Source: Halovenus aranensis (GTDB lineage: Archaea; Halobacteriota; Halobacteria; Halobacteriales; Haloarculaceae). Taken from it: 64,000 nt of DNA. The position numbers and the translations under genes are program-made. Under the pieces are notes generated by a model that saw nothing but the letters and a program-made list of their open reading frames with translations, made no database searches and was not told where the DNA came from. Every line of letters starts with the position of its first letter. The stretch's first letter is position 1. Shown piece after piece: positions 1-64,000 of this stretch. Location of the stretch: positions 62,001 through 126,000 of the forward strand of contig NZ_FNFC01000001.1 of assembly GCF_900100385.1 (NCBI RefSeq), in the 5' to 3' direction.

Positions 1-249
1 GAACCGTTTACCGGTCTCGACCAGCCCGCACGGGAGTCCGTCCTCGCCCAGCTCGACGCGCTCACGGCAGACGGCACCGGCATACTCGTGGTCACACACG
101 ACCTTCGTGACCTCCACAGCCGGGCCGACCGTCTGCTCGGGATGCACGACGGCCGTATCGTCGTCGACGGACCGCCGCGAGACGTAGCTGACGAACTGCC
201 GGGTATCGACGTTCGCGTCGTTGAGCGCCTCAACAGCCGAGTCTCATGA
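1..249 (+). CDS. ECF transporter ATPase, C-terminal end (partial)
   Basis: Only the last 82 codons are in the window and the reading frame is open from base 1. The fragment starts at the Walker B end (EPFTGLD, that is D-E-P with the Asp outside the window), then the D-loop and the switch His in LVVTHDLRDL, and ends with a MHDGRIVVDG strand, all typical of CbiO/BioM/EcfA ATPases. It would hydrolyse ATP on the cytoplasmic side to drive uptake of a vitamin or metal ion. The stop codon overlaps the start of the next gene (ATGA, 246-249), so the two are translationally coupled. The substrate cannot be told; the S component must lie upstream, outside the window. Confidence 0.9.
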   Translation, partial: EPFTGLDQPARESVLAQLDALTADGTGILVVTHDLRDLHSRADRLLGMHDGRIVVDGPPRDVADELPGIDVRVVERLNSRVS

Positions 250-989
250 TAGCGTACGAACACGGAACGACACTGTTTCACCGGCTCGACCCACGCTCGA
301 AACTCGTCGCACAGTTTGGCTTCGCGTTTGCCGCTGTGACGACGACGGAGCCATCTGTGGTGGCTGTGCTCTCGCTTGTGGCGCTTGGCACGCTCGCGGT
401 CGCTCGACTCTCGGTGTTCCGTGTCCTCTGGACGTACCGGTTCGTTCTGGTACTTCTGGCCCTTGGCCCGCTGTTTGCGAGTCTCAGGTTCGGTCCGCCG
501 TGGCTCGCTCTCGAACACGCGCCACCTTCCCTCCTTGCGGGCTATCAGGTCGTGCTCGTGTTGTTCGTCTCGGCGGCATACGTCAGGACGACGCCGGTCC
601 GGGAGACGCGTGCCGCTATCCAGCGACACGTCCCTGGCAGAGCCGGCCAGTTGCTCGGCACCGGTGTCGGGCTCGTGTTCCGCTTTTTCCCCGTCGTCCT
701 TCGTGACGTTCGCCGGGCGCGGCTGGCGCTCCGTGCCCGTGGCGGAGACGAACTGTCGACCCGCGAGCGGATACAGCGCCTGTCGCTACTCACCGTCGAG
801 CAGGCGTTTTCGCGGGGAGAACGGCTGGCGCTCGCGCTCCGAGCGCGGTGTTTCTCGTGGAATCCGACCCTGCCACGGCTGGCCTTCGGACGGGCCGATT
901 ATCCGCTCGTGGCCGCCGGACTCCTCCTCACTGGATTGGGATTCGTTCAGGTTCTCGGTCTCCCTGCTGCCGGCTCGCTTCCGGTCTGA
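246..989 (+). CDS. ECF transporter transmembrane (T) component, EcfT/BioN/CbiQ family
   Basis: 247 residues. The N-terminus HGTTLFHRLDPRSKLV is the classic EcfT opening, followed by about five hydrophobic helices. Between helices lie the two coupling motifs that contact the ATPases: ARG in LALRARGGDEL (about residue 160) and a variant ARC in LALRARCFSW (about residue 203), where family members usually have ARG. It forms the membrane scaffold that links the substrate-binding S protein to the ATPase pair. It overlaps the upstream ATPase by four bases. Biotin or cobalt/nickel are both possible substrates; nothing in the window decides. Confidence 0.88.
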   Translation: MIAYEHGTTLFHRLDPRSKLVAQFGFAFAAVTTTEPSVVAVLSLVALGTLAVARLSVFRVLWTYRFVLVLLALGPLFASLRFGPPWLALEHAPPSLLAGYQVVLVLFVSAAYVRTTPVRETRAAIQRHVPGRAGQLLGTGVGLVFRFFPVVLRDVRRARLALRARGGDELSTRERIQRLSLLTVEQAFSRGERLALALRARCFSWNPTLPRLAFGRADYPLVAAGLLLTGLGFVQVLGLPAAGSLPV

Positions 990-1004
990 AAGCAGGCCAG
1001 CAAG

Positions 1005-1559
1005 TCACAGTGACGGCTTCTTCTCGCCGGCCGGCACGACCACGTCGAGCCAGTTCTCCTCGGGCGGAAGCGGGCAGGCGAAGGTCTCGCTGTAGGCACA
1101 GAACGGCGAGTACGCCAGATTGAAGTCGAGTTCGACGGTGTCGCCGTCGGCAATGTCGCCCTCGGGTTCGAGTTCGAGATAGCGACCGTCCTTGTAGGTC
1201 TGTTGCCCGGTCGTCTTGTCGCGGAATGGGACGAAAATCGCGTCGTCGGGCTGCTGACGATAGCCCGCCAGTGTCTGCGCTTCGCCGCGCATCTCGACGG
1301 CGAACTCGAAGACACGCTTGTACGTGACCGTCCGGCCGTCCGAGGTGTCGAGTTCGACCGTCTCGGGGTCGTCGAACCGTGTCACGTTGGCCTCGACCCG
1401 ATAGGCCGTGTCTGGCTCGAAATACGCCAGACCGTCGAAGTCGTCGCGCTTCTCGGGCGGAATCGGTGACTGTCTGTGTGTGGCAAAGAAGTCGTCTTTC
1501 TCTGCGCGTTTCTCTCCCAACGTCCGGGCGTACTCGCTGTCTGCGGTCGAATCGTCCAT
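1005..1559 (-). CDS. DUF1684 family protein
   Basis: 184 residues starting at the ATG complementary to 1557-1559 (MDDSTADSEYARTLGEKR). The sequence has the family hallmarks: an N-terminal helix with the segment KDDFFATHRQSPIP, a central YKRVFEFAVE strand with FVPFRDKTTGQQTYKDGRYLEL, and the conserved end DFNLAYSPFCAYSETFACPLPPEENWLDVVVPAGE with the Y-SP-CAYS and CPLPP-EN-L motifs. It looks soluble, with no signal peptide. The biochemical function of DUF1684 is not established. It faces the ECF transporter tail to tail and follows the redoxin gene in the same direction after a 49-base gap, so the two may be cotranscribed. Confidence 0.85.
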   Translation of the reverse strand: MDDSTADSEYARTLGEKRAEKDDFFATHRQSPIPPEKRDDFDGLAYFEPDTAYRVEANVTRFDDPETVELDTSDGRTVTYKRVFEFAVEMRGEAQTLAGYRQQPDDAIFVPFRDKTTGQQTYKDGRYLELEPEGDIADGDTVELDFNLAYSPFCAYSETFACPLPPEENWLDVVVPAGEKKPSL

Positions 1560-1608
1560 ACGTGACCGTCGGCTGCGAGCCGTATCAGGGTGACGTTGCC
1601 ACCCCAGT

Positions 1609-2094
1609 CTACCGGTGCTCGTCGATGGCCGCGTAGATTTCGTCGAGTTCCGGGCGGTCCCAGGTCGAGGACCCCTCGTGTGTGTAGACGATTGTGGGGT
1701 CGCCGTCCCGGCAGTCGAGTAGGACCGCCTTCGGCATCCGACCGAGCAGGTCGCTGAACCGGCCCAGCGGCCCGAACCGGACGGGCTGGTCGTACTCCGA
1801 GCCGGCGGTCGTCTCGGGGTCGGCACAGAGCGGATAGGGCAGGTCGTACTCCTCTTGCCAGGTCTGAACGCGCTCGCGTGGCTCGGGGACGATGGAGACA
1901 ACTTCGGTGTTGCGCGCGCGAAACTCGTCGTACCAGTCGGCGAACACCTGCACCTGCTTGCGACAGTTCCCGCAGTGGTGGTCGCGCTGGAGCAACAACA
2001 GCACGAACTCGTTGTCTGTGACAAGTCGTGACAGCGACAGCGGGTCCGGTCCGGGGCCGACGTTCGGAAGCTCGAACGGTGGAGCAACTGACAT
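1609..2094 (-). CDS. AhpC/TSA-like redoxin domain protein
   Basis: 161 residues from the ATG complementary to 2092-2094. The fold is peroxiredoxin/thioredoxin-like: an N-terminal FELPNVGPGPDPLSL strand pair, LLLLQRDHHCGNCRKQVQVF with a CGNC active-site pair (about residues 41-44), then VVSIVPEPRERVQTWQEEYDLPYPLCADPE and a C-terminal strand KAVLLDCRDGDPTIVYTHEGSS. The CxxC in place of a single peroxidatic Cys suggests a thiol oxidoreductase rather than a peroxidase, but substrate is unknown. A longer upstream reading frame exists, but it overlaps the divergent gene at 2188 and is not needed. An A/T-poor 90-base gap separates it from that gene. Confidence 0.82.
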   Translation of the reverse strand: MSVAPPFELPNVGPGPDPLSLSRLVTDNEFVLLLLQRDHHCGNCRKQVQVFADWYDEFRARNTEVVSIVPEPRERVQTWQEEYDLPYPLCADPETTAGSEYDQPVRFGPLGRFSDLLGRMPKAVLLDCRDGDPTIVYTHEGSSTWDRPELDEIYAAIDEHR

Positions 2095-2187
2095 AGCTAT
2101 CCTTGGTGGCCGAGACTGAAAAACTGTACCGGGGCGACGTGGCACAGTGCGGGTAACACCCAAGTGCTGTCGGTCCAACGTCCCGAT

Positions 2188-2883
2188 GTGACACGCGAGG
2201 CAGTTGTCGAGGGGTTCGAGTACTTCCTCGACGAGGCAATCGACGCGACAATGGCTGAGTTCAGCGTCTCGCGGGCGCTCAGAAACGGCTCCCGGGGACC
2301 GACCGGACTGGCCGTCGACCGGCTGTTGGGAAACGCCGGGGCACTCCAGCGCCGCGTCGTCGAACCAGAACTCGAAGCCTACCGCCAACAGACACTCGCC
2401 CAGTTCGGGGTCGTGCTCGATTACGTCGAAGCAGACGCGAGTTTCGAGACGTACCGAGACGAGATTCTCGAAGCCGGTGCGCTCGCCGACTCGATTCGTC
2501 CAGACCTCTCGTCTGAACGCCGTCGTGCAGTCGAGAGCAGTCTCCTCACACATCACCGCGAGCTCGGCGAGGCCGTCGAGCCGCTCGTTCACTCCTCGAG
2601 GCGCGACTTCTGGACGGCCGCAGCGACCGAACTAGAGCGGGCGGAGGCAGAGCGGCTCGTAAACGAGCATTTCCCGTTCACCGGACCGTTGCGCGAGCAC
2701 CGCGACGCCTTCGAGATGGTTGCCGGCTTCGACGCGGCGACGGTCCTCGGGAGCGTGCCGCGCTTTCTCCCGGCCCCCTCCTTCGAGGTGGAGTACACCG
2801 ACGAGGCAATACGCGCGATGTACCGGGCAGAACAGTCGGTCGTCCGGGCCGCAGAGCGCGATATACAGGAGCGTTTCGACTGA
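2188..2883 (+). CDS. Conserved haloarchaeal protein of unknown function
   Basis: 231 residues from GTG 2188 (MTREAVVEGFEYFLDEAID); an in-frame GTG at 2164 would add eight residues. The protein is acidic and almost wholly helical, rich in Glu/Arg/Ala heptad-like stretches (for instance PELEAYRQQTLAQFGVVLDYVEAD and ERAEAERLVNEHF), with no membrane segment, signal peptide or recognisable catalytic motif. Codon use and acidity match its neighbours, which supports a real gene. It is followed after 63 bases by the DUF547 gene on the same strand. I do not recognise the family and assign no function. Confidence 0.72.
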   Translation: MTREAVVEGFEYFLDEAIDATMAEFSVSRALRNGSRGPTGLAVDRLLGNAGALQRRVVEPELEAYRQQTLAQFGVVLDYVEADASFETYRDEILEAGALADSIRPDLSSERRRAVESSLLTHHRELGEAVEPLVHSSRRDFWTAAATELERAEAERLVNEHFPFTGPLREHRDAFEMVAGFDAATVLGSVPRFLPAPSFEVEYTDEAIRAMYRAEQSVVRAAERDIQERFD

Positions 2884-2946
2884 CGGCTGTGTCTGAGCGG
2901 CGCATTTCGGAAAACCCTGATGTAAGTAGCGGACCTACTGACGCCT

Positions 2947-3654
2947 GTGACCACAGAGCCAGTCGAGCTCTCCGCACAGTTTTTGCGGGCGATTCGATAC
3001 GACGAGCTGACCGACGAGTTCGAACGGCGACTCGCGGACTGGGACAGTGACGACCTCGCGGCTCGGCTCGACACCGACGGCGCTCGACTTGCGTTCTGGT
3101 GTAACCTCTACAACGGAGCGACACAGCAACTCCTCGACACCCACCGTGAGAAATACGAGAACCGCCGGACGTTCTTCTCGCTACCCGCACTAACGGTCGC
3201 GGGCGAGACGCTGAGCCTCGACGACATCGAACACAGCATCCTCCGGCGGTCCTACAGCAAGCTCACCTTCGGATACATCCGCAGTCCGTTCCGCGACGGC
3301 TTCGCCGAGGAACACGAACTTAGCGAGCGCGACCCGCGGGTTCACTTCGCGCTCAACTGCGGGGCAGCGAGCTGTCCGCCAATCGCTGCCTACACCCGCG
3401 AAGAGATTCACGACCAGCTCGATTTGACTGCTACTGGCTATCTGGACCAGACTGTCGAGTACGACCCCGAGGAGAACACAGTGGCGGTCCCGCGGGTGAT
3501 GCGCTGGTTCCGTGGCGACTTCAGCGCTGTGGGCGGTCGTATCCCGTTTTTGCGCCGGTTCGACCAGCTTCCAGACGACGTGGAGCCTGGCATTGCCTAC
3601 CACGACTGGGACTGGTCGCTCGCGCCCGGCAAGTTCAGTGACGACCCGACCTGA
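2947..3654 (+). CDS. DUF547 domain protein
   Basis: 235 residues from GTG 2947. DUF547 hallmarks are visible in order: FWCNLYNGATQQLLDTH (FWINLYNA-like, about residues 50-66), LSLDDIEHSILRR, DPRVHFALNCGAASCPPI with the conserved H-F-L-NCGA-SCP block (about 127-145), and YDPEENTVAVPRVMRWFRGDF with the WF..DF motif near residue 185. These conserved Asn, His and Cys residues suggest a thiol-hydrolase-like fold, but no activity is known to me. No signal peptide. It ends one base before the convergent UbiA gene stop. Confidence 0.9.
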   Translation: MTTEPVELSAQFLRAIRYDELTDEFERRLADWDSDDLAARLDTDGARLAFWCNLYNGATQQLLDTHREKYENRRTFFSLPALTVAGETLSLDDIEHSILRRSYSKLTFGYIRSPFRDGFAEEHELSERDPRVHFALNCGAASCPPIAAYTREEIHDQLDLTATGYLDQTVEYDPEENTVAVPRVMRWFRGDFSAVGGRIPFLRRFDQLPDDVEPGIAYHDWDWSLAPGKFSDDPT

Positions 3655-3655
3655 C

Positions 3656-4555
3656 CTACGACAGCGTCCAGAGCCAGCCCAAAAGCTGTAATGCCGCGAG
3701 TGAGACCATCGCGGCGACTGTCGGCAAGGGAACGTGTCGCCGCGTGTATCCCCATCCACCCCAGACGACCAGCGGAACAACAGGCAGGCTTGCGAGAACG
3801 ACCGGCCGTGGCAACACGGCAGGCGAGGGAACCGTATGCAGTGCTACCAGCGCAACCCCAGCGGCGACCGCGATACCCACGTAGGAAATACGAAGGATAC
3901 GCGGCTGCCACCTGACCGCAAGGGTTTGCTTTCCGACGGCGGCGTCGGCGTCTCTGTCGGGCCACTGGGTCGCAAAGAGGTTCAACAACACGACGAGCGC
4001 GAACGGAACCGAGGCCAGTATGACCCGCCCGAGCGGACCGCCGACGACTGCAGCCCCATAGGCAGGCAGGGCCACGCCGCCGAGTGCCGCGTTCGTCACT
4101 TCGCCGAACCCACGCCAAGCGAGTTTCAGCGGACGAACCGAATACTGCCAGCCAGCAACGACGATGATACCGAGGAGGCTGACCGCCGAGGTCGGTATCC
4201 AACCGGTTACCCAGAGACCGACCGCACTCGCCAGCCCAGCCACGAGTGAGACCAGACCAGCGGTCAGCGGGATAGTGCGGCCGAGTCCAGTCTCTGCGAG
4301 CGCCCCACTTCCGCCCGAGAACGGCGTCCGGTCGGTCTGTGCGTCAGTGTCGACGTCGGCAAACTCGTTGGCGTAGTGAACACTCGCCGCACAGAACACG
4401 AGCGGGGGCAGGCCAGCGACGACTGCCGACTCGTCCGGCGTCACGCCGTTGGCGGCCGCAATTACCACTCCGAGAACGTAGATTCCCACAATCAGGAGCA
4501 ACTGAGAGGGCCGACTGGTCTGAACGAGGACGTAAGCCACCGCTTTGCCGTCCAT
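3656..4555 (-). CDS. UbiA family prenyltransferase
   Basis: 299 residues with about nine hydrophobic helices. The two Asp-rich Mg-prenyl-diphosphate motifs are both present: NEFADVDTDAQTD (about residues 63-75) and DRDADAAVGKQTLAVR (about residues 198-213). The first helix pair LVQTSRPSQLLLIVGIYVLG also fits. Such enzymes attach a polyprenyl chain to an aromatic or lipid acceptor in the membrane; in haloarchaea candidates are menaquinone (MenA), haem O, or archaeol-related lipids. The NE-x-x-D-x-x-x-D form and KQTLAV segment most resemble MenA-like members, but no menaquinone genes are adjacent, so the substrate is left open. Confidence 0.88.
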   Translation of the reverse strand: MDGKAVAYVLVQTSRPSQLLLIVGIYVLGVVIAAANGVTPDESAVVAGLPPLVFCAASVHYANEFADVDTDAQTDRTPFSGGSGALAETGLGRTIPLTAGLVSLVAGLASAVGLWVTGWIPTSAVSLLGIIVVAGWQYSVRPLKLAWRGFGEVTNAALGGVALPAYGAAVVGGPLGRVILASVPFALVVLLNLFATQWPDRDADAAVGKQTLAVRWQPRILRISYVGIAVAAGVALVALHTVPSPAVLPRPVVLASLPVVPLVVWGGWGYTRRHVPLPTVAAMVSLAALQLLGWLWTLS

Positions 4556-4633
4556 TGTTTCATCGTTGTCGCGGACAGGCTTAGGTCCCTTGTGTCCGTG
4601 CGCCGCGGGGTCACAGCGGTAACAGCGCGAAAG

Positions 4634-4682
4634 CCCACGGCTTCAGCCGTCCTCAGAACGCTCCGCGTTCTGACGACGTGGG
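4634..4682. repeat. IS200/IS605-like cloverleaf palindrome (PATE-type remnant)
   Basis: An outer stem CCCACG (4634-4639) pairs with CGTGGG (4677-4682). Inside it lie two hairpins: CGGCT-TC-AGCCG (4638-4649) and TCAGAACGC-TCC-GCGTTCTGA (4653-4673). Nested foldback ends of this type are recognised by the single-strand Y1 transposases of the IS200/IS605 group, and haloarchaeal genomes carry non-coding copies. No transposase gene is nearby. It sits in the 169-base gap between the start of the prenyltransferase gene and the end of thiC and could also act as a terminator for thiC. Confidence 0.55.
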
Positions 4683-4724
4683 AGAAAGCGCGTAAGCTCC
4701 GCGAAACAATCCACAACTCTCCGG

Positions 4725-6167
4725 TCAGTCGTCGTCTGCGTGGACGCGGTCGCCGAGGTCGATGTACTCGGACTGGTCGGGGACGTCGGCTTCCTCGTGT
4801 GTTCCTACCGGTGGTACATTCGTCTCCGCGGCGGGCGAGGCATCGAGGTCGGTCTCGTCGTCGAGTTCGTCCATGTCACCGGCGTCTCTGGCGTCCTGGT
4901 CGATGCGCATCGAGCAGAACTCGACACCGCACATCGAACAGAAGCGAGCATCCTTGTAGTTGTCTCCCGGAAGTGTCTGGTCGTGGTACGCCTGTGCGCG
5001 CTCGGGGTCGAGCGCGAGGTCGAACTGGCGACGCCAGTCGAAGTTGTAGCGTGCCTCCGAGAGGGCGTCGTCCCAGTCACGCGCGCCGGGTTGCCCCTGG
5101 CCGACATCCGCGGCGTGGGCCGCGATGCGATAGGAGGCCAGTCCGTCACGGACGTCCTCGCGCTCTGGCAGGCCGAGGTGTTCTTTCGGCGTCACATAAC
5201 AGAGCATCGCCGCACCGGCCTGTGCCGCTATCGCCGCGCCGATTGCCGAGGTGATATGGTCGTAGCCGGGCGCGATATCCGTGACAAGCGGCCCGAGCAC
5301 GTAGAACGGGGCGCCGTCACAGACCCTCTGCTGACGCTCAACCTGCTCGGCGACCATGTCCATCGGGACGTGACCCGGCCCTTCGACCATCACCTGAACG
5401 CCGTAGTCCCAGGCCACCTGTGTCAACTCGCCCAGCGTGTCGAGTTCGGCGTACTGGGCCTCGTCGCCGGCGTCGGCCAGACTCCCCGGGCGGAGGCTGT
5501 CGCCGAGGCTGAACGTTACGTCGTGCTCGGCGAAGATGTCACAGATTTCCTCGAATTTCGCGTACAGGGGGTTTTGCATCCCGCGTTCTTCCATCCACTG
5601 GGCCATAATCGACCCGCCACGGGAGACGATACCCGTCTTCCGACCGTCGGTTTTGGGGAGGTGTTCCATCAGGATTCCCGCGTGGATAGTCATGTAGTCG
5701 ACACCCTGCTCGGCCTGCTTCTCGATAACATCGAGGAGGAGTTCGTGGCTCAGGTCGGCCACGTCGTCGACCTGCCTGCGGGCCTCGTAGAGGGGAACTG
5801 TCCCGACCGGGACCGGCGAGTGGTCGATGTTAGCCTGTCGAATCCTGTCGAGGTCGCCGCCACCAGTCGAGAGGTCCATCACCGTGTCTGCGCCGTAGTG
5901 AACCGCCGTGTGGAGCTTCTCTAGCTCCTCTTCGAGGTCGCTGGTCGTCTCACTGGCCCCGATGTTCGCGTTTACCTTCGTCGAGAACTCGCGGCCGATA
6001 ATCATCGCGTCGAGGGCGTCGTGGTGGTGGTTGGCCGGAATGACGGCCTGCCCCTCGGCGACCTGCTCGCGGACGAACTCGGGGTCGACGTTCTCGCGCT
6101 CGGCGACACGTTCCATCGCCGACGTTACCGTTCCTTCGCGTGCGTGCTGAAGTTGTGTCTCTGCCAT
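4725..6167 (-). CDS. thiC: Phosphomethylpyrimidine synthase ThiC
   Basis: 480 residues from the ATG complementary to 6165-6167 ([12 protein letters not shown]). ThiC is a radical-SAM enzyme that rearranges aminoimidazole ribotide to the hydroxymethylpyrimidine phosphate half of thiamine. The C-terminal 4Fe-4S motif CSMCGVEFC (C-x2-C-x4-C) is intact at about residues 407-415. Other family blocks include [49 protein letters not shown] and [12 protein letters not shown]. The tail after the cluster is acidic, as often in haloarchaea. The gene stands alone and its promoter (6191-6200) places the transcript start at or near the ATG. I see no thi-box riboswitch. Confidence 0.98.
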
Positions 6168-6175
6168 AAACACTA

Positions 6176-6200
6176 GGTTGTATAACCAGGTAATAAAATT
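6176..6200 (-). promoter_or_regulatory. thiC promoter with dyad between TATA box and start
   Basis: On the minus strand a TATA-like AATTTTATTA (6191-6200) lies about 25-30 bases before the thiC ATG at 6167, implying a leaderless transcript. Immediately downstream is the inverted repeat GGTT-GTAT-AACC (6176-6187), in the position of a repressor operator. Archaeal thiamine genes are known to be controlled by ThiR-type DNA-binding proteins; whether this dyad is such a site is inference. Confidence 0.4.
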
Positions 6201-6302
6201 TGTGTGCCGCCCGTGCAGTCGGTCTGCCGGCGCGGCGGTGCAAGCGCCAGACATAATTTGAATCGAAACGAATAAACACACTACAGTGATACCAACGGGT
6301 AA

Positions 6303-6387
6303 GCCGAGGTAGCCTAGCCCGGCCAAGGCGCCTGCTTCGAGAGCAGGTCTCCGTAAGGACTCGTGAGTTCAAATCTCACCCTCGGCG
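6303..6387 (+). tRNA. tRNA-Ser (anticodon CGA)
   Basis: The acceptor strand GCCGAGG (6303-6309) pairs with CCTCGGC (6380-6386), followed by discriminator G 6387. The anticodon arm CCTGC-TTCGAGA-GCAGG gives anticodon CGA, which reads UCG (Ser). A long variable arm and the T arm GTGAG-TTCAAAT-CTCAC follow. No CCA is encoded and there is no intron. A TATA-like AATAAAC lies near 6270. The 3' part is copied twice downstream (see 6427-6501). Confidence 0.96.
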
Positions 6388-6426
6388 CTTCTCCGTTCGA
6401 ACGGACGTGAGAACGGTGAGCAACGC

Positions 6427-6501
6427 GTGAGATCTGAATGAGAGCAGACGCGCGAAACGAAGTGAGCACGTCTTCGCGTAGTTCAAATCTCACCCTCGGC
6501 G
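6427..6501 (+). repeat. Inverted plus direct copy of the tRNA-Ser 3' half
   Basis: The last 21 bases of the tRNA (GTTCAAATCTCACCCTCGGCG, 6367-6387) would exceed the quoting limit in full, so only ends are given: they recur exactly at 6481-6501, starting GTTCAAATCTCAC and ending CTCGGCG, and are followed by TTTT. Between the two direct copies is an inverted copy GTGAGATCTGAA (6427-6438), with one mismatch to the complement of TTCAAATCTCAC. Inside the inverted/direct pair a smaller stem CGCGAA/TTCGCG can form. The same layout follows tRNA-Cys. Confidence 0.85.
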
Positions 6502-6547
6502 TTTTCGTCTGAACTAACCCTGCAGTGACAACGGCGTGGTCCGCCGG

Positions 6548-7249
6548 TCACCCGAGCGCGGCGAGCATACTTCGGACGCTCTCGGGGCCGTGTTCGAGCA
6601 ACGCCGTCGGAAACGAGGAGGGGCCAGCATCGAGTGCCGTCTCCAGTGCTGGGGCCGGTTCTTGAGTGACGGGCTCGCCGTGGCCGACGAGTATGCGCGC
6701 TGGCTCCAGACCCCGGAGTTGCGTGGGCGGCCGAAGACGACAGAGCGTCACCAAGCCGAGGCGTTCCCCGCGGATACAGTTTTGTTCGGTCGTCCCGAGT
6801 GAGTCGGGCGTGACAAGCGTCTCTGTGGGGTCGTGGTAGAGAAAGACCTCCTGCCAGCCCGGAAAGGGCCGACAAGAGACAGCGTGAAAGCCCGCATTCG
6901 TTCCCGGGGCAAGCGTGTACCGCTCTATCGGTGCGTCGACTCTCTTTTCTATGCGGTCCATCCACTCGGGGATGTGGACGGCAACGTCGTGACGACGGGC
7001 CAGCGCGCCGGCATCGCGGGCGTGATAACACGAGAGGACGGCGACGCCAGCAACCTCGCCGAGGTCCGCAAGGCGGTCGTCGATGTTCTGTGCGTCGATG
7101 GGGTCGAGTACCCAGACTCCGTCGTCGGTGGTGATGGCGTGACTCGCGCGTCTGCCGTCTTCGCCTGGGTGCGCAATCCAGGAGAAACCGTGGTCGTACT
7201 CTCCGACGATGTCGGCCGTCTCAGCGGCGGTACGGTCGTAGATTGGCAT
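6548..7249 (-). CDS. Metallo-beta-lactamase-fold-like protein lacking the metal motif
   Basis: 233 residues from the ATG complementary to 7247-7249. The order of strands and loops resembles the lactamase-fold family: an opening HGFSWIAHPGEDGRRASHAI and DDGVWVLDPIDAQNID, a YHARDAGALARRHDVAVHIP segment where HxHxDH would normally be, PGWQEVFLYHDPTETLVTPDSLG (the position of the fourth ligand) and PARILVGHGEPV near the C-terminus (the position of the last His). The HxHxDH zinc motif itself is not present (only YHARDAG), so either the metal site is reduced or the enzyme is inactive. Common among haloarchaea, function unknown. Faces away from the tRNA. Confidence 0.75.
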   Translation of the reverse strand: MPIYDRTAAETADIVGEYDHGFSWIAHPGEDGRRASHAITTDDGVWVLDPIDAQNIDDRLADLGEVAGVAVLSCYHARDAGALARRHDVAVHIPEWMDRIEKRVDAPIERYTLAPGTNAGFHAVSCRPFPGWQEVFLYHDPTETLVTPDSLGTTEQNCIRGERLGLVTLCRLRPPTQLRGLEPARILVGHGEPVTQEPAPALETALDAGPSSFPTALLEHGPESVRSMLAALG

Positions 7250-7304
7250 GTTCTGCTCTCTCCTAGCAACCCAAATATAACCGGTGGCCGTGTTTCTACG
7301 CGTG

Positions 7305-7757
7305 TCATGGGTCGAGACTCGGGGCGAAAGACTGGTCGCGGGCCACTACCGTCTCGGGAGTGAACTCGATGAACGACCAGCGGTCACCGTCGAGGTCGGC
7401 AAACCTCGGGTCCCACTCGTCGGTCTCCTCGCCCAGGTATCGCCGGAGCAACCGGAACAGCCGGTCGTCGGTCAGTGGCGTGACCGCTGCGTGTCCGCGC
7501 ATACCGACGTGTTCGACCCGTCCAGTCTCCACATCGAAATCTACGACCGCGACGGTAGTTTCGGGGTTGTTCACAACGCGTTCCATGTACGACTTACCGA
7601 CCGTATCCCCGATACACCAGAGACGCTCGTCTTCCCAGAGGTACCACAGCGGGGAGATGCGGGGTTTTCGGTCTGTGACCTGACCGAGAAAGCAAAACAG
7701 CGGTCGGTCGAGAAAACACTCCACCGGGACCGAAAGGCTGTCTTCGACTATCTCCAT
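7305..7757 (-). CDS. Pyridoxamine 5'-phosphate oxidase-like flavin-binding protein
   Basis: 150 residues. The split-barrel pattern is clear: FLDRPLFCFLGQVTDRKPRISPLWYLWEDERLWCIG (first strands, with P-x-W substrate loop), SYMERVVNNPETTVAVVDFDVETGRVEHVGMRGHAAV, then RLLRRYLGEE and a final WSFIEFTPETVVARDQ strand. Family members bind FMN or F420 and reduce small molecules, or act as haem-utilisation or stress proteins. It runs in the same direction as the lactamase-fold gene after a 55-base gap and is divergent from nrdR. A second, unrelated copy of this fold is encoded at 32588-33031. Confidence 0.82.
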   Translation of the reverse strand: MEIVEDSLSVPVECFLDRPLFCFLGQVTDRKPRISPLWYLWEDERLWCIGDTVGKSYMERVVNNPETTVAVVDFDVETGRVEHVGMRGHAAVTPLTDDRLFRLLRRYLGEETDEWDPRFADLDGDRWSFIEFTPETVVARDQSFAPSLDP

Positions 7758-7816
7758 GCTGTCTGTGTAACTGGCCCGACGAGACGTATGTTTCTATCCC
7801 CCGACACCGACCTAAT

Positions 7817-7830
7817 ACAAATATATTTGT
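7817..7830. promoter_or_regulatory. Perfect 14-bp palindrome upstream of nrdR (NrdR-box-like)
   Basis: ACAAATATATTTGT is its own reverse complement and is followed by GTT. It resembles the bacterial NrdR-box pattern (ACA-rich arms around ATATAT). It lies about 120 bases before nrdR in the 192-base gap between divergent genes, upstream of a TTAAG promoter element (7856-7860). Binding by NrdR is inference from the neighbouring gene. Confidence 0.5.
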
Positions 7831-7903
7831 GTTACATCAACCTAATTGGGAAATGCTTAAGTGGGTGTCTCCGCCACCATATGTTGCGGCTCAGAGAGAC
7901 AGG

Positions 7904-7917
7904 CCCTATATATAGGG
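7904..7917. promoter_or_regulatory. Second perfect 14-bp palindrome upstream of nrdR (NrdR-box-like)
   Basis: CCCTATATATAGGG is a perfect palindrome whose core TATATATA matches the centre of NrdR boxes. It ends 24-33 bases before the candidate starts at 7941 and 7950, so its core could also serve as the TATA box. Its centre is 87 bases from that of the palindrome at 7817. Two boxes on one promoter is the usual layout for NrdR in bacteria. Confidence 0.5.
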
Positions 7918-7949
7918 TTATACAGCTGGAGGGTCAACCAGTGACAACT

Positions 7950-8471
7950 ATGGACTGCCCCGACTGCGGAGACGACCGCACACGCGTCGTCGATACCGAG
8001 ACCAGCGCCGACGGCACTGCCGTCCGACGGCGTCGTGAGTGTCAGCGCTGTTCGTTTCGCTTTACGACGTACGAGCGTCCCGGATGGGACTCACTCCAGG
8101 TTAAAAAGCGCGACGGCACTATCGAACCGTTCGACCGCTCGAAGCTCCGCGCAGGCGTCGAACGCGCCGTCGAGAAACGCGATGTGTCCGACCAGCGGGT
8201 GACGCGTCTCGTCGACGACATCGAGAGCACACTGCAGGACCGAGAGACGCGTATCGTCGCCTCAAGTCTCATCGGCGAGTACGTCTCTGACCGGCTACGC
8301 GACGTGGATAAGGTCGCATACATTCGGTTTGTCTCGGTGTATAAGGCCTTCTCTGAGCCAGCCGAGTTCCTTCGCGAACTCGATGCGGTCCTCGATGCCG
8401 AACTCGAGGACTTCGAGCCAGCAACAGACGATTCTCAGACACATGAGCCACCAAGCCACGACAACACCTGA
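7950..8471 (+). CDS. nrdR: Transcriptional repressor NrdR
   Basis: 173 residues from ATG 7950; GTG 7941 is in frame and has a GGAGG 8 bases before it, so the protein may start three residues earlier. NrdR represses ribonucleotide reductase genes, sensing ATP/dATP. The zinc ribbon is complete (C3, C6, C31, C34: MDCPDC and CQRC), followed by an ATP-cone from about residue 49 beginning LQVKKRDGTIEPFDRSKL and ending IRFVSVYKAFSEPAEFLREL. The C-terminus is an acidic tail. Its 3' end overlaps nrdA by 29 bases, so regulator and enzyme are coupled. Two palindromes (7817, 7904) are candidate operators for autoregulation. Confidence 0.95.
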   Translation: MDCPDCGDDRTRVVDTETSADGTAVRRRRECQRCSFRFTTYERPGWDSLQVKKRDGTIEPFDRSKLRAGVERAVEKRDVSDQRVTRLVDDIESTLQDRETRIVASSLIGEYVSDRLRDVDKVAYIRFVSVYKAFSEPAEFLRELDAVLDAELEDFEPATDDSQTHEPPSHDNT

Positions 8472-10878
8472 CATCCGGTCGGTTATCGACCGAGCACGGA
8501 CCGACACAGAGACAACGCTTTCACAGGCAGAGTGGGACGACCTCGTTACCGAAATCGACCGCAACCTGTACGACGATGCGTCCACCGACGAGGTGTACCA
8601 GGCAGTCATCCAAGCACTGACCGCACGCATCGAGCGTGACCCGACGCTCAAACGCGTTGCTGCCGCAGTTTTCCGACAGCGGTACTACCGGGAGCTACTC
8701 GGCGAGGACCTGACCGGGTTCGAACTCGACCGCGCGTACCGCGAGACCTTCGTCACGAACCTCCGGTGTGCCGTCGACCTGGACCTCCTCGATGAGCGCC
8801 TCGTCGACAGATTCGACCTGGAGGACCTCGCCGACTACCTCGACCCCGACCGGGACGAGGCATTCGAGTACATGGCGATGGAGACTCTGTACCAGCGGTA
8901 CTTCCTCAAAACCGAGCAAAACGGGGAGCATCTCGAACTCCCGCAGGCGTTTTGGATGCGGGTCGCGATGGGGCTCGCAATCGAGGAAGACGACCCGCAG
9001 TCCCGGGCCAAGGAGTTCTACGACGTACTCTCGAAGCTAGAGTTTACGCCGTCGACGCCGACCCTGTTTCACAGCGGCTCGACACACCCTCAGCTCTCCT
9101 CGTGTTATCTCACGACCGTCCAGGACGACCTGGAAGATATTTTCGACGCGTACAAACATCACGCACAACTCTCGAAGTGGAGCGGCGGCCTCGGCAACGA
9201 CTGGACGGACCTTCGCTCGGCCGGCGCGCTCATCGAGAGTACGGGCGTCGAGTCGACTGGTGTGGTTCCGTTCCTCCGCATCAGCAACGACGTTACCTCC
9301 GCCATCAACCGCTCGGGCAAGCGACGCGGTGCGGCGTGTGCTTATCTGGAGTGTTGGCACATGGATTTCCCCGACTTCATCGACCTGAAGCGAAACACCG
9401 GCGACGAACGGCGGCGCACGCCGGATATGAACACTGCCGCGTGGATTCCGGACCTGTTCATGAAGCGCGTCAAAGACGGCGGGGAGTGGACGCTGTTCAG
9501 CCCAGATGAGGTGCCTGACCTACACGGGCTAACCGGAGCGGACTTCGAGGAACGCTACCAGGAATACGAGACACGGGCTCAACAGGGAGAGCTGCGGCAG
9601 TACAAGCGCGTCGACGCCGAAGAACTCTGGCGGACGATGCTCACGCGCCTGTTCGAGACGGGGCACCCGTGGCTTACGTTCAAAGACCCCTGTAACATCC
9701 GCTCGCCACAGGACCACGTCGGCACAGTTCACTCCTCGAACCTCTGTACGGAGATTACGCTCAACACGAGCGCAGACGAACACGCCGTCTGTAATCTGGG
9801 AAGCGTCAACTTCGCAACCCACGTCTCGGACGGCGAACTCGACCGGGAGTACCTCGCAGACACCATCGAGACGGCGATGCGGATGCTCGACAACGTCGTC
9901 GACCTCTGTTTCTACCCGACCGACGAGGCTGAGCGCTCGAACATGCAACACCGGCCGATTGGACTCGGAACCATGGGCTTTCACGACGCACTCATGCAAT
10001 TAGAGGTTCCGATGGACTCCGACGCGGCCGTCGAGAAGGCGAACCGCTGGCAGGAGTTCGTCTCCTACCAGGCGATTCTCAACTCGTCGAAACTCGCGGC
10101 CGAACGCGGCACGTACTCCTCCTACGAGGGGTCGAAGTGGGACCGCGGACTCCTCCCGCAGGATACCGTCGAGCACCTCGAAGAACAGCGGGGCCACGAG
10201 ATTCCGACCGACCGTGAGGAGACACTCGACTGGTATGTCGTCCGCGAACACATCGACAACCACGGAATGCGCAACTCGAACACGATGGCAATTGCGCCGA
10301 CGGCGACCATCTCGACTATCAACGGGACGACACCCTCCATCGAGCCGCTCTATTCGAATCTCTACGTCAAGTCGAATATGTCGGGTGATTTCACAATCAT
10401 CAACGACCACCTCGTCGACGACCTGCAGCAAGCTGACCTCTGGGACGAGGAACTGGTCGACCGCATCAAGTACCACGACGGGTCGATTCAGGAAATCGAC
10501 GCCATTCCGGATGACCTGAAGCGACTGTACCGGGGTGCCTTCGAGATTGACCCACGCCACCAGCTTCGCCTGACTGCACACCGACAGACGTGGATTGACC
10601 AGTCCGTCTCACACAACGTCTTCTTCCCGTCGACCGACGGGTCGCTGCTCACCGATGTCTACGAGACTGCCTGGGAACTGGGACTGAAAACGACCTACTA
10701 CCTTCGCACGCTCGGCGCGTCACAGATAGAGAAATCCACGCTGGACATGTCCGAGTACGGCAAGACACAGCATCGCGCAGACGACTCCACGGAGACCGTC
10801 GAATCCGACGGCGGCCGTCCCGTCGACGAGGACGACCTCTGTACCGTCGAAGACCCGACCTGCGACGCCTGTCAGTAA
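8443..10878 (+). CDS. nrdA: Class I ribonucleotide reductase large (alpha) subunit
   Basis: 811 residues from ATG 8443, chosen because it follows on from nrdR with a short overlap. It reduces ribonucleoside diphosphates to deoxy forms. Catalytic parts are all visible: C221 in SSCYL and C450 in VCNLGSVN (redox pair), C435 in SNLCTEI with N433 and E437 (thiyl radical centre), Y752/Y753 in TTYYLRTLGASQ (radical path), and the C-terminal shuttle Cys C807/C810 in CDACQ. The N-terminus lacks the VxKRDG strand of an ATP-cone: only the helical part after it (from about residue 26) aligns with other NrdA proteins. It is followed two bases later by nrdB. Confidence 0.96.
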   Translation: MSHQATTTPDIRSVIDRARTDTETTLSQAEWDDLVTEIDRNLYDDASTDEVYQAVIQALTARIERDPTLKRVAAAVFRQRYYRELLGEDLTGFELDRAYRETFVTNLRCAVDLDLLDERLVDRFDLEDLADYLDPDRDEAFEYMAMETLYQRYFLKTEQNGEHLELPQAFWMRVAMGLAIEEDDPQSRAKEFYDVLSKLEFTPSTPTLFHSGSTHPQLSSCYLTTVQDDLEDIFDAYKHHAQLSKWSGGLGNDWTDLRSAGALIESTGVESTGVVPFLRISNDVTSAINRSGKRRGAACAYLECWHMDFPDFIDLKRNTGDERRRTPDMNTAAWIPDLFMKRVKDGGEWTLFSPDEVPDLHGLTGADFEERYQEYETRAQQGELRQYKRVDAEELWRTMLTRLFETGHPWLTFKDPCNIRSPQDHVGTVHSSNLCTEITLNTSADEHAVCNLGSVNFATHVSDGELDREYLADTIETAMRMLDNVVDLCFYPTDEAERSNMQHRPIGLGTMGFHDALMQLEVPMDSDAAVEKANRWQEFVSYQAILNSSKLAAERGTYSSYEGSKWDRGLLPQDTVEHLEEQRGHEIPTDREETLDWYVVREHIDNHGMRNSNTMAIAPTATISTINGTTPSIEPLYSNLYVKSNMSGDFTIINDHLVDDLQQADLWDEELVDRIKYHDGSIQEIDAIPDDLKRLYRGAFEIDPRHQLRLTAHRQTWIDQSVSHNVFFPSTDGSLLTDVYETAWELGLKTTYYLRTLGASQIEKSTLDMSEYGKTQHRADDSTETVESDGGRPVDEDDLCTVEDPTCDACQ

Positions 10879-10880
10879 CA

Positions 10881-11873
10881 ATGCCAGTCATCAACAACGA
10901 CACCGCACACGACCCGAACAAGATACTACCGATCGACTACGACTGGGCCCGCGAGTACTACGAGGCCGGCGTGAACAACAACTGGGTTCCCGAAGAAATT
11001 CCGATGCAAGACGACGTGACCCAGTGGAACGGCGACGCCCTGTCAGACGCCGAACGTCAGCTCGTCGAGTGGAACCTCGGCTTTTTCTCGACGGCCGAGT
11101 CCCTGACTGCGAACAACATTGTTCTCGCGGTCTATGACTACGTCACCGCGCCCGAATGCCGCCAGTACCTGCTCAGACAGGCCTACGAGGAGGCGATTCA
11201 TACAGATACGTTTATTTACTGCTGTGACTCGCTCGGATTCGACCCCGAGTACCTCTATGGAATGTACGACCGCGTCCCGTCGATACAGGAAAAAGACGAG
11301 TTCGTGGTCGACCTGACACGGGTACTGGATAAAGACGAGTTCACCATCGAGACAGACGCCGACCTGCGTGATTTCCTCCGTGACCTCGTTGGCTTCTATG
11401 TCATCATGGAGGGCGTGTTCTTCTATGCCGGATTCGCCATGATGCTCGGCCTGAAACGACAGAACAAGATGGTCGGCGTCGGCCAGCAGTTCGAGTACAT
11501 CATGCGCGACGAGTCGCTCCACGTTGGGTTCGGGGTCGACCTCATCAACCAGATTCGGTCCGAAAACCCCGGCGTGTGGACCGACGAGTTCGCCGAAGAG
11601 GTAACTCACCTGATAACAGAGGCCGTCGAGTTGGAGAAGATATACGCCTACGAGGCCTGTCCAGACGACATTCTCGGGATGAGTGCCGAACAGTTCGCCG
11701 AATACGTCGAACACATCGCCGACCGCCGGCTCGGACAACTCGACTTGTCTGAACAGTACGGGACCGACAACCCGTTCCCGTGGATGTCAGAGCAGGTCGA
11801 CCTGAACAAAGAGAAGAACTTCTTCGAGACGCAGGTGACAGAGTATCAAAGCGGCGGCAGTCTCGACTGGTAA
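10881..11873 (+). CDS. nrdB: Class I ribonucleotide reductase small (beta) subunit, class Ic type
   Basis: 330 residues. It carries the dimetal radical cofactor for NrdA. The ligand set is E73, E104, H107, E177, E211 and H214, with spacings that match E. coli R2 (31 and 34 residues for the first and last pairs). The first ligand is Glu, not Asp, and the position of the radical Tyr (four after H107) is Phe, F111. Both features define class Ic (Chlamydia-type) proteins, which use a Mn/Fe cofactor instead of a tyrosyl radical. The end VTEYQSGGSLDW has the conserved C-terminal Tyr of the radical relay and the tail that docks on NrdA. Confidence 0.95.
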   Translation: MPVINNDTAHDPNKILPIDYDWAREYYEAGVNNNWVPEEIPMQDDVTQWNGDALSDAERQLVEWNLGFFSTAESLTANNIVLAVYDYVTAPECRQYLLRQAYEEAIHTDTFIYCCDSLGFDPEYLYGMYDRVPSIQEKDEFVVDLTRVLDKDEFTIETDADLRDFLRDLVGFYVIMEGVFFYAGFAMMLGLKRQNKMVGVGQQFEYIMRDESLHVGFGVDLINQIRSENPGVWTDEFAEEVTHLITEAVELEKIYAYEACPDDILGMSAEQFAEYVEHIADRRLGQLDLSEQYGTDNPFPWMSEQVDLNKEKNFFETQVTEYQSGGSLDW

Positions 11874-11906
11874 CCGACTCGGGAGACCAGACACCTCGGC
11901 CGTCGG

Positions 11907-12455
11907 TCACTCACAGCGTGCGAGGAAGTTTTCGAAGACCTCCTCACCACGTTCTGTGTGAGCGACCTCGGGGTGCCACTGGACGCCATAGAGGTCACGG
12001 TCAGTGTCACTCATCGCTTCGACGCCACAGACGTCGCTTTTTGCCGTCCGCTCGAATCCTTCAGGGACTTCTTTGACCTCGTCTGCGTGACTCGCCCAGA
12101 CCCGTGTCTCGGGCGCGAGCGAGCCGACGAGCGGGTCGTCGTCGTCGGTGATTTCGACGGTCACGTCGGCGTAGCCGCCGTAGTCACCAGAGCCGACGGT
12201 GCCGTCGAGTTCGTCGGCGATAATCTGCATGCCGAGACAGATGCCGAACACGGGGATATCCAGGTCGAGGTAGTCGGGACAGTTGCCGATGCGGTCGATG
12301 TCCGGCCCGCCCGAGAGGACGAGCCCGTCTGCGTCGATGTCCGCTGGCGGCGTCTCGTTGTCCACGAGGTCAACGTCGACGCCCATGTCACGGAGCGCAC
12401 GCTGTTCGAGGTGCGTGAACTGCCCGTGGTTGTCGATAACGTCGATGCGTGTCAT
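11907..12455 (-). CDS. guaAA: GMP synthase subunit A (glutamine amidotransferase)
   Basis: 182 residues from the ATG complementary to 12453-12455. It hydrolyses glutamine and passes ammonia to the separate ATP-pyrophosphatase subunit, turning XMP into GMP; in archaea the two halves are separate genes. The class I amidotransferase triad is present: C73 in GICLGMQ, and His/Glu in VQWHPEV near residue 160. LVLSGGPDIDR forms the oxyanion loop and SHADEV is typical of GuaA. The partner gene is not in the window. It is convergent with nrdB (33-base gap). Confidence 0.93.
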   Translation of the reverse strand: MTRIDVIDNHGQFTHLEQRALRDMGVDVDLVDNETPPADIDADGLVLSGGPDIDRIGNCPDYLDLDIPVFGICLGMQIIADELDGTVGSGDYGGYADVTVEITDDDDPLVGSLAPETRVWASHADEVKEVPEGFERTAKSDVCGVEAMSDTDRDLYGVQWHPEVAHTERGEEVFENFLARCE

Positions 12456-12607
12456 TGAGTCGGGATAGACCGCCGGGGATTAAATGTTGTCCGTTCCGGA
12501 CTCGTTAGGTCTACAGAGAAAGCAGGCAGAGTGCCTCGGAGCAGTTCACGGTGACAGTCGAATAACTCCGATGGGCTTAAGCAATCCAGCAAAAAAGATA
12601 CGACTGC

Positions 12608-12684
12608 GCCAGGGTGGCAGAGTCTGGCCCAACGCATCCGCCTGCAGAGCGGAACCCCCGCCGGTTCAAATCCGGCCCCTGGCT
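12608..12684 (+). tRNA. tRNA-Cys (anticodon GCA)
   Basis: Acceptor GCCAGGG (12608-12614) pairs with CCCTGGC (12677-12683), discriminator T 12684. The anticodon arm TCCGC-CTGCAGA-GCGGA gives GCA (Cys). The T arm is CCGG-TTCAAAT-CCGG. No CCA, no intron. A promoter-like GGGCTTAAG lies about 30 bases upstream (12572-12580). The 3' half is copied in inverted and direct form downstream. Confidence 0.96.
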
Positions 12685-12721
12685 CTTTTGTCCGAACAAA
12701 CGTGAGGGCAAAGAGCCGATA

Positions 12722-12780
12722 GGCCGGATTCGAAGTAGACCACGAGCGACGTGGGCGTAGTTCAAATCCGGCCCCTGGCT
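12722..12780 (+). repeat. Inverted plus direct copy of the tRNA-Cys 3' half
   Basis: Bases 12664-12684 of the tRNA (starting GTTCAAATCC, ending CCTGGCT) recur exactly at 12760-12780, followed by TTTTT. Between them, GGCCGGATTCGAA (12722-12734) is an inverted copy with one mismatch to the complement of TTCAAATCCGGCC. An AAAGAGCC (12710-12717) further extends the inverted match to the bases just after the tRNA (GGCTCTTT, 12681-12688). The loop of the inverted/direct pair holds a small stem CCAC/GTGG. Same plan as after tRNA-Ser. Confidence 0.85.
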
Positions 12781-12784
12781 TTTT

Positions 12785-13091
12785 CTATTCGGCCCCGTTT
12801 CGGTTGCCCAGACGCTGGCCCCTCCGTGTGACCGTTGAGACTGCGTTCGACTGATACGATGCTTCGCGTCGTCGACCGGACCGAATTATTTATGTTAGAG
12901 TGACAATTACGTCTGAATCGCCGCTGTCGCCGTGAGTCTGCCAGCAGTGCTGTGTCAGCCGGAACTACGCCCCGTCTGTCGGTTCCGAGTGCTATATATC
13001 GGTATAGCTAGCAACAGATACGTCAGTGACCTCTTATTAATAAATACAAAAAATATAAAACAAAATACCCTCCCTGCCGTTGGTTTCTCCC
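12785..13091 (+). promoter_or_regulatory. phnD upstream region with TATA box and dyad
   Basis: A 307-base stretch without a gene. It holds GCTATA-N6-TATAGC (12991-13008), an 18-bp dyad of operator type; the palindrome TTATTAATAA (13033-13042 area); and a long A/T run with a TATA-like AATATAAAA about 30 bases before the GTG at 13092. An upstream AATTATTTATG (about 12884-12894) is a second promoter-like patch. Together they suggest controlled, leaderless transcription of the phosphonate transporter, plausibly in response to phosphate, though no known Pho motif is assigned. Confidence 0.4.
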
Positions 13092-14363
13092 GTGACATCC
13101 GACAATAATCGTGTGTTCGAGCACGTGTCCCGACGGCGTGTGCTCGCTGGCACAACCTCACTCGGCGCACTGGCACTGGCTGGCTGTACAAGTGACAGCA
13201 GTGACGGAGACGACGGCAGCGACGGCGATGGAAGCGATGGCAGCGACGGTAGCGACGGTAGCGACAGTGATGGAAGCGATGGCAGTGACGGTAGCGACAG
13301 TGATGGAAGCGATAGCAGCGACGGTGGCGACGGGTCCCCGGACCACACCGACCCATCGACGTATCCGGAGTTCGACCCGGCCGACCCGCAGTTCCCACAG
13401 CTCGCGAGTACGCTGCTCGAAGCTGGGTTCGAGACTGGAACCATGGCCGACCTCGAACGCATGCGGAAGAATCAGCGAGACGAGCCGCGGTACGGGAACC
13501 CGGTGGCTGAGACGCCCGACGACGAGGGTAAGCTGCTTAACCCGGACACCCTCGAGTTCTCGCTGACGCCGACCGAGGACCCGACGGTGTACGAGGACAC
13601 GCTGCGACCGCTGCTCGACAACATCGAAAAAGAAACCGGCAAGAAAGTGAATTACGCCTCGCTCGATTCCTATGCCGCACAGGTCGAGGCGATGCGCTCG
13701 GAGCGGCTCCACCTCGCCGGCTTCTCGACGGGGTCGGTCCCGTACGCGGTCAACATCGCTAACGCGGTTCCGTTCAGCGTCCAGATCGACGGCGAAGGTG
13801 GGTCCTTTGGTTACCGCCTTTGGCTAATTACACAGGTCGACAACGAGGAAATCGGCAAGCTGCAGGACCTCTCTGGCAAGCCAAAACAAAACGTCGCACA
13901 CGCGGACCCCTCCTCGAACTCCGGCAATCTCGCCCCCCGTGCGCTGTTTGCCAATCAGGGAGTCACGCCCGAGGAAGATTACAAGGTGAGTTACTCCGGC
14001 GGACACCAGCAGAGTTCCCTCGGCGTCGCAAACGACGACTACGAGGCTGCGCCGGTCTGTTCGACCTGTATCGCTCGCGTCATCCGTGACGGCCAAATTG
14101 ACCCGGACAAAATCAAGTGCATCTGGGCCTCCGAGCCGTTCCCGACAACCGCCTTCTCGTATGTCAACACGCTGCACCCAGACATTCAGGAGGGCGTACG
14201 AGCCGCGTTCCTCGATTACGACTATCAAGACACCGCCATCGCGGAGGAGTTCGAAGGGCGCGGGACCTGGGTCGAAATCGACTACGCGACGGTCTGGGAC
14301 ATCATCCTCCAGATTCAGGAGAGCCTCGATGTCACATACGAGACCGGCAACCTCTCGGAGTAA
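13092..14363 (+). CDS. phnD: Phosphonate-type ABC transporter substrate-binding lipoprotein
   Basis: 423 residues from GTG 13092; a TTG at 13080 would add four residues before the signal. The N-terminus is a Tat lipoprotein signal: SRRRVLAG, a hydrophobic core, then the lipobox LAGC. After the Cys comes a linker of about 50 Ser/Asp/Gly residues, then the PhnD fold: LEFSLTPTEDPTVYEDTLRPLLDNIEKETGKKV, AMRSERLHLAGFSTGSVPYAVN, DLSGKPKQNVAHADPSSNSGNLAPRALF and AAPVCSTCIARVI. It would bind phosphonates, phosphite or a related oxyanion at the cell surface and deliver it to PhnE. First gene of phnD-phnC-phnE-phnE. Confidence 0.92.
   Translation: MTSDNNRVFEHVSRRRVLAGTTSLGALALAGCTSDSSDGDDGSDGDGSDGSDGSDGSDSDGSDGSDGSDSDGSDSSDGGDGSPDHTDPSTYPEFDPADPQFPQLASTLLEAGFETGTMADLERMRKNQRDEPRYGNPVAETPDDEGKLLNPDTLEFSLTPTEDPTVYEDTLRPLLDNIEKETGKKVNYASLDSYAAQVEAMRSERLHLAGFSTGSVPYAVNIANAVPFSVQIDGEGGSFGYRLWLITQVDNEEIGKLQDLSGKPKQNVAHADPSSNSGNLAPRALFANQGVTPEEDYKVSYSGGHQQSSLGVANDDYEAAPVCSTCIARVIRDGQIDPDKIKCIWASEPFPTTAFSYVNTLHPDIQEGVRAAFLDYDYQDTAIAEEFEGRGTWVEIDYATVWDIILQIQESLDVTYETGNLSE
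13200..13337 (+). repeat. Imperfect tandem repeat encoding the Gly-Ser-Asp linker of PhnD
   Basis: Units of 6-9 bases such as GGCAGCGAC, GGTAGCGAC and GGAAGCGAT are repeated, with longer duplicated blocks of about 39 bases that contain ...AGTGATGGAAGCGATGGCAG. The product is a flexible acidic tether between the lipid anchor and the binding domain. The repeats also open a long spurious frame on the other strand. Such arrays are prone to slippage and likely vary in length between strains. Confidence 0.8.
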
Positions 14364-14420
14364 TGTGAGTGTCAGGTTCGTTAGGTGATTTGTAAACAAC
14401 ATATCAGGATTCCATCGTTC

Positions 14421-15248
14421 ATGCTTTCTGTAACAGACCTACGGAAGACCTATTCGTCAGGCGAGGAGGCGTTGACCGGCGTCTCGCTGGATGTGACCGG
14501 TAGCGAGACTGTCGCGATGATCGGACCAAGCGGGGCCGGCAAGAGTACGTTCATCCGCTGTGTGAATCGACTGACTGAACCCAGTGAGGGGAGTGTCGTC
14601 CTCGACGGCGTCGAGATAACGGACCTCTCGGGCGAGAGCCTCCGGGAGGCACGCCGGGATATCGGTATGATATTCCAGGAGTACAATCTCGTCGAGCGGT
14701 TGACCGTCATGGAGAACGTTCTCTCCGGGCGGCTGGGATATACGAGTACCTGGAACGCGTTCCGGCGAAACTTCGCCGACGAGGACATCGAACGGGCCTA
14801 CGAGGTGCTCGACCGCGTCGGTCTCGGCGGCCACGAGAACAACCGAGCCGACGAGCTATCCGGCGGGCAACGCCAGCGGGTCGGTATCGCACGCGCAATT
14901 CTCCAGCGACCGAAGATTCTGCTCGTCGACGAGCCGACCAGCAGTCTCGACCCCGAGACCTCTCGGGCGGTGATGGACTTGCTCACCGAAATCGCCGCCG
15001 AAGACGACATCCCGCTGCTCATAAACATCCACGAGGTCGATTTGGCAGAGAAGTACGCCAACCGCATCGCCGGTCTCCGGGAGGGGAGCTTAGTCTTCGA
15101 GGGGACACCTGCTGAACTCGACGAGACGGCCAAAGGCCAGATTTACCGCGGCGAGGAAATTCCCGCAGGTGCTGGCCCCGCCGGAAAGGTTGAATCAGAC
15201 GAACCGCCTGAAACGCCGTCGCAGGCGAGCGAAATCAGGAGAGGCTAA
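14421..15248 (+). CDS. phnC: Phosphonate-type ABC transporter ATP-binding protein
   Basis: 275 residues from ATG 14421 ([20 protein letters not shown]), which starts directly at the ATPase domain; earlier in-frame codons lie in the gap after phnD. Walker A is GPSGAGKST (about residues 34-42), the Q-loop is [24 protein letters not shown], a PhnC-typical stretch, the signature is [14 protein letters not shown], Walker B is [12 protein letters not shown] and the switch His is in [11 protein letters not shown] 30-residue acidic/Pro tail follows. It energises import by PhnE. It ends one base before phnE. Confidence 0.95.
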
Positions 15249-15249
15249 T

Positions 15250-16059
15250 ATGGCAACGACAGAACCGGAGCGACGCGAATGGCGGCGGCCGACCGCCTTT
15301 TACAACCACTACGTGAAGTGGGCGGTCTATCTCGCCATCGTCGGCTTTCTCCTATGGAGTGCCTGGAGTATGCGCATCTCGTTCGACCGGATGGTCGAGG
15401 GGTGGGACGCCGCTGCCGGACTGGTCACGAGTATGGTCCCACCGGAGGTCACGCCGTTTAAACGAGACCTGCTGGTCGAAGGGATGGTCGAGTCGATGGC
15501 GATGGCCGTCGTCGCGACGATAGTGGGGGTTTTCATCTCGATTCCCGTCGCCTTCATGGCCGCGGAGAATATCGCACCCAGGCCGGTCTACTGGCTCGGT
15601 CGCGGCCTGATTACCGTCTCGCGTGCCTTCCACGAACTCATTGTCGCCATCGTCGCCGTCAAGGCGGTCGGAATCGGCGCGCTCGCGGGTGTCATCGCCC
15701 TGTCGTACAAGACGGTCGGCTTCTGGTCGAAACTGCTGGCCGAAGAAATCGAAGACATCGACACCGGCCAGAAGGAAGCAATCGAGGCGACCGGCGCGAA
15801 CCGGACACAGACGCTGCTGTTTGGCGTCGTTCCGCAGGTACTGCCCCGCGCGATCGGACTGACAATCTATCGCTGGGACATCAACATCCGACACAGCACC
15901 ATCGTCGGTATCGTCGGCGCCGGCGGCATCGGTTCGACACTACTGAACGCTTTCGACAAGTACGACTACGACTTCTTCCTGACGATTGTTCTCGCAATCG
16001 TGGCCGTGGTCGTACTCGGCGAACTCGTCAGTACATACATCAGGAGCAGGATACAATGA
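15250..16059 (+). CDS. phnE: Phosphonate-type ABC transporter permease (first copy)
   Basis: 269 residues from ATG 15250. About six membrane helices; helix 1 at about residues 27-47. The PhnE/BPD coupling loop is at about 170-190: EEIEDIDTGQKEAIEATGANRTQTLLFGVVPQVLP, matching the EAA motif (EA--A-G--------I--P). RWDINIRHSTIVGIVGAGGIG near the end is also family-typical. It forms the translocation path with the next gene, to which it is coupled by a four-base overlap (16056-16059). Confidence 0.93.
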   Translation: MATTEPERREWRRPTAFYNHYVKWAVYLAIVGFLLWSAWSMRISFDRMVEGWDAAAGLVTSMVPPEVTPFKRDLLVEGMVESMAMAVVATIVGVFISIPVAFMAAENIAPRPVYWLGRGLITVSRAFHELIVAIVAVKAVGIGALAGVIALSYKTVGFWSKLLAEEIEDIDTGQKEAIEATGANRTQTLLFGVVPQVLPRAIGLTIYRWDINIRHSTIVGIVGAGGIGSTLLNAFDKYDYDFFLTIVLAIVAVVVLGELVSTYIRSRIQ

Positions 16060-16850
16060 CCGAAGAGTACGCTTCATGGGAGCGACGAACGCCACGACAG
16101 CGACTTGGCAGGTACGTGCTCGTCCTGATAACCCTCGTTGTGGCAGCAGCGTCCTGGCGGGTGCTCGATGTCAACTACAACTACATCGAGTCAGCGCCGA
16201 CGGAGTTCATGGACCTCGTCACCCGGATGTATCCGCCAGACACGTCCTATACCGGTGACATAATCGGGCCGCTCATCGAGACGGTCCATATCGCGGTCCT
16301 TGGGACGGCACTCGCGGTCGTTCTTTCGATTCCGGTGGCGCTGTTGGGAGCCTCGAACACGACGCCGAACAAACTGGGCTTTGCCCTCGGGAAGTTCATC
16401 ATCTCATTTACCCGGTCGGTGAACGTGATTATCTGGGCCCTGCTCTTTGTCATCATCTTCGGGTCGGGGGTTCTCGCCGGCGTCCTGGCGATTGCTGTCC
16501 GCTCGATTGGCTTCTGTTCGAAGCTGATTGCCGAAGCAATCGAGGAAATCGACCCCGGACAGGTGGAGGCGATGAAAGCGACCGGCGCGAACCCGATAGA
16601 GGTGGCCATCTACGGCATCGCGCCACAGATTAAGCCCGCGTTTATCGGCGTCTCTACCTACCGGTGGGACATCAACGTCCGCTCCTCGACGATTATCGGC
16701 TTCGTCGGTGCCGGCGGTGTCGGCGTCGAACTCAACACGGCAATCAACTTCTTCCAGTGGCAGCGCGTGCTGACGATACTGCTGGCTATTCTCGCAATCG
16801 TCATCATCAGCGAGGTCGTCTCGGCATCGCTCCGTCGGAAGGTCCGCTAG
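16056..16850 (+). CDS. phnE: Phosphonate-type ABC transporter permease (second copy)
   Basis: 264 residues. Same fold as the gene before it (EEIDPGQVEAMKATGANPIEVAIYGIAPQIKP coupling loop; RWDINVRSSTIIGFVGAGGVG), but only moderately alike, so the two arose by an old duplication and probably pair as a heterodimer. Five to six helices, cytoplasmic N-terminus. Overlaps the first permease (ATGA). It is the last gene of the transporter operon; no C-P lyase (phnG-M), phosphonatase or ptxD gene follows, so what happens to the imported compound is not shown here. Confidence 0.93.
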   Translation: MTEEYASWERRTPRQRLGRYVLVLITLVVAAASWRVLDVNYNYIESAPTEFMDLVTRMYPPDTSYTGDIIGPLIETVHIAVLGTALAVVLSIPVALLGASNTTPNKLGFALGKFIISFTRSVNVIIWALLFVIIFGSGVLAGVLAIAVRSIGFCSKLIAEAIEEIDPGQVEAMKATGANPIEVAIYGIAPQIKPAFIGVSTYRWDINVRSSTIIGFVGAGGVGVELNTAINFFQWQRVLTILLAILAIVIISEVVSASLRRKVR

Positions 16851-16876
16851 CAGGGGGTTCTGGCTCTTTGCTCGGC

Positions 16877-18103
16877 TCAATCGCTCGTCCCGTGTACGTC
16901 GGTGTCTGTCGGATTGGGGCCGCCGTATCTGTCGACGAAGGCATCGAGGCGCTCGGGGTCGTCTGCGCCGCGTAACTGCTTTTCTCCCGTCGTACACGGC
17001 TCGTCGACGCCGAGGTACTCGCACACGCGGTCACTCGTCACTGCCGCCATCTTCCGGTAGGTGGTCAGTTTTCCGCCGACGACGCTGTAGAAATTCGAGA
17101 CACCGTCTTCACCGTGGTCGAGAACCGTGAACCCGCGTGAGATGCCGCGCCGGTCTGTCCCCGTCTCGTCTGGAGCGTACAGTGGACGGACACCCCACCA
17201 TCGCCGGCGTTCTGTCGCCTCAGCAACCGCAGGCACCATCGCAGCACACTCCTCGATGGTCTGCTCGACTTCCCACTCGGCGGTTTCGTAGTCATCCGGG
17301 GTAGAAACCGGTACGCTCGTCGTTCCGGCGACGACCGCTCCGTTGTGGGGGACGAGGATGTCGCCGTCACTTGGTTCTCGACAGCGGTTCAATACGGGGT
17401 CGAGCCTGTCGTATTCCAGCGAGACCATCACGCCACGGCTCGGAGCCATCCCGACAGTGACGCCTGCCATCCCCGCAATCTCGCCGGCCCACGCGCCTGC
17501 CGCGTTGATAACACAGTCTGGTGTCACACTTTTCTCGGCCGCGCCGCCGAGATGGACCGTTTCGACGCCGCCAGCGCCCACGTCGATTTCGGCAACCGGG
17601 GTTTGCGGGCAGATTGTCCCACCGTGTGCCGCGGCGTCGGCCGCGTTTGCCGCGACGAGCCGTGACGGGAAGATGACTCCGTCGGGAACACGGAATGCCT
17701 CGGCGACCGAGTCGGCGAGACCCGGGATACGCTCGCGTGCTGTATCGCCGTCGAGGCGGTCGGTCTGGATTCCGATTTTCTCGCACGCGCGTCGTTTCGC
17801 GTCGAAGTACTCCGGGTCGTCGCTGTCGAGGCGAACGAACAGACCACCGGTCTCGCGGATGCACTCGCCGGCAATCCCGCGAAGCGTCTGACTCTCGGCG
17901 AGACAGTCACTCGCTCCCTGCGCGTCGGAGTCGGCGTAGCGCGCGCCGCTGTGTAACAAGCCGTGTGAGCGCCCTGTCGTTCCGCTTCCCAGGCCGCCAC
18001 GCTCGACGAGCATCACGTCGACATCGCGCAGTGCGAGGTCGCGTGCGATTCCAGTTCCCGTCGCCCCACCCCCGATTACGAGGACCGTCGGCTCGACACT
18101 CAT
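16877..18103 (-). CDS. FAD-dependent glycerol-3-phosphate dehydrogenase-like protein (GlpA N-domain)
   Basis: 408 residues. An N-terminal FAD-binding motif VLVIGGGATGTGIARDLALRDVDVMLVERGGLGSGTTGRSHGLLHSGARYA (about residues 6-58) with the GSGTTGRSHGLLHSGARY block typical of GlpA/GlpD. C-terminal FAD contact: DGVSNFYSVVGGKLTTYRKMA. It would oxidise sn-glycerol 3-phosphate or an analogue to the keto form. It is shorter than the usual haloarchaeal GlpA (about 560-590 residues): the C-terminal 2Fe-2S-binding (BFD-like) domain is missing and there are no glpB/glpC partners. It faces the phosphonate transporter tail to tail, 26 bases away, which suggests that the imported compound might carry a glycerol moiety. 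Confidence 0.83.
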   Translation of the reverse strand: MSVEPTVLVIGGGATGTGIARDLALRDVDVMLVERGGLGSGTTGRSHGLLHSGARYADSDAQGASDCLAESQTLRGIAGECIRETGGLFVRLDSDDPEYFDAKRRACEKIGIQTDRLDGDTARERIPGLADSVAEAFRVPDGVIFPSRLVAANAADAAAHGGTICPQTPVAEIDVGAGGVETVHLGGAAEKSVTPDCVINAAGAWAGEIAGMAGVTVGMAPSRGVMVSLEYDRLDPVLNRCREPSDGDILVPHNGAVVAGTTSVPVSTPDDYETAEWEVEQTIEECAAMVPAVAEATERRRWWGVRPLYAPDETGTDRRGISRGFTVLDHGEDGVSNFYSVVGGKLTTYRKMAAVTSDRVCEYLGVDEPCTTGEKQLRGADDPERLDAFVDRYGGPNPTDTDVHGTSD

Positions 18104-18332
18104 CTGCCCTCACCCAGGTCGCTGTCAGCGTCGGCAATCGGGCTGTGATGCGAAAGCGAGACTGCGTGGCGTGAGCGCTGTCTCTCACTTACGCCGACAC
18201 ACCGACGATTGGCTTGCGCGCCCATACGGCCACTTCCGAACGGAGGTAGTTTGCTGTTCGGATATGACTACGACACCGAGTGTGCCGTGCGATAGAATAA
18301 AATCGAGCCGCACACAACTGCTGACAAACGCG

Positions 18333-18791
18333 ATGACAGAGCCAGCAATCTACGAGCACTACCGGCCGGCTGAAGGCACCCTCCCGGCTGGTATTTATCG
18401 CGTCGTTGGGACCACAGAAGACGACGTAAAATTGCTTCACGTCGGCGACGCTGACGGGCACCGAATCAACACCGGTAAGCTACACACCGTCTCAGACGAG
18501 GCGTTCGATTGCTTCGAGCGCGCCGAGAATCCAGATGGGAACCGCCCACTCGGCGAGACACTCGCTGCGCCAGTCGTCGCGAGCTACTGGGGGCTCCGGG
18601 CGTTTCTCGGCCAACTGGTCGCCAACCCCGTTCCATCCGTGGTCGCCCTCTTCCTCATTGGGGCCGGTGTCTTCGGCGAGGGCAGACTATCTGTGCCGGC
18701 GCTTCTCATCGACGTGTCGAGCATACTCGGGATACTCTTGCTCGTCTACGCCGGTAGCGGCCGGCTATCGGCACACCCCGACAGCGGTTAG
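18333..18791 (+). CDS. Haloarchaeal membrane-anchored protein of unknown function
   Basis: 152 residues from ATG 18333 (MTEPAIYEHYRPAEG); an in-frame ATG at 18264 is possible but adds a basic, non-conserved stretch. The first 75 residues form a soluble beta-rich domain (GIYRVVGTTEDDVKLLHVGDADGHRINTGKLHTVSDEAFDCF), followed by a linker and two hydrophobic helices at about residues 92-112 and 120-142. No catalytic motif is visible. The gene overlaps the end of the convergent lactamase-fold hydrolase by four bases. Function unknown. Confidence 0.72.
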   Translation: MTEPAIYEHYRPAEGTLPAGIYRVVGTTEDDVKLLHVGDADGHRINTGKLHTVSDEAFDCFERAENPDGNRPLGETLAAPVVASYWGLRAFLGQLVANPVPSVVALFLIGAGVFGEGRLSVPALLIDVSSILGILLLVYAGSGRLSAHPDSG

Positions 18792-19462
18792 CGCAACCCG
18801 TCGAGGAGTCGTGCGATGTGGTCGTCCCCGTCTGCGACGAGCCCACCGTGATAACACAGGACCTGGTCGATATCACGGTCGGCAAGCGCCTGGGCCGAGT
18901 CGAGTGCCTCGTCCATCTCCAGGCTGTACCGCTCGCTCGGTCCCCGGAGTCTGCCGTCTGTTGCAGTGAGTGCATCGCCGGCGAGGAGGAACGATTCAGC
19001 GGGGAAATACAGCGAGATGTGCCCGGGTGTGTGCCCGGGCGTGAACAGCACCTCCATCGGGCCCGCAACCGTCCGAAACGTCACGCCGTCGACGAGCTCG
19101 ACGGCTACCTCCGCCGGTGGGTATCGCTCGCAGTCCGGTGATTTGATTTGGTCTTTCCGACCGTCGACGTAGGGGACACAGCGCTCGTGTGCGTAGACGG
19201 TTGCGTCGGTCTTCTCGACGACTGTTGCCAGTGAGCCGGCGTGGTCGCCGTCCTGGTGTGTGAGGATGACTCCGGTGACCGCCTCCCAGTCGAACCCGGC
19301 GTCGGCCAGCGCCGATTCGAGCTGGCCGGACTGGCCGGGGAAGCCGGTGTCGACCAAGAGGACGCCGTCTCCCGTCTCGACTGCGGCCGGATGGACTGCC
19401 GTCGACTGCTCCCCCTGTTCGACCGTCTGCGGAAGGGCGTGTATGCCTGCTGGAAGCGCCAT
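18788..19462 (-). CDS. Metallo-beta-lactamase-fold hydrolase
   Basis: 224 residues. The zinc motif is complete: THQDGDHAG (a T-H-x-D-x-D-H form, with Gln replacing the second His, about residues 67-75), H146-like GHTPGHISLYFP, LLAGDALTA (bridging Asp) and LCYHGG (last His). The first metal ligand motif reads H-Q-D-G-D-H, with Q where most members have H, a variant seen in several archaeal hydrolases. Substrate unknown; glyoxalase II, lactonase and phosphodiesterase activities all occur in the family. Cytoplasmic. It follows the oxidoreductase gene after 35 bases and may share its promoter. Confidence 0.88.
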   Translation of the reverse strand: MALPAGIHALPQTVEQGEQSTAVHPAAVETGDGVLLVDTGFPGQSGQLESALADAGFDWEAVTGVILTHQDGDHAGSLATVVEKTDATVYAHERCVPYVDGRKDQIKSPDCERYPPAEVAVELVDGVTFRTVAGPMEVLFTPGHTPGHISLYFPAESFLLAGDALTATDGRLRGPSERYSLEMDEALDSAQALADRDIDQVLCYHGGLVADGDDHIARLLDGLR

Positions 19463-19497
19463 ACTCCGAGATAGGACGACGACAAAATAAACCCAAG

Positions 19498-20460
19498 CTA
19501 GAGCGACGCCGGCTCGCCGCGCTCGACACTCTCGTAGAGCGCGTCGACGACGCGCAGCGTCTCGATTGCGTCTTCGCCGTCGGTCCGGGGCGGGTCACCG
19601 GATTCGACTGCCTCGATAAACGCCTCGACTTCGAGCTGGTACTGGTCGACCGGGTCGAAGGTCTCCTCGACGGTACGGCCGTCGACGGTGTACCGGAGTG
19701 TCGTCTCGCCGTCGGGAACGAACGCCCGGTCAACGTCGAGACGCCCGTCGGTACCGAGGACCGTGTACCGATGGACGGATTCGTCGAACCCGGCGGAGAT
19801 AGTCGCGGTTCGACCGCCAGCGAACTGGAGGAGTCCAGTCATACTCGTCTCGACGCCACAGTCACGGCGGTCGACGGCCGTCGCGTAGGCCGACTCCGGC
19901 TCGCCGAGAAAGAGCCGGGCCGCTGTGACGGCATAACAGCCAACGTCCATCAGACTCCCGCCCGCGAGGTCGGGGTCGAGGCGGACGTTGTACCTGTCTG
20001 GAAGCGGGAAGTGAAACTGCGCGTCGACGCGCCGAATCTCTCCCAGATAGGTGTCTGCAATCTCGACGGCTCGTTCGGTTCGGGGATGGTACCGGTACAT
20101 GAACGCCTCCATGAGCGTCACGCCGCGCCCGGCACAGTACTCGACCATCTCGCGGGCCTGGTCGGCATCGACAGCGAGAGGCTTCTCACAGAGTACGTCC
20201 AGGCCGGCATCGGCCGCCCGTTTCGTCCACTCGGCGTGAAGGCTGTTGGGGAGTGGGTTGTAGACCGCGTCGAGGCTGTCGGAGTCGAGCATCTCCTCGT
20301 AAGAGCCGTATGCGTCGGGGATGTCGAACTCGTTGGCGACCTCCTCGGCACGAGCCCCGTCGCGCGAAGCAATCGCCCGTACCGTCGCCCCCGTCTTCTG
20401 GATAGCTGGGATAACCCGTTTACGGCCGATATTCGCCGTGCTGATGACACCGATATTCAT
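19498..20460 (-). CDS. Gfo/Idh/MocA family oxidoreductase
   Basis: 320 residues. The N-terminal Rossmann domain begins MNIGVISTANIGRKRVIPAIQ (a GxxxxA-type dinucleotide site), then VYNPLPNSLHAEW and the hallmark LCEKPLAVD (E-K-P, about residues 91-99). The C-terminal domain shows MEAFMYRYHPRTE and GGSLMDVGCYAV, where D-x-x-x-Y/H residues form the active site. These features are closest to NAD(P)-dependent sugar dehydrogenases such as the haloarchaeal D-xylose dehydrogenase and glucose-fructose oxidoreductase group, but no xylose pathway genes are adjacent. It may form a two-gene unit with the lactamase-fold hydrolase downstream, as lactonase and dehydrogenase often pair. Confidence 0.86.
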   Translation of the reverse strand: MNIGVISTANIGRKRVIPAIQKTGATVRAIASRDGARAEEVANEFDIPDAYGSYEEMLDSDSLDAVYNPLPNSLHAEWTKRAADAGLDVLCEKPLAVDADQAREMVEYCAGRGVTLMEAFMYRYHPRTERAVEIADTYLGEIRRVDAQFHFPLPDRYNVRLDPDLAGGSLMDVGCYAVTAARLFLGEPESAYATAVDRRDCGVETSMTGLLQFAGGRTATISAGFDESVHRYTVLGTDGRLDVDRAFVPDGETTLRYTVDGRTVEETFDPVDQYQLEVEAFIEAVESGDPPRTDGEDAIETLRVVDALYESVERGEPASL

Positions 20461-20604
20461 ACAGGTGTGCTACGTCCCGGGCGAAAAACTCCTTTTGGTC
20501 CGTTATTCTGCTTCACTCCCGGGCTTTCATATCTTCGTACGAACATGTAGCCGGCAGTATCTTTTTTGTCGTCCCACCGTAATTGAGGGCAGACAACGAT
20601 TTTC

Positions 20605-22722
20605 ATGGACGGTACGATATTGGCGCTCGATGTTCTCGACGACCCACCGGGAGTCGAGGTTATCGACCAACTCGAGCGGCTGCGCTACCAGCTTTGGACC
20701 GATAGCTCTGTCTCCCCGACGCCCACAGACTCCGATGCGTTCCACTTCCCTGTCTCGAATGCGTTCGAAATGACGGCCCGGACGCTTTCGGTTCCAGCGA
20801 CAGTGAGTATCTGTCTGCGGGACGACGCGGGCGGCATGATTGCTGACGTGGGACATCTCGAGGAGGAGTCCGTCGCTGACGGCGAGTATATCATTGAACT
20901 TGGTGCACAGATTAAGACGTATATCGAGGTTGAGGGGCCTATAGAGATTACATCCGACTTGCTCGAAAAAGAAATTGCGTTCGGACAGGCGAGAGTCGTG
21001 CGCGTCGGCGTCCGGTCGCGACACGAACGGCCGGCGGCGACGGTCACGACGACCGAGGACCCGCGGGACATGATGGCTGCCGTCAGCACGTTCGGGTCGG
21101 CGCTCAAGTCACAGAGCCCCGAGCGGTCGTACCCGACGCTCCGTGGGCACCCCCCGAGCATCGAAATCGGGGACACGCTCGATGTTCCCGCGGTTGTCCA
21201 ACCCCCGGAAACCGACGTTCGAATCGAGATACCGGAGACCTACGAGGCTATCTTCACGGCTGCGCCGCTGGCGTACTATCTCGGTGCCGAACTCCAGCCC
21301 GGCACTGCGCCGCGGCTGGTGACCGACGGCGGGTTCGCATACGCGCTCGACCAACCGGACGGCCTGGAGGACGGCGTCGCACGGACGCTCAAACAGCTGT
21401 TCACGCTCGACTGCGTCACCCGCGTCGACGGGCTATACAACATCGAACTCCACGAACGAAACGTCATCGAACAACGCGTCGGTCTCGATTTCGCCTCGTT
21501 GTACAGCCGTCCTCTCTCTGAACAGGTTGCGGTATATCTCTCGGTCCCGTACGAGAAAATCGACGACTGCATTCCGACGTGGCGGCTGACCACACACGTC
21601 CGGCCGGAGCCATCGTCGATCGAACAACTTCCCTACGTTGTCAACGACCTCTCGCTCGTCCGTATCCCCGAGACCCTCGACGCAAGCGAAGGACCCGCCA
21701 ACGTCTCGGGAGGACAGACTGCCCGAGGTGGGACGCTTACCCGTTCGACGGCGACAGGCACGACTCGGGCGACCACTGAACGGACTGAGGAAAACGAGGA
21801 GCGGTACGTCGAGCCGGCGACAACCGACTCGCTCGAACAGGCCTGGATTGGCGATGGCATCCCGATAGGAGCGACAAAGCTGACGAAACAGGCCTTCGAG
21901 AACTGGTTCGAACGGGAGAAAGTCGACGGCGATATCTCTATCACTATCCTCGTCAACGACGACCGGATGAACGAAGAAGGCGACATCGCTAACGAAGTGT
22001 ACGGCGACCGCGACGACCTACCGTTCGATATTTCGGTCCGCAATGACCTTTCTGTTGCTGAACTCCGTGCCACTCTCAGCGACGACCACAGCTTTCTCCA
22101 CTACGTCGGCCACATCGAAGAAGAGGGTTTCAAGTGCAGCGATGGGATGCTTGATGCAGCGACGCTCGATTCGACCGGCATAGACGCGTTCATGCTGAAT
22201 GCCTGTAGCTCGTATCGACAGGGACTAAATTTAATTAATGCGGGTGCTGTTGGTGGGATTGTTACACTGAATGATATAATAAATGAAGAAGCAATAAAAA
22301 TTGGGGAAACGGTCGCCTATCTATTGAACGCCGGCTTTCCGCTTGACACATCCCTCTCTATTGCACGTGAGCAGAGTGCCCTCGGTGGTCAATATATTAT
22401 TGTCGGAACCGGAGAGATAATGATAACACAACAACCTGGTATGGTTCCATTTCTTGTAGATTTGCATTCAATTGAGAACGATGCTGAAATATCAATAATG
22501 TCATATGTTAATAAAGAAGCCAGACTCGGGACTATATTCACTCCCTTTTTGAATACTGTTGATGATTATAGTTTAGCATCCAGAATACTAGAAGACATCA
22601 CCATTTCGCGCAAAAAATTAAAAGAGTTTGTCACCTTGCAACCCGTTCCAATACAAACGAAAGAAGGGGTATACATTGACCTGAACGAATTAACTGAAAC
22701 GGCGGCGTCCAGTAAGCAATAG
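20605..22722 (+). CDS. CHAT-domain (caspase-like protease) protein
   Basis: 705 residues from ATG 20605. The N-terminal 350 residues are an acidic haloarchaeal region without a known domain; a Thr/Ser/Gly-rich linker follows (about residues 365-410). The C-terminal part is CHAT-like: ISITILVNDDRMNEE, SVAELRATLSDDHSFLHYVGH with H503 as the likely catalytic His, and DAFMLNACSSYRQGLNL with C534 as the nucleophile, then a segment GAVGGIVTLNDIINEEA and LSIAREQSALGGQYIIVGTGEIM. CHAT proteases act in stress, defence and programmed death systems. The first 1.6 kb has normal high GC, but from about 22,200 the DNA becomes A/T-rich (AAT, ATA, AAA codons), a mosaic pattern. Confidence 0.8.
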   Translation: MDGTILALDVLDDPPGVEVIDQLERLRYQLWTDSSVSPTPTDSDAFHFPVSNAFEMTARTLSVPATVSICLRDDAGGMIADVGHLEEESVADGEYIIELGAQIKTYIEVEGPIEITSDLLEKEIAFGQARVVRVGVRSRHERPAATVTTTEDPRDMMAAVSTFGSALKSQSPERSYPTLRGHPPSIEIGDTLDVPAVVQPPETDVRIEIPETYEAIFTAAPLAYYLGAELQPGTAPRLVTDGGFAYALDQPDGLEDGVARTLKQLFTLDCVTRVDGLYNIELHERNVIEQRVGLDFASLYSRPLSEQVAVYLSVPYEKIDDCIPTWRLTTHVRPEPSSIEQLPYVVNDLSLVRIPETLDASEGPANVSGGQTARGGTLTRSTATGTTRATTERTEENEERYVEPATTDSLEQAWIGDGIPIGATKLTKQAFENWFEREKVDGDISITILVNDDRMNEEGDIANEVYGDRDDLPFDISVRNDLSVAELRATLSDDHSFLHYVGHIEEEGFKCSDGMLDAATLDSTGIDAFMLNACSSYRQGLNLINAGAVGGIVTLNDIINEEAIKIGETVAYLLNAGFPLDTSLSIAREQSALGGQYIIVGTGEIMITQQPGMVPFLVDLHSIENDAEISIMSYVNKEARLGTIFTPFLNTVDDYSLASRILEDITISRKKLKEFVTLQPVPIQTKEGVYIDLNELTETAASSKQ

Positions 22723-22791
22723 TGGTGATACTACGCTCCGCTGTCGACTGAATAGGACATAGGAGAAAGTGTACCAACTGGATAAAACTGT

Positions 22792-22923
22792 CTATGGTCC
22801 GGTAATGGCGTTTGAATTTGCCGCAACACTACCAACCTGCGTCATCAGGACACTCAGTGTGAACAGTACGCCGAGCATGCGCGGGTGTTCCTTGAGGAAC
22901 GCCGCGATGGTTGAATCGGACAT
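22792..22923 (-). CDS. DUF7503-like haloarchaeal small protein
   Basis: A 43-residue protein from the ATG complementary to 22921-22923: MSDSTIAAFLKEHPRM, then a hydrophobic helix LGVLFTLSVLMTQVGSVAA and a short tail NSNAITGP. I recognise this as a small family widespread in haloarchaea, which I believe is DUF7503; the name needs checking. The charged start and single hydrophobic segment with a small-residue end look like a membrane-anchored or exported micro-protein. It lies tail to tail with the CHAT gene, 69 bases apart, in an A/T-rich area. Function unknown. Confidence 0.75.
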   Translation of the reverse strand: MSDSTIAAFLKEHPRMLGVLFTLSVLMTQVGSVAANSNAITGP

Positions 22924-23177
22924 GATTCATTTCGAATGCCGAGTGGTTGATTATTAATTATTTCTTATGTTTTCTTACTGTAGCGTAATTGTATTAACTT
23001 CGACAACATAGATAACATCGCATTCATGGAAGAGAATTGTATATAGTCAAAAACTTGTCACTAGTGGTCGGCTTCGAATCGTCATCGTCCTGTCGGTATG
23101 GTGGGATTGTGCAGGGAAATTGTTATAATCGCCCGCATGCGAATAGAGGACAACCCGGTTCCCCGCAATTAGTTCCC
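22924..23177. promoter_or_regulatory. A/T-rich divergent promoter region
   Basis: 254 bases between the starts of the small DUF7503-like gene (leftward) and the response regulator (rightward). The stretch 22950-23060 is markedly A/T-rich (TTATTAATTATTTCTTATG; TTGTATATAG at about 23037-23046) and continues the low-GC patch that begins inside the CHAT gene. TATA-like elements exist for both directions. No repeats or tRNA seen. Confidence 0.35.
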
Positions 23178-24083
23178 ATGGTTCAGACAGAGGGTATTGA
23201 AATCCCGCGAGCAATGTTGCACGGTCTCTCACAGTCACCGCCCCAGAAAGGGCCAGTCTTACGGGGGGACGTTCCCGACTCCGTCGAAGACGTTATCGAG
23301 GTTCCCGTTCCGCTGGCCGGGGCCGACGACGACGATGTCCACATCCTCTATGTGGACGACAACACGGAACTCACCGAGTTGACGAAAACCTATCTCGAAG
23401 GCTCAGACGAGGCGTTTTCGGTTATGACAGCCACGAACGCAGTCGAGGCCATCGAGTTACTGCAAAACGAGGAGTTCGACTGTGTTGTCAGCGACTACGA
23501 CATGCCGAACACCGACGGTATCGAACTCCTCCATATCGTTCGCGAGACGCACGCGAACCTTCCGTTTATCCTCTTTACTGCCAAGGGGGCGGAGGATGTC
23601 GCGAGTGAGGCGTTCGCCGCCGGCGCGACTGACTACATGCAGAAGGGCGTCGGAAGCGACCAGTACGAGATACTGGCCGACCGCATCCAGCGTGCTGTCG
23701 ACCAGTACCGCACCCAACAGCAGGTCTGGAACGCGCTGTCGTGGTACCGAACGCTCGTCGAACAGAACTTTGCCGGCGTGTTTATCGTCCAAGACGGCGA
23801 ATTTGTGTTTGTCAATCAGCGTCTTGCTGATATACTGGGCTACTGTCGGCGAGAACTCGCCGGGAGAGTCCCGACAGCACTGGCCAGCGGACCCGAAGAC
23901 GAAGCGCGTCTCCGAGAACTGGCAGAGTTCGACCGGACTCCGGGTAAAACGTTCCACGTCGAGGCGACGGTATCGACCAGTGACGGTGAGACGCTCCCTG
24001 TCGAAATCCGGGGCGGCGTCATCCACAACGACGGTGAGTTCGGTTGCATCGGGCTGTTCTGGCGACGACACGAGGTCTGTTAA
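23178..24083 (+). CDS. Response regulator with REC and PAS domains
   Basis: 301 residues from ATG 23178. After about 45 residues of acidic/Pro lead comes a receiver domain: DVHILYVDDNTELTELTKTYLE, phosphorylation site in DCVVSDYDMPNTDG, FILFTAKGAEDVASEAFAAGATDYMQKG with conserved Thr and Lys. A helix connects to a PAS domain: YRTLVEQNFAGVFIVQDGEFVFVNQRLADILGY through GGVIHNDGEFGCIGLFWRR. It ends there, with no kinase or DNA-binding output, a layout common in haloarchaea where such proteins act in phosphorelays with separate kinases. The kinase is not evident next door. Confidence 0.9.
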   Translation: MVQTEGIEIPRAMLHGLSQSPPQKGPVLRGDVPDSVEDVIEVPVPLAGADDDDVHILYVDDNTELTELTKTYLEGSDEAFSVMTATNAVEAIELLQNEEFDCVVSDYDMPNTDGIELLHIVRETHANLPFILFTAKGAEDVASEAFAAGATDYMQKGVGSDQYEILADRIQRAVDQYRTQQQVWNALSWYRTLVEQNFAGVFIVQDGEFVFVNQRLADILGYCRRELAGRVPTALASGPEDEARLRELAEFDRTPGKTFHVEATVSTSDGETLPVEIRGGVIHNDGEFGCIGLFWRRHEVC

Positions 24084-24120
24084 CTATCTAACTTTTCGCT
24101 GGTTCTCCTGTTCGTGCCTG

Positions 24121-24675
24121 TCACTCCCGCTGGCTGTTGATGACGACTGCTGACTGGTCGTCTGAAGCCGTCGTTCCGTTCTGTGCGGTGAGGGCGTCGT
24201 GTAGCCGTCCGTAGGTGTCGTCGACGGCCTCGACGATGACGTTCGTCTCGCCGATGACCGGCATGAAGTTGGTGTCACCGGTCCACCGCGGGACGACGTG
24301 GGCGTGCAGGTGGTCGTCAATCGAACCGCCTGCGGCGTCTCCGCCGAGATTGTATCCGACGTTGTACCCGTCTGGTGAGAACGCCTCGTCCATCGCGTCC
24401 AGCGTCCGCTGGAGCAGCCTGTCGATTTCGAGCAAGACCTCCGGCCCAAGGTCTCGATAGCGCCCGGTATGCTGGTGGGGAATAACCATCGCGTGACCGG
24501 GGTTGTAAGGGTGGTTGTTAAGCAGTACGTACACACGGTCACCACGCGCAAGCAGGCGGTTCTCGCGGTCGCCCTCGTAGTCCGGCAGTTCACAGAAAAC
24601 ACAGTCTTCGAACATCTCGTTTTTATCGCTGCGCTCGACCCAGTCGATGCGCCACGGTGCGAAAACCTGCTCCAT
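24121..24675 (-). CDS. HIT family protein (histidine triad hydrolase)
   Basis: 184 residues from the ATG complementary to 24673-24675 (MEQVFAPWRIDWVERSD). The zinc-like pair CVFCELPDYEGD is followed by the HIT core: LLNNHPYNPGHAMVIPHQHTGRYRDL and the active triad HLHAHVVPRW near residue 123. The MEQVFAPWR..Y start and WTGDTNFMPV stretch mark the Ap4A phosphorylase/adenylylsulfatase-like (Fhit/Aph-type) branch. It would hydrolyse or phosphorolyse adenylated nucleotides. A second HIT protein of the Hint branch is at 46847. Confidence 0.9.
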   Translation of the reverse strand: MEQVFAPWRIDWVERSDKNEMFEDCVFCELPDYEGDRENRLLARGDRVYVLLNNHPYNPGHAMVIPHQHTGRYRDLGPEVLLEIDRLLQRTLDAMDEAFSPDGYNVGYNLGGDAAGGSIDDHLHAHVVPRWTGDTNFMPVIGETNVIVEAVDDTYGRLHDALTAQNGTTASDDQSAVVINSQRE

Positions 24676-24790
24676 GTCTCCCGTTCGTGGGCTTCGTTCA
24701 AAGTCTTCCCGGGTCGGCGCGCACGCGCCAGTAGCCGGTACCACAGACTCATACCTGCCGATTATAACCGCCGCGCCCGAACGACCGTCG

Positions 24791-25735
24791 ATGTCTGCTA
24801 TCGAACTCGCACTCGACTGGACGCCCAACACCAACCATACCGGAATCTACGTCGCCGACTCTGAGGGGTACTACGACGACGCCGGACTGGACGTGACAGT
24901 TCGGTCCCCCGCTGAGGACGATTACGACCAGACGCCTGCCAAACGGGTTGCGACCGGCGAGTCGACGGTCGCAATTGCGCCGTCAGAGAGCGCACTCAGC
25001 TATCACACCCATCCTGACTACGAGTCGCTGACAGCCATCGCCGCCGTCTGCCAGCAAGACACGAGCGCAATCGTCGCACTCGGTGACAGCGACATCGACC
25101 GGCCTGCAGACCTCGACGGGCAGACGTACGCCTCGTACGACGCCCGTTTCGAGGACCACATCGTCGAGCAACTCGTCAGAAACGACGGCGGTGACGGCGA
25201 TATCGAGGTTACGAGGCCGCCGAAGCTTGGCATCTGGAACACGCTGGTCGACGGCGACGCGGACGCCACTTGGGTGTTCATGCCCTGGGAGGGGGTGCTG
25301 GCCGAACGCGACGGTATCGACCTGACGCCGTTTTACCTCGACGATTACGGGGTACCCTACGGCTACACGCCGGTAATGCTGGCCCGGCCTGAGATAATCG
25401 AGACGCGCGGCGAGGATATCAGCCGATTCCTCGAGGTGACTGGCCGTGGCTACGAGTTCGCCGCCGACCATCCCGAGGAGGCCGCTCAGATTCTCGGTGA
25501 AGCCGCCGAAGGACCGGAGACACTCGACGACGAGGACTTCCTCGTCGAGAGTCAGCGTCGGCTCGCCGATAACTACCTCACCGACGACGGCACGTGGGGA
25601 GAAATGAACACACAGCGCTGGACGGCATTTGTCGAGTGGCTTGCCGACGAAGAGATTCTGACCACTATCGACGGCGACCACATTCCGGCCAGCGAAGTGA
25701 CAGTCGCCGACCTCTACACGAACGACCTGTTGTGA
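24791..25735 (+). CDS. THI5/NMT1-like (ThiY-type) protein without signal peptide
   Basis: 314 residues from ATG 24791. It begins straight at the mature fold: IELALDWTPNTNHTGIYVADSEGYYDDAGLDV, nearly the signature of pyrimidine-binding ThiY/THI5 proteins, followed by VATGESTVAIAPSESALSYHTH, GIWNTLVDGDADATWVFMPWEGVLA and EDISRFLEVTGRGYEFAADHPEEAAQIL. ThiY proteins are exported binding proteins for thiamine pyrimidine precursors; eukaryotic THI5 makes the pyrimidine inside the cell. Here no Sec, Tat or lipobox signal is present and no permease or ATPase is adjacent, so it may act in the cytoplasm. The Cys-rich motif of fungal THI5 is not seen. Confidence 0.82.
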   Translation: MSAIELALDWTPNTNHTGIYVADSEGYYDDAGLDVTVRSPAEDDYDQTPAKRVATGESTVAIAPSESALSYHTHPDYESLTAIAAVCQQDTSAIVALGDSDIDRPADLDGQTYASYDARFEDHIVEQLVRNDGGDGDIEVTRPPKLGIWNTLVDGDADATWVFMPWEGVLAERDGIDLTPFYLDDYGVPYGYTPVMLARPEIIETRGEDISRFLEVTGRGYEFAADHPEEAAQILGEAAEGPETLDDEDFLVESQRRLADNYLTDDGTWGEMNTQRWTAFVEWLADEEILTTIDGDHIPASEVTVADLYTNDLL

Positions 25736-25832
25736 GAGTCCTCAGATAAGGGTGGGCTGTCGGCTCACACTGCGCTATCACTGTTGACTTTCGGTAGCAA
25801 GCGAGCCCGGTTTCACTCCGACCTGGACGAAC

Positions 25833-27488
25833 TCATTCGAGCGCGAGCCTGGCCGTCGTGCCGTCCTCGCCCGTCTCAAAGGTGAGGGAGGCACCCGCAC
25901 TCTCGACGACCCAGTCGACGACCCATAGCCCGACACCCCTCCCGTGTTCCAGCGGCGTCTCCTCACCTCGCTCCCGGACGGCCAGCTCCTGGTCAGGGAT
26001 ACCCGGCACGTTGTCCGAAACCGTGATGACGACCGCTTCGTCGGTCGCTGTAACTGTCACCGCGACCTCGGGATTGGGGGACGTATTGTGCTCTGCGGCG
26101 TTCTCGACGAGATTTTCGAGTGCCAGCTCCAGTGCCGGTAGCGTCTCGACGCGACAGGCCGACGGGGCGTCGACGCTGAACGACACGGCCGGAAACGCCG
26201 TGTGACACTCTTCGACAACCGATTCGACCGTCTCGACGAGATTGACCGTCGTCGGCGTCTGGTCGTGGTCGATGAGTTCCTCGGCCGTCCGTGCCTTCGA
26301 GCTGACCGAGAGCAGCCGGTCGGCACTCGATAACGTCCTCTCTGCCATTCTCGCGTGTTCGCCGTCGAGTTCGGCCGCTAATACCTCGTTTTGAGCGGTG
26401 ATAACGTCGAGTTCGTTCCGGATGTTGTGCCGGAGAACCCGGGACTGAACTCGGCTGAGTAAATCGAGCTGTTGTTCGCGTTCTTTCAACCGCGTCACCT
26501 CCCGGAACACGACGACGCGTCCGAGTTCGTGGCCCTGCTCGCGGCTAATCGGCGAGACGGTGAGGCTGAAATCCCGCTGTTTCCCCCGGTGTGTAACGGT
26601 GACGGTTCCGCCGGTCTCACTCGACTGAAGCCGCGTGACGAGAGTCGGACACGCCGCGAAAAACGTCGACACAGCCATCCCCTCCCACTCCGAGGTGATA
26701 CCCGCCAGCTCCTGAGCGGCGGGGTTTGCATCGATGACACGTCCCTCGGTGTCGATTGTCACCACCGGGTCGTTCATATTCTGGAGCGCACGAGCACGAC
26801 CGACAGGGACGAGGTCGAGGAAGTCGGTCCGTAACACCGCCCACCCTACCCCGAGTGTCGTCAACACGAATCCAAGCGGCGTCAGATTGGCGGCAGTCCC
26901 GTCAGCTGCGAATAGAACGTTCAAAAGAAGCGGTGGGAGAAGCGAGAGCAACAGCGCACCGCTCTGTTTGCGCCGCGTTCCCGACGACTGGAGTATGTCG
27001 CTGACCAGGACGACACAACCTACGAGTCCGAAGGCGTACAACGTCAGTATATGTAGAAAATTCAACTGAATGGGGAGGTCCAACAGAGGGTCAGCACGGA
27101 GCTTGAAACCCGGGTAAATGAACAACTGATGATACGGATTCGTGAGCACGAGCGCCTGGACGACCGCAATATAGCCGCCGACCACCGTGAACAGCCGCCG
27201 TGTCAGCGCGAGCGTCTCGGTATGTTCGCCGATGGTGAACAGCCAGCCAAAGGTTACGAGTGTCGCGCCGAGTACACCGGCGTTGTTTGCGATGTATCCC
27301 ATCCAGCCGGGAATTGATGTCCACCACAGACCGATAGCGATACAGAACAGACTCGCACCCGGCGCAGCCAACAACAGTCCGGTCGCCCCAGGTTTCTCTC
27401 TGCTTCTAAAGGCCGGTCTCACGACCGCGAGCGAGACGAGTGCTCCGACAAAACTGAAGACGGGGAGCCCATGCTGGACGGACACCAT
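25833..27488 (-). CDS. Membrane sensor histidine kinase (7TM, PAS, HATPase)
   Basis: 551 residues. Seven hydrophobic helices span about residues 8-220 (HisKA_7TM-type sensor). A PAS domain follows (about 228-332: RARALQNMNDPVVTIDTEGRVIDANPAAQEL), then the H-box SRVLRHNIRNELDVI with phospho-acceptor H354, the N-box ENLVENAAEHN, and G-boxes DNVPGIP and HGRGVGLWVV. A complete, probably autophosphorylating, membrane kinase; what it senses is unknown. The H-box form RHNIRNxL is the halo-specific type. No response regulator is directly adjacent; the nearest is REC-PAS at 23178. Confidence 0.93.
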   Translation of the reverse strand: MVSVQHGLPVFSFVGALVSLAVVRPAFRSREKPGATGLLLAAPGASLFCIAIGLWWTSIPGWMGYIANNAGVLGATLVTFGWLFTIGEHTETLALTRRLFTVVGGYIAVVQALVLTNPYHQLFIYPGFKLRADPLLDLPIQLNFLHILTLYAFGLVGCVVLVSDILQSSGTRRKQSGALLLSLLPPLLLNVLFAADGTAANLTPLGFVLTTLGVGWAVLRTDFLDLVPVGRARALQNMNDPVVTIDTEGRVIDANPAAQELAGITSEWEGMAVSTFFAACPTLVTRLQSSETGGTVTVTHRGKQRDFSLTVSPISREQGHELGRVVVFREVTRLKEREQQLDLLSRVQSRVLRHNIRNELDVITAQNEVLAAELDGEHARMAERTLSSADRLLSVSSKARTAEELIDHDQTPTTVNLVETVESVVEECHTAFPAVSFSVDAPSACRVETLPALELALENLVENAAEHNTSPNPEVAVTVTATDEAVVITVSDNVPGIPDQELAVRERGEETPLEHGRGVGLWVVDWVVESAGASLTFETGEDGTTARLALE

Positions 27489-27576
27489 TACGCTACGATT
27501 TTCTCATGGTCTGATAACTGTTGTGAGAGGCAGGTTCGTGGAACCGACGAATCTACCCGGGCTGTCGGGCCGGGCG

Positions 27577-28470
27577 TCAGCGCGTAATAACCTCACAGCC
27601 GTCTTCGGTGATGACGAGCGTGTGTTCTTTCTGGCTGACCAGACTCCCCTTCTGTTCTTTGAGTATCGGATAGCCGTGGACGATGTCTCGCTGTTTGAGC
27701 CGTCGGAGCGTCATCTCGGGGCGGTCGACATCGAGCCAGCGAGTCGCGAACGGGAGCGTCCGGAAATCCTCGGTAATCTGGTCGAGTGCCTCCCGTGCCT
27801 TGCGGTTCCGAACCGAACTGTCGTTCTCCAGGGCGAAAATCTGCTCGGCGTTACCCTCGCCGACGCGTCCGCGGCCGTCTGTCGCGAAGGGCTCGATAGC
27901 GACCACGTCGCCGACTTCCAGCTCGACTCCCTCGGGAATCTTTTTATTTGGAATATTCGGGGAGGTGTGTTGTTCGTAGTGGCCTAGCCCGTGGCCGGTC
28001 AGGTTGACGACCGGCTGGTAGCCGTACCCCTCGATAGTTCGGCCGATAACGTCGCCGAGGACGCTGGTATCGATGCCCGGCTCGACCATCTCGATGGCCG
28101 CATCGAGCGCCTCCGCGGAGGCCTCTGCGAGTTCGTCGTTGCCCGAGAGGTCGACCGTGATAGCGGCGTCGGCAATCCAGCCGTCGACGTGGACGCCGAT
28201 GTCGATGTTAATCATCTCCTCGCCGAACGTCGAGTCGTCGTCGATGCTCGGCGTGCCGTGGGCGGCCTCCTCGTCGACACAGACGTTCATCGGGAAAGCC
28301 GGCTCGCCACCGAGCTCGCGGATGCGCGATTCGACGTGTTCGACGAGTTCGAGGTGGCTCGCGCCGACCTCGATGCGTTCGACGGCCTCTGCGCGAACGG
28401 TCTGGAGTATCTCGCCGGCCTCTCTGTGTTTCTCGTATTGCTCGTCTTCGAGGTCCACGTCGGTGCTCAT
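27577..28470 (-). CDS. map: Type II methionine aminopeptidase
   Basis: 297 residues. It removes the initiator Met from new proteins. The five metal ligands can be placed: Asp in INIDIGVHVDGWIADAA (two Asp), His in LTGHGLGHYEQH, Glu in VVAIEPFATDG and Glu in SQKEHTLVITEDG at the C-terminus. The insert between the fourth ligand and the end (TLRRLKQRDIVHGYPIL) is the type II/archaeal form. Usual length for the family. It is preceded by the isoaspartyl peptidase gene, same strand, 49-base gap. Confidence 0.96.
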   Translation of the reverse strand: MSTDVDLEDEQYEKHREAGEILQTVRAEAVERIEVGASHLELVEHVESRIRELGGEPAFPMNVCVDEEAAHGTPSIDDDSTFGEEMINIDIGVHVDGWIADAAITVDLSGNDELAEASAEALDAAIEMVEPGIDTSVLGDVIGRTIEGYGYQPVVNLTGHGLGHYEQHTSPNIPNKKIPEGVELEVGDVVAIEPFATDGRGRVGEGNAEQIFALENDSSVRNRKAREALDQITEDFRTLPFATRWLDVDRPEMTLRRLKQRDIVHGYPILKEQKGSLVSQKEHTLVITEDGCEVITR

Positions 28471-28519
28471 ACTCTATCTTTGGTTGAGGGGGGCATATGC
28501 GTACCGTTCCCGCCCGGCC

Positions 28520-29374
28520 CTACGCGTGGTCTGTCGCGGTCTGCATCGCACTCGAATTGAAGGATTCGCCGGTCTTTCCCTCGGCGTTGACGGCGATGAC
28601 ACCGGCACTCGCCTCTGTCGCTGTGTCGAACGCCTCGATGAGGCGGTCTGTCGCCTCGGCTGGCGTCTCCCCGTCTTCGATAGCATCGGCGACGCGGCGG
28701 GCGAGGCCGAATTTCGCAATCTCCTCGCCTGCGCCGGTCGTGCTGACGGCGGCGTGTTCGGTGGCATAAAAGCCCGAGCCCACCTGTGGCACGTCGCCGA
28801 CCCGACCAGCGAGTGCACACCATCGACCCCCGGTCGAGGTGGCCGCCGCCACGCGCTCGCCGTCGCTTGCGACTGCGCCGACAGTGTCGCTGCCGCCGAA
28901 CTTCTCCCGGAGCCAGGACAAATGCTCGTGTACGTCGTCGCTCTCAACCGGGTCGAGCTCGTCCCAGCGTGTGCGAGTGCGTTCCGTCCAGAGGTCCCTG
29001 TCTGTCGCCACGCCGGATGCCTCTGCCAGCGAGACCGCGTGCTCACCGGAGACCATGATGTGGGGCGTCTCCTCTGTGACGACGCGGGCGACCTCGATAG
29101 CGTGTTCGACGCCCGGCATCGAACAGGCACCGCCGGTCGTCCCGTCGCCGGTCATTAGCCCAGCGTCGGTCCGGACCACACCGTCGCTCTGTACCGCCCC
29201 GCCGACGCCGGCGTTAAAGCGTGGGCCGGATTCGAGGACGCGCGTCGCCTCGACAACCGCGTCCGTTGGGGTTGCCGCCGCTTTGGCGGTCGCCGCGGCC
29301 TCGTCAAGGGTCTCTTGGCGGGGCTCTGGTTCTCGTGGCTCGCTACCTGCGCCGCCGTGGACGATTACGTGCAT
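28520..29374 (-). CDS. Isoaspartyl peptidase/L-asparaginase (Ntn hydrolase)
   Basis: 284 residues starting MHVIVHGGAGS, the family opening. It hydrolyses isoaspartyl dipeptides or asparagine after self-cleavage. The cleavage site and nucleophile are seen in GGSDTVGAVASDGERVAAATSTGG: T164 is the expected N-terminal Thr of the beta subunit, with the TSTGG substrate loop after it. DAGLMTGDGTTGGA and FNAGVGGAVQSDG are also conserved. Cytoplasmic. Its neighbour is methionine aminopeptidase, so both act on protein/peptide ends. Confidence 0.93.
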   Translation of the reverse strand: MHVIVHGGAGSEPREPEPRQETLDEAAATAKAAATPTDAVVEATRVLESGPRFNAGVGGAVQSDGVVRTDAGLMTGDGTTGGACSMPGVEHAIEVARVVTEETPHIMVSGEHAVSLAEASGVATDRDLWTERTRTRWDELDPVESDDVHEHLSWLREKFGGSDTVGAVASDGERVAAATSTGGRWCALAGRVGDVPQVGSGFYATEHAAVSTTGAGEEIAKFGLARRVADAIEDGETPAEATDRLIEAFDTATEASAGVIAVNAEGKTGESFNSSAMQTATDHA

Positions 29375-29494
29375 ACGGTGGCTCTCGAAATCGCGACGGT
29401 TAACTGCGCTGTTTCCCGTCTGTTCGTGTGCACGGCTCTCATGCCAGAGCGAAAACGGGGGTTACTTTACCGCGGGTAGCGAACCGTTTTCCAT

Positions 29495-30757
<1,263 letters not shown>

Positions 30758-30895
30758 TCACGACCCGGCCACGGCTCGCGGGAATCGCTGGAAACTGCGA
30801 GGCCTCTCACTGACAGTCACTCCGTTCGCCGCTGTTGTTCTCAGTCTCTGGTAACGTGAGCGACGCTTTTCTCAGCTCCGAGCGTATGTCAACGT

Positions 30896-31666
30896 ATGAG
30901 CCAATCAGACCTGACCGGCGAGATAGCGGTTGTGACCGGCGGCGCGAGCGGTATCGGGCGCGAAATCTGTCTGCAGTTTGCGGAGGCTGGTGCGGATGTC
31001 GTGGTTGCCGACCTGCGAACGGAGCCACGGACTGGCGGAACACCCACACACGAACGCATCACCGAGGAGACTGACGCCGACGCGACGTTTGTCGACTGTG
31101 ACGTAACCGAGCAAGCAGACCGCGAGACGGTCGCCGAGACGACCGCGGAGATGGGCGGTGCCGATATACTCGTCAACAATGCGGGCATCTTCCGTGGCGA
31201 GGAGTTTACCGAGGTGACCGAGGCGGAATTCGACCAGCTAATGGACGTCAACGTCAAAAGCGTCTATTTCCTCTCGCAGGCGCTTATCGACCAGTTGCTC
31301 GACGATGGCGGGCGAATCATTAACTTATCGAGCGTGGCCGGACTCGAAGGGTCGGGCGATTTCATCTCGTACTGCACCTCAAAGGGTGCAGTCAGACTAA
31401 TGACCTACTCGCTGGCTGATAAGTACGGCCCAGAGGGTGTCCGCGTTAATGCGATTCATCCGGGTATTATCGAGACCTCGATGGTTACCGAGGACGTGCC
31501 GATTATCGGCGGTGAGAGCGAGGACGCGTTCCTGCAGACGGTACCGTTGCGCGAGTTCGGCCACCCAGAGGATATCGCCGATGCGGCGCTCTATCTGGCC
31601 AGTGACCGCAGTGAGTACGTCAACGGTGAATCACTCGTCGTCGACGGCGGGTCGACACATACGTAG
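30896..31666 (+). CDS. Short-chain dehydrogenase/reductase (SDR)
   Basis: 256 residues. Classical SDR motifs in order: VTGGASGIGRE (TGxxxGxG, about residues 14-24), DILVNNAGIF (NNAG), active Ser in IINLSSVAGLEG, and SYCTSKGA (Y-x-x-x-K). The C-terminal RVNAIHPGIIETSM and SEYVNGESLVVDGGS are as in 3-oxoacyl-ACP reductase and glucose dehydrogenase-like members. Cofactor preference is likely NAD, as an acidic stretch VVADLRTEP follows strand 2. Substrate unknown. It ends next to the convergent UspA gene. Confidence 0.92.
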   Translation: MSQSDLTGEIAVVTGGASGIGREICLQFAEAGADVVVADLRTEPRTGGTPTHERITEETDADATFVDCDVTEQADRETVAETTAEMGGADILVNNAGIFRGEEFTEVTEAEFDQLMDVNVKSVYFLSQALIDQLLDDGGRIINLSSVAGLEGSGDFISYCTSKGAVRLMTYSLADKYGPEGVRVNAIHPGIIETSMVTEDVPIIGGESEDAFLQTVPLREFGHPEDIADAALYLASDRSEYVNGESLVVDGGSTHT

Positions 31667-31667
31667 C

Positions 31668-32525
31668 TCACTTCACGACGGTGACAGAGACCGGCGAGCG
31701 ACGAACAACCGTTTCGGCGACGCTGCCCAGAAGCAGGCGGGTAAGTCCGTCACGTCCTGTCGAGCCAAGGACGACCCGGTCGATGCCTTCCTCGTCTACG
31801 AACTCGACGATGGCGTTTGCGGGGGTGCCGTCGATGTTCTGAGTGTCGACCGTTCGGTCGCTGTCGGCGGCGACCGTCTCGGCGGCAGAGAGTATCGATT
31901 CGACGTGGGCAGTGCGCTCGTCGTCCCAGTCTTCGAGGGCGTCGAACACGTTGTCGACGGTACCTGCGTCTCCCTTGGCCGGGACGGCGACGTACAGGGC
32001 GGTAACAGTCGCATCCTCGAACCGGTCGAGTGTGTACTGCAGCGCGTGTTTCGAGGCGTCTGAACCCTCGAACGGGACGAGGACGTGGTCCGGCGCCTCG
32101 TAGCGCTCGGCTGGCTGCCGGACGACTGTTACCGGGACCGGTGAGCGGCGGGCGACAGTCTCGGCGACACTACCAAGGAGTAGTCGTGTCGCCCCGTCGC
32201 GGCCGTGGCTCCCGATGACGATTGTGTCGACATCTTCCTCGTCGACAGTCTGGAGAATCTTGTGGACCGGACGGCCGTAGTGGACGAGCGTCTCGATGCG
32301 GTCGTCGTCGTAACGGTCACAGACTGTCTCCAGCATGCTTTCGGCGTTCTGTAGTTCCTGTTTGTACCGGGTAGTGTCGTAGCCCCCTGCGCCTGTGTAG
32401 TTGGTGAACGGTTCGATGACGTGTTCGAGCAGAATCTCGGCGTCGTCGAACTCGCCGAGTGCGTGTTCGAGCGCGTAGTCTGCCTGTTCTGACGTGTCGT
32501 AGGGAACGAGTACGCGAGTGGTCAT
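31668..32525 (-). CDS. Tandem universal stress protein (UspA family)
   Basis: 285 residues made of two UspA domains (about 1-138 and 145-285). Each ends with the nucleotide-binding signature: VIGSHGRDGATRLLLGSVAETVARRSPVPVTVV and VLGSTGRDGLTRLLLGSVAETVVRRSPVSVTVV (G-x2-G-x9-GS). Both start with a beta strand followed by an Asp (VLVPYDTS and VLVPFEGSD). Likely an ATP-binding stress protein acting in the cytoplasm. The two halves are clearly homologous, so the gene arose by internal duplication. Not in an evident operon. Confidence 0.94.
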   Translation of the reverse strand: MTTRVLVPYDTSEQADYALEHALGEFDDAEILLEHVIEPFTNYTGAGGYDTTRYKQELQNAESMLETVCDRYDDDRIETLVHYGRPVHKILQTVDEEDVDTIVIGSHGRDGATRLLLGSVAETVARRSPVPVTVVRQPAERYEAPDHVLVPFEGSDASKHALQYTLDRFEDATVTALYVAVPAKGDAGTVDNVFDALEDWDDERTAHVESILSAAETVAADSDRTVDTQNIDGTPANAIVEFVDEEGIDRVVLGSTGRDGLTRLLLGSVAETVVRRSPVSVTVVK

Positions 32526-32587
32526 ACGTGACCATTCTCGGGACGTGACTATGAAAACCGGTGGTCACTCTCGCCTTCCGGGAACGG

Positions 32588-33031
32588 TTACAGCTCTGTC
32601 GTCGCCTCCTTGCGGCCGGTGAGTTCGTCGGGCACGAGCCGATAGAACGTGAACTCCACTTCGGCCGGTGGCTCTCCGTGGATGTCGACGTAGGGGATGG
32701 TGACACGCTCGAAGCCAGCCAGCGCTTCTGTCGCGGTCTCGTCGTCGGTCGTCGACTCGAGGGTTCCGCTCGCGACGACACTGCTGTACGTCCCGTCATG
32801 GTCGTAGGTGACAAACGATGCGGGGCGGCCAGCGAGTTCCCCTTTCTGACTGTCGGCGTCTGCGAGCCGAAAGTAAAAACTCGAGGTCACGCTGTCGTAC
32901 CCGAACGAGACGGGCAATGTGTGTGGTGGTTCGTCGGCCGCAGTAGTCAGTGAGAGAACGCCCGTCGCTGTCCGGCCGAGCAACGCCTCGCATTCGTCGT
33001 CTGTCATCGTCACGGACTCGGTGTCTGTCAT
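32588..33031 (-). CDS. Pyridoxamine 5'-phosphate oxidase family protein
   Basis: 147 residues from the ATG complementary to 33029-33031 (MTDTESVTMTDDEC); longer upstream starts add a basic, unrelated stretch. Split-barrel FMN-binding fold: ECEALLGRTATGVLSLTTAADEPPHTLPVSFGYDSVTSSFYFRLAD, KGELAGRPASFVTYDHDGTYSSVVASGTLES and a C-terminal strand EVEFTFYRLVPDELTGRK. This is the haloarchaeal nitroimidazole-resistance/HVO-type subgroup. Substrate unknown. Single gene. Confidence 0.85.
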   Translation of the reverse strand: MTDTESVTMTDDECEALLGRTATGVLSLTTAADEPPHTLPVSFGYDSVTSSFYFRLADADSQKGELAGRPASFVTYDHDGTYSSVVASGTLESTTDDETATEALAGFERVTIPYVDIHGEPPAEVEFTFYRLVPDELTGRKEATTEL

Positions 33032-33168
33032 AGTGTCCTGTTCACATGCCTCAATAAAAAGTCTCCTGCCCGCATGTTGCCCTGCTTGGATACGAAACAC
33101 GGGTATTCGCTGTCGCATGCGGTATCGTACCGTCCACGAAACTCGCCACGACTGCAGTCAGAGCTGTG

Positions 33169-34545
33169 TCAATCGCGGAGGCCGTCTACTGCCTCCCAGA
33201 GCTTCCAGTCTCCGGCACTGTTTTGGCGGAATCGGTACTTTAGGCTCCCCTCGTTGCCGGCCACGGCCATGTCTATTTCACCGACAACCCCTCTATCATC
33301 GGCTCGAACGGTCTGAAAATCGAGGAAATCTATCTCGAAGGCACCAACCCAGTCGAACTCATCGCCCGTCCACTCGTCGAGTTCACCGTCGTCAGCTATC
33401 GTCTGGTTGACGGCTGTCCTGTCGTCTGCGTCGAGTGCCGTCACGAACTCTCGCGCGACTGCACTCGGCGAACTCCGCAGACCATCGACTGCCTCCCAGA
33501 GCTTCCAGTCTCCGGCACTGTTTTCGCGGAATCGGTACCGGAGTGTCTCTCTGTTTCCGCCGATTGTCATCGTGACCGCGCCTGTGACTCCCCGACCAGC
33601 GTGGTTGACAGTCCGGAAATCGACGAACGCTATCTCGAAGGCGCCCACCCAATTAAACTCGCGGGGCGCCCACTCGTCGAGTTCACTGTCATCGGCTATC
33701 GTTCGGTTGACAGCTGTCCTGTCGCCTGCGTCGAGTGCCGTCACGAACTCTCTTGCTACTGCTTCCGGAGAACCCGACTCGGTGTTTGCCGCGCCTGCCG
33801 ACCCAACGGCCGTCCCCAGAGCGATTGTCCCTGCGCCTGCAAGCACACTCCGCCGATTGAGGTGTGTCTCAGGTCTGGTGGCGCCGGTGTCGCCTGCGGA
33901 TTGGTCTCTCTCCTGTGCCTGTTTGCTCGTCGGCTGGGAAACAGTCTCCAAGGCCGGCGTCATGGTGGCTATCACTCCACCAACCGGGCAGACGACCAGC
34001 GGGTAAAACAGCCCGACAAGCAGAATTCCGTCCAGCCGCGCAGGCCGAACGAGCAGTTCAGTCCCCTCCGCAAACAGCACGGTCCCGGCAGCCGCCGCCA
34101 CCGTCGTTCCAACTGCGATAGTGCTCGTAGCTAATACAGCCTGGAGGGGCGTTTCAGCGTCCGATACTCGGGCCAGCGAGAACCCAGCGAGCAACAGAAC
34201 CGCTATAGGAATGCCGAGATAGACTGCTGGAGGGATAACAGTCGACGTGAACATCTCCGAAGGGGTAACGAGTTGTCCAGCGTCGACTACGGACCCCTGT
34301 ACCTGTTGGAGGAGGTAGTTGAACTGTTGGCCACCGAATACTCCTGCCCACTCACTCCCGCCGACGGCCTCCGTCTCGATGTTGACGAAGTGCGCCTGAT
34401 AATACGTCCAACCTGCGCCGTTTGTAGTTGTTCCGCCGTTCAACACAGAGACACCGTACGTCAGCAGGAACCCGACGACGAACGTCACCGCCCCGACAAC
34501 CGGACCGACGAGAGCTGGCGTACCGAACTTCTCTAGTCGCGCCAT
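33169..34545 (-). CDS. Membrane domain, internal Tat-like signal and duplicated NTF2-like domain
   Basis: 458 residues. Residues 1-200 form a membrane domain with about four helices (VGPVVGAVTFVVGFLLTYGV; YLGIPIAVLLLAGFSLA; TIAVGTTVAAAAGTVLFA; GILLVGLFYPLVVCPVGGVIA), similar to the separate protein at 47311. Residues 230-254 look exactly like a Tat signal (NRRSVLAGAGTIALGTAVGSAGA). Then two copies of a roughly 98-residue domain (AVAREFVTALDAGDRTAVNRTIADD ... YRFRENSAGDWKLWEAVDGLR), probably SnoaL/NTF2-like. The DNA of the two copies is nearly identical in places exactly 300 bases apart (33188 and 33488). It may be a fusion of two originally separate genes. Confidence 0.78.
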   Translation of the reverse strand: MARLEKFGTPALVGPVVGAVTFVVGFLLTYGVSVLNGGTTTNGAGWTYYQAHFVNIETEAVGGSEWAGVFGGQQFNYLLQQVQGSVVDAGQLVTPSEMFTSTVIPPAVYLGIPIAVLLLAGFSLARVSDAETPLQAVLATSTIAVGTTVAAAAGTVLFAEGTELLVRPARLDGILLVGLFYPLVVCPVGGVIATMTPALETVSQPTSKQAQERDQSAGDTGATRPETHLNRRSVLAGAGTIALGTAVGSAGAANTESGSPEAVAREFVTALDAGDRTAVNRTIADDSELDEWAPREFNWVGAFEIAFVDFRTVNHAGRGVTGAVTMTIGGNRETLRYRFRENSAGDWKLWEAVDGLRSSPSAVAREFVTALDADDRTAVNQTIADDGELDEWTGDEFDWVGAFEIDFLDFQTVRADDRGVVGEIDMAVAGNEGSLKYRFRQNSAGDWKLWEAVDGLRD

Positions 34546-34594
34546 AATGCTGGCTCAGTACGCCACGCACATAGTATTTTCGCACAGTGTACCG

Positions 34595-34690
34595 GATGTT
34601 AACAGCACAATTCTGCCTTTGAAACATCTGTTAACTGCTATCGAACAGGACTGAACCGTCTGTTAACGGGAAGCAGAAAGACTAAATTAC
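34595..34690. promoter_or_regulatory. Divergent promoter with three phased TGTTAAC sites
   Basis: TGTTAAC occurs at 34597-34603, 34629-34635 and 34661-34667, exactly 32 bases apart each time (about three helical turns), the last two extended to TCTGTTAAC. They lie between a TATA-like element for the leftward gene (near 34570-34580) and TAAATTA (34684-34690) for the rightward gene at 34711. The equal spacing points to cooperative binding of one regulator on one face of the DNA. The regulator is unknown; the RHH-like protein at 34711 is a candidate. Confidence 0.55.
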
Positions 34691-34710
34691 TTGCCCGAGT
34701 ATGTAACCCC

Positions 34711-35106
34711 GTGTCACGAAAGCGGCAAATTGGAACTCGTATCGACGACTCGGGCGAGATTGCCGAGGCGTGGGACGAGTACAAGAAAGACTACGAAAAC
34801 AAGTCCTCGGCGATGCGTCAGCTCATGCGCCAAGGGCTAGGCGTCGACGAGTCCGCTTCCCAGGACCAGGCTATCGAGGCAGACCCAGAGGCCCGAGAAA
34901 AAGCACTTCGCTCGATGACTGTCGGAGCGGTCACCACGCTCGTCGGGTGGCTGCTGATAACTGCGGGGGCACTGCTGGATATCCTTCAGGTGACGACGGG
35001 AACGCTACTCGTCTCTGGATTGATTGTCGTCGGTATCGCGTCGACGGTCATCCACCTGAAATGGTCGGCAGGACAACTGGACCGACGTGACTCGTCGCAA
35101 CCGTGA
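34711..35106 (+). CDS. Membrane protein with ribbon-helix-helix-like N-terminus
   Basis: 131 residues from GTG 34711; TATA box at about 34684 fits a leaderless start. Residues 1-45 (SRKRQIGTRIDDSGEIAEAWDEYKKDYENKSSAMRQLMRQGL) look like a ribbon-helix-helix DNA-binding fold: a short basic strand, helix, turn, helix. A linker with acidic residues leads to two membrane helices (about 68-90 and 95-115). A membrane-bound DNA-binding regulator is thus possible, but the RHH call rests on pattern alone. Its promoter carries three phased repeats that may be its own target. Confidence 0.6.
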   Translation: MSRKRQIGTRIDDSGEIAEAWDEYKKDYENKSSAMRQLMRQGLGVDESASQDQAIEADPEAREKALRSMTVGAVTTLVGWLLITAGALLDILQVTTGTLLVSGLIVVGIASTVIHLKWSAGQLDRRDSSQP

Positions 35107-35228
35107 GGTAGCCTCTGTATAGCGGTGGCTGCTCACACTGTGCGTGGGGCTATAGTTTCTGTTTCAGTCCTGTGAATAAGCGTAAAAAAACCGGGAAATA
35201 CATTACGCCACCACGGGCACGACACCCT

Positions 35229-35894
35229 ATGGGCATCGACTGGCGTGAGCGGAGCGAGGAGATATGGACGGTCCCGAATCTGGTGACCGTCGCCCGACTG
35301 CCACTGTTTTTGCTCCTCGTCGCGACCCTCAACACGCTCTGGCAGTATCCCGTGTTCGCTCTCATCGTCGTGACCGACGGTCTCGACGGCTGGCTCGCCC
35401 GCCGGCTCGACCAGGCGACTGAACTCGGGGCGGTGCTCGACCCAGCTTTCGACAAACTCATTGCCCTGTTACTCGTTGCTGTGTTGTTCCCTCGAACCGA
35501 CCTCGCCGTCGAGTATCTCGCCCTGTTTTTCCTTCGTGACGGGTTTATTTTGCTTCTCGGCCTGTCGACGCCGCTGCTGGCGATGGAGTCCGAAGATATC
35601 AAAGCGAGTTTCTTCGGCAAGGCCGTCACCAACGTCCAGTTCGTGTCGATGGTAGCGATGCTCGTCTCACATACCGCGGCGACCCAGGTGTCGATGTTCC
35701 TCGTTGGCTTCCTCTCGGCGGTTGCCGTCGCGGACTATGTGGTCTATGCGGGCCGGGTGATGACTGTCCGTGGGTTCTTCGAGAGCCGCCGGGCCGCTGT
35801 TGGTGTCTACGTCGTCGTCTTCTTGTTATTTGGATTGCTCGTCCGCCTTCTGCTCGTTACACAGCTCCGGTCGACACTCGATTTATTCCTCTGA
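35229..35894 (+). CDS. CDP-alcohol phosphatidyltransferase family protein
   Basis: 221 residues from ATG 35229. The diagnostic motif is perfect: DG-WL-AR-x8-G-x3-D-x3-D in TDGLDGWLARRLDQATELGAVLDPAFDK (about residues 51-78). Six hydrophobic helices. The enzyme swaps CMP from a CDP-activated lipid for a small alcohol such as glycerol phosphate, serine or inositol phosphate, building phospholipid head groups. The sequence after the motif is unusually hydrophobic, as in haloarchaeal PgsA-like members. Acceptor not assignable. Convergent with the PQQ dehydrogenase (one base apart). Confidence 0.93.
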   Translation: MGIDWRERSEEIWTVPNLVTVARLPLFLLLVATLNTLWQYPVFALIVVTDGLDGWLARRLDQATELGAVLDPAFDKLIALLLVAVLFPRTDLAVEYLALFFLRDGFILLLGLSTPLLAMESEDIKASFFGKAVTNVQFVSMVAMLVSHTAATQVSMFLVGFLSAVAVADYVVYAGRVMTVRGFFESRRAAVGVYVVVFLLFGLLVRLLLVTQLRSTLDLFL

Positions 35895-35895
35895 G

Positions 35896-37152
35896 TCAGG
35901 CCGGCACCAGCCGCACGATTGGGCCGCCGTCGGCGTCAACGGCGACGTAGAGGTGGCCCGTATCGGGAGCGACTGCGACATCTCGAATGCGCCACCCGCG
36001 GTCTGTGAGCAACGGGTCGGCCTCCCTAACCACCGGCTCGTCGCCTGGGTCTGTGACGACCAGGCGACCGAGATACTGGCCGGCGAGGTTGCCGACAAAC
36101 AGGTCGCCCTGCCAGTCCGGAAACGCCTCACCGTCGTAGAAGGCCCCGCCTGCGGGCGGAAACCCGCCGGTGCCACACTCCCAGTAGTACACCGGCGGGA
36201 CGGTGTCTTCGCGTTCGAAGTGGTCGTCGCCGACCGGGTCGTCGGTGCCGTACTCGCAGGCGGTACTCGCCACCGGCCAGCCGTAGTTGCCGCCGGGCCG
36301 AAGGATGTTGATTTCGTCGCCGTCCTCCTCGCCGTGTTCGGTCTCCCAGATGTCGCCGGTGTCGGGGTGGCGCATCAATCCCTGTGGATTTCGGTGGCCG
36401 TAGCTGTACAGCGAGTCGACTGCGTCCGCATCGTCTGTGAAGGGGTTGTCACCGGGGACCGACCCGTCTGGTCTGAGCCGGAGGACAGCCCCGAGTTCGT
36501 TCGTCTTGTCCTGTGATACGTGGTCGGGGCCGAAGTTCTTGAACTGCCTGTCACCGGTCGTCATGTAAACCGCGCCGTCCCCGCCGAAGACTGCCCGCGA
36601 GCCGAAATGCCCCGTCGAGTCGACGTACGGCTCTGCAACGTGTATCTGCTCGAATTCGTCGAAACTGGCCCTGTCGCCTGTCAGGCGTCCTCGTCCCAGT
36701 GCTGTCGCAGTCTTGCTTGCCTCGTTTGCGACGCTGTAGGTGAGATACACCCACGCCGGGTCGGGAAACTCCGGGTGCAGTGTCACATCGAGTAACCCGC
36801 CTTGGCCGCCGGCGAAAACCGATGGCGTCCCATCGACCGCCGTCAGCGAACCAGTGTCCCGGTTGACAAGCGAGAGTCGGCCGCCGCGCTCGGTCACGAG
36901 CAGGTGACGTTTGTCGGGAAGAAACGCCATCCCCCAGGGAGCAGCGACTGCCTCAGTCACCGTCTCGACGCTGAATTCGTGGGTACCTGTCGGCTCCGGC
37001 GTCGGTGTCGCGCTGTCACTGTCTGTCCCCGACGGCGTCTCGCTGGCAGGCGTCGAATCGCCGCCAAGACAGCCGGCAACTGCTCCGAATCCACCAACGG
37101 CTCCGAGGCATAACACGGTACGACGCGTGGGTCGCCGAGCGCGGTCTCCCAT
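35896..37152 (-). CDS. PQQ-dependent sugar dehydrogenase-like Tat lipoprotein
   Basis: 418 residues. Starts MGDRARRPTRRTVLCLGAVGGFGAVAGC: twin-arginine signal (TRRTVL) and lipobox VAGC, then a Ser/Thr/Pro-rich linker. The beta-propeller has the family blocks: VAAPWGMAFLPDKRHLLVTERGGRLSLV, GGQGGLLDVTLHPEFPDPAWVYLTYS, SYGHRNPQGLMRHPDTGDIWETEHGEEDGDEINILRPGGNYGWP and VAPDTGHLYVAVD. R-N-P-Q-G and E-H-G match PQQ contact and catalytic His residues. It probably oxidises sugars at the cell surface and hands electrons to the membrane; no PQQ synthesis genes are in the window. Confidence 0.92.
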   Translation of the reverse strand: MGDRARRPTRRTVLCLGAVGGFGAVAGCLGGDSTPASETPSGTDSDSATPTPEPTGTHEFSVETVTEAVAAPWGMAFLPDKRHLLVTERGGRLSLVNRDTGSLTAVDGTPSVFAGGQGGLLDVTLHPEFPDPAWVYLTYSVANEASKTATALGRGRLTGDRASFDEFEQIHVAEPYVDSTGHFGSRAVFGGDGAVYMTTGDRQFKNFGPDHVSQDKTNELGAVLRLRPDGSVPGDNPFTDDADAVDSLYSYGHRNPQGLMRHPDTGDIWETEHGEEDGDEINILRPGGNYGWPVASTACEYGTDDPVGDDHFEREDTVPPVYYWECGTGGFPPAGGAFYDGEAFPDWQGDLFVGNLAGQYLGRLVVTDPGDEPVVREADPLLTDRGWRIRDVAVAPDTGHLYVAVDADGGPIVRLVPA

Positions 37153-37304
37153 CGATAGCTCACCTGACTGTGCTATGGGCCGCGTGTGAAAAACGCTTGC
37201 TCGTGGGACGCCTGCAATCAGCCCGGAGACTACGAACGTCGTCGTACTGGCGCCCGGTACGCTCTCTCGTCAGGTTTTTTATGGCACCGGCGAAAGGAGG
37301 GGGT

Positions 37305-38186
37305 ATGCTTACTGTCCGGGCACCGGCCACGAGTGCAAATCTCGGCAGCGGGTACGACGTTTTCGGCATCGCGCTCTCGGGGCCGGCGGATGTCCTCCGC
37401 GTCGAGAAAGCTCCCCGGACAACGCTGTCTGTCACCGGTGCAGGCAGCCAGTACATCCCCGAAGACCCCGCACAGAACACCGTCGGCGCGGTCGTCGACG
37501 CGCTTGATGCACCTGCTCGTATCCGTATCGACAAGGGAATCCGACCGGCATCGGGGCTTGGCTCGTCGGCAGCCAGCGCGGCGGCGGCGGCGCTTGCACT
37601 GAACGAGCTGTACGACCGTGGCTACTCGCGCGAGGAACTGGTTTCGATTGCTGCAAAGGGGGAGGCCGTCGTCGCTGGCGAGGCTCACGACGACAACGTC
37701 GCGCCGGCACTACTGGGCGGGTTCACTGTCGCGACACCTGACGGCGTGACGCACGTGCCGGCGGACCTGCAACTGGTGGTCTGTCTGCCCGACATCGTGG
37801 TGTCGACCAGCGACGCCCGAGCGGTCGTCCCAGACGGCGTCCGCCTCGACGAGATGGTCGAAACGGTTGGCAACGCGGCGACACTGACTGCAGGGATGGA
37901 ACGCGACGACCCGTATCTCGTCGGCCGCGGGATGCGAGAATCGGTCGTTACGCCCTCGAGGGCGAAACTCATCGACGGCTACGGGCACGTTCACGACCGG
38001 GCGCTGGAGGCTGGTGCGACCGGTGTGACGATAAGCGGTGCCGGTCCGGCGGTTCTCGCGGTCTGTCCCGAGGGGTTCAAGCGTCGGGTGGCTGCTGCGA
38101 TGGTCGAGGGTTTCGACGACCGTGGGGTCGAGGCGCGGGCCTTCCAGACGACGGTCGGGGAGGGGGCACGGCTTCTCGACACGTAG
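37305..38186 (+). CDS. thrB: Homoserine kinase (GHMP family)
   Basis: 293 residues from ATG 37305. An in-frame ATG at 37281 exists; the T-run TATA-like sequence (37274-37280) fits a leaderless start at 37305. Starts MLTVRAPATSANLGSGYDVFG, the typical substrate loop. The GHMP ATP motif is RPASGLGSSAASAAAAALA (about residues 81-99), and GVTISGAGPAVLAVC (about residues 243-257) is motif 3. It phosphorylates homoserine in threonine synthesis. It stands alone. HDDNVAPALLGGF (about residues 126-138) holds further substrate contacts. Confidence 0.95.
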   Translation: MLTVRAPATSANLGSGYDVFGIALSGPADVLRVEKAPRTTLSVTGAGSQYIPEDPAQNTVGAVVDALDAPARIRIDKGIRPASGLGSSAASAAAAALALNELYDRGYSREELVSIAAKGEAVVAGEAHDDNVAPALLGGFTVATPDGVTHVPADLQLVVCLPDIVVSTSDARAVVPDGVRLDEMVETVGNAATLTAGMERDDPYLVGRGMRESVVTPSRAKLIDGYGHVHDRALEAGATGVTISGAGPAVLAVCPEGFKRRVAAAMVEGFDDRGVEARAFQTTVGEGARLLDT

Positions 38187-38197
38187 ACCAGGACGGC

Positions 38198-38749
38198 TCA
38201 GAGCAACCCTTCGTGCTCTGCGAGCAGAATTCCCTCGATAGTGGCGTCGTTCGCGGGCTCGGCCCGGGCGCGGTCGAGTGCGTCCTCGACTGGGACCGTC
38301 CCGACAGAGAGGAACTCGTTTGTGTCACGCTCGGGGATACCCGGCTTGAGTCCTTCGGCGAAGACGATACCGCGGCGGTGGCGCAACACGCCGGTCGCAA
38401 CCCAGAACTCCTCCAGAAGCGAGACGCCTGCCGGGTCGAACCCGGTCTCTTCGCGGAGTTCCCGCGCGCCGGCGGTGGTATACGACTCGCCGTCTTCGAC
38501 GAGGCCCGCCGGCAGTTCGAGACAGTGCTCGCCGATAGCGGGTCGAAACTGCTCGACGACGACCAACTCGTCGTCGGCGACAGCGACGATAACGACTGCC
38601 GGCTGAATCTCTGCCCAGTAGTATTTTTTCTGGGTGCCGTCGGGCTGTTCGAGCAGGTCGTACCCACCCTGATACCAGCCGGTCTCGTACTCGACGACCG
38701 ACTCCAGAACCTCCCAGTCGTCGGTCGTGGGTGCTGAGTCGTCGCTCAC
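38198..38749 (-). CDS. NUDIX hydrolase
   Basis: 183 residues from the GTG complementary to 38747-38749. The NUDIX box is complete at about residues 88-110: GLVEDGESYTTAGARELREETGF (G-x5-E-x7-REL-x-EE-x-G-F). Around it are WAEIQPAVVIVAVADDELVVVEQFRP and LEEFWVATGVLRHRRGIVFAEGL, as in ADP-ribose pyrophosphatases. It would cleave a nucleoside diphosphate linked to another group. Four-base overlap with the DUF5809-type gene upstream (38746-38749) points to one operon. Confidence 0.93.
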   Translation of the reverse strand: MSDDSAPTTDDWEVLESVVEYETGWYQGGYDLLEQPDGTQKKYYWAEIQPAVVIVAVADDELVVVEQFRPAIGEHCLELPAGLVEDGESYTTAGARELREETGFDPAGVSLLEEFWVATGVLRHRRGIVFAEGLKPGIPERDTNEFLSVGTVPVEDALDRARAEPANDATIEGILLAEHEGLL

Positions 38750-39195
38750 GGCGACACCTCCAGTACGTCTGCGTAGAGGCGGCCGAACGCCTGCCGTCTG
38801 AGCGTGGCGACGGCGGCCTCTCGCTCCTCCTGAAACGTCGCCGCGACGGCTGTCTCCGCGAAGGGGGCCGCGTGCCACACGACGCGGTCGACGTCCTGGC
38901 TCCCGACCTCGACCGGTTCGCACTCGTGGTCGTCACACCACTGGTGGTACTCCTCGCGGTCACCGATTCGGACTTCGAGCAGGGATGCATACAGCGCCTC
39001 GCGTGCGGTCTCGATGACTTCACCGGTAACGCGGTCGTCGTACTCGCCAGTGTCGAAAGACATCTCTTTGGCGACGGCGCGGACGACTTCGCTCGCTGCT
39101 GGGGCGAGCGTCTCGAACTGTGCGCTGGCCTCGGCGGCCGTTTCCGGGGCGAACAACCCATCTGTTTCCATGCCCAACCGTTCGTCGCTGGTCAC
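38746..39195 (-). CDS. DUF5809-like haloarchaeal protein
   Basis: 149 residues, acidic and mostly helical (SAQFETLAPAASEVVRAVAKEMSFDTGEYDDRVTGEVIETAREALYASLLEVRIGD), with a Cys/His-rich middle (EYHQWCDDHECEPVEVGSQDVDRVVWHAAPF) that could bind zinc. I believe this matches DUF5809, which in haloarchaea sits beside DUF5810 (the next gene upstream) and a NUDIX hydrolase as here. Function unknown. Likely cotranscribed with both neighbours: 15-base gap upstream, four-base overlap downstream. Confidence 0.75.
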   Translation of the reverse strand: MTSDERLGMETDGLFAPETAAEASAQFETLAPAASEVVRAVAKEMSFDTGEYDDRVTGEVIETAREALYASLLEVRIGDREEYHQWCDDHECEPVEVGSQDVDRVVWHAAPFAETAVAATFQEEREAAVATLRRQAFGRLYADVLEVSP

Positions 39196-39210
39196 TACTG
39201 GCTTTCCCTT

Positions 39211-39597
39211 CTATGCCTCGTCTTCGTCATCATCGTGGCGCTGTCTGGTCAGTTCTCTGGCGCGCTCTATGGCGTCTGCCGCCTCCGCCGAGAGGTCGTC
39301 TTGATCTGGCAGGTCGGCTACGGCCACGTCATCCGGGAGGTCCGGTGAGTTCGCTTCGTGGCTGTGGTCGTGGTGTTCTGTCGTGTCTTCGAACACCTGT
39401 GGGTACTCCGTTTCGTCGGCCTGGTCGGCAACCTCTGGCGCGAGTCCCTCCTCGTCCATCGACTCCCACTCGGGAACGTGGTCGTCGAGCCACGCCTCGT
39501 GGTCGCCCCCGCGAACGAGGGCGGTAAAGGCGAGGTGGTTGGCGAGGTGGCGCGCGTCAGCCTGTGGGTCCCCACAGACCGGACAGCTGTATCCCAT
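39211..39597 (-). CDS. DUF5810-like zinc-finger protein
   Basis: 128 residues from the ATG complementary to 39595-39597. Starts MGYSCPVCGDPQADARHLANHLAFTALVRGGDHEAWLDDHVPEW: CPVC-x11-H-x3-H forms a C2H2-type zinc site followed by a helix. The rest is an acidic, poorly ordered tail with a short helix ERARELTRQRH. The start matches DUF5810, found next to DUF5809 in haloarchaea. A small zinc-binding adaptor is plausible but function is unknown. Confidence 0.78.
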   Translation of the reverse strand: MGYSCPVCGDPQADARHLANHLAFTALVRGGDHEAWLDDHVPEWESMDEEGLAPEVADQADETEYPQVFEDTTEHHDHSHEANSPDLPDDVAVADLPDQDDLSAEAADAIERARELTRQRHDDDEDEA

Positions 39598-39648
39598 ACT
39601 TCGTGTGTGACGGCGCGGAGACAAAGGCGTTTCACTCGGTGGTGTCGC

Positions 39649-41183
39649 TCACGCCACCTCGGCGTTCGGGGCGTTGTGTTTGACGCTGTGAATGCCGTCT
39701 TCTGCGCCGGTCCGGGAGGCGTAGCCTTCGCCGCTGTTTGCCATGAGGTTGCCGTTACGGTGGCGAAGTTGCCAGCGCCATTCGCCGGCGTTGTCCTCGT
39801 AAACCTCGAAGGCCGCGCTGCCGACATCGAGCACGTGTGCGTCTGGTCCGTACTCGCGGATGCGCACTACCGCATTCTCGGCTTCGCTCTCGCTGGCATA
39901 GCCTTCACCGCCGTCGGCGATGATGTTGCCGTTGTCGTGGCGGAGTCGCCAGCGGTACTTGCCGCCTTGTCCTCGTAGACCTCGAAGCTGGCCTTGGCGT
40001 CGTCACCGACATTCGACTGGACGCTGTCGATACCATTGCGAGCCTTCTGTCGCGAGGTGTACCCCTGGCCGCTGTCGGCGAGGATATTCCCGTTCTTGTG
40101 GAGCAGTCGCCAGCGGTACTGGCCAGCACTGTCGCGATAGAGTTCGAACGCCGAGGGGTCGAGTTTGAGGTAGTCTGCCGACTGGACGTACTGCCTGACG
40201 CGCTCGACTGCATCGTCTCGGCTACCCGGCGTGGTGTATCTCTCGCCACTGGCCGCGATGATGTTGCCGTTGTCGTGGCGGAGTAGCCAGCGGTATTTGC
40301 CCTCGTTGTCCTCGTAGGTCTCGAAGGTCGCTTTGCTCTTGGCTGCCTCGACGAAGCCGGGCGCGTCGTCGCCGTCGATGCCCTCGTCTGGGTCTGTGAC
40401 TGCAACGTCTGCCTTGTCTAAGTCGACGACACCGGCACCGACGGCGTCGCGCTTGACGGCGCTCAGTCCCTGCTGTGCCTTCTGGCGGGAGGAGTACCCC
40501 TGGCCGCTGTCGGCGATGACATTGTGATTGCGGTGACGGAGCCGCCAGCGGTACTTCCCGCCGTTGTCGGTGAACAGCTCGAACTGTGACTGGCTGTCCT
40601 CGATACGTCGTAACTCCGTTTCGAGTGCCTCTCGCTCGACTTGCTGCCTGGCGGCCTCGGTCGCTTGCTGGCTCACCTCCTCTACTGCGGCGTCGCGTTC
40701 GCGCTCGGCCTCGGCAGCGCGTGCTTCGGCGGCCTCTTGTTCTTCGCGCGGACTCATCAACATCGGTGTAAAGATGCCTCCGGCAGCAATTGCCAGCACG
40801 CCAAGTCCGTAGAGGCCGATAATCTGGAGCTCCTGTCCGTCGAACTGCGAGCCGAAGTTTGCGGGATAGGCGACGACAAACCACGAGACGGCAAGCAGAC
40901 AGAGCACTGCCCCGAGATACGAGAGCAACGTTGCGGCTCGTTGTAGCGGCAGTCTGATTACCGGGCCGATGAGCAACAGGAGTAACGCGACTGCGGCGAG
41001 CATTGCTCCCGCTTCTCGCTCGACTGACTCGACCTCGCTGACCAGTACCAGCCCAATCCCGAGAACCCCGGTCAAGACACCGAGGACGAACACCCAGTAG
41101 CCCACTGCTTCGTCTGCTGTCGAGGACGTTCCGACGCGTGTTTCGTACCACTGTACGAGTGGATTCGAATCTGTTGTTGCCAT
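39649..41183 (-). pseudogene. Membrane protein with five DUF1508 repeats, frameshifted
   Basis: Reading from 41183: four membrane helices (to about residue 140), a Glu/Ala/Arg coiled coil (about 145-195), then DUF1508 repeats of the form FELYRDSAGQYRWRLLHKNGN-IADSGQGY-S---A--GI-SV. Repeats 1-3 and the start of repeat 4 are in one frame. After FEVYEDK (near 39967) one base is missing from the run that should read GACAAGGGCGGC; the frame then gives nonsense (AASTAGDSATTT) to a stop at 39867, while the correct continuation, GGKYRWRLRHDNGN, and a full repeat 5 follow in the next frame to 39649. Either a recent pseudogene or a sequencing error. Intact length would be about 510 residues. Confidence 0.8.
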
Positions 41184-41512
41184 CTCTAAAGATATCGAAT
41201 CACAAATATATAAAAATTTCTGAATATGTACTATAAATATAGTATGTTATCTGTCTTGGTCCTACGTGATTGAATACTACGCCAATAGTTCCTAAAATTG
41301 CATATTACCGCCGTCGTTGCTATCTGGGGCTAATATGATTCTGTTTCGAGTCGTTTAGTTATTTATAATTTATAATATATTTATAACGTGGTAACATCCG
41401 ACAATTCGGGTCACAGACGGGGACGCTCGGCCAGCTCCTGCCTCCGCTCTTCGTCAGACGGCCGTCTGACGCGGCATTGGGCTTTAATACTGCGGAACGC
41501 GCGTATCTTAGT
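41184..41512. promoter_or_regulatory. A/T-rich divergent intergenic region with a 20-bp palindrome
   Basis: 329 bases without a gene. The left two-thirds is A/T-rich, with TACTATAAATATAGTA (41229-41244 area, inverted repeat) and repeated TTATAATTTATAATATATTTATAA (shown only in part) near 41350-41390, promoters for the leftward DUF1508 gene. The right end holds CGTCAGACGGCCGTCTGACG (41452-41471), a perfect 20-bp palindrome, followed after ten bases by CTTTAATAC (41482-41490), the TATA box of the rightward gene. The palindrome is thus placed like an activator or repressor site. Confidence 0.55.
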
Positions 41513-42535
41513 GTGCCGTCGTTTCGCTCCGACCCGCTGGACGAACTCGTCGTGCCCGACGAGACCCACGTCCAAGAACACGACCTCGTGACCGACGGAG
41601 ATGTCATCGTCGGCGGGCAGAGCACCATCGAGTTCGGCGTGCGCGGTGGCAACGTCATCGCCGGCGAGCGAGTCACGTTCGGCGGTCACATCGAGGCCGA
41701 GGACGACTGTCGGCTCGATATGTGGTGTGACGTTGCAGACAACGTCCTCGTCGGTGAAGATGCGTATCTCGGTGAACGCGTCCACATCGGCGGGGAGTTA
41801 CGGGTCGCGGGCAACCTCGACATCGGCGACGACGTAGATATCGAGGACGGCTTCGACGCCAACGGCTGGATTGTCATCCGTAACCCGATGCCGACAATCG
41901 TCTTCCTGTTCGTCTACCTCTCGCAGTTGCTCCGCATCGGCGAGGAGGAGAAAGCCGAGACGCTGTTGAGTGCTGTCGTCGAGGAAGAGCGGGCACACGA
42001 GCCCGTCGTCGTCCCGCGGGGGAGCCACGTCAGCGACGACGCCTGGCGGGTCTCGACGCCCGGGCGTATCGGCGACGACTGCCGCCTCCACGGCAACATC
42101 CGCGCTCAATCGCTGGTGGTCGGCCGCGATAACGAGATTTTCGGCAGTCTGCGCGCCAGAGAGGGGATTACAGTCGGTTCGGGGACCGAAGTGACCGGTA
42201 ACGTGACGACGCGCAGCGGGACGGTACGCGTAGGTCCCGGGACGGATGTTCGCGGTGACGTGTCCGGCGAGTACGTCGAACTCCATCAGGACGCCGAGGT
42301 CGAGGGTGCAATCCGCGCCCGCGAGGAGATGACAATCGTCTCCGAGCCAGTCATCGACGACGCCGTCATCGACGCAGAGACAGAGGACGCAGACGAAAGG
42401 CAGCAGGCTGACGACGAAACTGCCGGGGAGACCGAGCTAGACTGCAACGAAGTGGGTCCGCGCCCCGAGACTGCGAGTGACCCACGGTCGGACGGCGGTG
42501 CCGGTGATTTGCCGGACACCAGCGACGAGTCGTAA
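41513..42535 (+). CDS. Bactofilin-like polymer-forming protein
   Basis: 340 residues from GTG 41513, which is 25 bases from the TATA box; an in-frame TTG at 41477 lies before the TATA box and is unlikely. The sequence is a right-handed beta-helix-like series of short repeats: VTDGDVIVGGQSTIEFGVRGGNVIAGERVTFGGHIEAEDDC... and RIGDDCRLHGNIRAQSLVVGRDNEIFGSLRAREGITVGSGTEVTGNVTTRSGTVRVGPGTDVRGDVSGEYVELHQDAEVEGAIRAREEM, a pattern of Gly-Asp-hydrophobic turns as in bactofilins. A hydrophobic stretch (TIVFLFVYLSQLL, about 128-140) interrupts the two halves. The acidic tail is disordered. May polymerise into filaments or scaffolds. Confidence 0.8.
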   Translation: MPSFRSDPLDELVVPDETHVQEHDLVTDGDVIVGGQSTIEFGVRGGNVIAGERVTFGGHIEAEDDCRLDMWCDVADNVLVGEDAYLGERVHIGGELRVAGNLDIGDDVDIEDGFDANGWIVIRNPMPTIVFLFVYLSQLLRIGEEEKAETLLSAVVEEERAHEPVVVPRGSHVSDDAWRVSTPGRIGDDCRLHGNIRAQSLVVGRDNEIFGSLRAREGITVGSGTEVTGNVTTRSGTVRVGPGTDVRGDVSGEYVELHQDAEVEGAIRAREEMTIVSEPVIDDAVIDAETEDADERQQADDETAGETELDCNEVGPRPETASDPRSDGGAGDLPDTSDES

Positions 42536-42594
42536 GGGCAGTTTTCTCGGCCCTGAACCGAAAGTGAATTTCTTCTCCCCGGAGTAGGCCGGGT

Positions 42595-43776
42595 ATGCTC
42601 TCGCTTGCGCTCGCGGGGAAACCAAACGCGGGGAAATCGACGTTTTACACGGCGGCTACGATGGCCGACGTCGAGGTCGGGAACTATCCGTTTACCACAA
42701 TCGACGCCAACCGTGGTGTGAGCTACGCCCGGACGGACTGCCCCTGTCAGGACCGTGATAGCCAGTGTGATAGCGACAACTGTCAGGACGGGAAGCGATA
42801 CGTTCCCGTCGACCTGTTCGACGTTGCCGGACTCGTCCCCGGCGCACACGAGGGACGGGGACTCGGCAACCAGTTTCTCGACCAGTTGACTGACGCCGAC
42901 GCCATCGTTCACGTGGTCGACGCCGCAGGCGCGACAAACGCCGAAGGCGAGCCGGTCGAGGTCGGCGAGCACGACCCCGTCGAGGACGTGGACTTCATCG
43001 AGACGGAGATGGACCAGTGGCTCGCCGCAATCGTCTCCCGGAACTGGGAGTCTATCGAGCGCCAATCCCGTTCCCCGGATTTCGATATCGACGACGCACT
43101 CGCCGAGATGCTCACCGGCATCGGCGCGACCGAAACCGACGTTGCGCGCGTCCTTCGTGACCTGGAGTATCCCGACGACCCACGCGAGTGGGCCGACGAA
43201 CACCGGACGCGCCTCGCATCCGACATCCGCGCAGAGACCAAGCCACAGATTGTCGTCGCCAACAAGGCAGACATCGCCCCCGAGGAGAACATCGAGCGCC
43301 TCCGCGAGGCCGCAGAACGTGTGCTGCCCGCGACCGCAGACGGCGAACTCGCGCTCAGACGGGCCGCTGAGGCGGGCGTCATCGACTACGACCCCGGCGA
43401 CGACGACTTCGATATCGCCGGCGACGTGAGCGACCAGCAACGTGAGGGACTCGAACAGATTCGAACGGTGATGACAGAGTACGCCGGAACGGGAATCCAA
43501 CAGGCGCTCGACACGGTGGTTTACGACCTGCTCGATCACATCACCGCCTACCCCGTCGAAGACGATACCCACTGGACCGACGCACAGGGCCGGATGCTGC
43601 CCGATGCACACCTCCTGCCCGACGGTTCGACGCCTGTCGACCTCGCCTATGCCGTCCACTCCGATATCGGCGACGGCTACATCCACGCTGTCGACGCCCG
43701 AGAAGGGCGACGCATCAGCGACGACCACGAACTCGCCGAAGGAGACGTGGTGAAGATTGTGAGCGACGCGAACTGA
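42595..43776 (+). CDS. Obg/YchF-family GTPase
   Basis: 393 residues. G1 is [10 protein letters not shown] (about residues 6-15), G2 TTIDANRG, G3 [24 protein letters not shown]4 NKAD (about residue 221) and a C-terminal TGS domain ([49 protein letters not shown]). A Cys-rich insert [23 protein letters not shown] follows G2. G4 is the canonical NKxD of GTP-specific proteins, unlike bacterial YchF (NxxE), which uses ATP. A likely ribosome-associated, translation-linked GTPase universal in archaea. Confidence 0.93.
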
Positions 43777-43820
43777 CTCCGGGCATCACCTTCTTGTCGG
43801 CCGGCGACAGAACGAGGGAT

Positions 43821-44312
43821 ATGGAGCTTGCACTTTTCGGTGACTCCCACATCCCGTCACGAGAGCCACACATTCCCGACCCCTTCGTTTCGGAGATTCG
43901 GACCGCAGACCACGTCATCCACACCGGCGACTTCGACTCCAAGGGCGCGCTCACAGACGCTCAGGACCTCGCGCCGGAGCTGACGGCCGTCCACGGCAAC
44001 ATGGACCCCCAGATTGGACTCCCTACCGTCGCCACCGTCGAATGCGGCGGCGTCGAGTTCGTCGTCACACACGGTACGGGCTCGCGGGGCGGCTGGACAC
44101 AGCGCGTTGCCGATGCCGTCACTGAGCACGCGACTGGCGACATCGCGGTGGGTGTCGCCGGTCACACACACGAGATAACAGACACGACACACGACGGCGT
44201 CCGCATCCTGAATCCCGGGAGCGTAACAGGGGCGAACCCGGCCGACAGACCGACGATGATGACCGTCACCGCCGAAGACGGCGACCTCGAGGTAACCGTC
44301 CACGAACTGTAA
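43821..44312 (+). CDS. YfcE/MJ0936-type metallophosphoesterase
   Basis: 163 residues from ATG 43821. Phosphoesterase motifs in order: FGDSHIP (D-x-H), IHTGDFDS (GD), VHGNMDPQ (GN), TVECGGVEFVVTHG (H) and AGHTHEITDT (GHTH). RILNPGSVTGANPADRPT completes the family pattern. A small, soluble dinuclear-metal phosphodiesterase; natural substrate unknown. It ends 45 bases after the GTPase gene and is followed by the MITE at 44322. Confidence 0.94.
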   Translation: MELALFGDSHIPSREPHIPDPFVSEIRTADHVIHTGDFDSKGALTDAQDLAPELTAVHGNMDPQIGLPTVATVECGGVEFVVTHGTGSRGGWTQRVADAVTEHATGDIAVGVAGHTHEITDTTHDGVRILNPGSVTGANPADRPTMMTVTAEDGDLEVTVHEL

Positions 44313-44321
44313 TCTGACTCA

Positions 44322-44426
44322 TAGTGATTATTGCGAGTCGTTACCGCCTAACAGCAGACGGAGTTCACAGGATGTGACACGACGATTCCTGTAACGTGGT
44401 CACGAAAATTACCGCAATAATCACTA
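44322..44426. mobile_element. MITE, copy A (105 bp)
   Basis: Terminal inverted repeats TAGTGATTATTGCG and CGCAATAATCACTA (14 bp, perfect). Flanked on both sides by TCA (44319-44321 and 44427-44429), which looks like a 3-bp target duplication. The inside has no reading frame. The same element, reverse-oriented with one 4-bp indel and two substitutions, is at 58143-58251. The right-hand TCA is exactly the complement of the TGA stop codon of the ZntA-type gene. The transposase source is not in the window. Confidence 0.88.
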
Positions 44427-46682
44427 TCAGGACGTGATTCGCGAGAGACGCATTGCGTTACCAGTGACGCCGACGGTCATGCCAGCGTCGCCGACTAAAA
44501 CGGCGACCCAGATGGGGACGTAGCCAAAGGGGACGAGAACGACCAGCAGCGCCTTCACCGCGAGACTCGCCCAGATGTTCTGTCTGATGACGCCGTTTGC
44601 CTGCCGTGAGAGCGAGCGCAGGTACCCCAGTTTCGCGATATCGTCGCTCATCAGGGCGATATCTGCCGTCTCCAGGGCTGTATCTGTCCCGGCGGCACCC
44701 ATCGCGACGCCGACGGTCGCGGTCGCGAGCGCGGGGGCGTCGTTGATGCCGTCGCCGACCATGGCGACCCCGCCGTGTTCGCTGAACTCCCTGACTGCGG
44801 CCACCTTATTTTCGGGTAGTAACTCGGCGCGAACCTCGTCGACGCCGACCTGCTCGCCGATTGCGCGGGCGGTCCGCTCGTTGTCGCCGGTGAGCATGAC
44901 GACCCGCTCGACGCCGAGGTCGTGCAGTCGGTCGACCATCGTCGCCGCGCCGGGCCTCACTTCGTCGGCCACTGCGATGACGCCCGCCAGTGCCTCGCCG
45001 GTTCCGACGAGAACGACCGTCTTCCCCTCTCGCTGGAGTTCCGGAATCGTCTCTGCGAGCAGGTCCAGACAGTCGTCGCGCGTACACTCCTCTTTCGGGT
45101 GGGTGGCGACGCCGCCGTCGGTCGCCGCGTGGACATGCGAGAGGTCGAACCCGAGGTCTTCGAACAACGCCGGCTTCCCCGCGTAGTGTTTGCGCCCGTC
45201 GACAGTCGCCTGGACTCCCTTACCGGTTAGTGCCTCGAAGTCGTCGACCGTCGCCTGGGCTATGTCACGGTCGTTGGCGAACTCGACGATTGCGTTCCCG
45301 ATGGGGTGTTCGCTCCGGCGTTCGAGCGCCTGTGCACGTCGGAGCAAGTCCGTCTCTGTGGTGTCGTTGAGCGGAACGGTATCGGTGACGCGTAGTTCGC
45401 CTCTGGTCAGGGTACCAGTCTTGTCGACTGCGACGGTCTCTACGTCACCCATCGCTTCGAGGTAGGCCCCGCCCTTGATGAGGACGCCGTTGCGGGCGGC
45501 GCTGGTGATACCCGAGACGACCGAGACTGGCGTGCTGATGACGAACGCACAGGGGCAAGCCAACACGAGCAGTGTCAGGCCGCGGACGAACCACGTCTGC
45601 CAGCCGCCAACCACGAGCGGCGCGCCGACCGCCGCCAGCAACGCCAGGCCGACCACCGCCGGCGTGTAATAGCCCGCGAACTGGTCGACGAACTGCTCGC
45701 GGTCGGTGGTCTCGGCCCCTGCGTCCTCGACGAGGTCGACGATGCGTGCGAGGGTGTGCTCGCCCGCGCCGGCCGTCGTCTCGACCTCGAGGTAACCGCC
45801 CTCGACGAGCGTGCCCGCATAGACCTCGTCCCCGGCAGTCTTGTCCACCGGGACGCTCTCGCCGGTGACCGGTGACTGGTCGACGGCGCTTTCGCCGTCG
45901 AGTACCTCGCCGTCGACGGGGATTTTTTCGCCCGGCTTGACCACGACAGTCTCACCTACTTCGACCTCCGCTGCCGGTACCATCACGTCGTCCCCGTCTC
46001 GACGGACACGCGCCTCGTCAGGCGAGAGGTCCATTAGCTCCCGGAGCGAGTTCCGGGCGCGGTCCATCGAGTAGGCTTCGAGTAACTCCGCGATATTAAA
46101 CAGGAACGCGAGCGTCGCCGCCTCGAAGTAGAGTGCCTCGCCGAAGCCGAGACTCGCCGTCACGGCACCGAGGATAGCGACGCTCATCAGGAAGTCGATG
46201 TCGAGTTGACGGTTCCGTGCCGACACGACCCCGTTCCGGAGGATGACTTCACCGCCGACCGCCGCTCCCAGCAAGAAGAGTGCGTCTCCCGTCCGGTGTG
46301 GCGTCCCGAGCACGGTCACGAGTTCGATATCGAGTGCCGGGACGACGACCGCGGCCAGCCCTGCGAACAGGAACAGGCCACTCGCCCAGGTCTTGAGTGC
46401 GCGGGGGCTCAGCCAGATATCTCCGAAGCCGCGCCCTGCATCCGCTCCCGATGTGTCGGCCACCTCGTAGCCCGCGCTCTCGATGGCCGCGACGATGCCG
46501 TCCCGGCCGATGCGCTCGCTGTCGTATTCGACGGTCACCCGCCCGGTCGCTGCCGCCGGCTGGACTGCGACGACACCCCCGCGGCCACCTACCGCGGCCT
46601 CGACGGTCCCGGCACACGACGCACAGTCCATCTCGGGAACCGTGAGACGGAGGGTCGTCGTCTCCACAGCATGGTCGCTCAT
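44427..46682 (-). CDS. Zinc/cadmium/lead P1B-type ATPase (ZntA-type)
   Basis: 751 residues. N-terminal metal-binding domain with MDCASC (C20, C23); actuator TGES (273-276); metal pore motif CPC (376-378, LACPCAFVISTPVS); phosphorylated Asp in DKTGTLT (D420); MLTGDNERTA and GDGINDAPAL. Last helices show Lys in VKALLVV and VLVGDAGMTVGVTGNAMRL with D-x-G, which is the P1B-2 (Zn, Cd, Pb) rule rather than the copper form. A Cys/His insert KEECTRDDCLDLL sits in the nucleotide domain. It exports heavy metals. The stop codon is directly against the MITE. The upstream gap has TTAAAG promoter elements (about 46725). Confidence 0.93.
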   Translation of the reverse strand: MSDHAVETTTLRLTVPEMDCASCAGTVEAAVGGRGGVVAVQPAAATGRVTVEYDSERIGRDGIVAAIESAGYEVADTSGADAGRGFGDIWLSPRALKTWASGLFLFAGLAAVVVPALDIELVTVLGTPHRTGDALFLLGAAVGGEVILRNGVVSARNRQLDIDFLMSVAILGAVTASLGFGEALYFEAATLAFLFNIAELLEAYSMDRARNSLRELMDLSPDEARVRRDGDDVMVPAAEVEVGETVVVKPGEKIPVDGEVLDGESAVDQSPVTGESVPVDKTAGDEVYAGTLVEGGYLEVETTAGAGEHTLARIVDLVEDAGAETTDREQFVDQFAGYYTPAVVGLALLAAVGAPLVVGGWQTWFVRGLTLLVLACPCAFVISTPVSVVSGITSAARNGVLIKGGAYLEAMGDVETVAVDKTGTLTRGELRVTDTVPLNDTTETDLLRRAQALERRSEHPIGNAIVEFANDRDIAQATVDDFEALTGKGVQATVDGRKHYAGKPALFEDLGFDLSHVHAATDGGVATHPKEECTRDDCLDLLAETIPELQREGKTVVLVGTGEALAGVIAVADEVRPGAATMVDRLHDLGVERVVMLTGDNERTARAIGEQVGVDEVRAELLPENKVAAVREFSEHGGVAMVGDGINDAPALATATVGVAMGAAGTDTALETADIALMSDDIAKLGYLRSLSRQANGVIRQNIWASLAVKALLVVLVPFGYVPIWVAVLVGDAGMTVGVTGNAMRLSRITS

Positions 46683-46846
46683 TACCTTGGGCTACGACCC
46701 GTGTCTTATTAATTGAACTGCTTTAAGCGCCGCTTCTTATGATAATAGTTGGTAATATACGGTAGATATTTTAATAACACTCTCACGAAAAGTGTCGTCG
46801 CGGCCACAGGACAATCTTCATTGCAGAGGGGAGCAACCACCCGGAC

Positions 46847-47269
46847 ATGAGCGAGAAGACCATCTTCGAGAAGATAATCGAGGGCGAAATACCGAGTTAC
46901 ACCGTCTACGAGGACGAGACGACCTACGCGTTCCTGGACGCGAACCCGCTCGCGCCCGGGCACACGTTGGTCGTCCCGAAAGAGCCCTACGAGCGGCTGA
47001 ACGACATGCCGCCGGAGCTGGTCGGCGACGTGTTCTCGACGGCGGGCGAGATTGCCGACGCCGTCGAGGCGGCGACCGACGCTACGGCGACGACGCTCGC
47101 GATTAACAACGGCGAGGACGCCGGCCAGGAGGTGCCACACGCGCATCTTCACATCGTCCCACAGACGGCCGAGGACGGCCCCAAGTCGATTCACCGGCTG
47201 TTCGACATGGCGGAGTTAGACGACGACGAGATGGCCGATATCGCCGAAGAAATCAAGACACACCAGTAG
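46847..47269 (+). CDS. HIT family protein (Hint-like)
   Basis: 140 residues. FEKIIEGEIPSYTVYEDETTYAFLDANPLAPGHTLVVPKEPYERLNDM is the Hint-type opening (no Cys pair at the start), and the catalytic triad is HAHLHIVPQ (about residues 99-107). Such enzymes hydrolyse AMP-NH-R phosphoramidates. Short, acidic C-terminal helix. It differs from the longer HIT protein at 24121. Possibly cotranscribed with the membrane protein at 47311 (41-base gap). Confidence 0.94.
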   Translation: MSEKTIFEKIIEGEIPSYTVYEDETTYAFLDANPLAPGHTLVVPKEPYERLNDMPPELVGDVFSTAGEIADAVEAATDATATTLAINNGEDAGQEVPHAHLHIVPQTAEDGPKSIHRLFDMAELDDDEMADIAEEIKTHQ

Positions 47270-47310
47270 CCGCTGGTGTCGCCTCGGCGACGAGGTTTCG
47301 CCGAGCGCTT

Positions 47311-47883
47311 ATGCCGACTGCCACCAGAGAGATGGATATGGAGTCACGCGAGAGAGTCAGCCGCGCGTCGATGCCCGTACGAGCGACGGGATACGGTCTC
47401 GTCGCCGCCTTCTGTACGTACGCGGCAGTCGCGCTCTTTCTCGGGATTCACATCGCTTCGACGGCACACGTGACGGTCACTGGGGTCGGTCTAGAGGCGC
47501 TGTTTCTCGGGACGCTCGGGGACTTCCTGAGCGCCCACGCCGGTGTCACCGACGGAGTCGTTATGGGCGTCGCCGGCGTCGGTGTCGTGCCGGGTGTCGT
47601 CTACTACCTCGTCCCGCCCGTTTCACTTTGCTGGTGTGCAGTCCGGACGGTCGAGCCGGACGCCCCTCGTCAGAAAGCCGCCGTTCAGGGAGCGGCGATA
47701 GTACTCGGGTATGCGCCTGCTGTCGGTCTCGTACTCGCGACGCTTTCGGGGAGTGCCGACTTCGTCTTCGTCGCGCTCGACCCTGCCGAGGCGACGCTCC
47801 TGGCCGGTGTCACGTACCCGCTGGTCTTCGGAGGTGTCGGGGGCCTCCTCGCGAATCTACGCCTACAAGACGGTCGGACGTAG
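47311..47883 (+). CDS. Four-helix haloarchaeal membrane protein
   Basis: 190 residues from ATG 47311; in-frame ATGs at 47332 and 47338 would give a shorter N-terminus. Hydrophobic segments at about 27-48 (TGYGLVAAFCTYAAVALFLG), 83-105, 124-148 and 155-180 (ATLLAGVTYPLVFGGVGGLLAN). The order, spacing and last segment (YPLVFGGVGGLLA) match the N-terminal domain of the fusion protein at 33169 (YPLVVCPVGGVIA), so they belong to one family, which may be DUF7978. Function unknown. It ends 12 bases before the convergent membrane gene. Confidence 0.72.
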   Translation: MPTATREMDMESRERVSRASMPVRATGYGLVAAFCTYAAVALFLGIHIASTAHVTVTGVGLEALFLGTLGDFLSAHAGVTDGVVMGVAGVGVVPGVVYYLVPPVSLCWCAVRTVEPDAPRQKAAVQGAAIVLGYAPAVGLVLATLSGSADFVFVALDPAEATLLAGVTYPLVFGGVGGLLANLRLQDGRT

Positions 47884-47895
47884 CGCCGACGGGTG

Positions 47896-48648
47896 CTAGA
47901 AGCCGCCGTACCGAAGAGAGACCATCACGAAGATGAGCAACAGTTGCACGACTCCCTGAACGCCGCCGAGCATGGCGTTTTGCTTCCCGATGCTGCTGAT
48001 GATGCCGGCGTCGGGGTTCGCGGATGTCATCTCCCGGTACATCCGTAACTCGCCGGGCAACAGGAAGCCAAACCCCTGTACCGAGAGGATGGTCACCAGC
48101 CCGAGGGCGACGGCGATAGCGTGGTTGGTCATCTGGAAGTCGCCGATGGTCAGGCCGACCCAGGTGAGCGAGCCGACGGCCACGACCCCAAAGAGCGCCT
48201 GCCAGCGGCGGTCGCCCCACGCGTCGAGTCGCCACCCCAGCAACAGCAGAATCGGAATCAGATTGGCCGCGGTAAACAGCGCCAGCCAGGCCTCGGCGTG
48301 TGAGAACAGCCCCAGTCTGTTCGAGAGGGTGATACCCGTCGCGATAGTCACGAAAGCAAGCGACGGGAGAAGAAAGGTCGTCTTGGGTGTGAGTCGCTGA
48401 AAGACCGCCGCGCTCTCCTCGTCGTCGAGGCCACCCACGACCGGCCCCAGCACTGCGCCCATGAAGATATCAATACCCGTCCAGAGCAGTCCCGCCATGA
48501 CGTGAACGTAGGTGTGGTGTTCGAGTGACGCAGCCGTATGCACATACCCCAGCGCGAGGACGGCAACGGCGACGACACCCCCGGCGAATGCGGGATTCGC
48601 TCGGCGTGCCAGCCCGTCGACCGTCCCGCGGACCGTGCCTGTCGACAT
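47896..48648 (-). CDS. Multi-helix membrane protein
   Basis: 250 residues from the ATG complementary to 48646-48648. About seven membrane helices. The opening helix pair FAGGVVAVAVLALGYVHTAASLEHHTYVHVMAGLLWTGIDIFMGAVLGPVVGGLDDEESAAVFQRLTPKTTFLLPSLAFVTIATG contains His residues (EHHTYVHVMAG) in or beside a helix that recall copper or haem binding membrane proteins of the DUF2269/CopD type, but the motif is not diagnostic. Rest hydrophobic with a GELRMYREMTS loop. Single gene. Function not assigned. Confidence 0.75.
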   Translation of the reverse strand: MSTGTVRGTVDGLARRANPAFAGGVVAVAVLALGYVHTAASLEHHTYVHVMAGLLWTGIDIFMGAVLGPVVGGLDDEESAAVFQRLTPKTTFLLPSLAFVTIATGITLSNRLGLFSHAEAWLALFTAANLIPILLLLGWRLDAWGDRRWQALFGVVAVGSLTWVGLTIGDFQMTNHAIAVALGLVTILSVQGFGFLLPGELRMYREMTSANPDAGIISSIGKQNAMLGGVQGVVQLLLIFVMVSLRYGGF

Positions 48649-48775
48649 ACAGGCACATGGGCTAGAGGCGCACAATTAAACGTTCGGGTATCTCGTCCGT
48701 GACTTGGGGAGCAACGCGGTGATAGAAAGGTCTACGTGGGGCGACTCGCAAGGAGCAGACAACAGACCAGCTTCT

Positions 48776-49591
48776 ATGGCACTCACAAAACGCATCATCC
48801 CCTGTATCGACGTCGATGTCGACGACGACGGCAACCCGGCGGTGTACACGGGCGTCAACTTCGAGGACCTGGAGTACACGGGTGACCCCGTCGAGATGGC
48901 CAAGCGGTACAACGAGGCCGGTGCCGACGAGTTCGTCTTTCTCGATATCACGGCCTCGGCCGAGGGCCGCGAGACGATGCTCGACACGGTCCGGGCGGTC
49001 GCCGACGAGGTCTTTATTCCGCTGACCGTCGGCGGCGGCATCCGGACCCGTGAAGATATCAAAGAGACGCTGCGGGCCGGCGCAGACAAGGTGTCGATAA
49101 ACACCGGCGCGCTGGAGAATCCCGACCTCATCGAGGCGGGCGCGTCGGCGTTTGGCAGCCAGTGTATCGTCATCTCCGTGGACGCACGCCGCCGGTTCGA
49201 CAGCGAAGGCGAACACTACGTCGAGGCCGACGGCGAATCCTGCTGGTTCGAGTGTACCGTCAAAGGCGGCCGCGAGGGCACCGGCATCGATGCCGTCGAG
49301 TGGGCAGGCGAGGCCGAAGCTCGTGGTGCTGGCGAACTCTTCGTCAACTCTATCGATGCTGACGGCACCAAAGACGGCTACGACATCCCGCTGATGAATG
49401 CAGTCTGTGACGCCGTGTCGACGCCGGTCATCGCTTCCTCGGGCTGTGGCGGTCCCGAAGACGCCTACGAAGTGTTCACCGAAGCCGACGCCGACGCCGC
49501 GCTCGCGGCCTCGATTTTCCACTTTGGGGAGTACTCCATCGGCGAGGTCAAGCGCTACCTCGACGAGCGTGACGTTCCCGTCCGCCTGTAG
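48776..49591 (+). CDS. hisF: Imidazole glycerol phosphate synthase, cyclase subunit
   Basis: 271 residues from ATG 48776. A beta/alpha barrel: [14 protein letters not shown] with catalytic Asp (D12), [20 protein letters not shown] (phosphate site), [29 protein letters not shown] with the second catalytic Asp, and VIASSGCGG. It takes ammonia from HisH and forms imidazole glycerol phosphate for histidine synthesis. An acidic insert near [15 protein letters not shown] is typical of halophiles. HisH and other his genes are elsewhere. Confidence 0.97.
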
Positions 49592-49683
49592 GCTGTCTCA
49601 CGTTCTCGGTAACGCTTCTATCGAACGAGAATCTACCACCAGGAACGCCAGCCTTTTAGAGCGAACTTCCCTAGCTCGGCACA

Positions 49684-50520
49684 ATGGAATGGCGGTGTGA
49701 GTGGTGTGGCAAACCCCACGACGAAGACGACCCGCCGTGTGACAACTGCGGCCACGGCCAGTTCGAGAAAGCGGTCGTCAGACAGACCGACCTTGCCGAC
49801 GAGGGAAACCAGGAAGCGACTATCGTCTGGGCCTGTACGGACTGCGGGCGCGAACACCCCAAACACGCACCGCCGTGTAGTCGATGCGGTAATCCGACAC
49901 TCGAAAAACAGCGCCAGCACGTCGACCAGGCAGAACTGTCCGCGCCGGGGTACCTCGACCTCGTCACCCCGCGGTATATTCTCGCGCTCGGGGTAACGCT
50001 CGCCGTCGCGAGCGTCGTCGTGCTCGGCCTCGTCGGCGTGCTCGACGTTCCCGGGTTCGACCAGGGCGGCGTTCCGGGAGTCGACGACGTACCGGGGAAC
50101 GCGACAGCCACCGGAGGCGTCGCGCTCGCGGACGTGGAAGCCGCCTACGTGGCGGCGCTGAACGAGGAACTCGACCGGGCTGATGGGCCACAACTCGACC
50201 GCAGCGACCACCTCGACGAGGTGTCGACGTTCTACAATCAGCGCCTCGTCAAAACCCTACTCGCCGACGGAAACCTGCCCGAAGACCAGCGGGTGAGCGA
50301 CCTGCTTGGCGAAGAGTGTCGACGCGGGACACCGATAACGTTCAGCGACGAGCAGGTGACTGTCGACGGTAGCGAGACTGCCCCGGAGCTGGGCCAGACA
50401 CTCGCGACCGCGGTCGTCGAGGCCGGCTTCGAGCCCGTACGGTCGGCCACTGTCGTCGGCGTCGACGTACACGCCGTCGACGGACAGTTGTTCCTCGGGC
50501 AGTTCGTCTGTGAGGCGTAA
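49684..50520 (+). CDS. Double zinc-ribbon membrane protein with CAP-like outer domain
   Basis: 278 residues. Two zinc ribbons at the cytoplasmic N-terminus: CEWCGKPHDEDDPPCDNC (C5/C8/C19/C22 region) and CTDCGREHPKHAPPCSRC. One membrane helix at about 100-120 (YILALGVTLAVASVVVLGLVGVL). Outside: a linker, then about 140 residues with the pattern DVEAAYVAALNEELDRADGPQLDRSDHLDEVSTFYNQRLVKTLLADG, resembling the first helices of CAP/SCP domains, ending LFLGQFVCEA. Known in haloarchaea; role unknown. It is separated from rpoL by nine bases, convergent. Confidence 0.75.
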   Translation: MEWRCEWCGKPHDEDDPPCDNCGHGQFEKAVVRQTDLADEGNQEATIVWACTDCGREHPKHAPPCSRCGNPTLEKQRQHVDQAELSAPGYLDLVTPRYILALGVTLAVASVVVLGLVGVLDVPGFDQGGVPGVDDVPGNATATGGVALADVEAAYVAALNEELDRADGPQLDRSDHLDEVSTFYNQRLVKTLLADGNLPEDQRVSDLLGEECRRGTPITFSDEQVTVDGSETAPELGQTLATAVVEAGFEPVRSATVVGVDVHAVDGQLFLGQFVCEA

Positions 50521-50529
50521 CCGCGAAAA

Positions 50530-50814
50530 TCAGACTGCTGCGTCGTAGGCTGCCTGGAAGTCGTTTGCCTTCTCGATGACCTGCTCGGCTCCAGCTTCGA
50601 GGGCGTCGAGTGCGTCGACGCCGTCCTCGGTCTTAATTGTCAGAACGGGGTCGGTCTGGCCGCCGGACTGTTCCGGATTCACGTCGTAGGTCGCCGCCTC
50701 GATACCGTCGGTCTCCAGCAGCGTCCCCTTCAGGACGTTCATGAACGTGTGGTCCTCGCCGGCAATCTCGATAGAGAGTTCGTTCTCCTGTTTGTCGATA
50801 ACCCGAAGTTCCAT
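50530..50814 (-). CDS. rpoL: DNA-directed RNA polymerase subunit L (Rpo11)
   Basis: 94 residues from the ATG complementary to 50812-50814; an in-frame upstream start adds eight residues. [86 protein letters not shown] fits subunit L, which pairs with subunit D in the polymerase assembly platform. The [12 protein letters not shown] helix and VLTIKTEDG strand are diagnostic. Single gene, divergent from nothing, 28 bases after the end of the histidine kinase gene on the same strand. Confidence 0.94.
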
Positions 50815-50841
50815 ACCCAGATATACCGGTACAGACACTTC

Positions 50842-51945
50842 TCAAGCTTTCGAATCGTTACCGCGGGCTATCGTAACGCCGGTTACCTCGAACCGGGCAC
50901 CCGACCCTTCCCCGTCGCCGTCTCCGACGCGCACCGTCCAGCCGTGGCTGTCAGCAATCTCTCGGACGATGGTGAGACCGAGCCCCGTCCCCTTGTCTGC
51001 CGTGCTGTACCCTCCCTCGAACAGCCGTTCGCGGTCGGCCTCGTCGATACCCGGCCCGTCGTCGATGACGGCGAATCCGACAGGTCCGCCGTCCTCGACG
51101 ACCTTTACCTGGACGCTGACGGCGTCGGCTGTCTCGTCATCACTCGGCGCGTTGCGTGCCTCCCCGTTTGACTCGGTCGGCCCACCGTGTTCGATAGCGT
51201 TCCGAAAGAGGTTCTCGAAGAGTCTGAGCAGCCGCGTTCGGTGTGCCAGCACCTCGATATCGGTGCTCACCGTCAACGTCGCGGCGTCGGTCGCCACGTT
51301 TCCCCAGGCCTCTCTGGCGACTGCTGTCACCTCGACAGGCTCTGTCTCGACGGTTTCCTGAGTCTCTCGTGTCAGCGTCAACACGTCCTGGATGAGTTGC
51401 TCCATGTGCGTGAGCGAGTCGTATATCTCTTCGAGATGCTGGCTACTCTCCTCGTCTACATCAGCTATCTCCGGGAGCATCTCTGCCCGCCCGAGCGCGA
51501 CATCGAGCGGGTTTCGCAGGTCGTGACTGACGACGCTGGCGAATTTCGAGAGGCGCTTTTCACGTGCCTTGTGCGCGGTTATATCGTGGGCAACGACAAC
51601 GCCATAGGGCTGGTCGCCGGTGACGGTCAACGTACACTCGACCGGAGTCGTCTCACCGTCCCGCGCGCAGAGTGTCGCCTCAACGCTGCGCTGTGGCGTT
51701 TCGGATTTTTCGAGGTCACCGGCTGCTGACAGCAGCCGCTGTGCGTCGTCGTCCATCACGAGCGTCAGTGGCTTACCCTCGGCCGTGGCCGCGCTGTATC
51801 CCGTTTTCTGCTCGAATGCTGGGTTGACGTAGCCGAACTGACCGCCCGTGTCGAACGTCCAGACGGGGTCTCCGAGCGCCGCCAGAAGCTGCTCGTGGCG
51901 GCTGGACGGTCGCCCTGGGTCGTCGCTGTGTTCGTTGTCGACCAT
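50842..51945 (-). CDS. PAS-domain histidine kinase (soluble)
   Basis: 367 residues from the ATG complementary to 51943-51945. PAS domain at about 15-128 (LLAALGDPVWTFDTGGQFGYVNPAFEQKTGYSAATAEG ... TGDQPYGVVVAHDITAHK), HisKA with H141 in SKFASVVSHDLRNPLDVALGR, dimer helices, then ATP lid blocks FENLFRNAIEHGG (N box), IDDGPGIDEADRERLFEGGYSTADKGTGLGLTIVREI (G1, F and G2 boxes). No membrane helix. Autophosphorylating sensor kinase; signal unknown. On the same strand as rpoL but no cognate regulator nearby. Confidence 0.94.
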   Translation of the reverse strand: MVDNEHSDDPGRPSSRHEQLLAALGDPVWTFDTGGQFGYVNPAFEQKTGYSAATAEGKPLTLVMDDDAQRLLSAAGDLEKSETPQRSVEATLCARDGETTPVECTLTVTGDQPYGVVVAHDITAHKAREKRLSKFASVVSHDLRNPLDVALGRAEMLPEIADVDEESSQHLEEIYDSLTHMEQLIQDVLTLTRETQETVETEPVEVTAVAREAWGNVATDAATLTVSTDIEVLAHRTRLLRLFENLFRNAIEHGGPTESNGEARNAPSDDETADAVSVQVKVVEDGGPVGFAVIDDGPGIDEADRERLFEGGYSTADKGTGLGLTIVREIADSHGWTVRVGDGDGEGSGARFEVTGVTIARGNDSKA

Positions 51946-52051
51946 CTCGGAGTTTCCCCTGTCGTCTATTGACTGTTGTATGCCTCCCGGTATAAGACTG
52001 CGGGCCAACGCGACGCAAGCGGTTTGGGGTCTCGAAGGCAAAGTATCCGAT

Positions 52052-53005
52052 ATGAGAGTGCTGGCGCGAACCCTCACAGCGGCGGTCGGAGTCGGGCTGC
52101 TTCTCGTCCACGCGGCGGTCGCTGTCGCCTGGTTCGTTGGCCTCCAGTGGCTGCTCGCCAACCCGCCCGGCCCGGCGACGATTGCGGTCGCGTTCCTCGG
52201 TGTGGTGGTTGTCGCGGGATACGTTGGCTACCGGACCGGAACTGTCCGTCTCGTCGCTAGCCTCGACGCCGTCACCATACCCGTCGAGCGTGCACCGGCG
52301 CTCTATCGCCGACTCGAACGGCTCTGTTCCGAATCGCAGGTAGACCAGCCGACGCTGTTGTTCGCCGACCTGGGTGCGCCAAACGCGCTCTCTATTGGCG
52401 GGCCGCGGCGGGGTGTGGTCGTCCTCGACAGGCGGCTGTTCAAGCTGTTGACTATCGACGAACTCGAAGGGATTCTCGCCCACGAACTCGCACACATGGA
52501 GCGTCTCGATACGCTCTGGAACACGCTCGCTCTCACCGCCGCCCGGCTTCTGGTCGGGGCCGCGTTCGCGTTGCTGTTCCCCGCAGTCGTCTTGCTCGCT
52601 GGCGTCGAACGTGGCGGGGCGTGGATAGCTGGCGAACCGGGGCGGTCACGGCTCGGGCTTGCGGGCTACGTTCGGCAGGTGGTCTTGCTCGGGCTCGGTG
52701 CGCTGTTTTCGCTGTTTGCGCTCGGCTTTCTGGCCTACTCGCGCCGCCAAGAGTTCGCCGCAGACCAGCGTGCTGCAGAGCTGACTGGCAACCCGCGCGC
52801 ACTCGCCGCCGCGCTGGCGAAAATCCACCGTGCGACGACGCCGCGTGAGGGTCTGCTCGCCGTGCTGTACATCCACGACGACCGGACCGAACACCGCGAC
52901 CGCCGGCTGTCGACACACCCACCTATCGACGAGCGCATCGACCGGCTGCTTGCAAACAGAGAGGTTTCCCCGTCCGAGCGGGTCAGCCGACTCCGGCCGC
53001 GATAG
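52052..53005 (+). CDS. HtpX-like M48 family metalloprotease
   Basis: 317 residues from ATG 52052. Two N-terminal membrane helices (about 5-35 and 42-62), then a soluble part with the zinc site HELAHMERLD (about 147-156) and third ligand in SRRQEFAADQRAAEL, further helices at about 166-190 and 210-236. GGPRRGVVVLDRRLFKLLTIDEL and DRRLSTHPPIDERIDRL are the HtpX-like blocks. Membrane quality-control protease. Divergent from the histidine kinase gene, 106-base gap. Confidence 0.94.
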   Translation: MRVLARTLTAAVGVGLLLVHAAVAVAWFVGLQWLLANPPGPATIAVAFLGVVVVAGYVGYRTGTVRLVASLDAVTIPVERAPALYRRLERLCSESQVDQPTLLFADLGAPNALSIGGPRRGVVVLDRRLFKLLTIDELEGILAHELAHMERLDTLWNTLALTAARLLVGAAFALLFPAVVLLAGVERGGAWIAGEPGRSRLGLAGYVRQVVLLGLGALFSLFALGFLAYSRRQEFAADQRAAELTGNPRALAAALAKIHRATTPREGLLAVLYIHDDRTEHRDRRLSTHPPIDERIDRLLANREVSPSERVSRLRPR

Positions 53006-53061
53006 CGCCATAGGTCGATGCAGTGAGACTGATAAGCGTCGACTCCTGAGTGCCATTGAGG

Positions 53062-53499
53062 ATGCTCCGTCACGTACGCACGCTCGGTGTCCGGCCGTCG
53101 TTGCCGGCCTCGCCAGCGGCCGCGCTCGTCTTGCTCGGGGACCTGCTCGGGTTGCTCTTGTTCATCGCCTGGGGGCTGTACGCTCACAACCTCCGCGCCT
53201 GGGAGGTCCCGGTTCACACTGCCGAGACGCTTGCCCCGTTTCTCATCGCCTGGCTCGTGTTTGCACCGCTTCTCGGGTTGTATCAGGGCCGGACACTCCG
53301 GAGCTACGGCCAGACCCTTGCGCTACTCGTTCCTGGCTGGGCTGGCATCGCACTGGTCGGTGCACTTATCCGTGCAACGTCGCTGTTCTCCGGCGGCGCT
53401 AGTCCCGTCTTCGTCGTCGTGAACGTCGTCTTCGGCCTGCTCGTGCTTGCGCCGTGGCGACTGGCCGTGGTCGCTGGCTTTCGCCGTCTGGGCTTGTGA
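53062..53499 (+). CDS. DUF3054 family membrane protein
   Basis: 145 residues from ATG 53062 (a GTG at 53050 is in frame). Four hydrophobic helices: LVLLGDLLGLLLFIAWGLYAHN (about residues 24-45, with the family D at helix start), PFLIAWLVFAPLLGLY, LALLVPGWAGIALVGALIRATSLFSGG and FVVVNVVFGLLVLAPWRLAVV. This is the DUF3054 pattern. No function is known. It follows the protease gene by 56 bases in the same direction, so the two may be cotranscribed. Confidence 0.85.
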   Translation: MLRHVRTLGVRPSLPASPAAALVLLGDLLGLLLFIAWGLYAHNLRAWEVPVHTAETLAPFLIAWLVFAPLLGLYQGRTLRSYGQTLALLVPGWAGIALVGALIRATSLFSGGASPVFVVVNVVFGLLVLAPWRLAVVAGFRRLGL

Positions 53500-53623
53500 A
53501 CAAACTGCTGACCGGACCCGTCGCCTCACCTCGCCGGCCAGTATTGTTAGTATATAAACACTATCTCGCTCATATGGAACTATCAACGTCATTCTTATAC
53601 GACGCCTTTGCACTAACAGATGT

Positions 53624-55192
53624 ATGGGGCTCATAGAATCGATACAGGGGAAATACAGCAATCGTGTCACTGCCGCAGTGCTGGCTGTGACCCTCGTATC
53701 TCTCCTGTTTACCGGGGCATTTGTTGGAATACTGTTACAAGGGGAACCAGACGAGCAGGCAGTCATCTCGGCTGCAGGTGGAACGGCAGTCATTTTCATT
53801 CTGCATCTGGGGCTGCTTGGCATCGTCCTCAGCGGGAACCTGCGCGTCGAACTCGGGGACCTTATTGACGCGACCGAGCGGATGGAAAACGGCGAGCTGG
53901 ACGTCGAACTGTCGTCTGACAGGCCCGACGAAATCGGCACACTCTACGATGCCGTCGACAGCATGCGACTCTCCTTGCGCGATGCAATCGAGGAGTCCGA
54001 GCAGGCACTCGAAGATGCACAGCAGGCAGAACAGCGTGCCCGCGAGGCACAGACCGAGGCCGAGGAGCTGAACGCACAGCTCGTCGAGGACGCCGAACAG
54101 TTTAACGCCGCAATGCAGCAGTTCGCCGACGGCGACACGACCGTCAGGGTCGAAGCCGAGAGCGACATCGACGCGATGGCAGATATCGCGGCGGCGTTCA
54201 ACGAGATGACATCCGAGTTCGAGCACACCATCGGTGACCTCATCGAGTTCGCACAGGAGGTCGAATCCGCGAGCACGACAGTCAGCGAGAACGCGAGCGA
54301 CGTCGAGAACATAAACGAGCGGGTCGCCGAGGCAGTTCTCGAAATGGCCGATAACGCGACCGACCAGGCCGACCAGCTCACCGCGACGACCGACCAGACA
54401 AACGAGCTATCGGCGACGATAGAGGAGGTGGCCTCGACGACACAGGACATTGCCCAGTCTGCCGAGGACGCCGCTGATATCGGTCGCGACGGCACACAGC
54501 GGGCACAGGAAGCCATTGCGCGGATGGAAGACATCGAAACCACTGTCGAGGAACTGGAGACGCTCGTCGAGAGCCTGGACGCCGAGATGGAGCGCGTCGT
54601 CGACTCGACGGCACTCATCGACGAGATTGCCGAGCAGACGAACATGCTCGCGCTCAACGCCAACATCGAGGCCGCGCGGGCAGACGCCGACGGCGAGGGC
54701 TTTGCGGTCGTCGCCGACGAGGTGAAATCGCTGGCCGAGGAGTCACAGGAAGTCGTCGCCGAGATAGAGGGCGTCGTCGAGTCGGTCCGTGACGACGTGG
54801 GCGAAGTCAGCGACAAGATGGTGTCGACGCGGGAAGCGACTGTCGAGGGGGCCACGACCGTCGAGGAGGCCGCCGAGACGCTCGAAGCGCTGACCGATAC
54901 CGTTACCGACATCGACACAGCAATGGGCGAGATAGCGCGCGCGACCGACGACGGCGCGAGCGCGACCGAGGAGGTCGCAGCGACAGTGCGCGACGCGTCG
55001 AACACCGCGACCGAGGTGTCTCGTGAATCTGACGACCTGGCCGAAACTGCACAGGAAGCCGCCGAGCGGATGAACACGACGGAGTCACGCGCGGACGCGC
55101 TCGTCGACCGGACACAGGAACTCAGAGAGATGCTGTCGACCTTCGAGACCTCACGGGAGGTCACGGCGACCACCGGAGGTGGGCACAGATGA
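53624..55192 (+). CDS. Halobacterial transducer (MCP) paired with opsin-like protein
   Basis: 522 residues from ATG 53624. Two membrane helices (about residues 15-38 and 53-74) with a very short outer loop, so there is no large periplasmic sensor domain, as in transducers partnered with sensory rhodopsins. A HAMP linker follows ([35 protein letters not shown]), then a long coiled coil and a signalling tip [38 protein letters not shown] (given here with breaks in mind: [35 protein letters not shown]) contacting CheA/CheW. Flanking glutamates are methylation-type sites. A TATA-like ATTCTTATAC lies 30 bases before the start. It overlaps the next gene by ATGA (55189-55192), as htr-sop pairs do. 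Confidence 0.95.
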
Positions 55193-55875
55193 CCGACCCG
55201 ATTACGCTGACGTTCGCCGGTGCCTACGCCGTCGCTGTGGTCGCGTTACTCGTCTGGCTCCAGGCAATTCCGACGGAGTTGCGACAGTACTGCTATCCGC
55301 TGCTCGGGCTCGTGTTGCTCGCGGCGGTTACGAACACTGCGTCCGGGTTCGCAGTCGGGGCACTCTCTGTGGGTGAGGGAACGCTCGACGTGCCAAATTT
55401 GCTCGACGGCGCCGTCGCGTACGGGACGCTGTTCGGGTTGGCGGCGTACCTCGCCGGAGTGAGCCGCCGCAAGCTTGGGGTGGCTATCGCCCTGCCGGTG
55501 AGCATGAATCTCGCTTTTCAGGGAACTGCACTGGCCAGCGGACTCGTCGCTATCCTCGGGGCGCTGATTGTCGTCGGCGGGTTCGTCGTGCTCTGTTGGC
55601 TCTTTGCCGGCCCGTTCATGCGTACCGTCCAGACGACGCAGGCGGACAGACAGCGGCTCTACCGGAAGTTCCGTAACCTGCTGTTGTTCCTCATCGGCGT
55701 CCTCATTATTACCGCGTTCACGACGCTCGATGTGTTCGACGCGGATGTCAGCGCTATTCTCGTCGCCTACATCGACTTCCTGCTGCGTGTCGGCTTCGCT
55801 GCCTTCCTCTTTGCGAACGTCGGCGTATTCCGGGAGTTCGGGGCAGCCGTCGCCGCCGGTGACACAGACCATTAA
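55189..55875 (+). CDS. Rhodopsin-like seven-helix protein lacking the retinal Lys
   Basis: 228 residues with seven hydrophobic helices. Helix by helix it matches sensory rhodopsin [26 protein letters not shown] fits the C helix (RYIDWILTTPLIVYFLGLLAG in SRII), [21 protein letters not shown] fits helix F (LYVRLRNLTVILWAIYPFIWL) and [17 protein letters not shown] fits helix G (VYLDLVTKVGFGFIAL). The Asp before the Schiff base is kept (D196) and the counter-ion Asp (D73), but the Lys is Arg, R200, and the Trp/Tyr/Pro residues of the retinal pocket in helix F are gone. It cannot bind retinal by a Schiff base. Overlaps the transducer gene by four bases. Confidence 0.8.
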
Positions 55876-55900
55876 GTTGTCGGCGGTCGTCGCCTGCAGC

Positions 55901-56635
55901 ATGGCACACGTCGAGGTACACACCGAGGTGGAGTTCACAGAACCGATACTCGTCGAGGGACTCCCCGGCGTGGGGCTGGTCGGCAAAATCGCGGCCGACC
56001 ACCTCGTCGAGACGCTCGATATGACTCACTACGCCTCCTGTCACTGCGAGGGGTTGCCCCGCGTCGCGGTGTACAGCGAGGGTGACCGAACAGTCCGTCC
56101 GCCCGTTCGCATCTACGCAGACCAGGAGCGAGACCTGCTGGTCCTCCAGAGTGATGTCCCGGTCTCGCCACAGGCTGCCCCCGAGTTCGCCGGCTGTCTG
56201 TCGGCCTGGTTCGGCGAGGAAAACGTGACACCGATTCTGCTGAGCGGTCTCCCCGAGGAGAAAGACGGGCGGCCAGAACTGTACGGGATGGGCTGTGGCG
56301 ACGGGCTGGCGATGCTCGCGGACACCGAGATTCCGACGCCTACCGAGAACGGAATGATAACCGGGCCGACGGGCGCCCTGTTCGCCGAGGCTTGCCAGCA
56401 GGACATGGACGCGGTCGGCCTCGTCGTGCAGGCCAATCGCCAGTTCCCGGACCCCGAGTCTGCACGGGTGATACTCGTCGACGCTATCGAGCCCTTCGCC
56501 GACATCGACGTCGACACCGACAAACTGGTCGAACAGGCCGAAGAGATTGCCAGCGCACGCGAGAAACTCGCCAAGCAGATGAACCAGGCCGCCGAGGAGA
56601 GCACGCAGGCCCAGCCGCTGGGGATGTACCAGTAA
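55901..56635 (+). CDS. PAC2 family protein (proteasome assembly chaperone-like)
   Basis: 244 residues from ATG 55901. PAC2 blocks are clear: ILVEGLPGVGLVGKIAADHLVETLDM near the start, RIYADQERDLLVLQSDVPVSP, LLSGLPEE, and NGMITGPTGALFAEACQQDMDAVGLVV (about 140-170), ending in a helix VEQAEEIASAREKLAKQMN. Archaeal PAC2 proteins such as PbaB assist proteasome assembly or ATP-independent folding. Soluble. It starts 26 bases after the opsin-like gene and may share its transcript. Confidence 0.93.
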   Translation: MAHVEVHTEVEFTEPILVEGLPGVGLVGKIAADHLVETLDMTHYASCHCEGLPRVAVYSEGDRTVRPPVRIYADQERDLLVLQSDVPVSPQAAPEFAGCLSAWFGEENVTPILLSGLPEEKDGRPELYGMGCGDGLAMLADTEIPTPTENGMITGPTGALFAEACQQDMDAVGLVVQANRQFPDPESARVILVDAIEPFADIDVDTDKLVEQAEEIASAREKLAKQMNQAAEESTQAQPLGMYQ

Positions 56636-57085
56636 TCACTCGCGGTCTGTGAGCAGGTCCTCCGGCGTTTCGGTGTCGGTATCGAGGTTCTCGACCGCGC
56701 GTTCGATGCGTTCTGTGTTGTTTTGGCTCACGTCTTCTGCCTCCAAGAGGGCGTCGAGGCGGCGTTCGAGTTCGACCTCGTCGATTTCGCCTCGGGCGTA
56801 GCGCTCGCGCAACTCCTCGACGGGGTCTGCCGACGAGTCTTGTTCGTCCATCGCCTCTTTCATGCGCTCCTCGACCAGGTCGTTGACTTCGTCGTCAGCC
56901 CACTCCGGGCCCGGTTCTGGCGGCCCGAACAGGATAGCCGAGGCGGGCGTGAGCAACAGCCACCCGACGACGAAGACAGCGGCCGCGGCCGGCAGGCTGA
57001 CAAACAGTGCCGCGAGAATACCAAGCGGGAGCGTCACGACTGCAAACAGCGGCGTGAGCCGGGCCGACAGCGTTCCAGACGGCAT
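56636..57085 (-). CDS. SHOCT-domain membrane protein
   Basis: 149 residues from the ATG complementary to 57083-57085. Two membrane helices at about 8-50 (LTPLFAVVTLPLGILAALFV; PAAAAVFVVGWLLLTPASAI). The SHOCT motif follows at about 88-118: DPVEELRERYARGEIDEVELERRLDALLEAED. An acidic tail ends the protein. SHOCT domains bind nucleic acid or oligomerise; here membrane-anchored. It is convergent with the PAC2 gene, one base apart. Confidence 0.88.
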   Translation of the reverse strand: MPSGTLSARLTPLFAVVTLPLGILAALFVSLPAAAAVFVVGWLLLTPASAILFGPPEPGPEWADDEVNDLVEERMKEAMDEQDSSADPVEELRERYARGEIDEVELERRLDALLEAEDVSQNNTERIERAVENLDTDTETPEDLLTDRE

Positions 57086-57175
57086 ATTGTGTGTGTTACG
57101 TCGTCGGTAAAAAATACTGTCGGCAACGCTGAACCCTCTCGAAAAGCGTTTGGGCGAGGGGAGAAAAGAGCGGGT

Positions 57176-57694
57176 ATGCTCAGACTCATCGGGTTGTTGC
57201 TGCTGATTCCGTTGCTCGATGCGCTGTTTCTCGTCGTCCTGACCGGCATTCTCGGCTGGCAACTCGTCGTCTTGCTGGTCGTGTTGACTGCTCTGCTCGG
57301 TGTCTTCCTCGTCCGACTGGAGGGACGACACACGCTCGCGAAGATTCAGCGCAAAGCTGCCCGCGGCGAAGCCCCCACGAACGAACTGCTCGACGGCGCG
57401 CTGCTCTTGATTGCTGGTGCCTTCCTCCTGACACCGGGACTGGTCACCGACGCCATCGGATTCGTGCTGGTGCTCCCACTGACGCGGTACCCTGTTCGCC
57501 TCGCGCTCAAAAGGTGGGTCGTCGTCCCTTACGTCGACGACAAGACCGGTGGCTTCGCTACCGGGAACGTCTACGTCGGCGGCTTCCCCGGCGGCAACGA
57601 CGGCCCAACCGAGCCAGACGGCCCCGACTCCGGCGAAAACGGCTTCGAGGCGACTAGTGACGTAGATTTCGAAGATGTCGACGACTCTCGGTGA
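57176..57694 (+). CDS. fxsA: FxsA family membrane protein
   Basis: 172 residues from ATG 57176. Two to three hydrophobic segments: MLRLIGLLLLIPLLDALFLVVLTGILGWQLVVLLVVLTALLGVFLVR and GALLLIAGAFLLTPGLVTDAIGFVLVLPLTRYPVR, with the FxsA hallmark LLIAGAFLLTPGLVTDAIGF. An acidic, Gly-rich tail follows. FxsA proteins relieve F exclusion of phage T7 when overproduced in E. coli; the natural function is unknown. Divergent from the SHOCT gene with a 90-base gap. Confidence 0.93.
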   Translation: MLRLIGLLLLIPLLDALFLVVLTGILGWQLVVLLVVLTALLGVFLVRLEGRHTLAKIQRKAARGEAPTNELLDGALLLIAGAFLLTPGLVTDAIGFVLVLPLTRYPVRLALKRWVVVPYVDDKTGGFATGNVYVGGFPGGNDGPTEPDGPDSGENGFEATSDVDFEDVDDSR

Positions 57695-57745
57695 GAAAAG
57701 TAACGTTTAACAGTGCCTGCCGGATACCTGTTGATGCACTCAGTT

Positions 57746-57819
57746 GGGCCGATAGCTCAGTTAGGTTGAGCGCTCGGCTGATAACCGGGAGGTCCGCGGT
57801 TCAAATCCGCGTCGGCCCA
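57746..57819 (+). tRNA. tRNA-Ile (anticodon GAT)
   Basis: Acceptor GGGCCGA (57746-57752) pairs with TCGGCCC (57812-57818), discriminator A 57819. The anticodon arm CTCGG-CTGATAA-CCGGG gives GAT (GAU, Ile). T arm GCGG-TTCAAAT-CCGC. No CCA, no intron. A TTTAAC element lies near 57703-57708. Unlike the Ser and Cys tRNAs, no copy of its 3' half is found in the following 300 bases. Confidence 0.96.
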
Positions 57820-58000
57820 CTTCGATTCCTCCTCGTTCCTGGGTTTTTCAGATTCGTCTCTATACCGTTTGACGGCCCGAAATTCGGACGATAAGGATTT
57901 TTCAGAAAACCATCATTCTGAGCAATTCACAAGCCATGCTTGCGCCGCCCTCTGCCGTCTGCCGGTTTTTAGAGCCAAGACTTCCCTCGCGGAGGGTTCG

Positions 58001-58063
58001 ATGACGGACCGGACTCAGGTCGTCGCGTACATCTGTCGGCACTCATCCTGTAGCGACGACTGA
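58001..58063 (+). CDS. Possible 20-residue micro-protein
   Basis: ATG 58001 is preceded by a GGAGG five bases away and a TTTTTA box about 30 bases upstream, and opens MTDRTQVVAYICRHSSCSDD, ending at TGA 58063. The Cys/His-containing core (YICRHSSC) could bind a metal. No homologue is known to me, and so short a frame may be chance. It lies in the gene-poor stretch between tRNA-Ile and the second MITE. Confidence 0.25.
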   Translation: MTDRTQVVAYICRHSSCSDD

Positions 58064-58142
58064 CCCAATCACGGGACGAAATCGCCACTCTGGAGGGGGC
58101 ACATCCGCGTAACGTGACGGCAAAAAGAAGCAGTGGCACTCA

Positions 58143-58251
58143 TAGTGATTATTGCGGTAATTTTTGTGACCACGTTACAGGAATCGTCGTGTCACATCCT
58201 GTGAACCCCGTCTGCTGTTACCACGGCGGTAACGACTCGCAATAATCACTA
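58143..58251. mobile_element. MITE, copy B (109 bp)
   Basis: Same element as at 44322, in the opposite orientation. Perfect 14-bp terminal inverted repeats TAGTGATTATTGCG / CGCAATAATCACTA. TCA flanks at 58140-58142 and 58252-58254. It differs from copy A by a 4-bp GTGG insertion (111 against 107 bases when counted with one flanking base on each side) and two substitutions, showing recent common origin. The right TCA is the complement of the TGA stop of the ABC-2 permease gene. Confidence 0.88.
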
Positions 58252-59127
58252 TCAATCGGCCTTCGAACTACTGGCCCGTGAGAGCAACGCGATTGTCGTG
58301 GCACCGAAGACGATGTTGAGCGCGATAAGCACGGCCAGCGCAGGAGCAAGTGTGTCGTAGATGCCGCCGAATGCGGAGATCTCAAGGACGGTCATCACGT
58401 CGCGGTCCAGCACGAGCGCGCGGACCGCGTCGACCGCGTAGGTCACCGGATTGAGTTTGGCGATTATCTGTGTGGTCCCCGACAGCGAGGAGACGGGCAG
58501 GAACGCCGAGGAGATGAAAAGCAACGGGAACAGCAAGGCGTACGCGGCCGCGTCGAGCGCCTCCTGGTCCCGGGTCACGAGAGCAAGAATATTCGAGAGC
58601 GACATGTACCACGTCCCGAACAGGAGACAGACGAAGACGATGCCAACTACGCCGGGGAGCCCGGTCTCGATGCGCCCGCCAATAGCCAGGGCGAGGCCAA
58701 GGACGACCAGCACCTGGAGGACGATGCGAAGGAGTTCGGCGGCGGCCTTGCCGGCGAAGACGGCGGTCCAACTCATCGGTGTGACGACGACCTTCTCGAA
58801 CATGCCGGTCTGGAGGTCCTCGACGAGACCAATCCCCGAAGAGACCGAAGAGGCCATCGACACCTGAACCAAGACGGCAGGCACGAGGAAGGACACGTAC
58901 CCGACATCCCCGAAACCGCTCTGTTCGAGGGCGAGTGCGCCGGCCTCGCCGAAGACTGCAGTGAACATCAACAGCGAGAGAACGGCCATGACGACATCGA
59001 GGAAGACGGGGGTCGGGTTCCGAATTGCCTTGCGGTTCCAGCGTTTGAAGTTCACCCAGATGTCTCCGACCACGCCGTTGCCGGACGGCACACGCGAGGA
59101 TTCGGAGCCGAAGTCGGGCGTACTCAC
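58252..59127 (-). CDS. ABC-2 type permease (DrrB-like)
   Basis: 291 residues. Six hydrophobic helices in ABC-2 order: VFLDVVMAVLSLLMFTAVFGEAGA, FLVPAVLVQVSMASSVSSGIGLVEDLQTGMFEKVVVTPMSWTAVFAGKAAAELLRIVLQVLVVLG, then LFGTWYMSLSNILALVTRDQEALDAAAYALLFPLLFISSAFLPVSSLSG and LAPALAVLIALNIVFGATTIALL. The Glu-Asp-Leu-Gln coupling helix and FISSAFLP are typical of DrrB/NodJ exporters. It pumps an unknown drug, lipid or polysaccharide. Its start overlaps the ATPase stop by four bases (59124-59127), and its stop codon touches MITE copy B. Confidence 0.92.
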   Translation of the reverse strand: MSTPDFGSESSRVPSGNGVVGDIWVNFKRWNRKAIRNPTPVFLDVVMAVLSLLMFTAVFGEAGALALEQSGFGDVGYVSFLVPAVLVQVSMASSVSSGIGLVEDLQTGMFEKVVVTPMSWTAVFAGKAAAELLRIVLQVLVVLGLALAIGGRIETGLPGVVGIVFVCLLFGTWYMSLSNILALVTRDQEALDAAAYALLFPLLFISSAFLPVSSLSGTTQIIAKLNPVTYAVDAVRALVLDRDVMTVLEISAFGGIYDTLAPALAVLIALNIVFGATTIALLSRASSSKAD

Positions 59128-60164
59128 GCTGACCCCTCCCCTGGCTGTTCGAGATTGTCGGCCTGGTCGTCTGCGATGGCGAGGAAGACGTCGTCCAGCG
59201 AGGCCTCTTCGATGTCGAACCCGCTTACGGAGATTCCCGCGTCGCGCAACGCGACCAGAAGTTCCGTCCCGTGGTCGCTGGCAAACTGTGTGGTGACCCT
59301 GAGACCGTCCTCGGTGGTATCGACGGCCACGTCGGGCTCGAAGAGGGCGCTGTTGCGAGCGATGTCTGTGGCCTCCGTGACGGCTGCCGGGCCACCGTCG
59401 ACGTCGATTTCGAGTCTCGCTCCGCCGACGCGCCGTTTCAGTTCGTCGGGAGAGCCGTCTTCGACGAGAGTTCCGTCGCGGATGACTGCGAGACGGTCAC
59501 AGAGCTGGTCGGCCTCCTCGAGGTACTGGGTCGTGAGGAAAATCGTCGTCCCGTTTTCGTTGATACGCTCGAAGTAAGCCCACAGTCGGTTGCGTGCCTT
59601 GGGGTCGAGACCGGTCGTGGGCTCGTCCAAGAAGACGAGTTCCGGGTCGTGGACGAGCGCCGTGGCGGCGTCGAGGCGCTTTTTCATCCCCCCGGAGAAC
59701 TGTTCGGCAGGGGTGTCGCTGACGTCCGCGAGGTCGACCAAATCGAGGAGTTCGTCGATTCGACCCTCCCGCTGGGCCCGGGCGACGCCGTAGGCTTCAC
59801 ACGCAAACCGGAGGTTCTCCTTGGCGGTCAGTTCCTCGTCGACGCTTGTCTCTTGGGCCATGTATCCGATTGTCCCCCTGACGGCGGTCCGTTCGGAGGT
59901 GGCGTCGTAGCCGTTGATTCGCACCGTCCCGTCGGTTGGTTCCAGCAGCGTCGCCAGCATCTTGATTGTCGTCGTCTTGCCCGCCCCGTTCGGCCCGAGA
60001 AAGCCGAAGAACTCGCCTTTCGGAATCGACAGCGAGATGCCTTTGACTGCCTCTGTCCCGTCCGAGTAGGTGAGCGATAGGTTCTCCACTGCCACCGAAG
60101 GTTTCCGGTCGGCGGATTCGTTCCTCGTGTCGTCTGCGTTGTGAGCGCGCCTCGATTGTACCAT
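59124..60164 (-). CDS. DrrA-type ABC transporter ATPase
   Basis: 346 residues. Walker A GPNGAGKTT (about residues 55-63), Q-loop MAQETSVDEELT, signature FSGGMKKRLDAA, Walker B LVFLDEPTTGLDPKARNRLW and switch His replaced by Gln in LTTQYLEEADQLCDRLAVI (typical of DrrA). The tail (about 220-330) is the DrrA/CcmA C-terminal domain: GGARLEIDVDGGPAAVTEATDIAR. Partner of the ABC-2 permease just downstream. It is divergent from the HTH regulator at 60254, an arrangement often seen for exporter control. Confidence 0.94.
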   Translation of the reverse strand: MVQSRRAHNADDTRNESADRKPSVAVENLSLTYSDGTEAVKGISLSIPKGEFFGFLGPNGAGKTTTIKMLATLLEPTDGTVRINGYDATSERTAVRGTIGYMAQETSVDEELTAKENLRFACEAYGVARAQREGRIDELLDLVDLADVSDTPAEQFSGGMKKRLDAATALVHDPELVFLDEPTTGLDPKARNRLWAYFERINENGTTIFLTTQYLEEADQLCDRLAVIRDGTLVEDGSPDELKRRVGGARLEIDVDGGPAAVTEATDIARNSALFEPDVAVDTTEDGLRVTTQFASDHGTELLVALRDAGISVSGFDIEEASLDDVFLAIADDQADNLEQPGEGSA

Positions 60165-60253
60165 GTGTTTGCACTCCTTTTTCGCACTGCTCCGAGAGGA
60201 TTCTGTGAGGTATGGACGTGGGTTTTATAACTGCGGTAGCTGAGATACGGCTG

Positions 60254-60928
60254 ATGAAATACATTCGGGCCACCGTTCAGGTCGACTCTGAGGAGGCACC
60301 GACGTTTTTCAATCTGCTTGCGAACTCGCCAAAGATAGAGGAAGCGCGGGTGCTCGACGTGAACACGACGCTTGAAGGCATCGACAACTATCTGTTTGCA
60401 ATTATGGGTGACCCCACCACCTTCGCCGCGGAGGCCACCGACACGCCAGGCGTCGCGTCGGTCGACCTCTCCGAGACTCGCAACCGAATCACCTACGCTG
60501 TCGTCGTTGTCGATTCCCTGGAAACGCCAATGTACGACGCCATCCAGCGGGCGAGTTCCCAGGGTGGACTCGTGATACGGACGCCGCTAATCTACCGTGA
60601 CGGGAAACTGTACGGTCGCGGCGTCGGCAATCCGGAACCGCTGCAACAGGCACTCGAAGACACGCCGGACCCGCTCGACGTGCAGATCGACGAGATCGGC
60701 CGCTTCCGTGGCGGGCTGGACGACCCGGTGTCGACGCTGAGCGACCGCCAGCAGGAGGCGCTCGAAACCGCGCAGAAACTCGGCTACTACGACCAGCCCC
60801 GCGGCGCGACCCACGAGGACGTGGCCAAAGAACTGGGGTGTGCACCCGTGACGGCGAGCGATCACCTCCAGAAGGCGGAAGGAAAGGTCGTCAACGCCGT
60901 GCTCGATAAGTTCGGACCGTCAATCTGA
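60254..60928 (+). CDS. HTH-10 (bacterio-opsin activator type) transcription regulator
   Basis: 224 residues from ATG 60254; an in-frame ATG at 60212 exists but overlaps the promoter. N-terminal 150 residues: an unassigned sensor part (MKYIRATVQVDSEEAPTFFNLLANSPKIEEARVLDVN, then GVASVDLSETRNRITYAVVVVDSLETPMYDAIQRA). C-terminal HTH-10: LSDRQQEALETAQKLGYYDQPRGATHEDVAKELGCAPVTASDHLQKAEGKVVNAVLDKFG (shown in part), with the typical GYYDxPRxxTxxDVAxxLG. It is divergent from the DrrAB exporter (90 bases between starts) and may control it. Ligand unknown. Confidence 0.92.
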   Translation: MKYIRATVQVDSEEAPTFFNLLANSPKIEEARVLDVNTTLEGIDNYLFAIMGDPTTFAAEATDTPGVASVDLSETRNRITYAVVVVDSLETPMYDAIQRASSQGGLVIRTPLIYRDGKLYGRGVGNPEPLQQALEDTPDPLDVQIDEIGRFRGGLDDPVSTLSDRQQEALETAQKLGYYDQPRGATHEDVAKELGCAPVTASDHLQKAEGKVVNAVLDKFGPSI

Positions 60929-61035
60929 GGCGAAGTTGGCCGTCTGCGTTTCGTTCCATTGCCCGTCCTCGTTCTGACTGTGGCGTTTAACACACAAGCA
61001 CCAACGCTTAGTCACCCCTCCACCAACAGGAGTGT

Positions 61036-61701
61036 ATGCACGTTGCACTGCTAGGTGGCACGGGCGATATCGGCGAGGGACTGGCGCTCAGACTGTCTCG
61101 GGACACCGACCACGCGGTGACAGTCGGCTCCCGAGACGCCGAGAAGGCCCGAGACGCCGCCGCCGAGTACGAAGCGACGCTTGCCGACCACGGCGTCGAG
61201 GCGACCGTTGAGGGGGCAGCGAACGCCGACGCCGCGGGGGCGGCCGACGTGGCGGTCTGTTGTGTCCCAGCGTATCACCTCACGGACACCATCGAGGCAG
61301 TTGCCGACGACCTCGGCGATGCAGTCCTCGTGTCGCCCGCGGTCGGGATGACCAGCGACGAGTCGGGGATGCACTACAATCCGCCGGGGGTCGGGAGCGT
61401 CACCGAACTCGCCGCGACCGCCGCACCCGACGGTACGCCCATCGCTGGCGCGTTCCACAACCTCGCGGCCGGCCGACTCGGGGCACTTGAGGCCGACCTC
61501 GACTGGGACGTTCCGATTGTCGCCAGCGGCGACACCGCACGAGAGGCCGTCGTCACGCTGGTCGAGGATATGGCGGGACTCCGGCCACTCGTTGCAGGCG
61601 ACCTCAGCAACGCAGCGGAAATAGAGGGGCTGACGCCGCTGCTCATCAACCTCGCACGGAACAACGACGGGATGCACGACCTGGGCGTCAAGTTTTGGTA
61701 G
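61036..61701 (+). CDS. npdG: F420H2:NADP oxidoreductase
   Basis: 221 residues. MHVALLGGTGDIGEGLALRLSRD is the NADP-binding GxGxxG start; VTVGSRDAEKA then supplies the 2'-phosphate contact. Later blocks: VAVCCVPAYHLTDTIEAV, VLVSPAVGM, GTPIAGAFHNLAAGRLG and the end LTPLLINLARNNDGMHDLGVKFW, all typical of archaeal Fno/NpdG. It moves hydride between reduced F420 and NADP. Supports a methanogen-like cofactor use, present in haloarchaea. Single gene. Confidence 0.95.
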   Translation: MHVALLGGTGDIGEGLALRLSRDTDHAVTVGSRDAEKARDAAAEYEATLADHGVEATVEGAANADAAGAADVAVCCVPAYHLTDTIEAVADDLGDAVLVSPAVGMTSDESGMHYNPPGVGSVTELAATAAPDGTPIAGAFHNLAAGRLGALEADLDWDVPIVASGDTAREAVVTLVEDMAGLRPLVAGDLSNAAEIEGLTPLLINLARNNDGMHDLGVKFW

Positions 61702-61822
61702 CCTGCACGGCCGTGTTCATAGCGGCTGACCGGCTCCTGACACCGGGCACAACGCCGCCGTTATGCCAGAGCCGAATGGTTAATAGCCGGGCACGCCAAC
61801 ACTCCGGTAACCGCCCACAGCG

Positions 61823-62692
61823 ATGAAAGAGGGTGAAACGAAACTCGCCGACGCGAAAGGGAAGTTCGCCCAGGTCGTCAAAGACGGCCGGAAAGTGCCT
61901 GATATCGAGTGGGTGCCAGGGCGCGTCCTCCTCTCGAACAGACGGCTGATTCTGGCGAGCAAACAGGGCAAACGGACCATTCCACTCGCCGACGTTAGCA
62001 GCATCAAGAGCCAGGAAGACGCCGAGAACCCCCTCGCGAAGGTGTCTAACTACATCTCTCTGCAGGTCGAGGCCGACGTGACGCTCATCTCTCCAAAAAA
62101 CCACCAGAAGTTCGAGCACGCGCTGTACGACGCCGTTCTCGACCAGCAGGTCGTCGCGGTCAAACACCCGGCAGTCAAAGGCGGCGTGGTTCAGGATACT
62201 ACCTGGGAGAAAGGCCGGCTAACGACCGAGTTGGCGGACGGAAACATTGCGCTGGCGCTGGCGAGCGGGCAGTTCGTCGAAATCGAACTCGACGACATCG
62301 GCATCGTCGAGGAAAACGAGGGCCAGGTACTCGGCGACGAGCGGTTTTTCATCGAGGTCGAACACACCGAAGAGGAGGCTGCCGTCCAGACGTACATCTC
62401 CGGCCCGAGGCGCAAGACGAACATCCTGGCCGAACTCTTTCGAAAAAGCGAACAGCAGCATACGACCGACGTGGAGCTTTCAGAGGAGGAAAATGCCGTC
62501 GTGATGGCGCTGTATTCGGGCGTCTCGCCGTTCCAGATTCCAGATTTTGTCGGCCTCGATGTCGAAACCGTCGAGGAGATTTACGATAACCTCATCGAGG
62601 CCGGCATCCTCCAGGAGCAACGGGTTCGGCGTGACGTGCAACTCAAGGCTCGCGGTCGCAACATCGCAAGCGAGGCGATGGGTGAGGAGTGA
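61823..62692 (+). CDS. CheF-like chemotaxis adaptor (DUF439 family)
   Basis: 289 residues. Sequence is CheF-like: PGRVLLSNRRLILASKQGKRTIPLADVSSIKSQEDAENP, NYISLQVEADVTLISPKNHQKFEHALYDAVLDQQVVAVKHPAVKGGVVQDTTWEKGRL and a C-terminal winged-helix-like part TTDVELSEEENAVVMALYSGVSPFQIPDFVGLDVETVEEIYDNLIEAGILQEQ. In Halobacterium CheF links the Che proteins to the archaellum motor. It is encoded tail to tail with a second member, one base apart. Confidence 0.88.
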   Translation: MKEGETKLADAKGKFAQVVKDGRKVPDIEWVPGRVLLSNRRLILASKQGKRTIPLADVSSIKSQEDAENPLAKVSNYISLQVEADVTLISPKNHQKFEHALYDAVLDQQVVAVKHPAVKGGVVQDTTWEKGRLTTELADGNIALALASGQFVEIELDDIGIVEENEGQVLGDERFFIEVEHTEEEAAVQTYISGPRRKTNILAELFRKSEQQHTTDVELSEEENAVVMALYSGVSPFQIPDFVGLDVETVEEIYDNLIEAGILQEQRVRRDVQLKARGRNIASEAMGEE

Positions 62693-62693
62693 G

Positions 62694-63572
62694 TCAGGCG
62701 TTGATGTCTTCGAGGTGTCGGTTCACGAGCACCTGCCCTTTTGGCGTGAGCTTGGTGCCGTCGCTCGCGTCGACGACGAGTTCTTCATCTTCGAGGTCGT
62801 TGAGGAGCATCGTCACCTCTGTCGGGTCTTTCCCGATAATCTGGGGGAGTGACATCCCCTTGTTGCCCGCCCCGGAGTAGACAGCGACCAGCAACTCCTT
62901 CTCGTCTTCGGTGAGCGTGAGGTCTTTCAACTCGGCCATCAGGTCGGAGTACTCAAGCCGGAGGTATCGGCCCAGCAGTGACATCTTTCGCGGCGAGTCT
63001 GTCGTCACCTGGGTCAACATCGCGTCTCCACGGGGCATGTGTTTCACGTCGAGAACGGGCCGTTTCGTCCCGGCGATTCGACGCTTGGTTTGGTCGAACT
63101 CGGTGACCGCCGCGAGCCTGATTGCGACGGTTTCCTCGTCGTTTCTGAACTCGACCTGTTTCGGCTTCAGGAACAGTTTCGCGGCACTGAACTCGGCATC
63201 GGTCACCCGGCCACCGACCCGCGCTGGATGTTTGACCGTCATGTCGGTGCCGTTCAGCAACGCCTTGAACAGCACGTTCGAGAACTTCTCTATCTTGTCG
63301 TCGGGGGCCTCGATGGCAGCGACGAACCGCTTGTCGTTTTTGCGAAACGCAACCGTGACCGTCGCGTCGAAAAAGCCGTCGAGTTCGTCGGGTACCTGCC
63401 CGACAGCAACGTCGAAAATCGACGTGAGCGGGACGGGGAGCTTGTCGTTGTCACCGACTGCGAGAACCAGTCGCTTCTCGCTCAGCAGCACCCGGCCTTT
63501 GACCGGGTCCGTCGTGCGCAACACGTTCGAGTCGAACGTGGCGACAAAATCGGCGATGACTGATTCCGACAT
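62694..63572 (-). CDS. CheF-family chemotaxis adaptor, second copy
   Basis: 292 residues. Same layout as its neighbour: KGRVLLSEKRLVLAVGDNDKLPVPLTSIFDVAVGQVPDELDGFFDATVTVAFRKNDKRFVAAIEAPDDKIEKFSNVLFKALLNGTDMTVKHPARVGGRVTDAEFS and a C-terminal ALKDLTLTEDEKELLVAVYSGAGNKGMSLPQIIGKDPTEVTMLLNDLEDEELV. The two are clear paralogues, as with CheF1/CheF2 of other haloarchaea. Its upstream neighbour continues beyond the window; the che/arl cluster may lie there. Confidence 0.88.
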   Translation of the reverse strand: MSESVIADFVATFDSNVLRTTDPVKGRVLLSEKRLVLAVGDNDKLPVPLTSIFDVAVGQVPDELDGFFDATVTVAFRKNDKRFVAAIEAPDDKIEKFSNVLFKALLNGTDMTVKHPARVGGRVTDAEFSAAKLFLKPKQVEFRNDEETVAIRLAAVTEFDQTKRRIAGTKRPVLDVKHMPRGDAMLTQVTTDSPRKMSLLGRYLRLEYSDLMAELKDLTLTEDEKELLVAVYSGAGNKGMSLPQIIGKDPTEVTMLLNDLEDEELVVDASDGTKLTPKGQVLVNRHLEDINA

Positions 63573-63645
63573 CCCTTACTGGTACATACCCCCGGCCGAG
63601 TAATGAGCATTTCGTGCCAGTATCATCCGGAATAACGACTGCCGC

Positions 63646-64000
63646 TCAGGTATCGAGGTCTCGCGCAATATCGGCGAGACTCGAATCGGGCTGTTCCGGC
63701 GGCGAGTAGACGATTCGCTCACCCGGGCGACGAAGCCCGTAGGCATAGCCGGTCCGGAGTACGTCGAACACCAGGGCGTCGCCGTCCTGCAGATCGTGGT
63801 CGGCGAGCCACGCGCGCAATTCGTCGTCGCCGTCGCCCGTGCGGGCTAGCTGGCGAGTCCCGAACGCACCCTGGATAGTCGCCTCGCCGTCGAGACTCGC
63901 GGTTAGCTGTGTCCAGACCTGGTCCCCTTCGAGTGACAGTGAGACCACATCGTCGAGCGTACAGTCGAGACTATCGGGTAAAACGAGCTGTTTGCGTCGC
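63646..64000 (-). CDS. Haloarchaeal protein of unknown function (5' end outside the window)
   Basis: The frame is open to the right edge, so the start is missing; a GTG at 63948 is an internal codon. 117 codons are visible, ending at the TGA complementary to 63646. Readable parts: LVLPDSLDCTLDDVVSLSLEGDQVWTQLTASLDGEATIQGAFGTRQLARTGDGDDELRAWLADHDLQDGDALVFDVLRTGYAYGLRRPGERIVYSPPEQP. It is acidic, beta-rich and without membrane helices. I do not recognise a family. It lies next to the CheF genes and is on the same strand as the second one, 73 bases away. Confidence 0.7.
   Translation of the reverse strand, partial: RRKQLVLPDSLDCTLDDVVSLSLEGDQVWTQLTASLDGEATIQGAFGTRQLARTGDGDDELRAWLADHDLQDGDALVFDVLRTGYAYGLRRPGERIVYSPPEQPDSSLADIARDLDT

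Follow-up and report, generated by a model that had tools for sequence, protein, structure and literature searches.

Tail-copying hairpin units behind haloarchaeal tRNA genes: a family of possible non-autonomous mobile cassettes

The segment behind the tRNA-Cys gene in the window, by which we mean the whole 64,000-nucleotide stretch of Halovenus aranensis DNA that was analysed, is one unit of a haloarchaeal cassette family. The existence of a pervasive, ORF-free and tRNA-specific family of movable hairpin units is well supported by the comparisons below, and the family is apparently undescribed so far; we found no description of such units in the open literature, subscription journals lying outside the search. 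Each unit runs from the tRNA tail, T, through a first hairpin, an inverted copy of the T-loop, T', and a second hairpin to a further copy of T, where T comprises tRNA positions 52-73 and T' is the complement of positions 54-63/64. The units contain no ORF, are mostly about 90-145 bp long, often have a first hairpin that opens with a T-run, and commonly stand in tandem arrays. Within the window this order is seen behind two tRNA genes, as follows.

12608..12684, + strand: tRNA-Cys(GCA), called by ARAGORN and Rfam
12664..12684, + strand: tail T of tRNA-Cys, positions 53-73, anchored on GTTCAAATC
12685..12712, + strand: hairpin 1 of the Cys unit, TTTTGTCC-GA-AC..GT-GA-GGGCAAA, with tandem G.A
12722..12734, + strand: T' of the Cys unit, inverted copy of tRNA positions 54-66, GGCCGGATTCGAA, position 57 mismatched
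12735..12759, + strand: hairpin 2 of the Cys unit, CCACG-AGCGA-CGTGG, ending in GCGTA
12760..12780, + strand: direct copy of the tRNA-Cys tail, 21/21, followed by a T-run
6303..6387, + strand: tRNA-Ser(CGA), with its tail T at 6367-6387
6388..6416, + strand: hairpin 1 of the Ser unit, CCGTTC-GA-AC..GT-GA-GAACGG
6427..6438, + strand: T' of the Ser unit, GTGAGATCTGAA
6439..6480, + strand: hairpin 2 of the Ser unit, ending in GCGTA
6481..6501, + strand: direct copy of the tRNA-Ser tail

The 21-base repeat reported in the first-pass annotation of this DNA is exact, with GTTCAAATCCGGCCCCTGGCT at 12664-12684 recurring 96 bases further on at 12760-12780 and followed there by TTTT, and the reported inverted copy at 12722-12734 is complementary to the tRNA at 12 of 13 bases, the mismatch falling at tRNA position 57. 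The layout said to be common to both genes is indeed common, as the Ser-CGA locus has tail, inverted copy and direct copy in the same order at a spacing of 114, and tRNA-Ile lacks the pattern, as had been stated. Hairpin 1 of the Cys unit opens with the T-run that follows the tRNA, and a hairpin resembling its hairpin 2 was found at a tRNA-Met of another genus (L073). Two of the annotated details are real in the window yet do not extend to the family: GCGTAG does precede both window copies but is one among several hairpin-2 endings, and AAAGAGCC (12710-12717) is complementary to the tRNA end and T-run as claimed, yet in 225 distinct units such complementarity to the acceptor stem is no better for the unit's own tRNA than for other tRNAs. 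The acceptor part is thus not tRNA-specific, and the AAAGAGCC match is either incidental or limited to some units. No Rfam family fitting the units was found in the window (gathering thresholds) or at seven unit-bearing loci (E<=1).

The downstream regions of the tRNA genes of the same genome (G000, 3.29 Mb, the window lying on its contig 22) show that the pattern extends beyond two tRNAs. With 49 Rfam matches as the tRNA set and Ser-CGA added from the window, a tail copy of at least 19/21 stands at 8/49 tRNAs, about 75-130 nt downstream of Ala-GGC, Arg-CCG, Arg-GCG, Cys, Leu-TAG, Val-TAC, Val-CAC and Ser-CGA. Weaker copies are found at Arg-CCT, Ser-TGA and Met, and apparent unit remnants at Leu-TAA and Ser-GGA. 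When a tRNA end is compared with the region behind another tRNA, at least 17/21 is reached in 18 of 2030 pairings, and no tRNA of this genome has a tail copy in its own upstream 100 nt. Chance as the origin of the copies is ruled out by these mis-paired and upstream controls together with the reversed-pattern control described below.

The boundaries of the copied block are clear-cut on either side. Across 259 tRNAs and 256 units identity to the tRNA is 0.24 at position 51 but 0.90 at position 52, and at the right edge it falls from 0.89 at position 73 to 0.57 at position 74. The inverted copy was located through its T-loop octamer (54-61), beyond which it complements position 62 in 84% of cases, position 63 in 71% and position 64 in 47%, against 41% and 25% at the latter two positions for other tRNAs with the same octamer; past position 64 complementarity is about that expected by chance. 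At position 57 the T:T' pairs are A:T in 130 cases, G:C in 50, A:C in 18 and G:T in 3. Where an identical hairpin 2 stands on different isoacceptors, T' complements position 57 of its own tRNA in 20/20 cases and position 63 in 18/20, and since it does so despite the identical neighbouring hairpin, T' has been adapted to its host tRNA. In units inspected by eye, the start of hairpin 1 and the end of hairpin 2 are not inverted repeats of each other.

That the units are gained, lost and moved emerges from sequence comparison of relatives. Between the close relatives G022 and G119, for which 41 orthologous tRNAs were compared, clean pairs of occupied and empty sites are found at Arg-CCT (an 85-nt core plus a tail copy, flank 96% identical), Leu-TAA (flank 94%) and Lys-CTT (flank 95%), with further unit differences at Arg-CCG, Ser-TGA, Gln and Met; a flank identity of 98% is recorded for this sister pair, yet their units differ in presence. 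What occupied sites have beyond the empty ones is hairpin 1, T' and hairpin 2 plus a further duplicate of tRNA positions 52-73, so that the tRNA stays whole, and the earlier statement that the sequence is copied from the tRNA is well supported by this difference. Recombination between the 22-bp direct repeats would leave the same empty site, so that single events cannot all be called gains. Nevertheless, acquisition is required by the presence of different units at one point and by unit identity far above that of the flank. At Arg-CCT six species of one genus are free of units and in others that very point is occupied by differing units; at tRNA-Gln one locus (L272) has a single old unit, and two others (L275 and L278) each have a different extra unit adjoining the tRNA, the old unit and flank being nearly the same in all three; and in the pair G055/G373 unit identity is 98.8% against 80% for the flank.

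The arrays are polarised. Among 77 arrays with at least two copies, the copy nearest the tRNA is the closer match to it in 44, the last copy in 5, and the two are equal in 28, a pattern consistent with units being added beside the tRNA and decaying at the distal end. The first-pass annotation had suggested that the copies are kept equal to the tRNA and had named free drift of the copies as the observation that would speak against this. For the direct copies the suggestion fails, because their decay with distance shows that their equality with the tRNA does not last and speaks against long-term selection to preserve it, but for the inverted T-loop copy it stands, as this tracks the host tRNA at the variable positions 57, 62 and 63 and its match is maintained or remade.

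Furthermore, the two hairpins behave as separate modules, and the exchanged pieces are bounded by the edge of the T-loop. At Val-TAC and Leu-TAG, G022 and G119 have hairpin 1 and T' in common and a different hairpin 2. In 11 of 15 pairs that agree in hairpin 1 and T' but not in hairpin 2, divergence begins 0-1 nt from the T' end, a breakpoint that marks a module boundary but cannot place a crossover, because the shared sequence simply stops there. One hairpin-2 type is also combined with various first hairpins, in most cases on different tRNAs. The most similar whole cores seen on clearly different tRNAs reach about 87%, short of near identity, and jumps between tRNAs are therefore rare or old. 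Frequent inversion of hairpins, as in a shufflon, was considered and rejected, since the stems rarely have the reversed C.T mismatches; one possible inverted hairpin was seen (L273). A second kind of repeat, in which acceptor-end palindromes CGGCCGTGGCG ... TCCCGCCACGCCCG surround another hairpin and the T-loop box is absent, stands behind tRNA-Arg(CCT) at L422-L435.

The units are widespread within one order. Searched as an inverted and a direct T-loop box separated by 15-45 nt, the T'-hairpin-T pattern occurs in 112 of 116 genomes of the taxonomic family, with the reversed-pattern control near zero, and in 42 of 43 Halobacteriales genomes from a phylum-wide draw, with up to about 30 matches per genome. 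In the remaining 204 genomes drawn from the phylum, one or two stray matches occur in 40 and control matches in 13; at 14 inspected loci of stray matches outside Halobacteriales there was no tRNA. One hairpin-2 type spans many genera, including Halorubrum, Natrinema, Haloarcula, Haloferax, Natrialba and Halobellus, and all 78 of its testable matches, meaning those unbroken by the end of a contig, have a tRNA at most 400 nt upstream, with 29 isoacceptors represented. The pooled set holds 339 units behind 35 isoacceptors; it is partly pattern-selected, and the surveys rest on individual loci, part of them chosen by pattern. No DNA match to the units was found in plasmid and phage collections. 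Two patterns gave one match among viral contigs (L150, 13744-14100), which is probably a host or provirus flank; that contig also has a complete tRNA-Glu, then the unit, then an apparent decayed second unit. Dense clusters of many tRNAs, as on viruses or plasmids, were seen in G000 on contig 50 (L045) and in G022 on contig 27 at 216000-222500 (L421).

The conventional integrative elements of these genomes are distinct from the units. Archaeal integrases usually target tRNA tails (PMC8371274), and behind tRNAs occupied by ordinary integrase elements there stands a different motif, the att is another one and no T'-hairpin-T unit adjoins, on which grounds ordinary integrases were rejected as the source of the units. 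Of the PF00589 loci in six genomes one has a unit nearby, and this is an ordinary tRNA element whose neighbourhood with the unit looks coincidental. In G178 (L317 2400-2700, G178:C1 about 1221319) an integrase gene adjoins a short tRNA-Arg tail repeat, about positions 61-73, which is followed directly by an older hairpin unit; the full tRNA of the element was not reached, and the element has apparently inserted in front of the older unit. Among the integrase loci examined no recombinase is linked to the units. Full-size integrase elements between tail copies were likewise sought and rejected: over 322 tRNAs, five tail copies lie more than 450 nt downstream, at four loci where no recognisable integrase stands between the copies, and these are composite arrays, tandem tRNAs or rearrangements. 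The arrays start at tRNA genes, with no integron integrase or attI platform beside them.

Other repeats were met near tRNA genes. Integrase elements at tRNA-Glu, -Gly and -Leu (L304, L309, L310, L314, L320 and L327) share, within 200 nt downstream of the tRNA, a motif that closely resembles GTCTTGCGATT, in variant form at some, and may be an arm site for the integrase. Downstream of tRNA-Ile in the window, perfect 15-bp inverted repeats ATAGTGATTATTGCG / CGCAATAATCACTAT stand 81 nt apart at 58142-58252 in an apparent MITE about 110 bp long. Behind the same tRNA, at 58001-58063, lies a 20-codon reading frame, MTDRTQVVAYICRHSSCSDD, which recurs nearly unchanged behind tRNA-Val(GAC) in L021; it is a repeated mini-gene or a tRNA-linked repeat element.

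One strand of the unit seems to matter as a single strand, as follows from its mismatches and its folding. On the coding strand, mismatches in the hairpin stems are G.A in 206 cases against C.T in 19, the G.A being mostly tandem, and of the two strands the coding one gives the better fold (z -4.2, complement -2.9; 73/90). The hairpins are kept as structure, their sequences being diverse. The G.T:A.C ratios of the stems are 17:21, 12:10 and 58:88, against 118:0 in the tRNA stems of the same genomes; G.T is thus not preferred over A.C, unlike in RNA helices under selection, and this favours folded single-stranded DNA rather than a selected RNA, though weak RNA selection may act as well.

We propose a model in which the units are non-autonomous mobile cassettes at tRNA 3' ends, moved by a recombinase that acts in trans on a folded T'/T site, and we consider it about evenly balanced whether this is how they move. 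The cassette would insert at the tRNA tail and regenerate that tail. For this, the coding strand may fold as single-stranded DNA in which T' pairs with T, and this pairing would present the T-loop half-site of the tRNA as a duplex, at the edge of which a site-specific recombinase acting in trans could exchange strands, much as integron integrases act on folded attC. The T-run that starts many first hairpins may replace the displaced terminator of the tRNA. Against the model count the failure of the integrase loci to tie a recombinase to the units, the empty sites that repeat-mediated loss would equally leave, and the limited similarity of whole cores on clearly different tRNAs; nor was any intermediate, circular or single-stranded, observed. 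The main rival is homologous recombination alone, which we consider unlikely: without a dedicated recombinase, homologous and microhomology recombination and gene conversion would spread the units between species and arrays, the homology arms being the tRNA gene (about 75 bp), the 22-bp tail copies and, for hairpin 2, the B-box inverted pair (8-10 bp). Such exchange agrees with polymorphic units being mostly common to the same tRNA of different species, with the hairpin-2 types common to different tRNAs being flanked on both sides by the universal B-box, with the shared segment stopping 8-10 nt to the left of where the octamer ends (467 of 509 pairs), and with the repeat-mediated deletion documented in haloarchaea (PMC3119063). 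It leaves unexplained, however, why the units are located at tRNAs only, why T' matches the host tRNA, why tandem G.A is found on the coding strand, and how the units first arrived at 35 isoacceptors with matching tails.

Two further readings are less likely than either. The units might be RNA elements, structured 3' trailers of the pre-tRNA in which the hairpin of T' and tail copy controls termination, processing or tRNA folding, and the constant tRNA orientation directly downstream of the gene, the better folding of the coding strand with its strand-specific tandem G.A, and the coincidence of the right edge of the copied block with the tRNA 3' processing point would all suit such a role. We nonetheless think it improbable, given the stem ratios above, the orthologous tRNAs of close relatives that have no units, the T-run after the tRNA that often precedes the unit, and the absence of an Rfam match. 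Least probable of all, to our mind, is that the units are scars, att remnants of conventional proviruses or plasmids left at tRNA 3' ends after excision or internal deletion. Here the usual integrase target and the 22-nt tRNA duplication at a Haloquadratum provirus (PMC3119063) are set against the differing tRNA-proximal sequence of integrase elements at tRNAs, which have no unit beside them, against the one element whose short att stands in front of an older unit, and against the two hairpins and T' that recur in every unit whatever the tRNA.

If the cassette model is correct, a whole archaeal order would have an unnoticed mobile system that docks harmlessly at tRNAs, its most conserved genes, and archaea would possess a natural system of folded-strand recombination. 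This would explain many strain differences beside tRNA genes and would offer a marker of recent DNA exchange. Even under plain homologous recombination, an inverted copy that tracks its target across dozens of tRNAs needs a mechanism. More tentatively, and in our view rather less likely than not, the system may be an archaeal counterpart of the integron, in which tRNA genes would serve as the platforms and the T-loop as the attachment site, a cellular recombinase would capture, stack and swap folded hairpin cassettes, and the target-matched inverted half-site would allow nearly all tRNAs to be served.

The likeness to integron cassettes lies in the small size of the units, each ending in a half-palindromic site, in a hairpin that may fold as a single strand and whose structure is conserved over its sequence, in the tandem array apparently growing from one fixed end, and in cassette exchange. 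The units differ in having no ORF, integron integrase or attI platform, and in that the array is anchored at a tRNA gene, of which the site is a copy, and the T-loop sites alternate in orientation. With proviruses and integrative elements at tRNA 3' ends (SNJ2-type and other tyrosine integrases) they share a direct repeat of the tail that restores the tRNA, but they are about 100 bp long, lack integrase and cargo, contain an inverted copy and two hairpins, and stand behind most isoacceptors; their repeat is 52-73, whereas SNJ2-type proviruses use the acceptor end, with att sites of 13-14 bp (PMC8371274, PMC7911831). Haloarchaeal MITEs, SMRs and PATEs are likewise short, non-coding and mobile, and PATEs and SMRs can have a length of about 50-110 bp and contain palindromes (PMC3119063). 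MITEs share target-site duplication with the units, which however lack terminal inverted repeats tied to a transposase, and PATEs and SMRs make no target duplication (PMC3119063), in contrast to the 22-bp duplication, strict tRNA-tail target and target-matched inverted copy of the units. The palindromes of REP/BIME and the hairpins of IS200/IS605 are also strand-specific and form alternating arrays, but are neither targeted to tRNAs nor copies of their target. Finally, CRISPR arrays show the same polarised growth beside a fixed end with a short repeat duplicated at each gain, but the inserts of the tRNA units are related hairpin families bounded by tRNA copies rather than foreign spacers.
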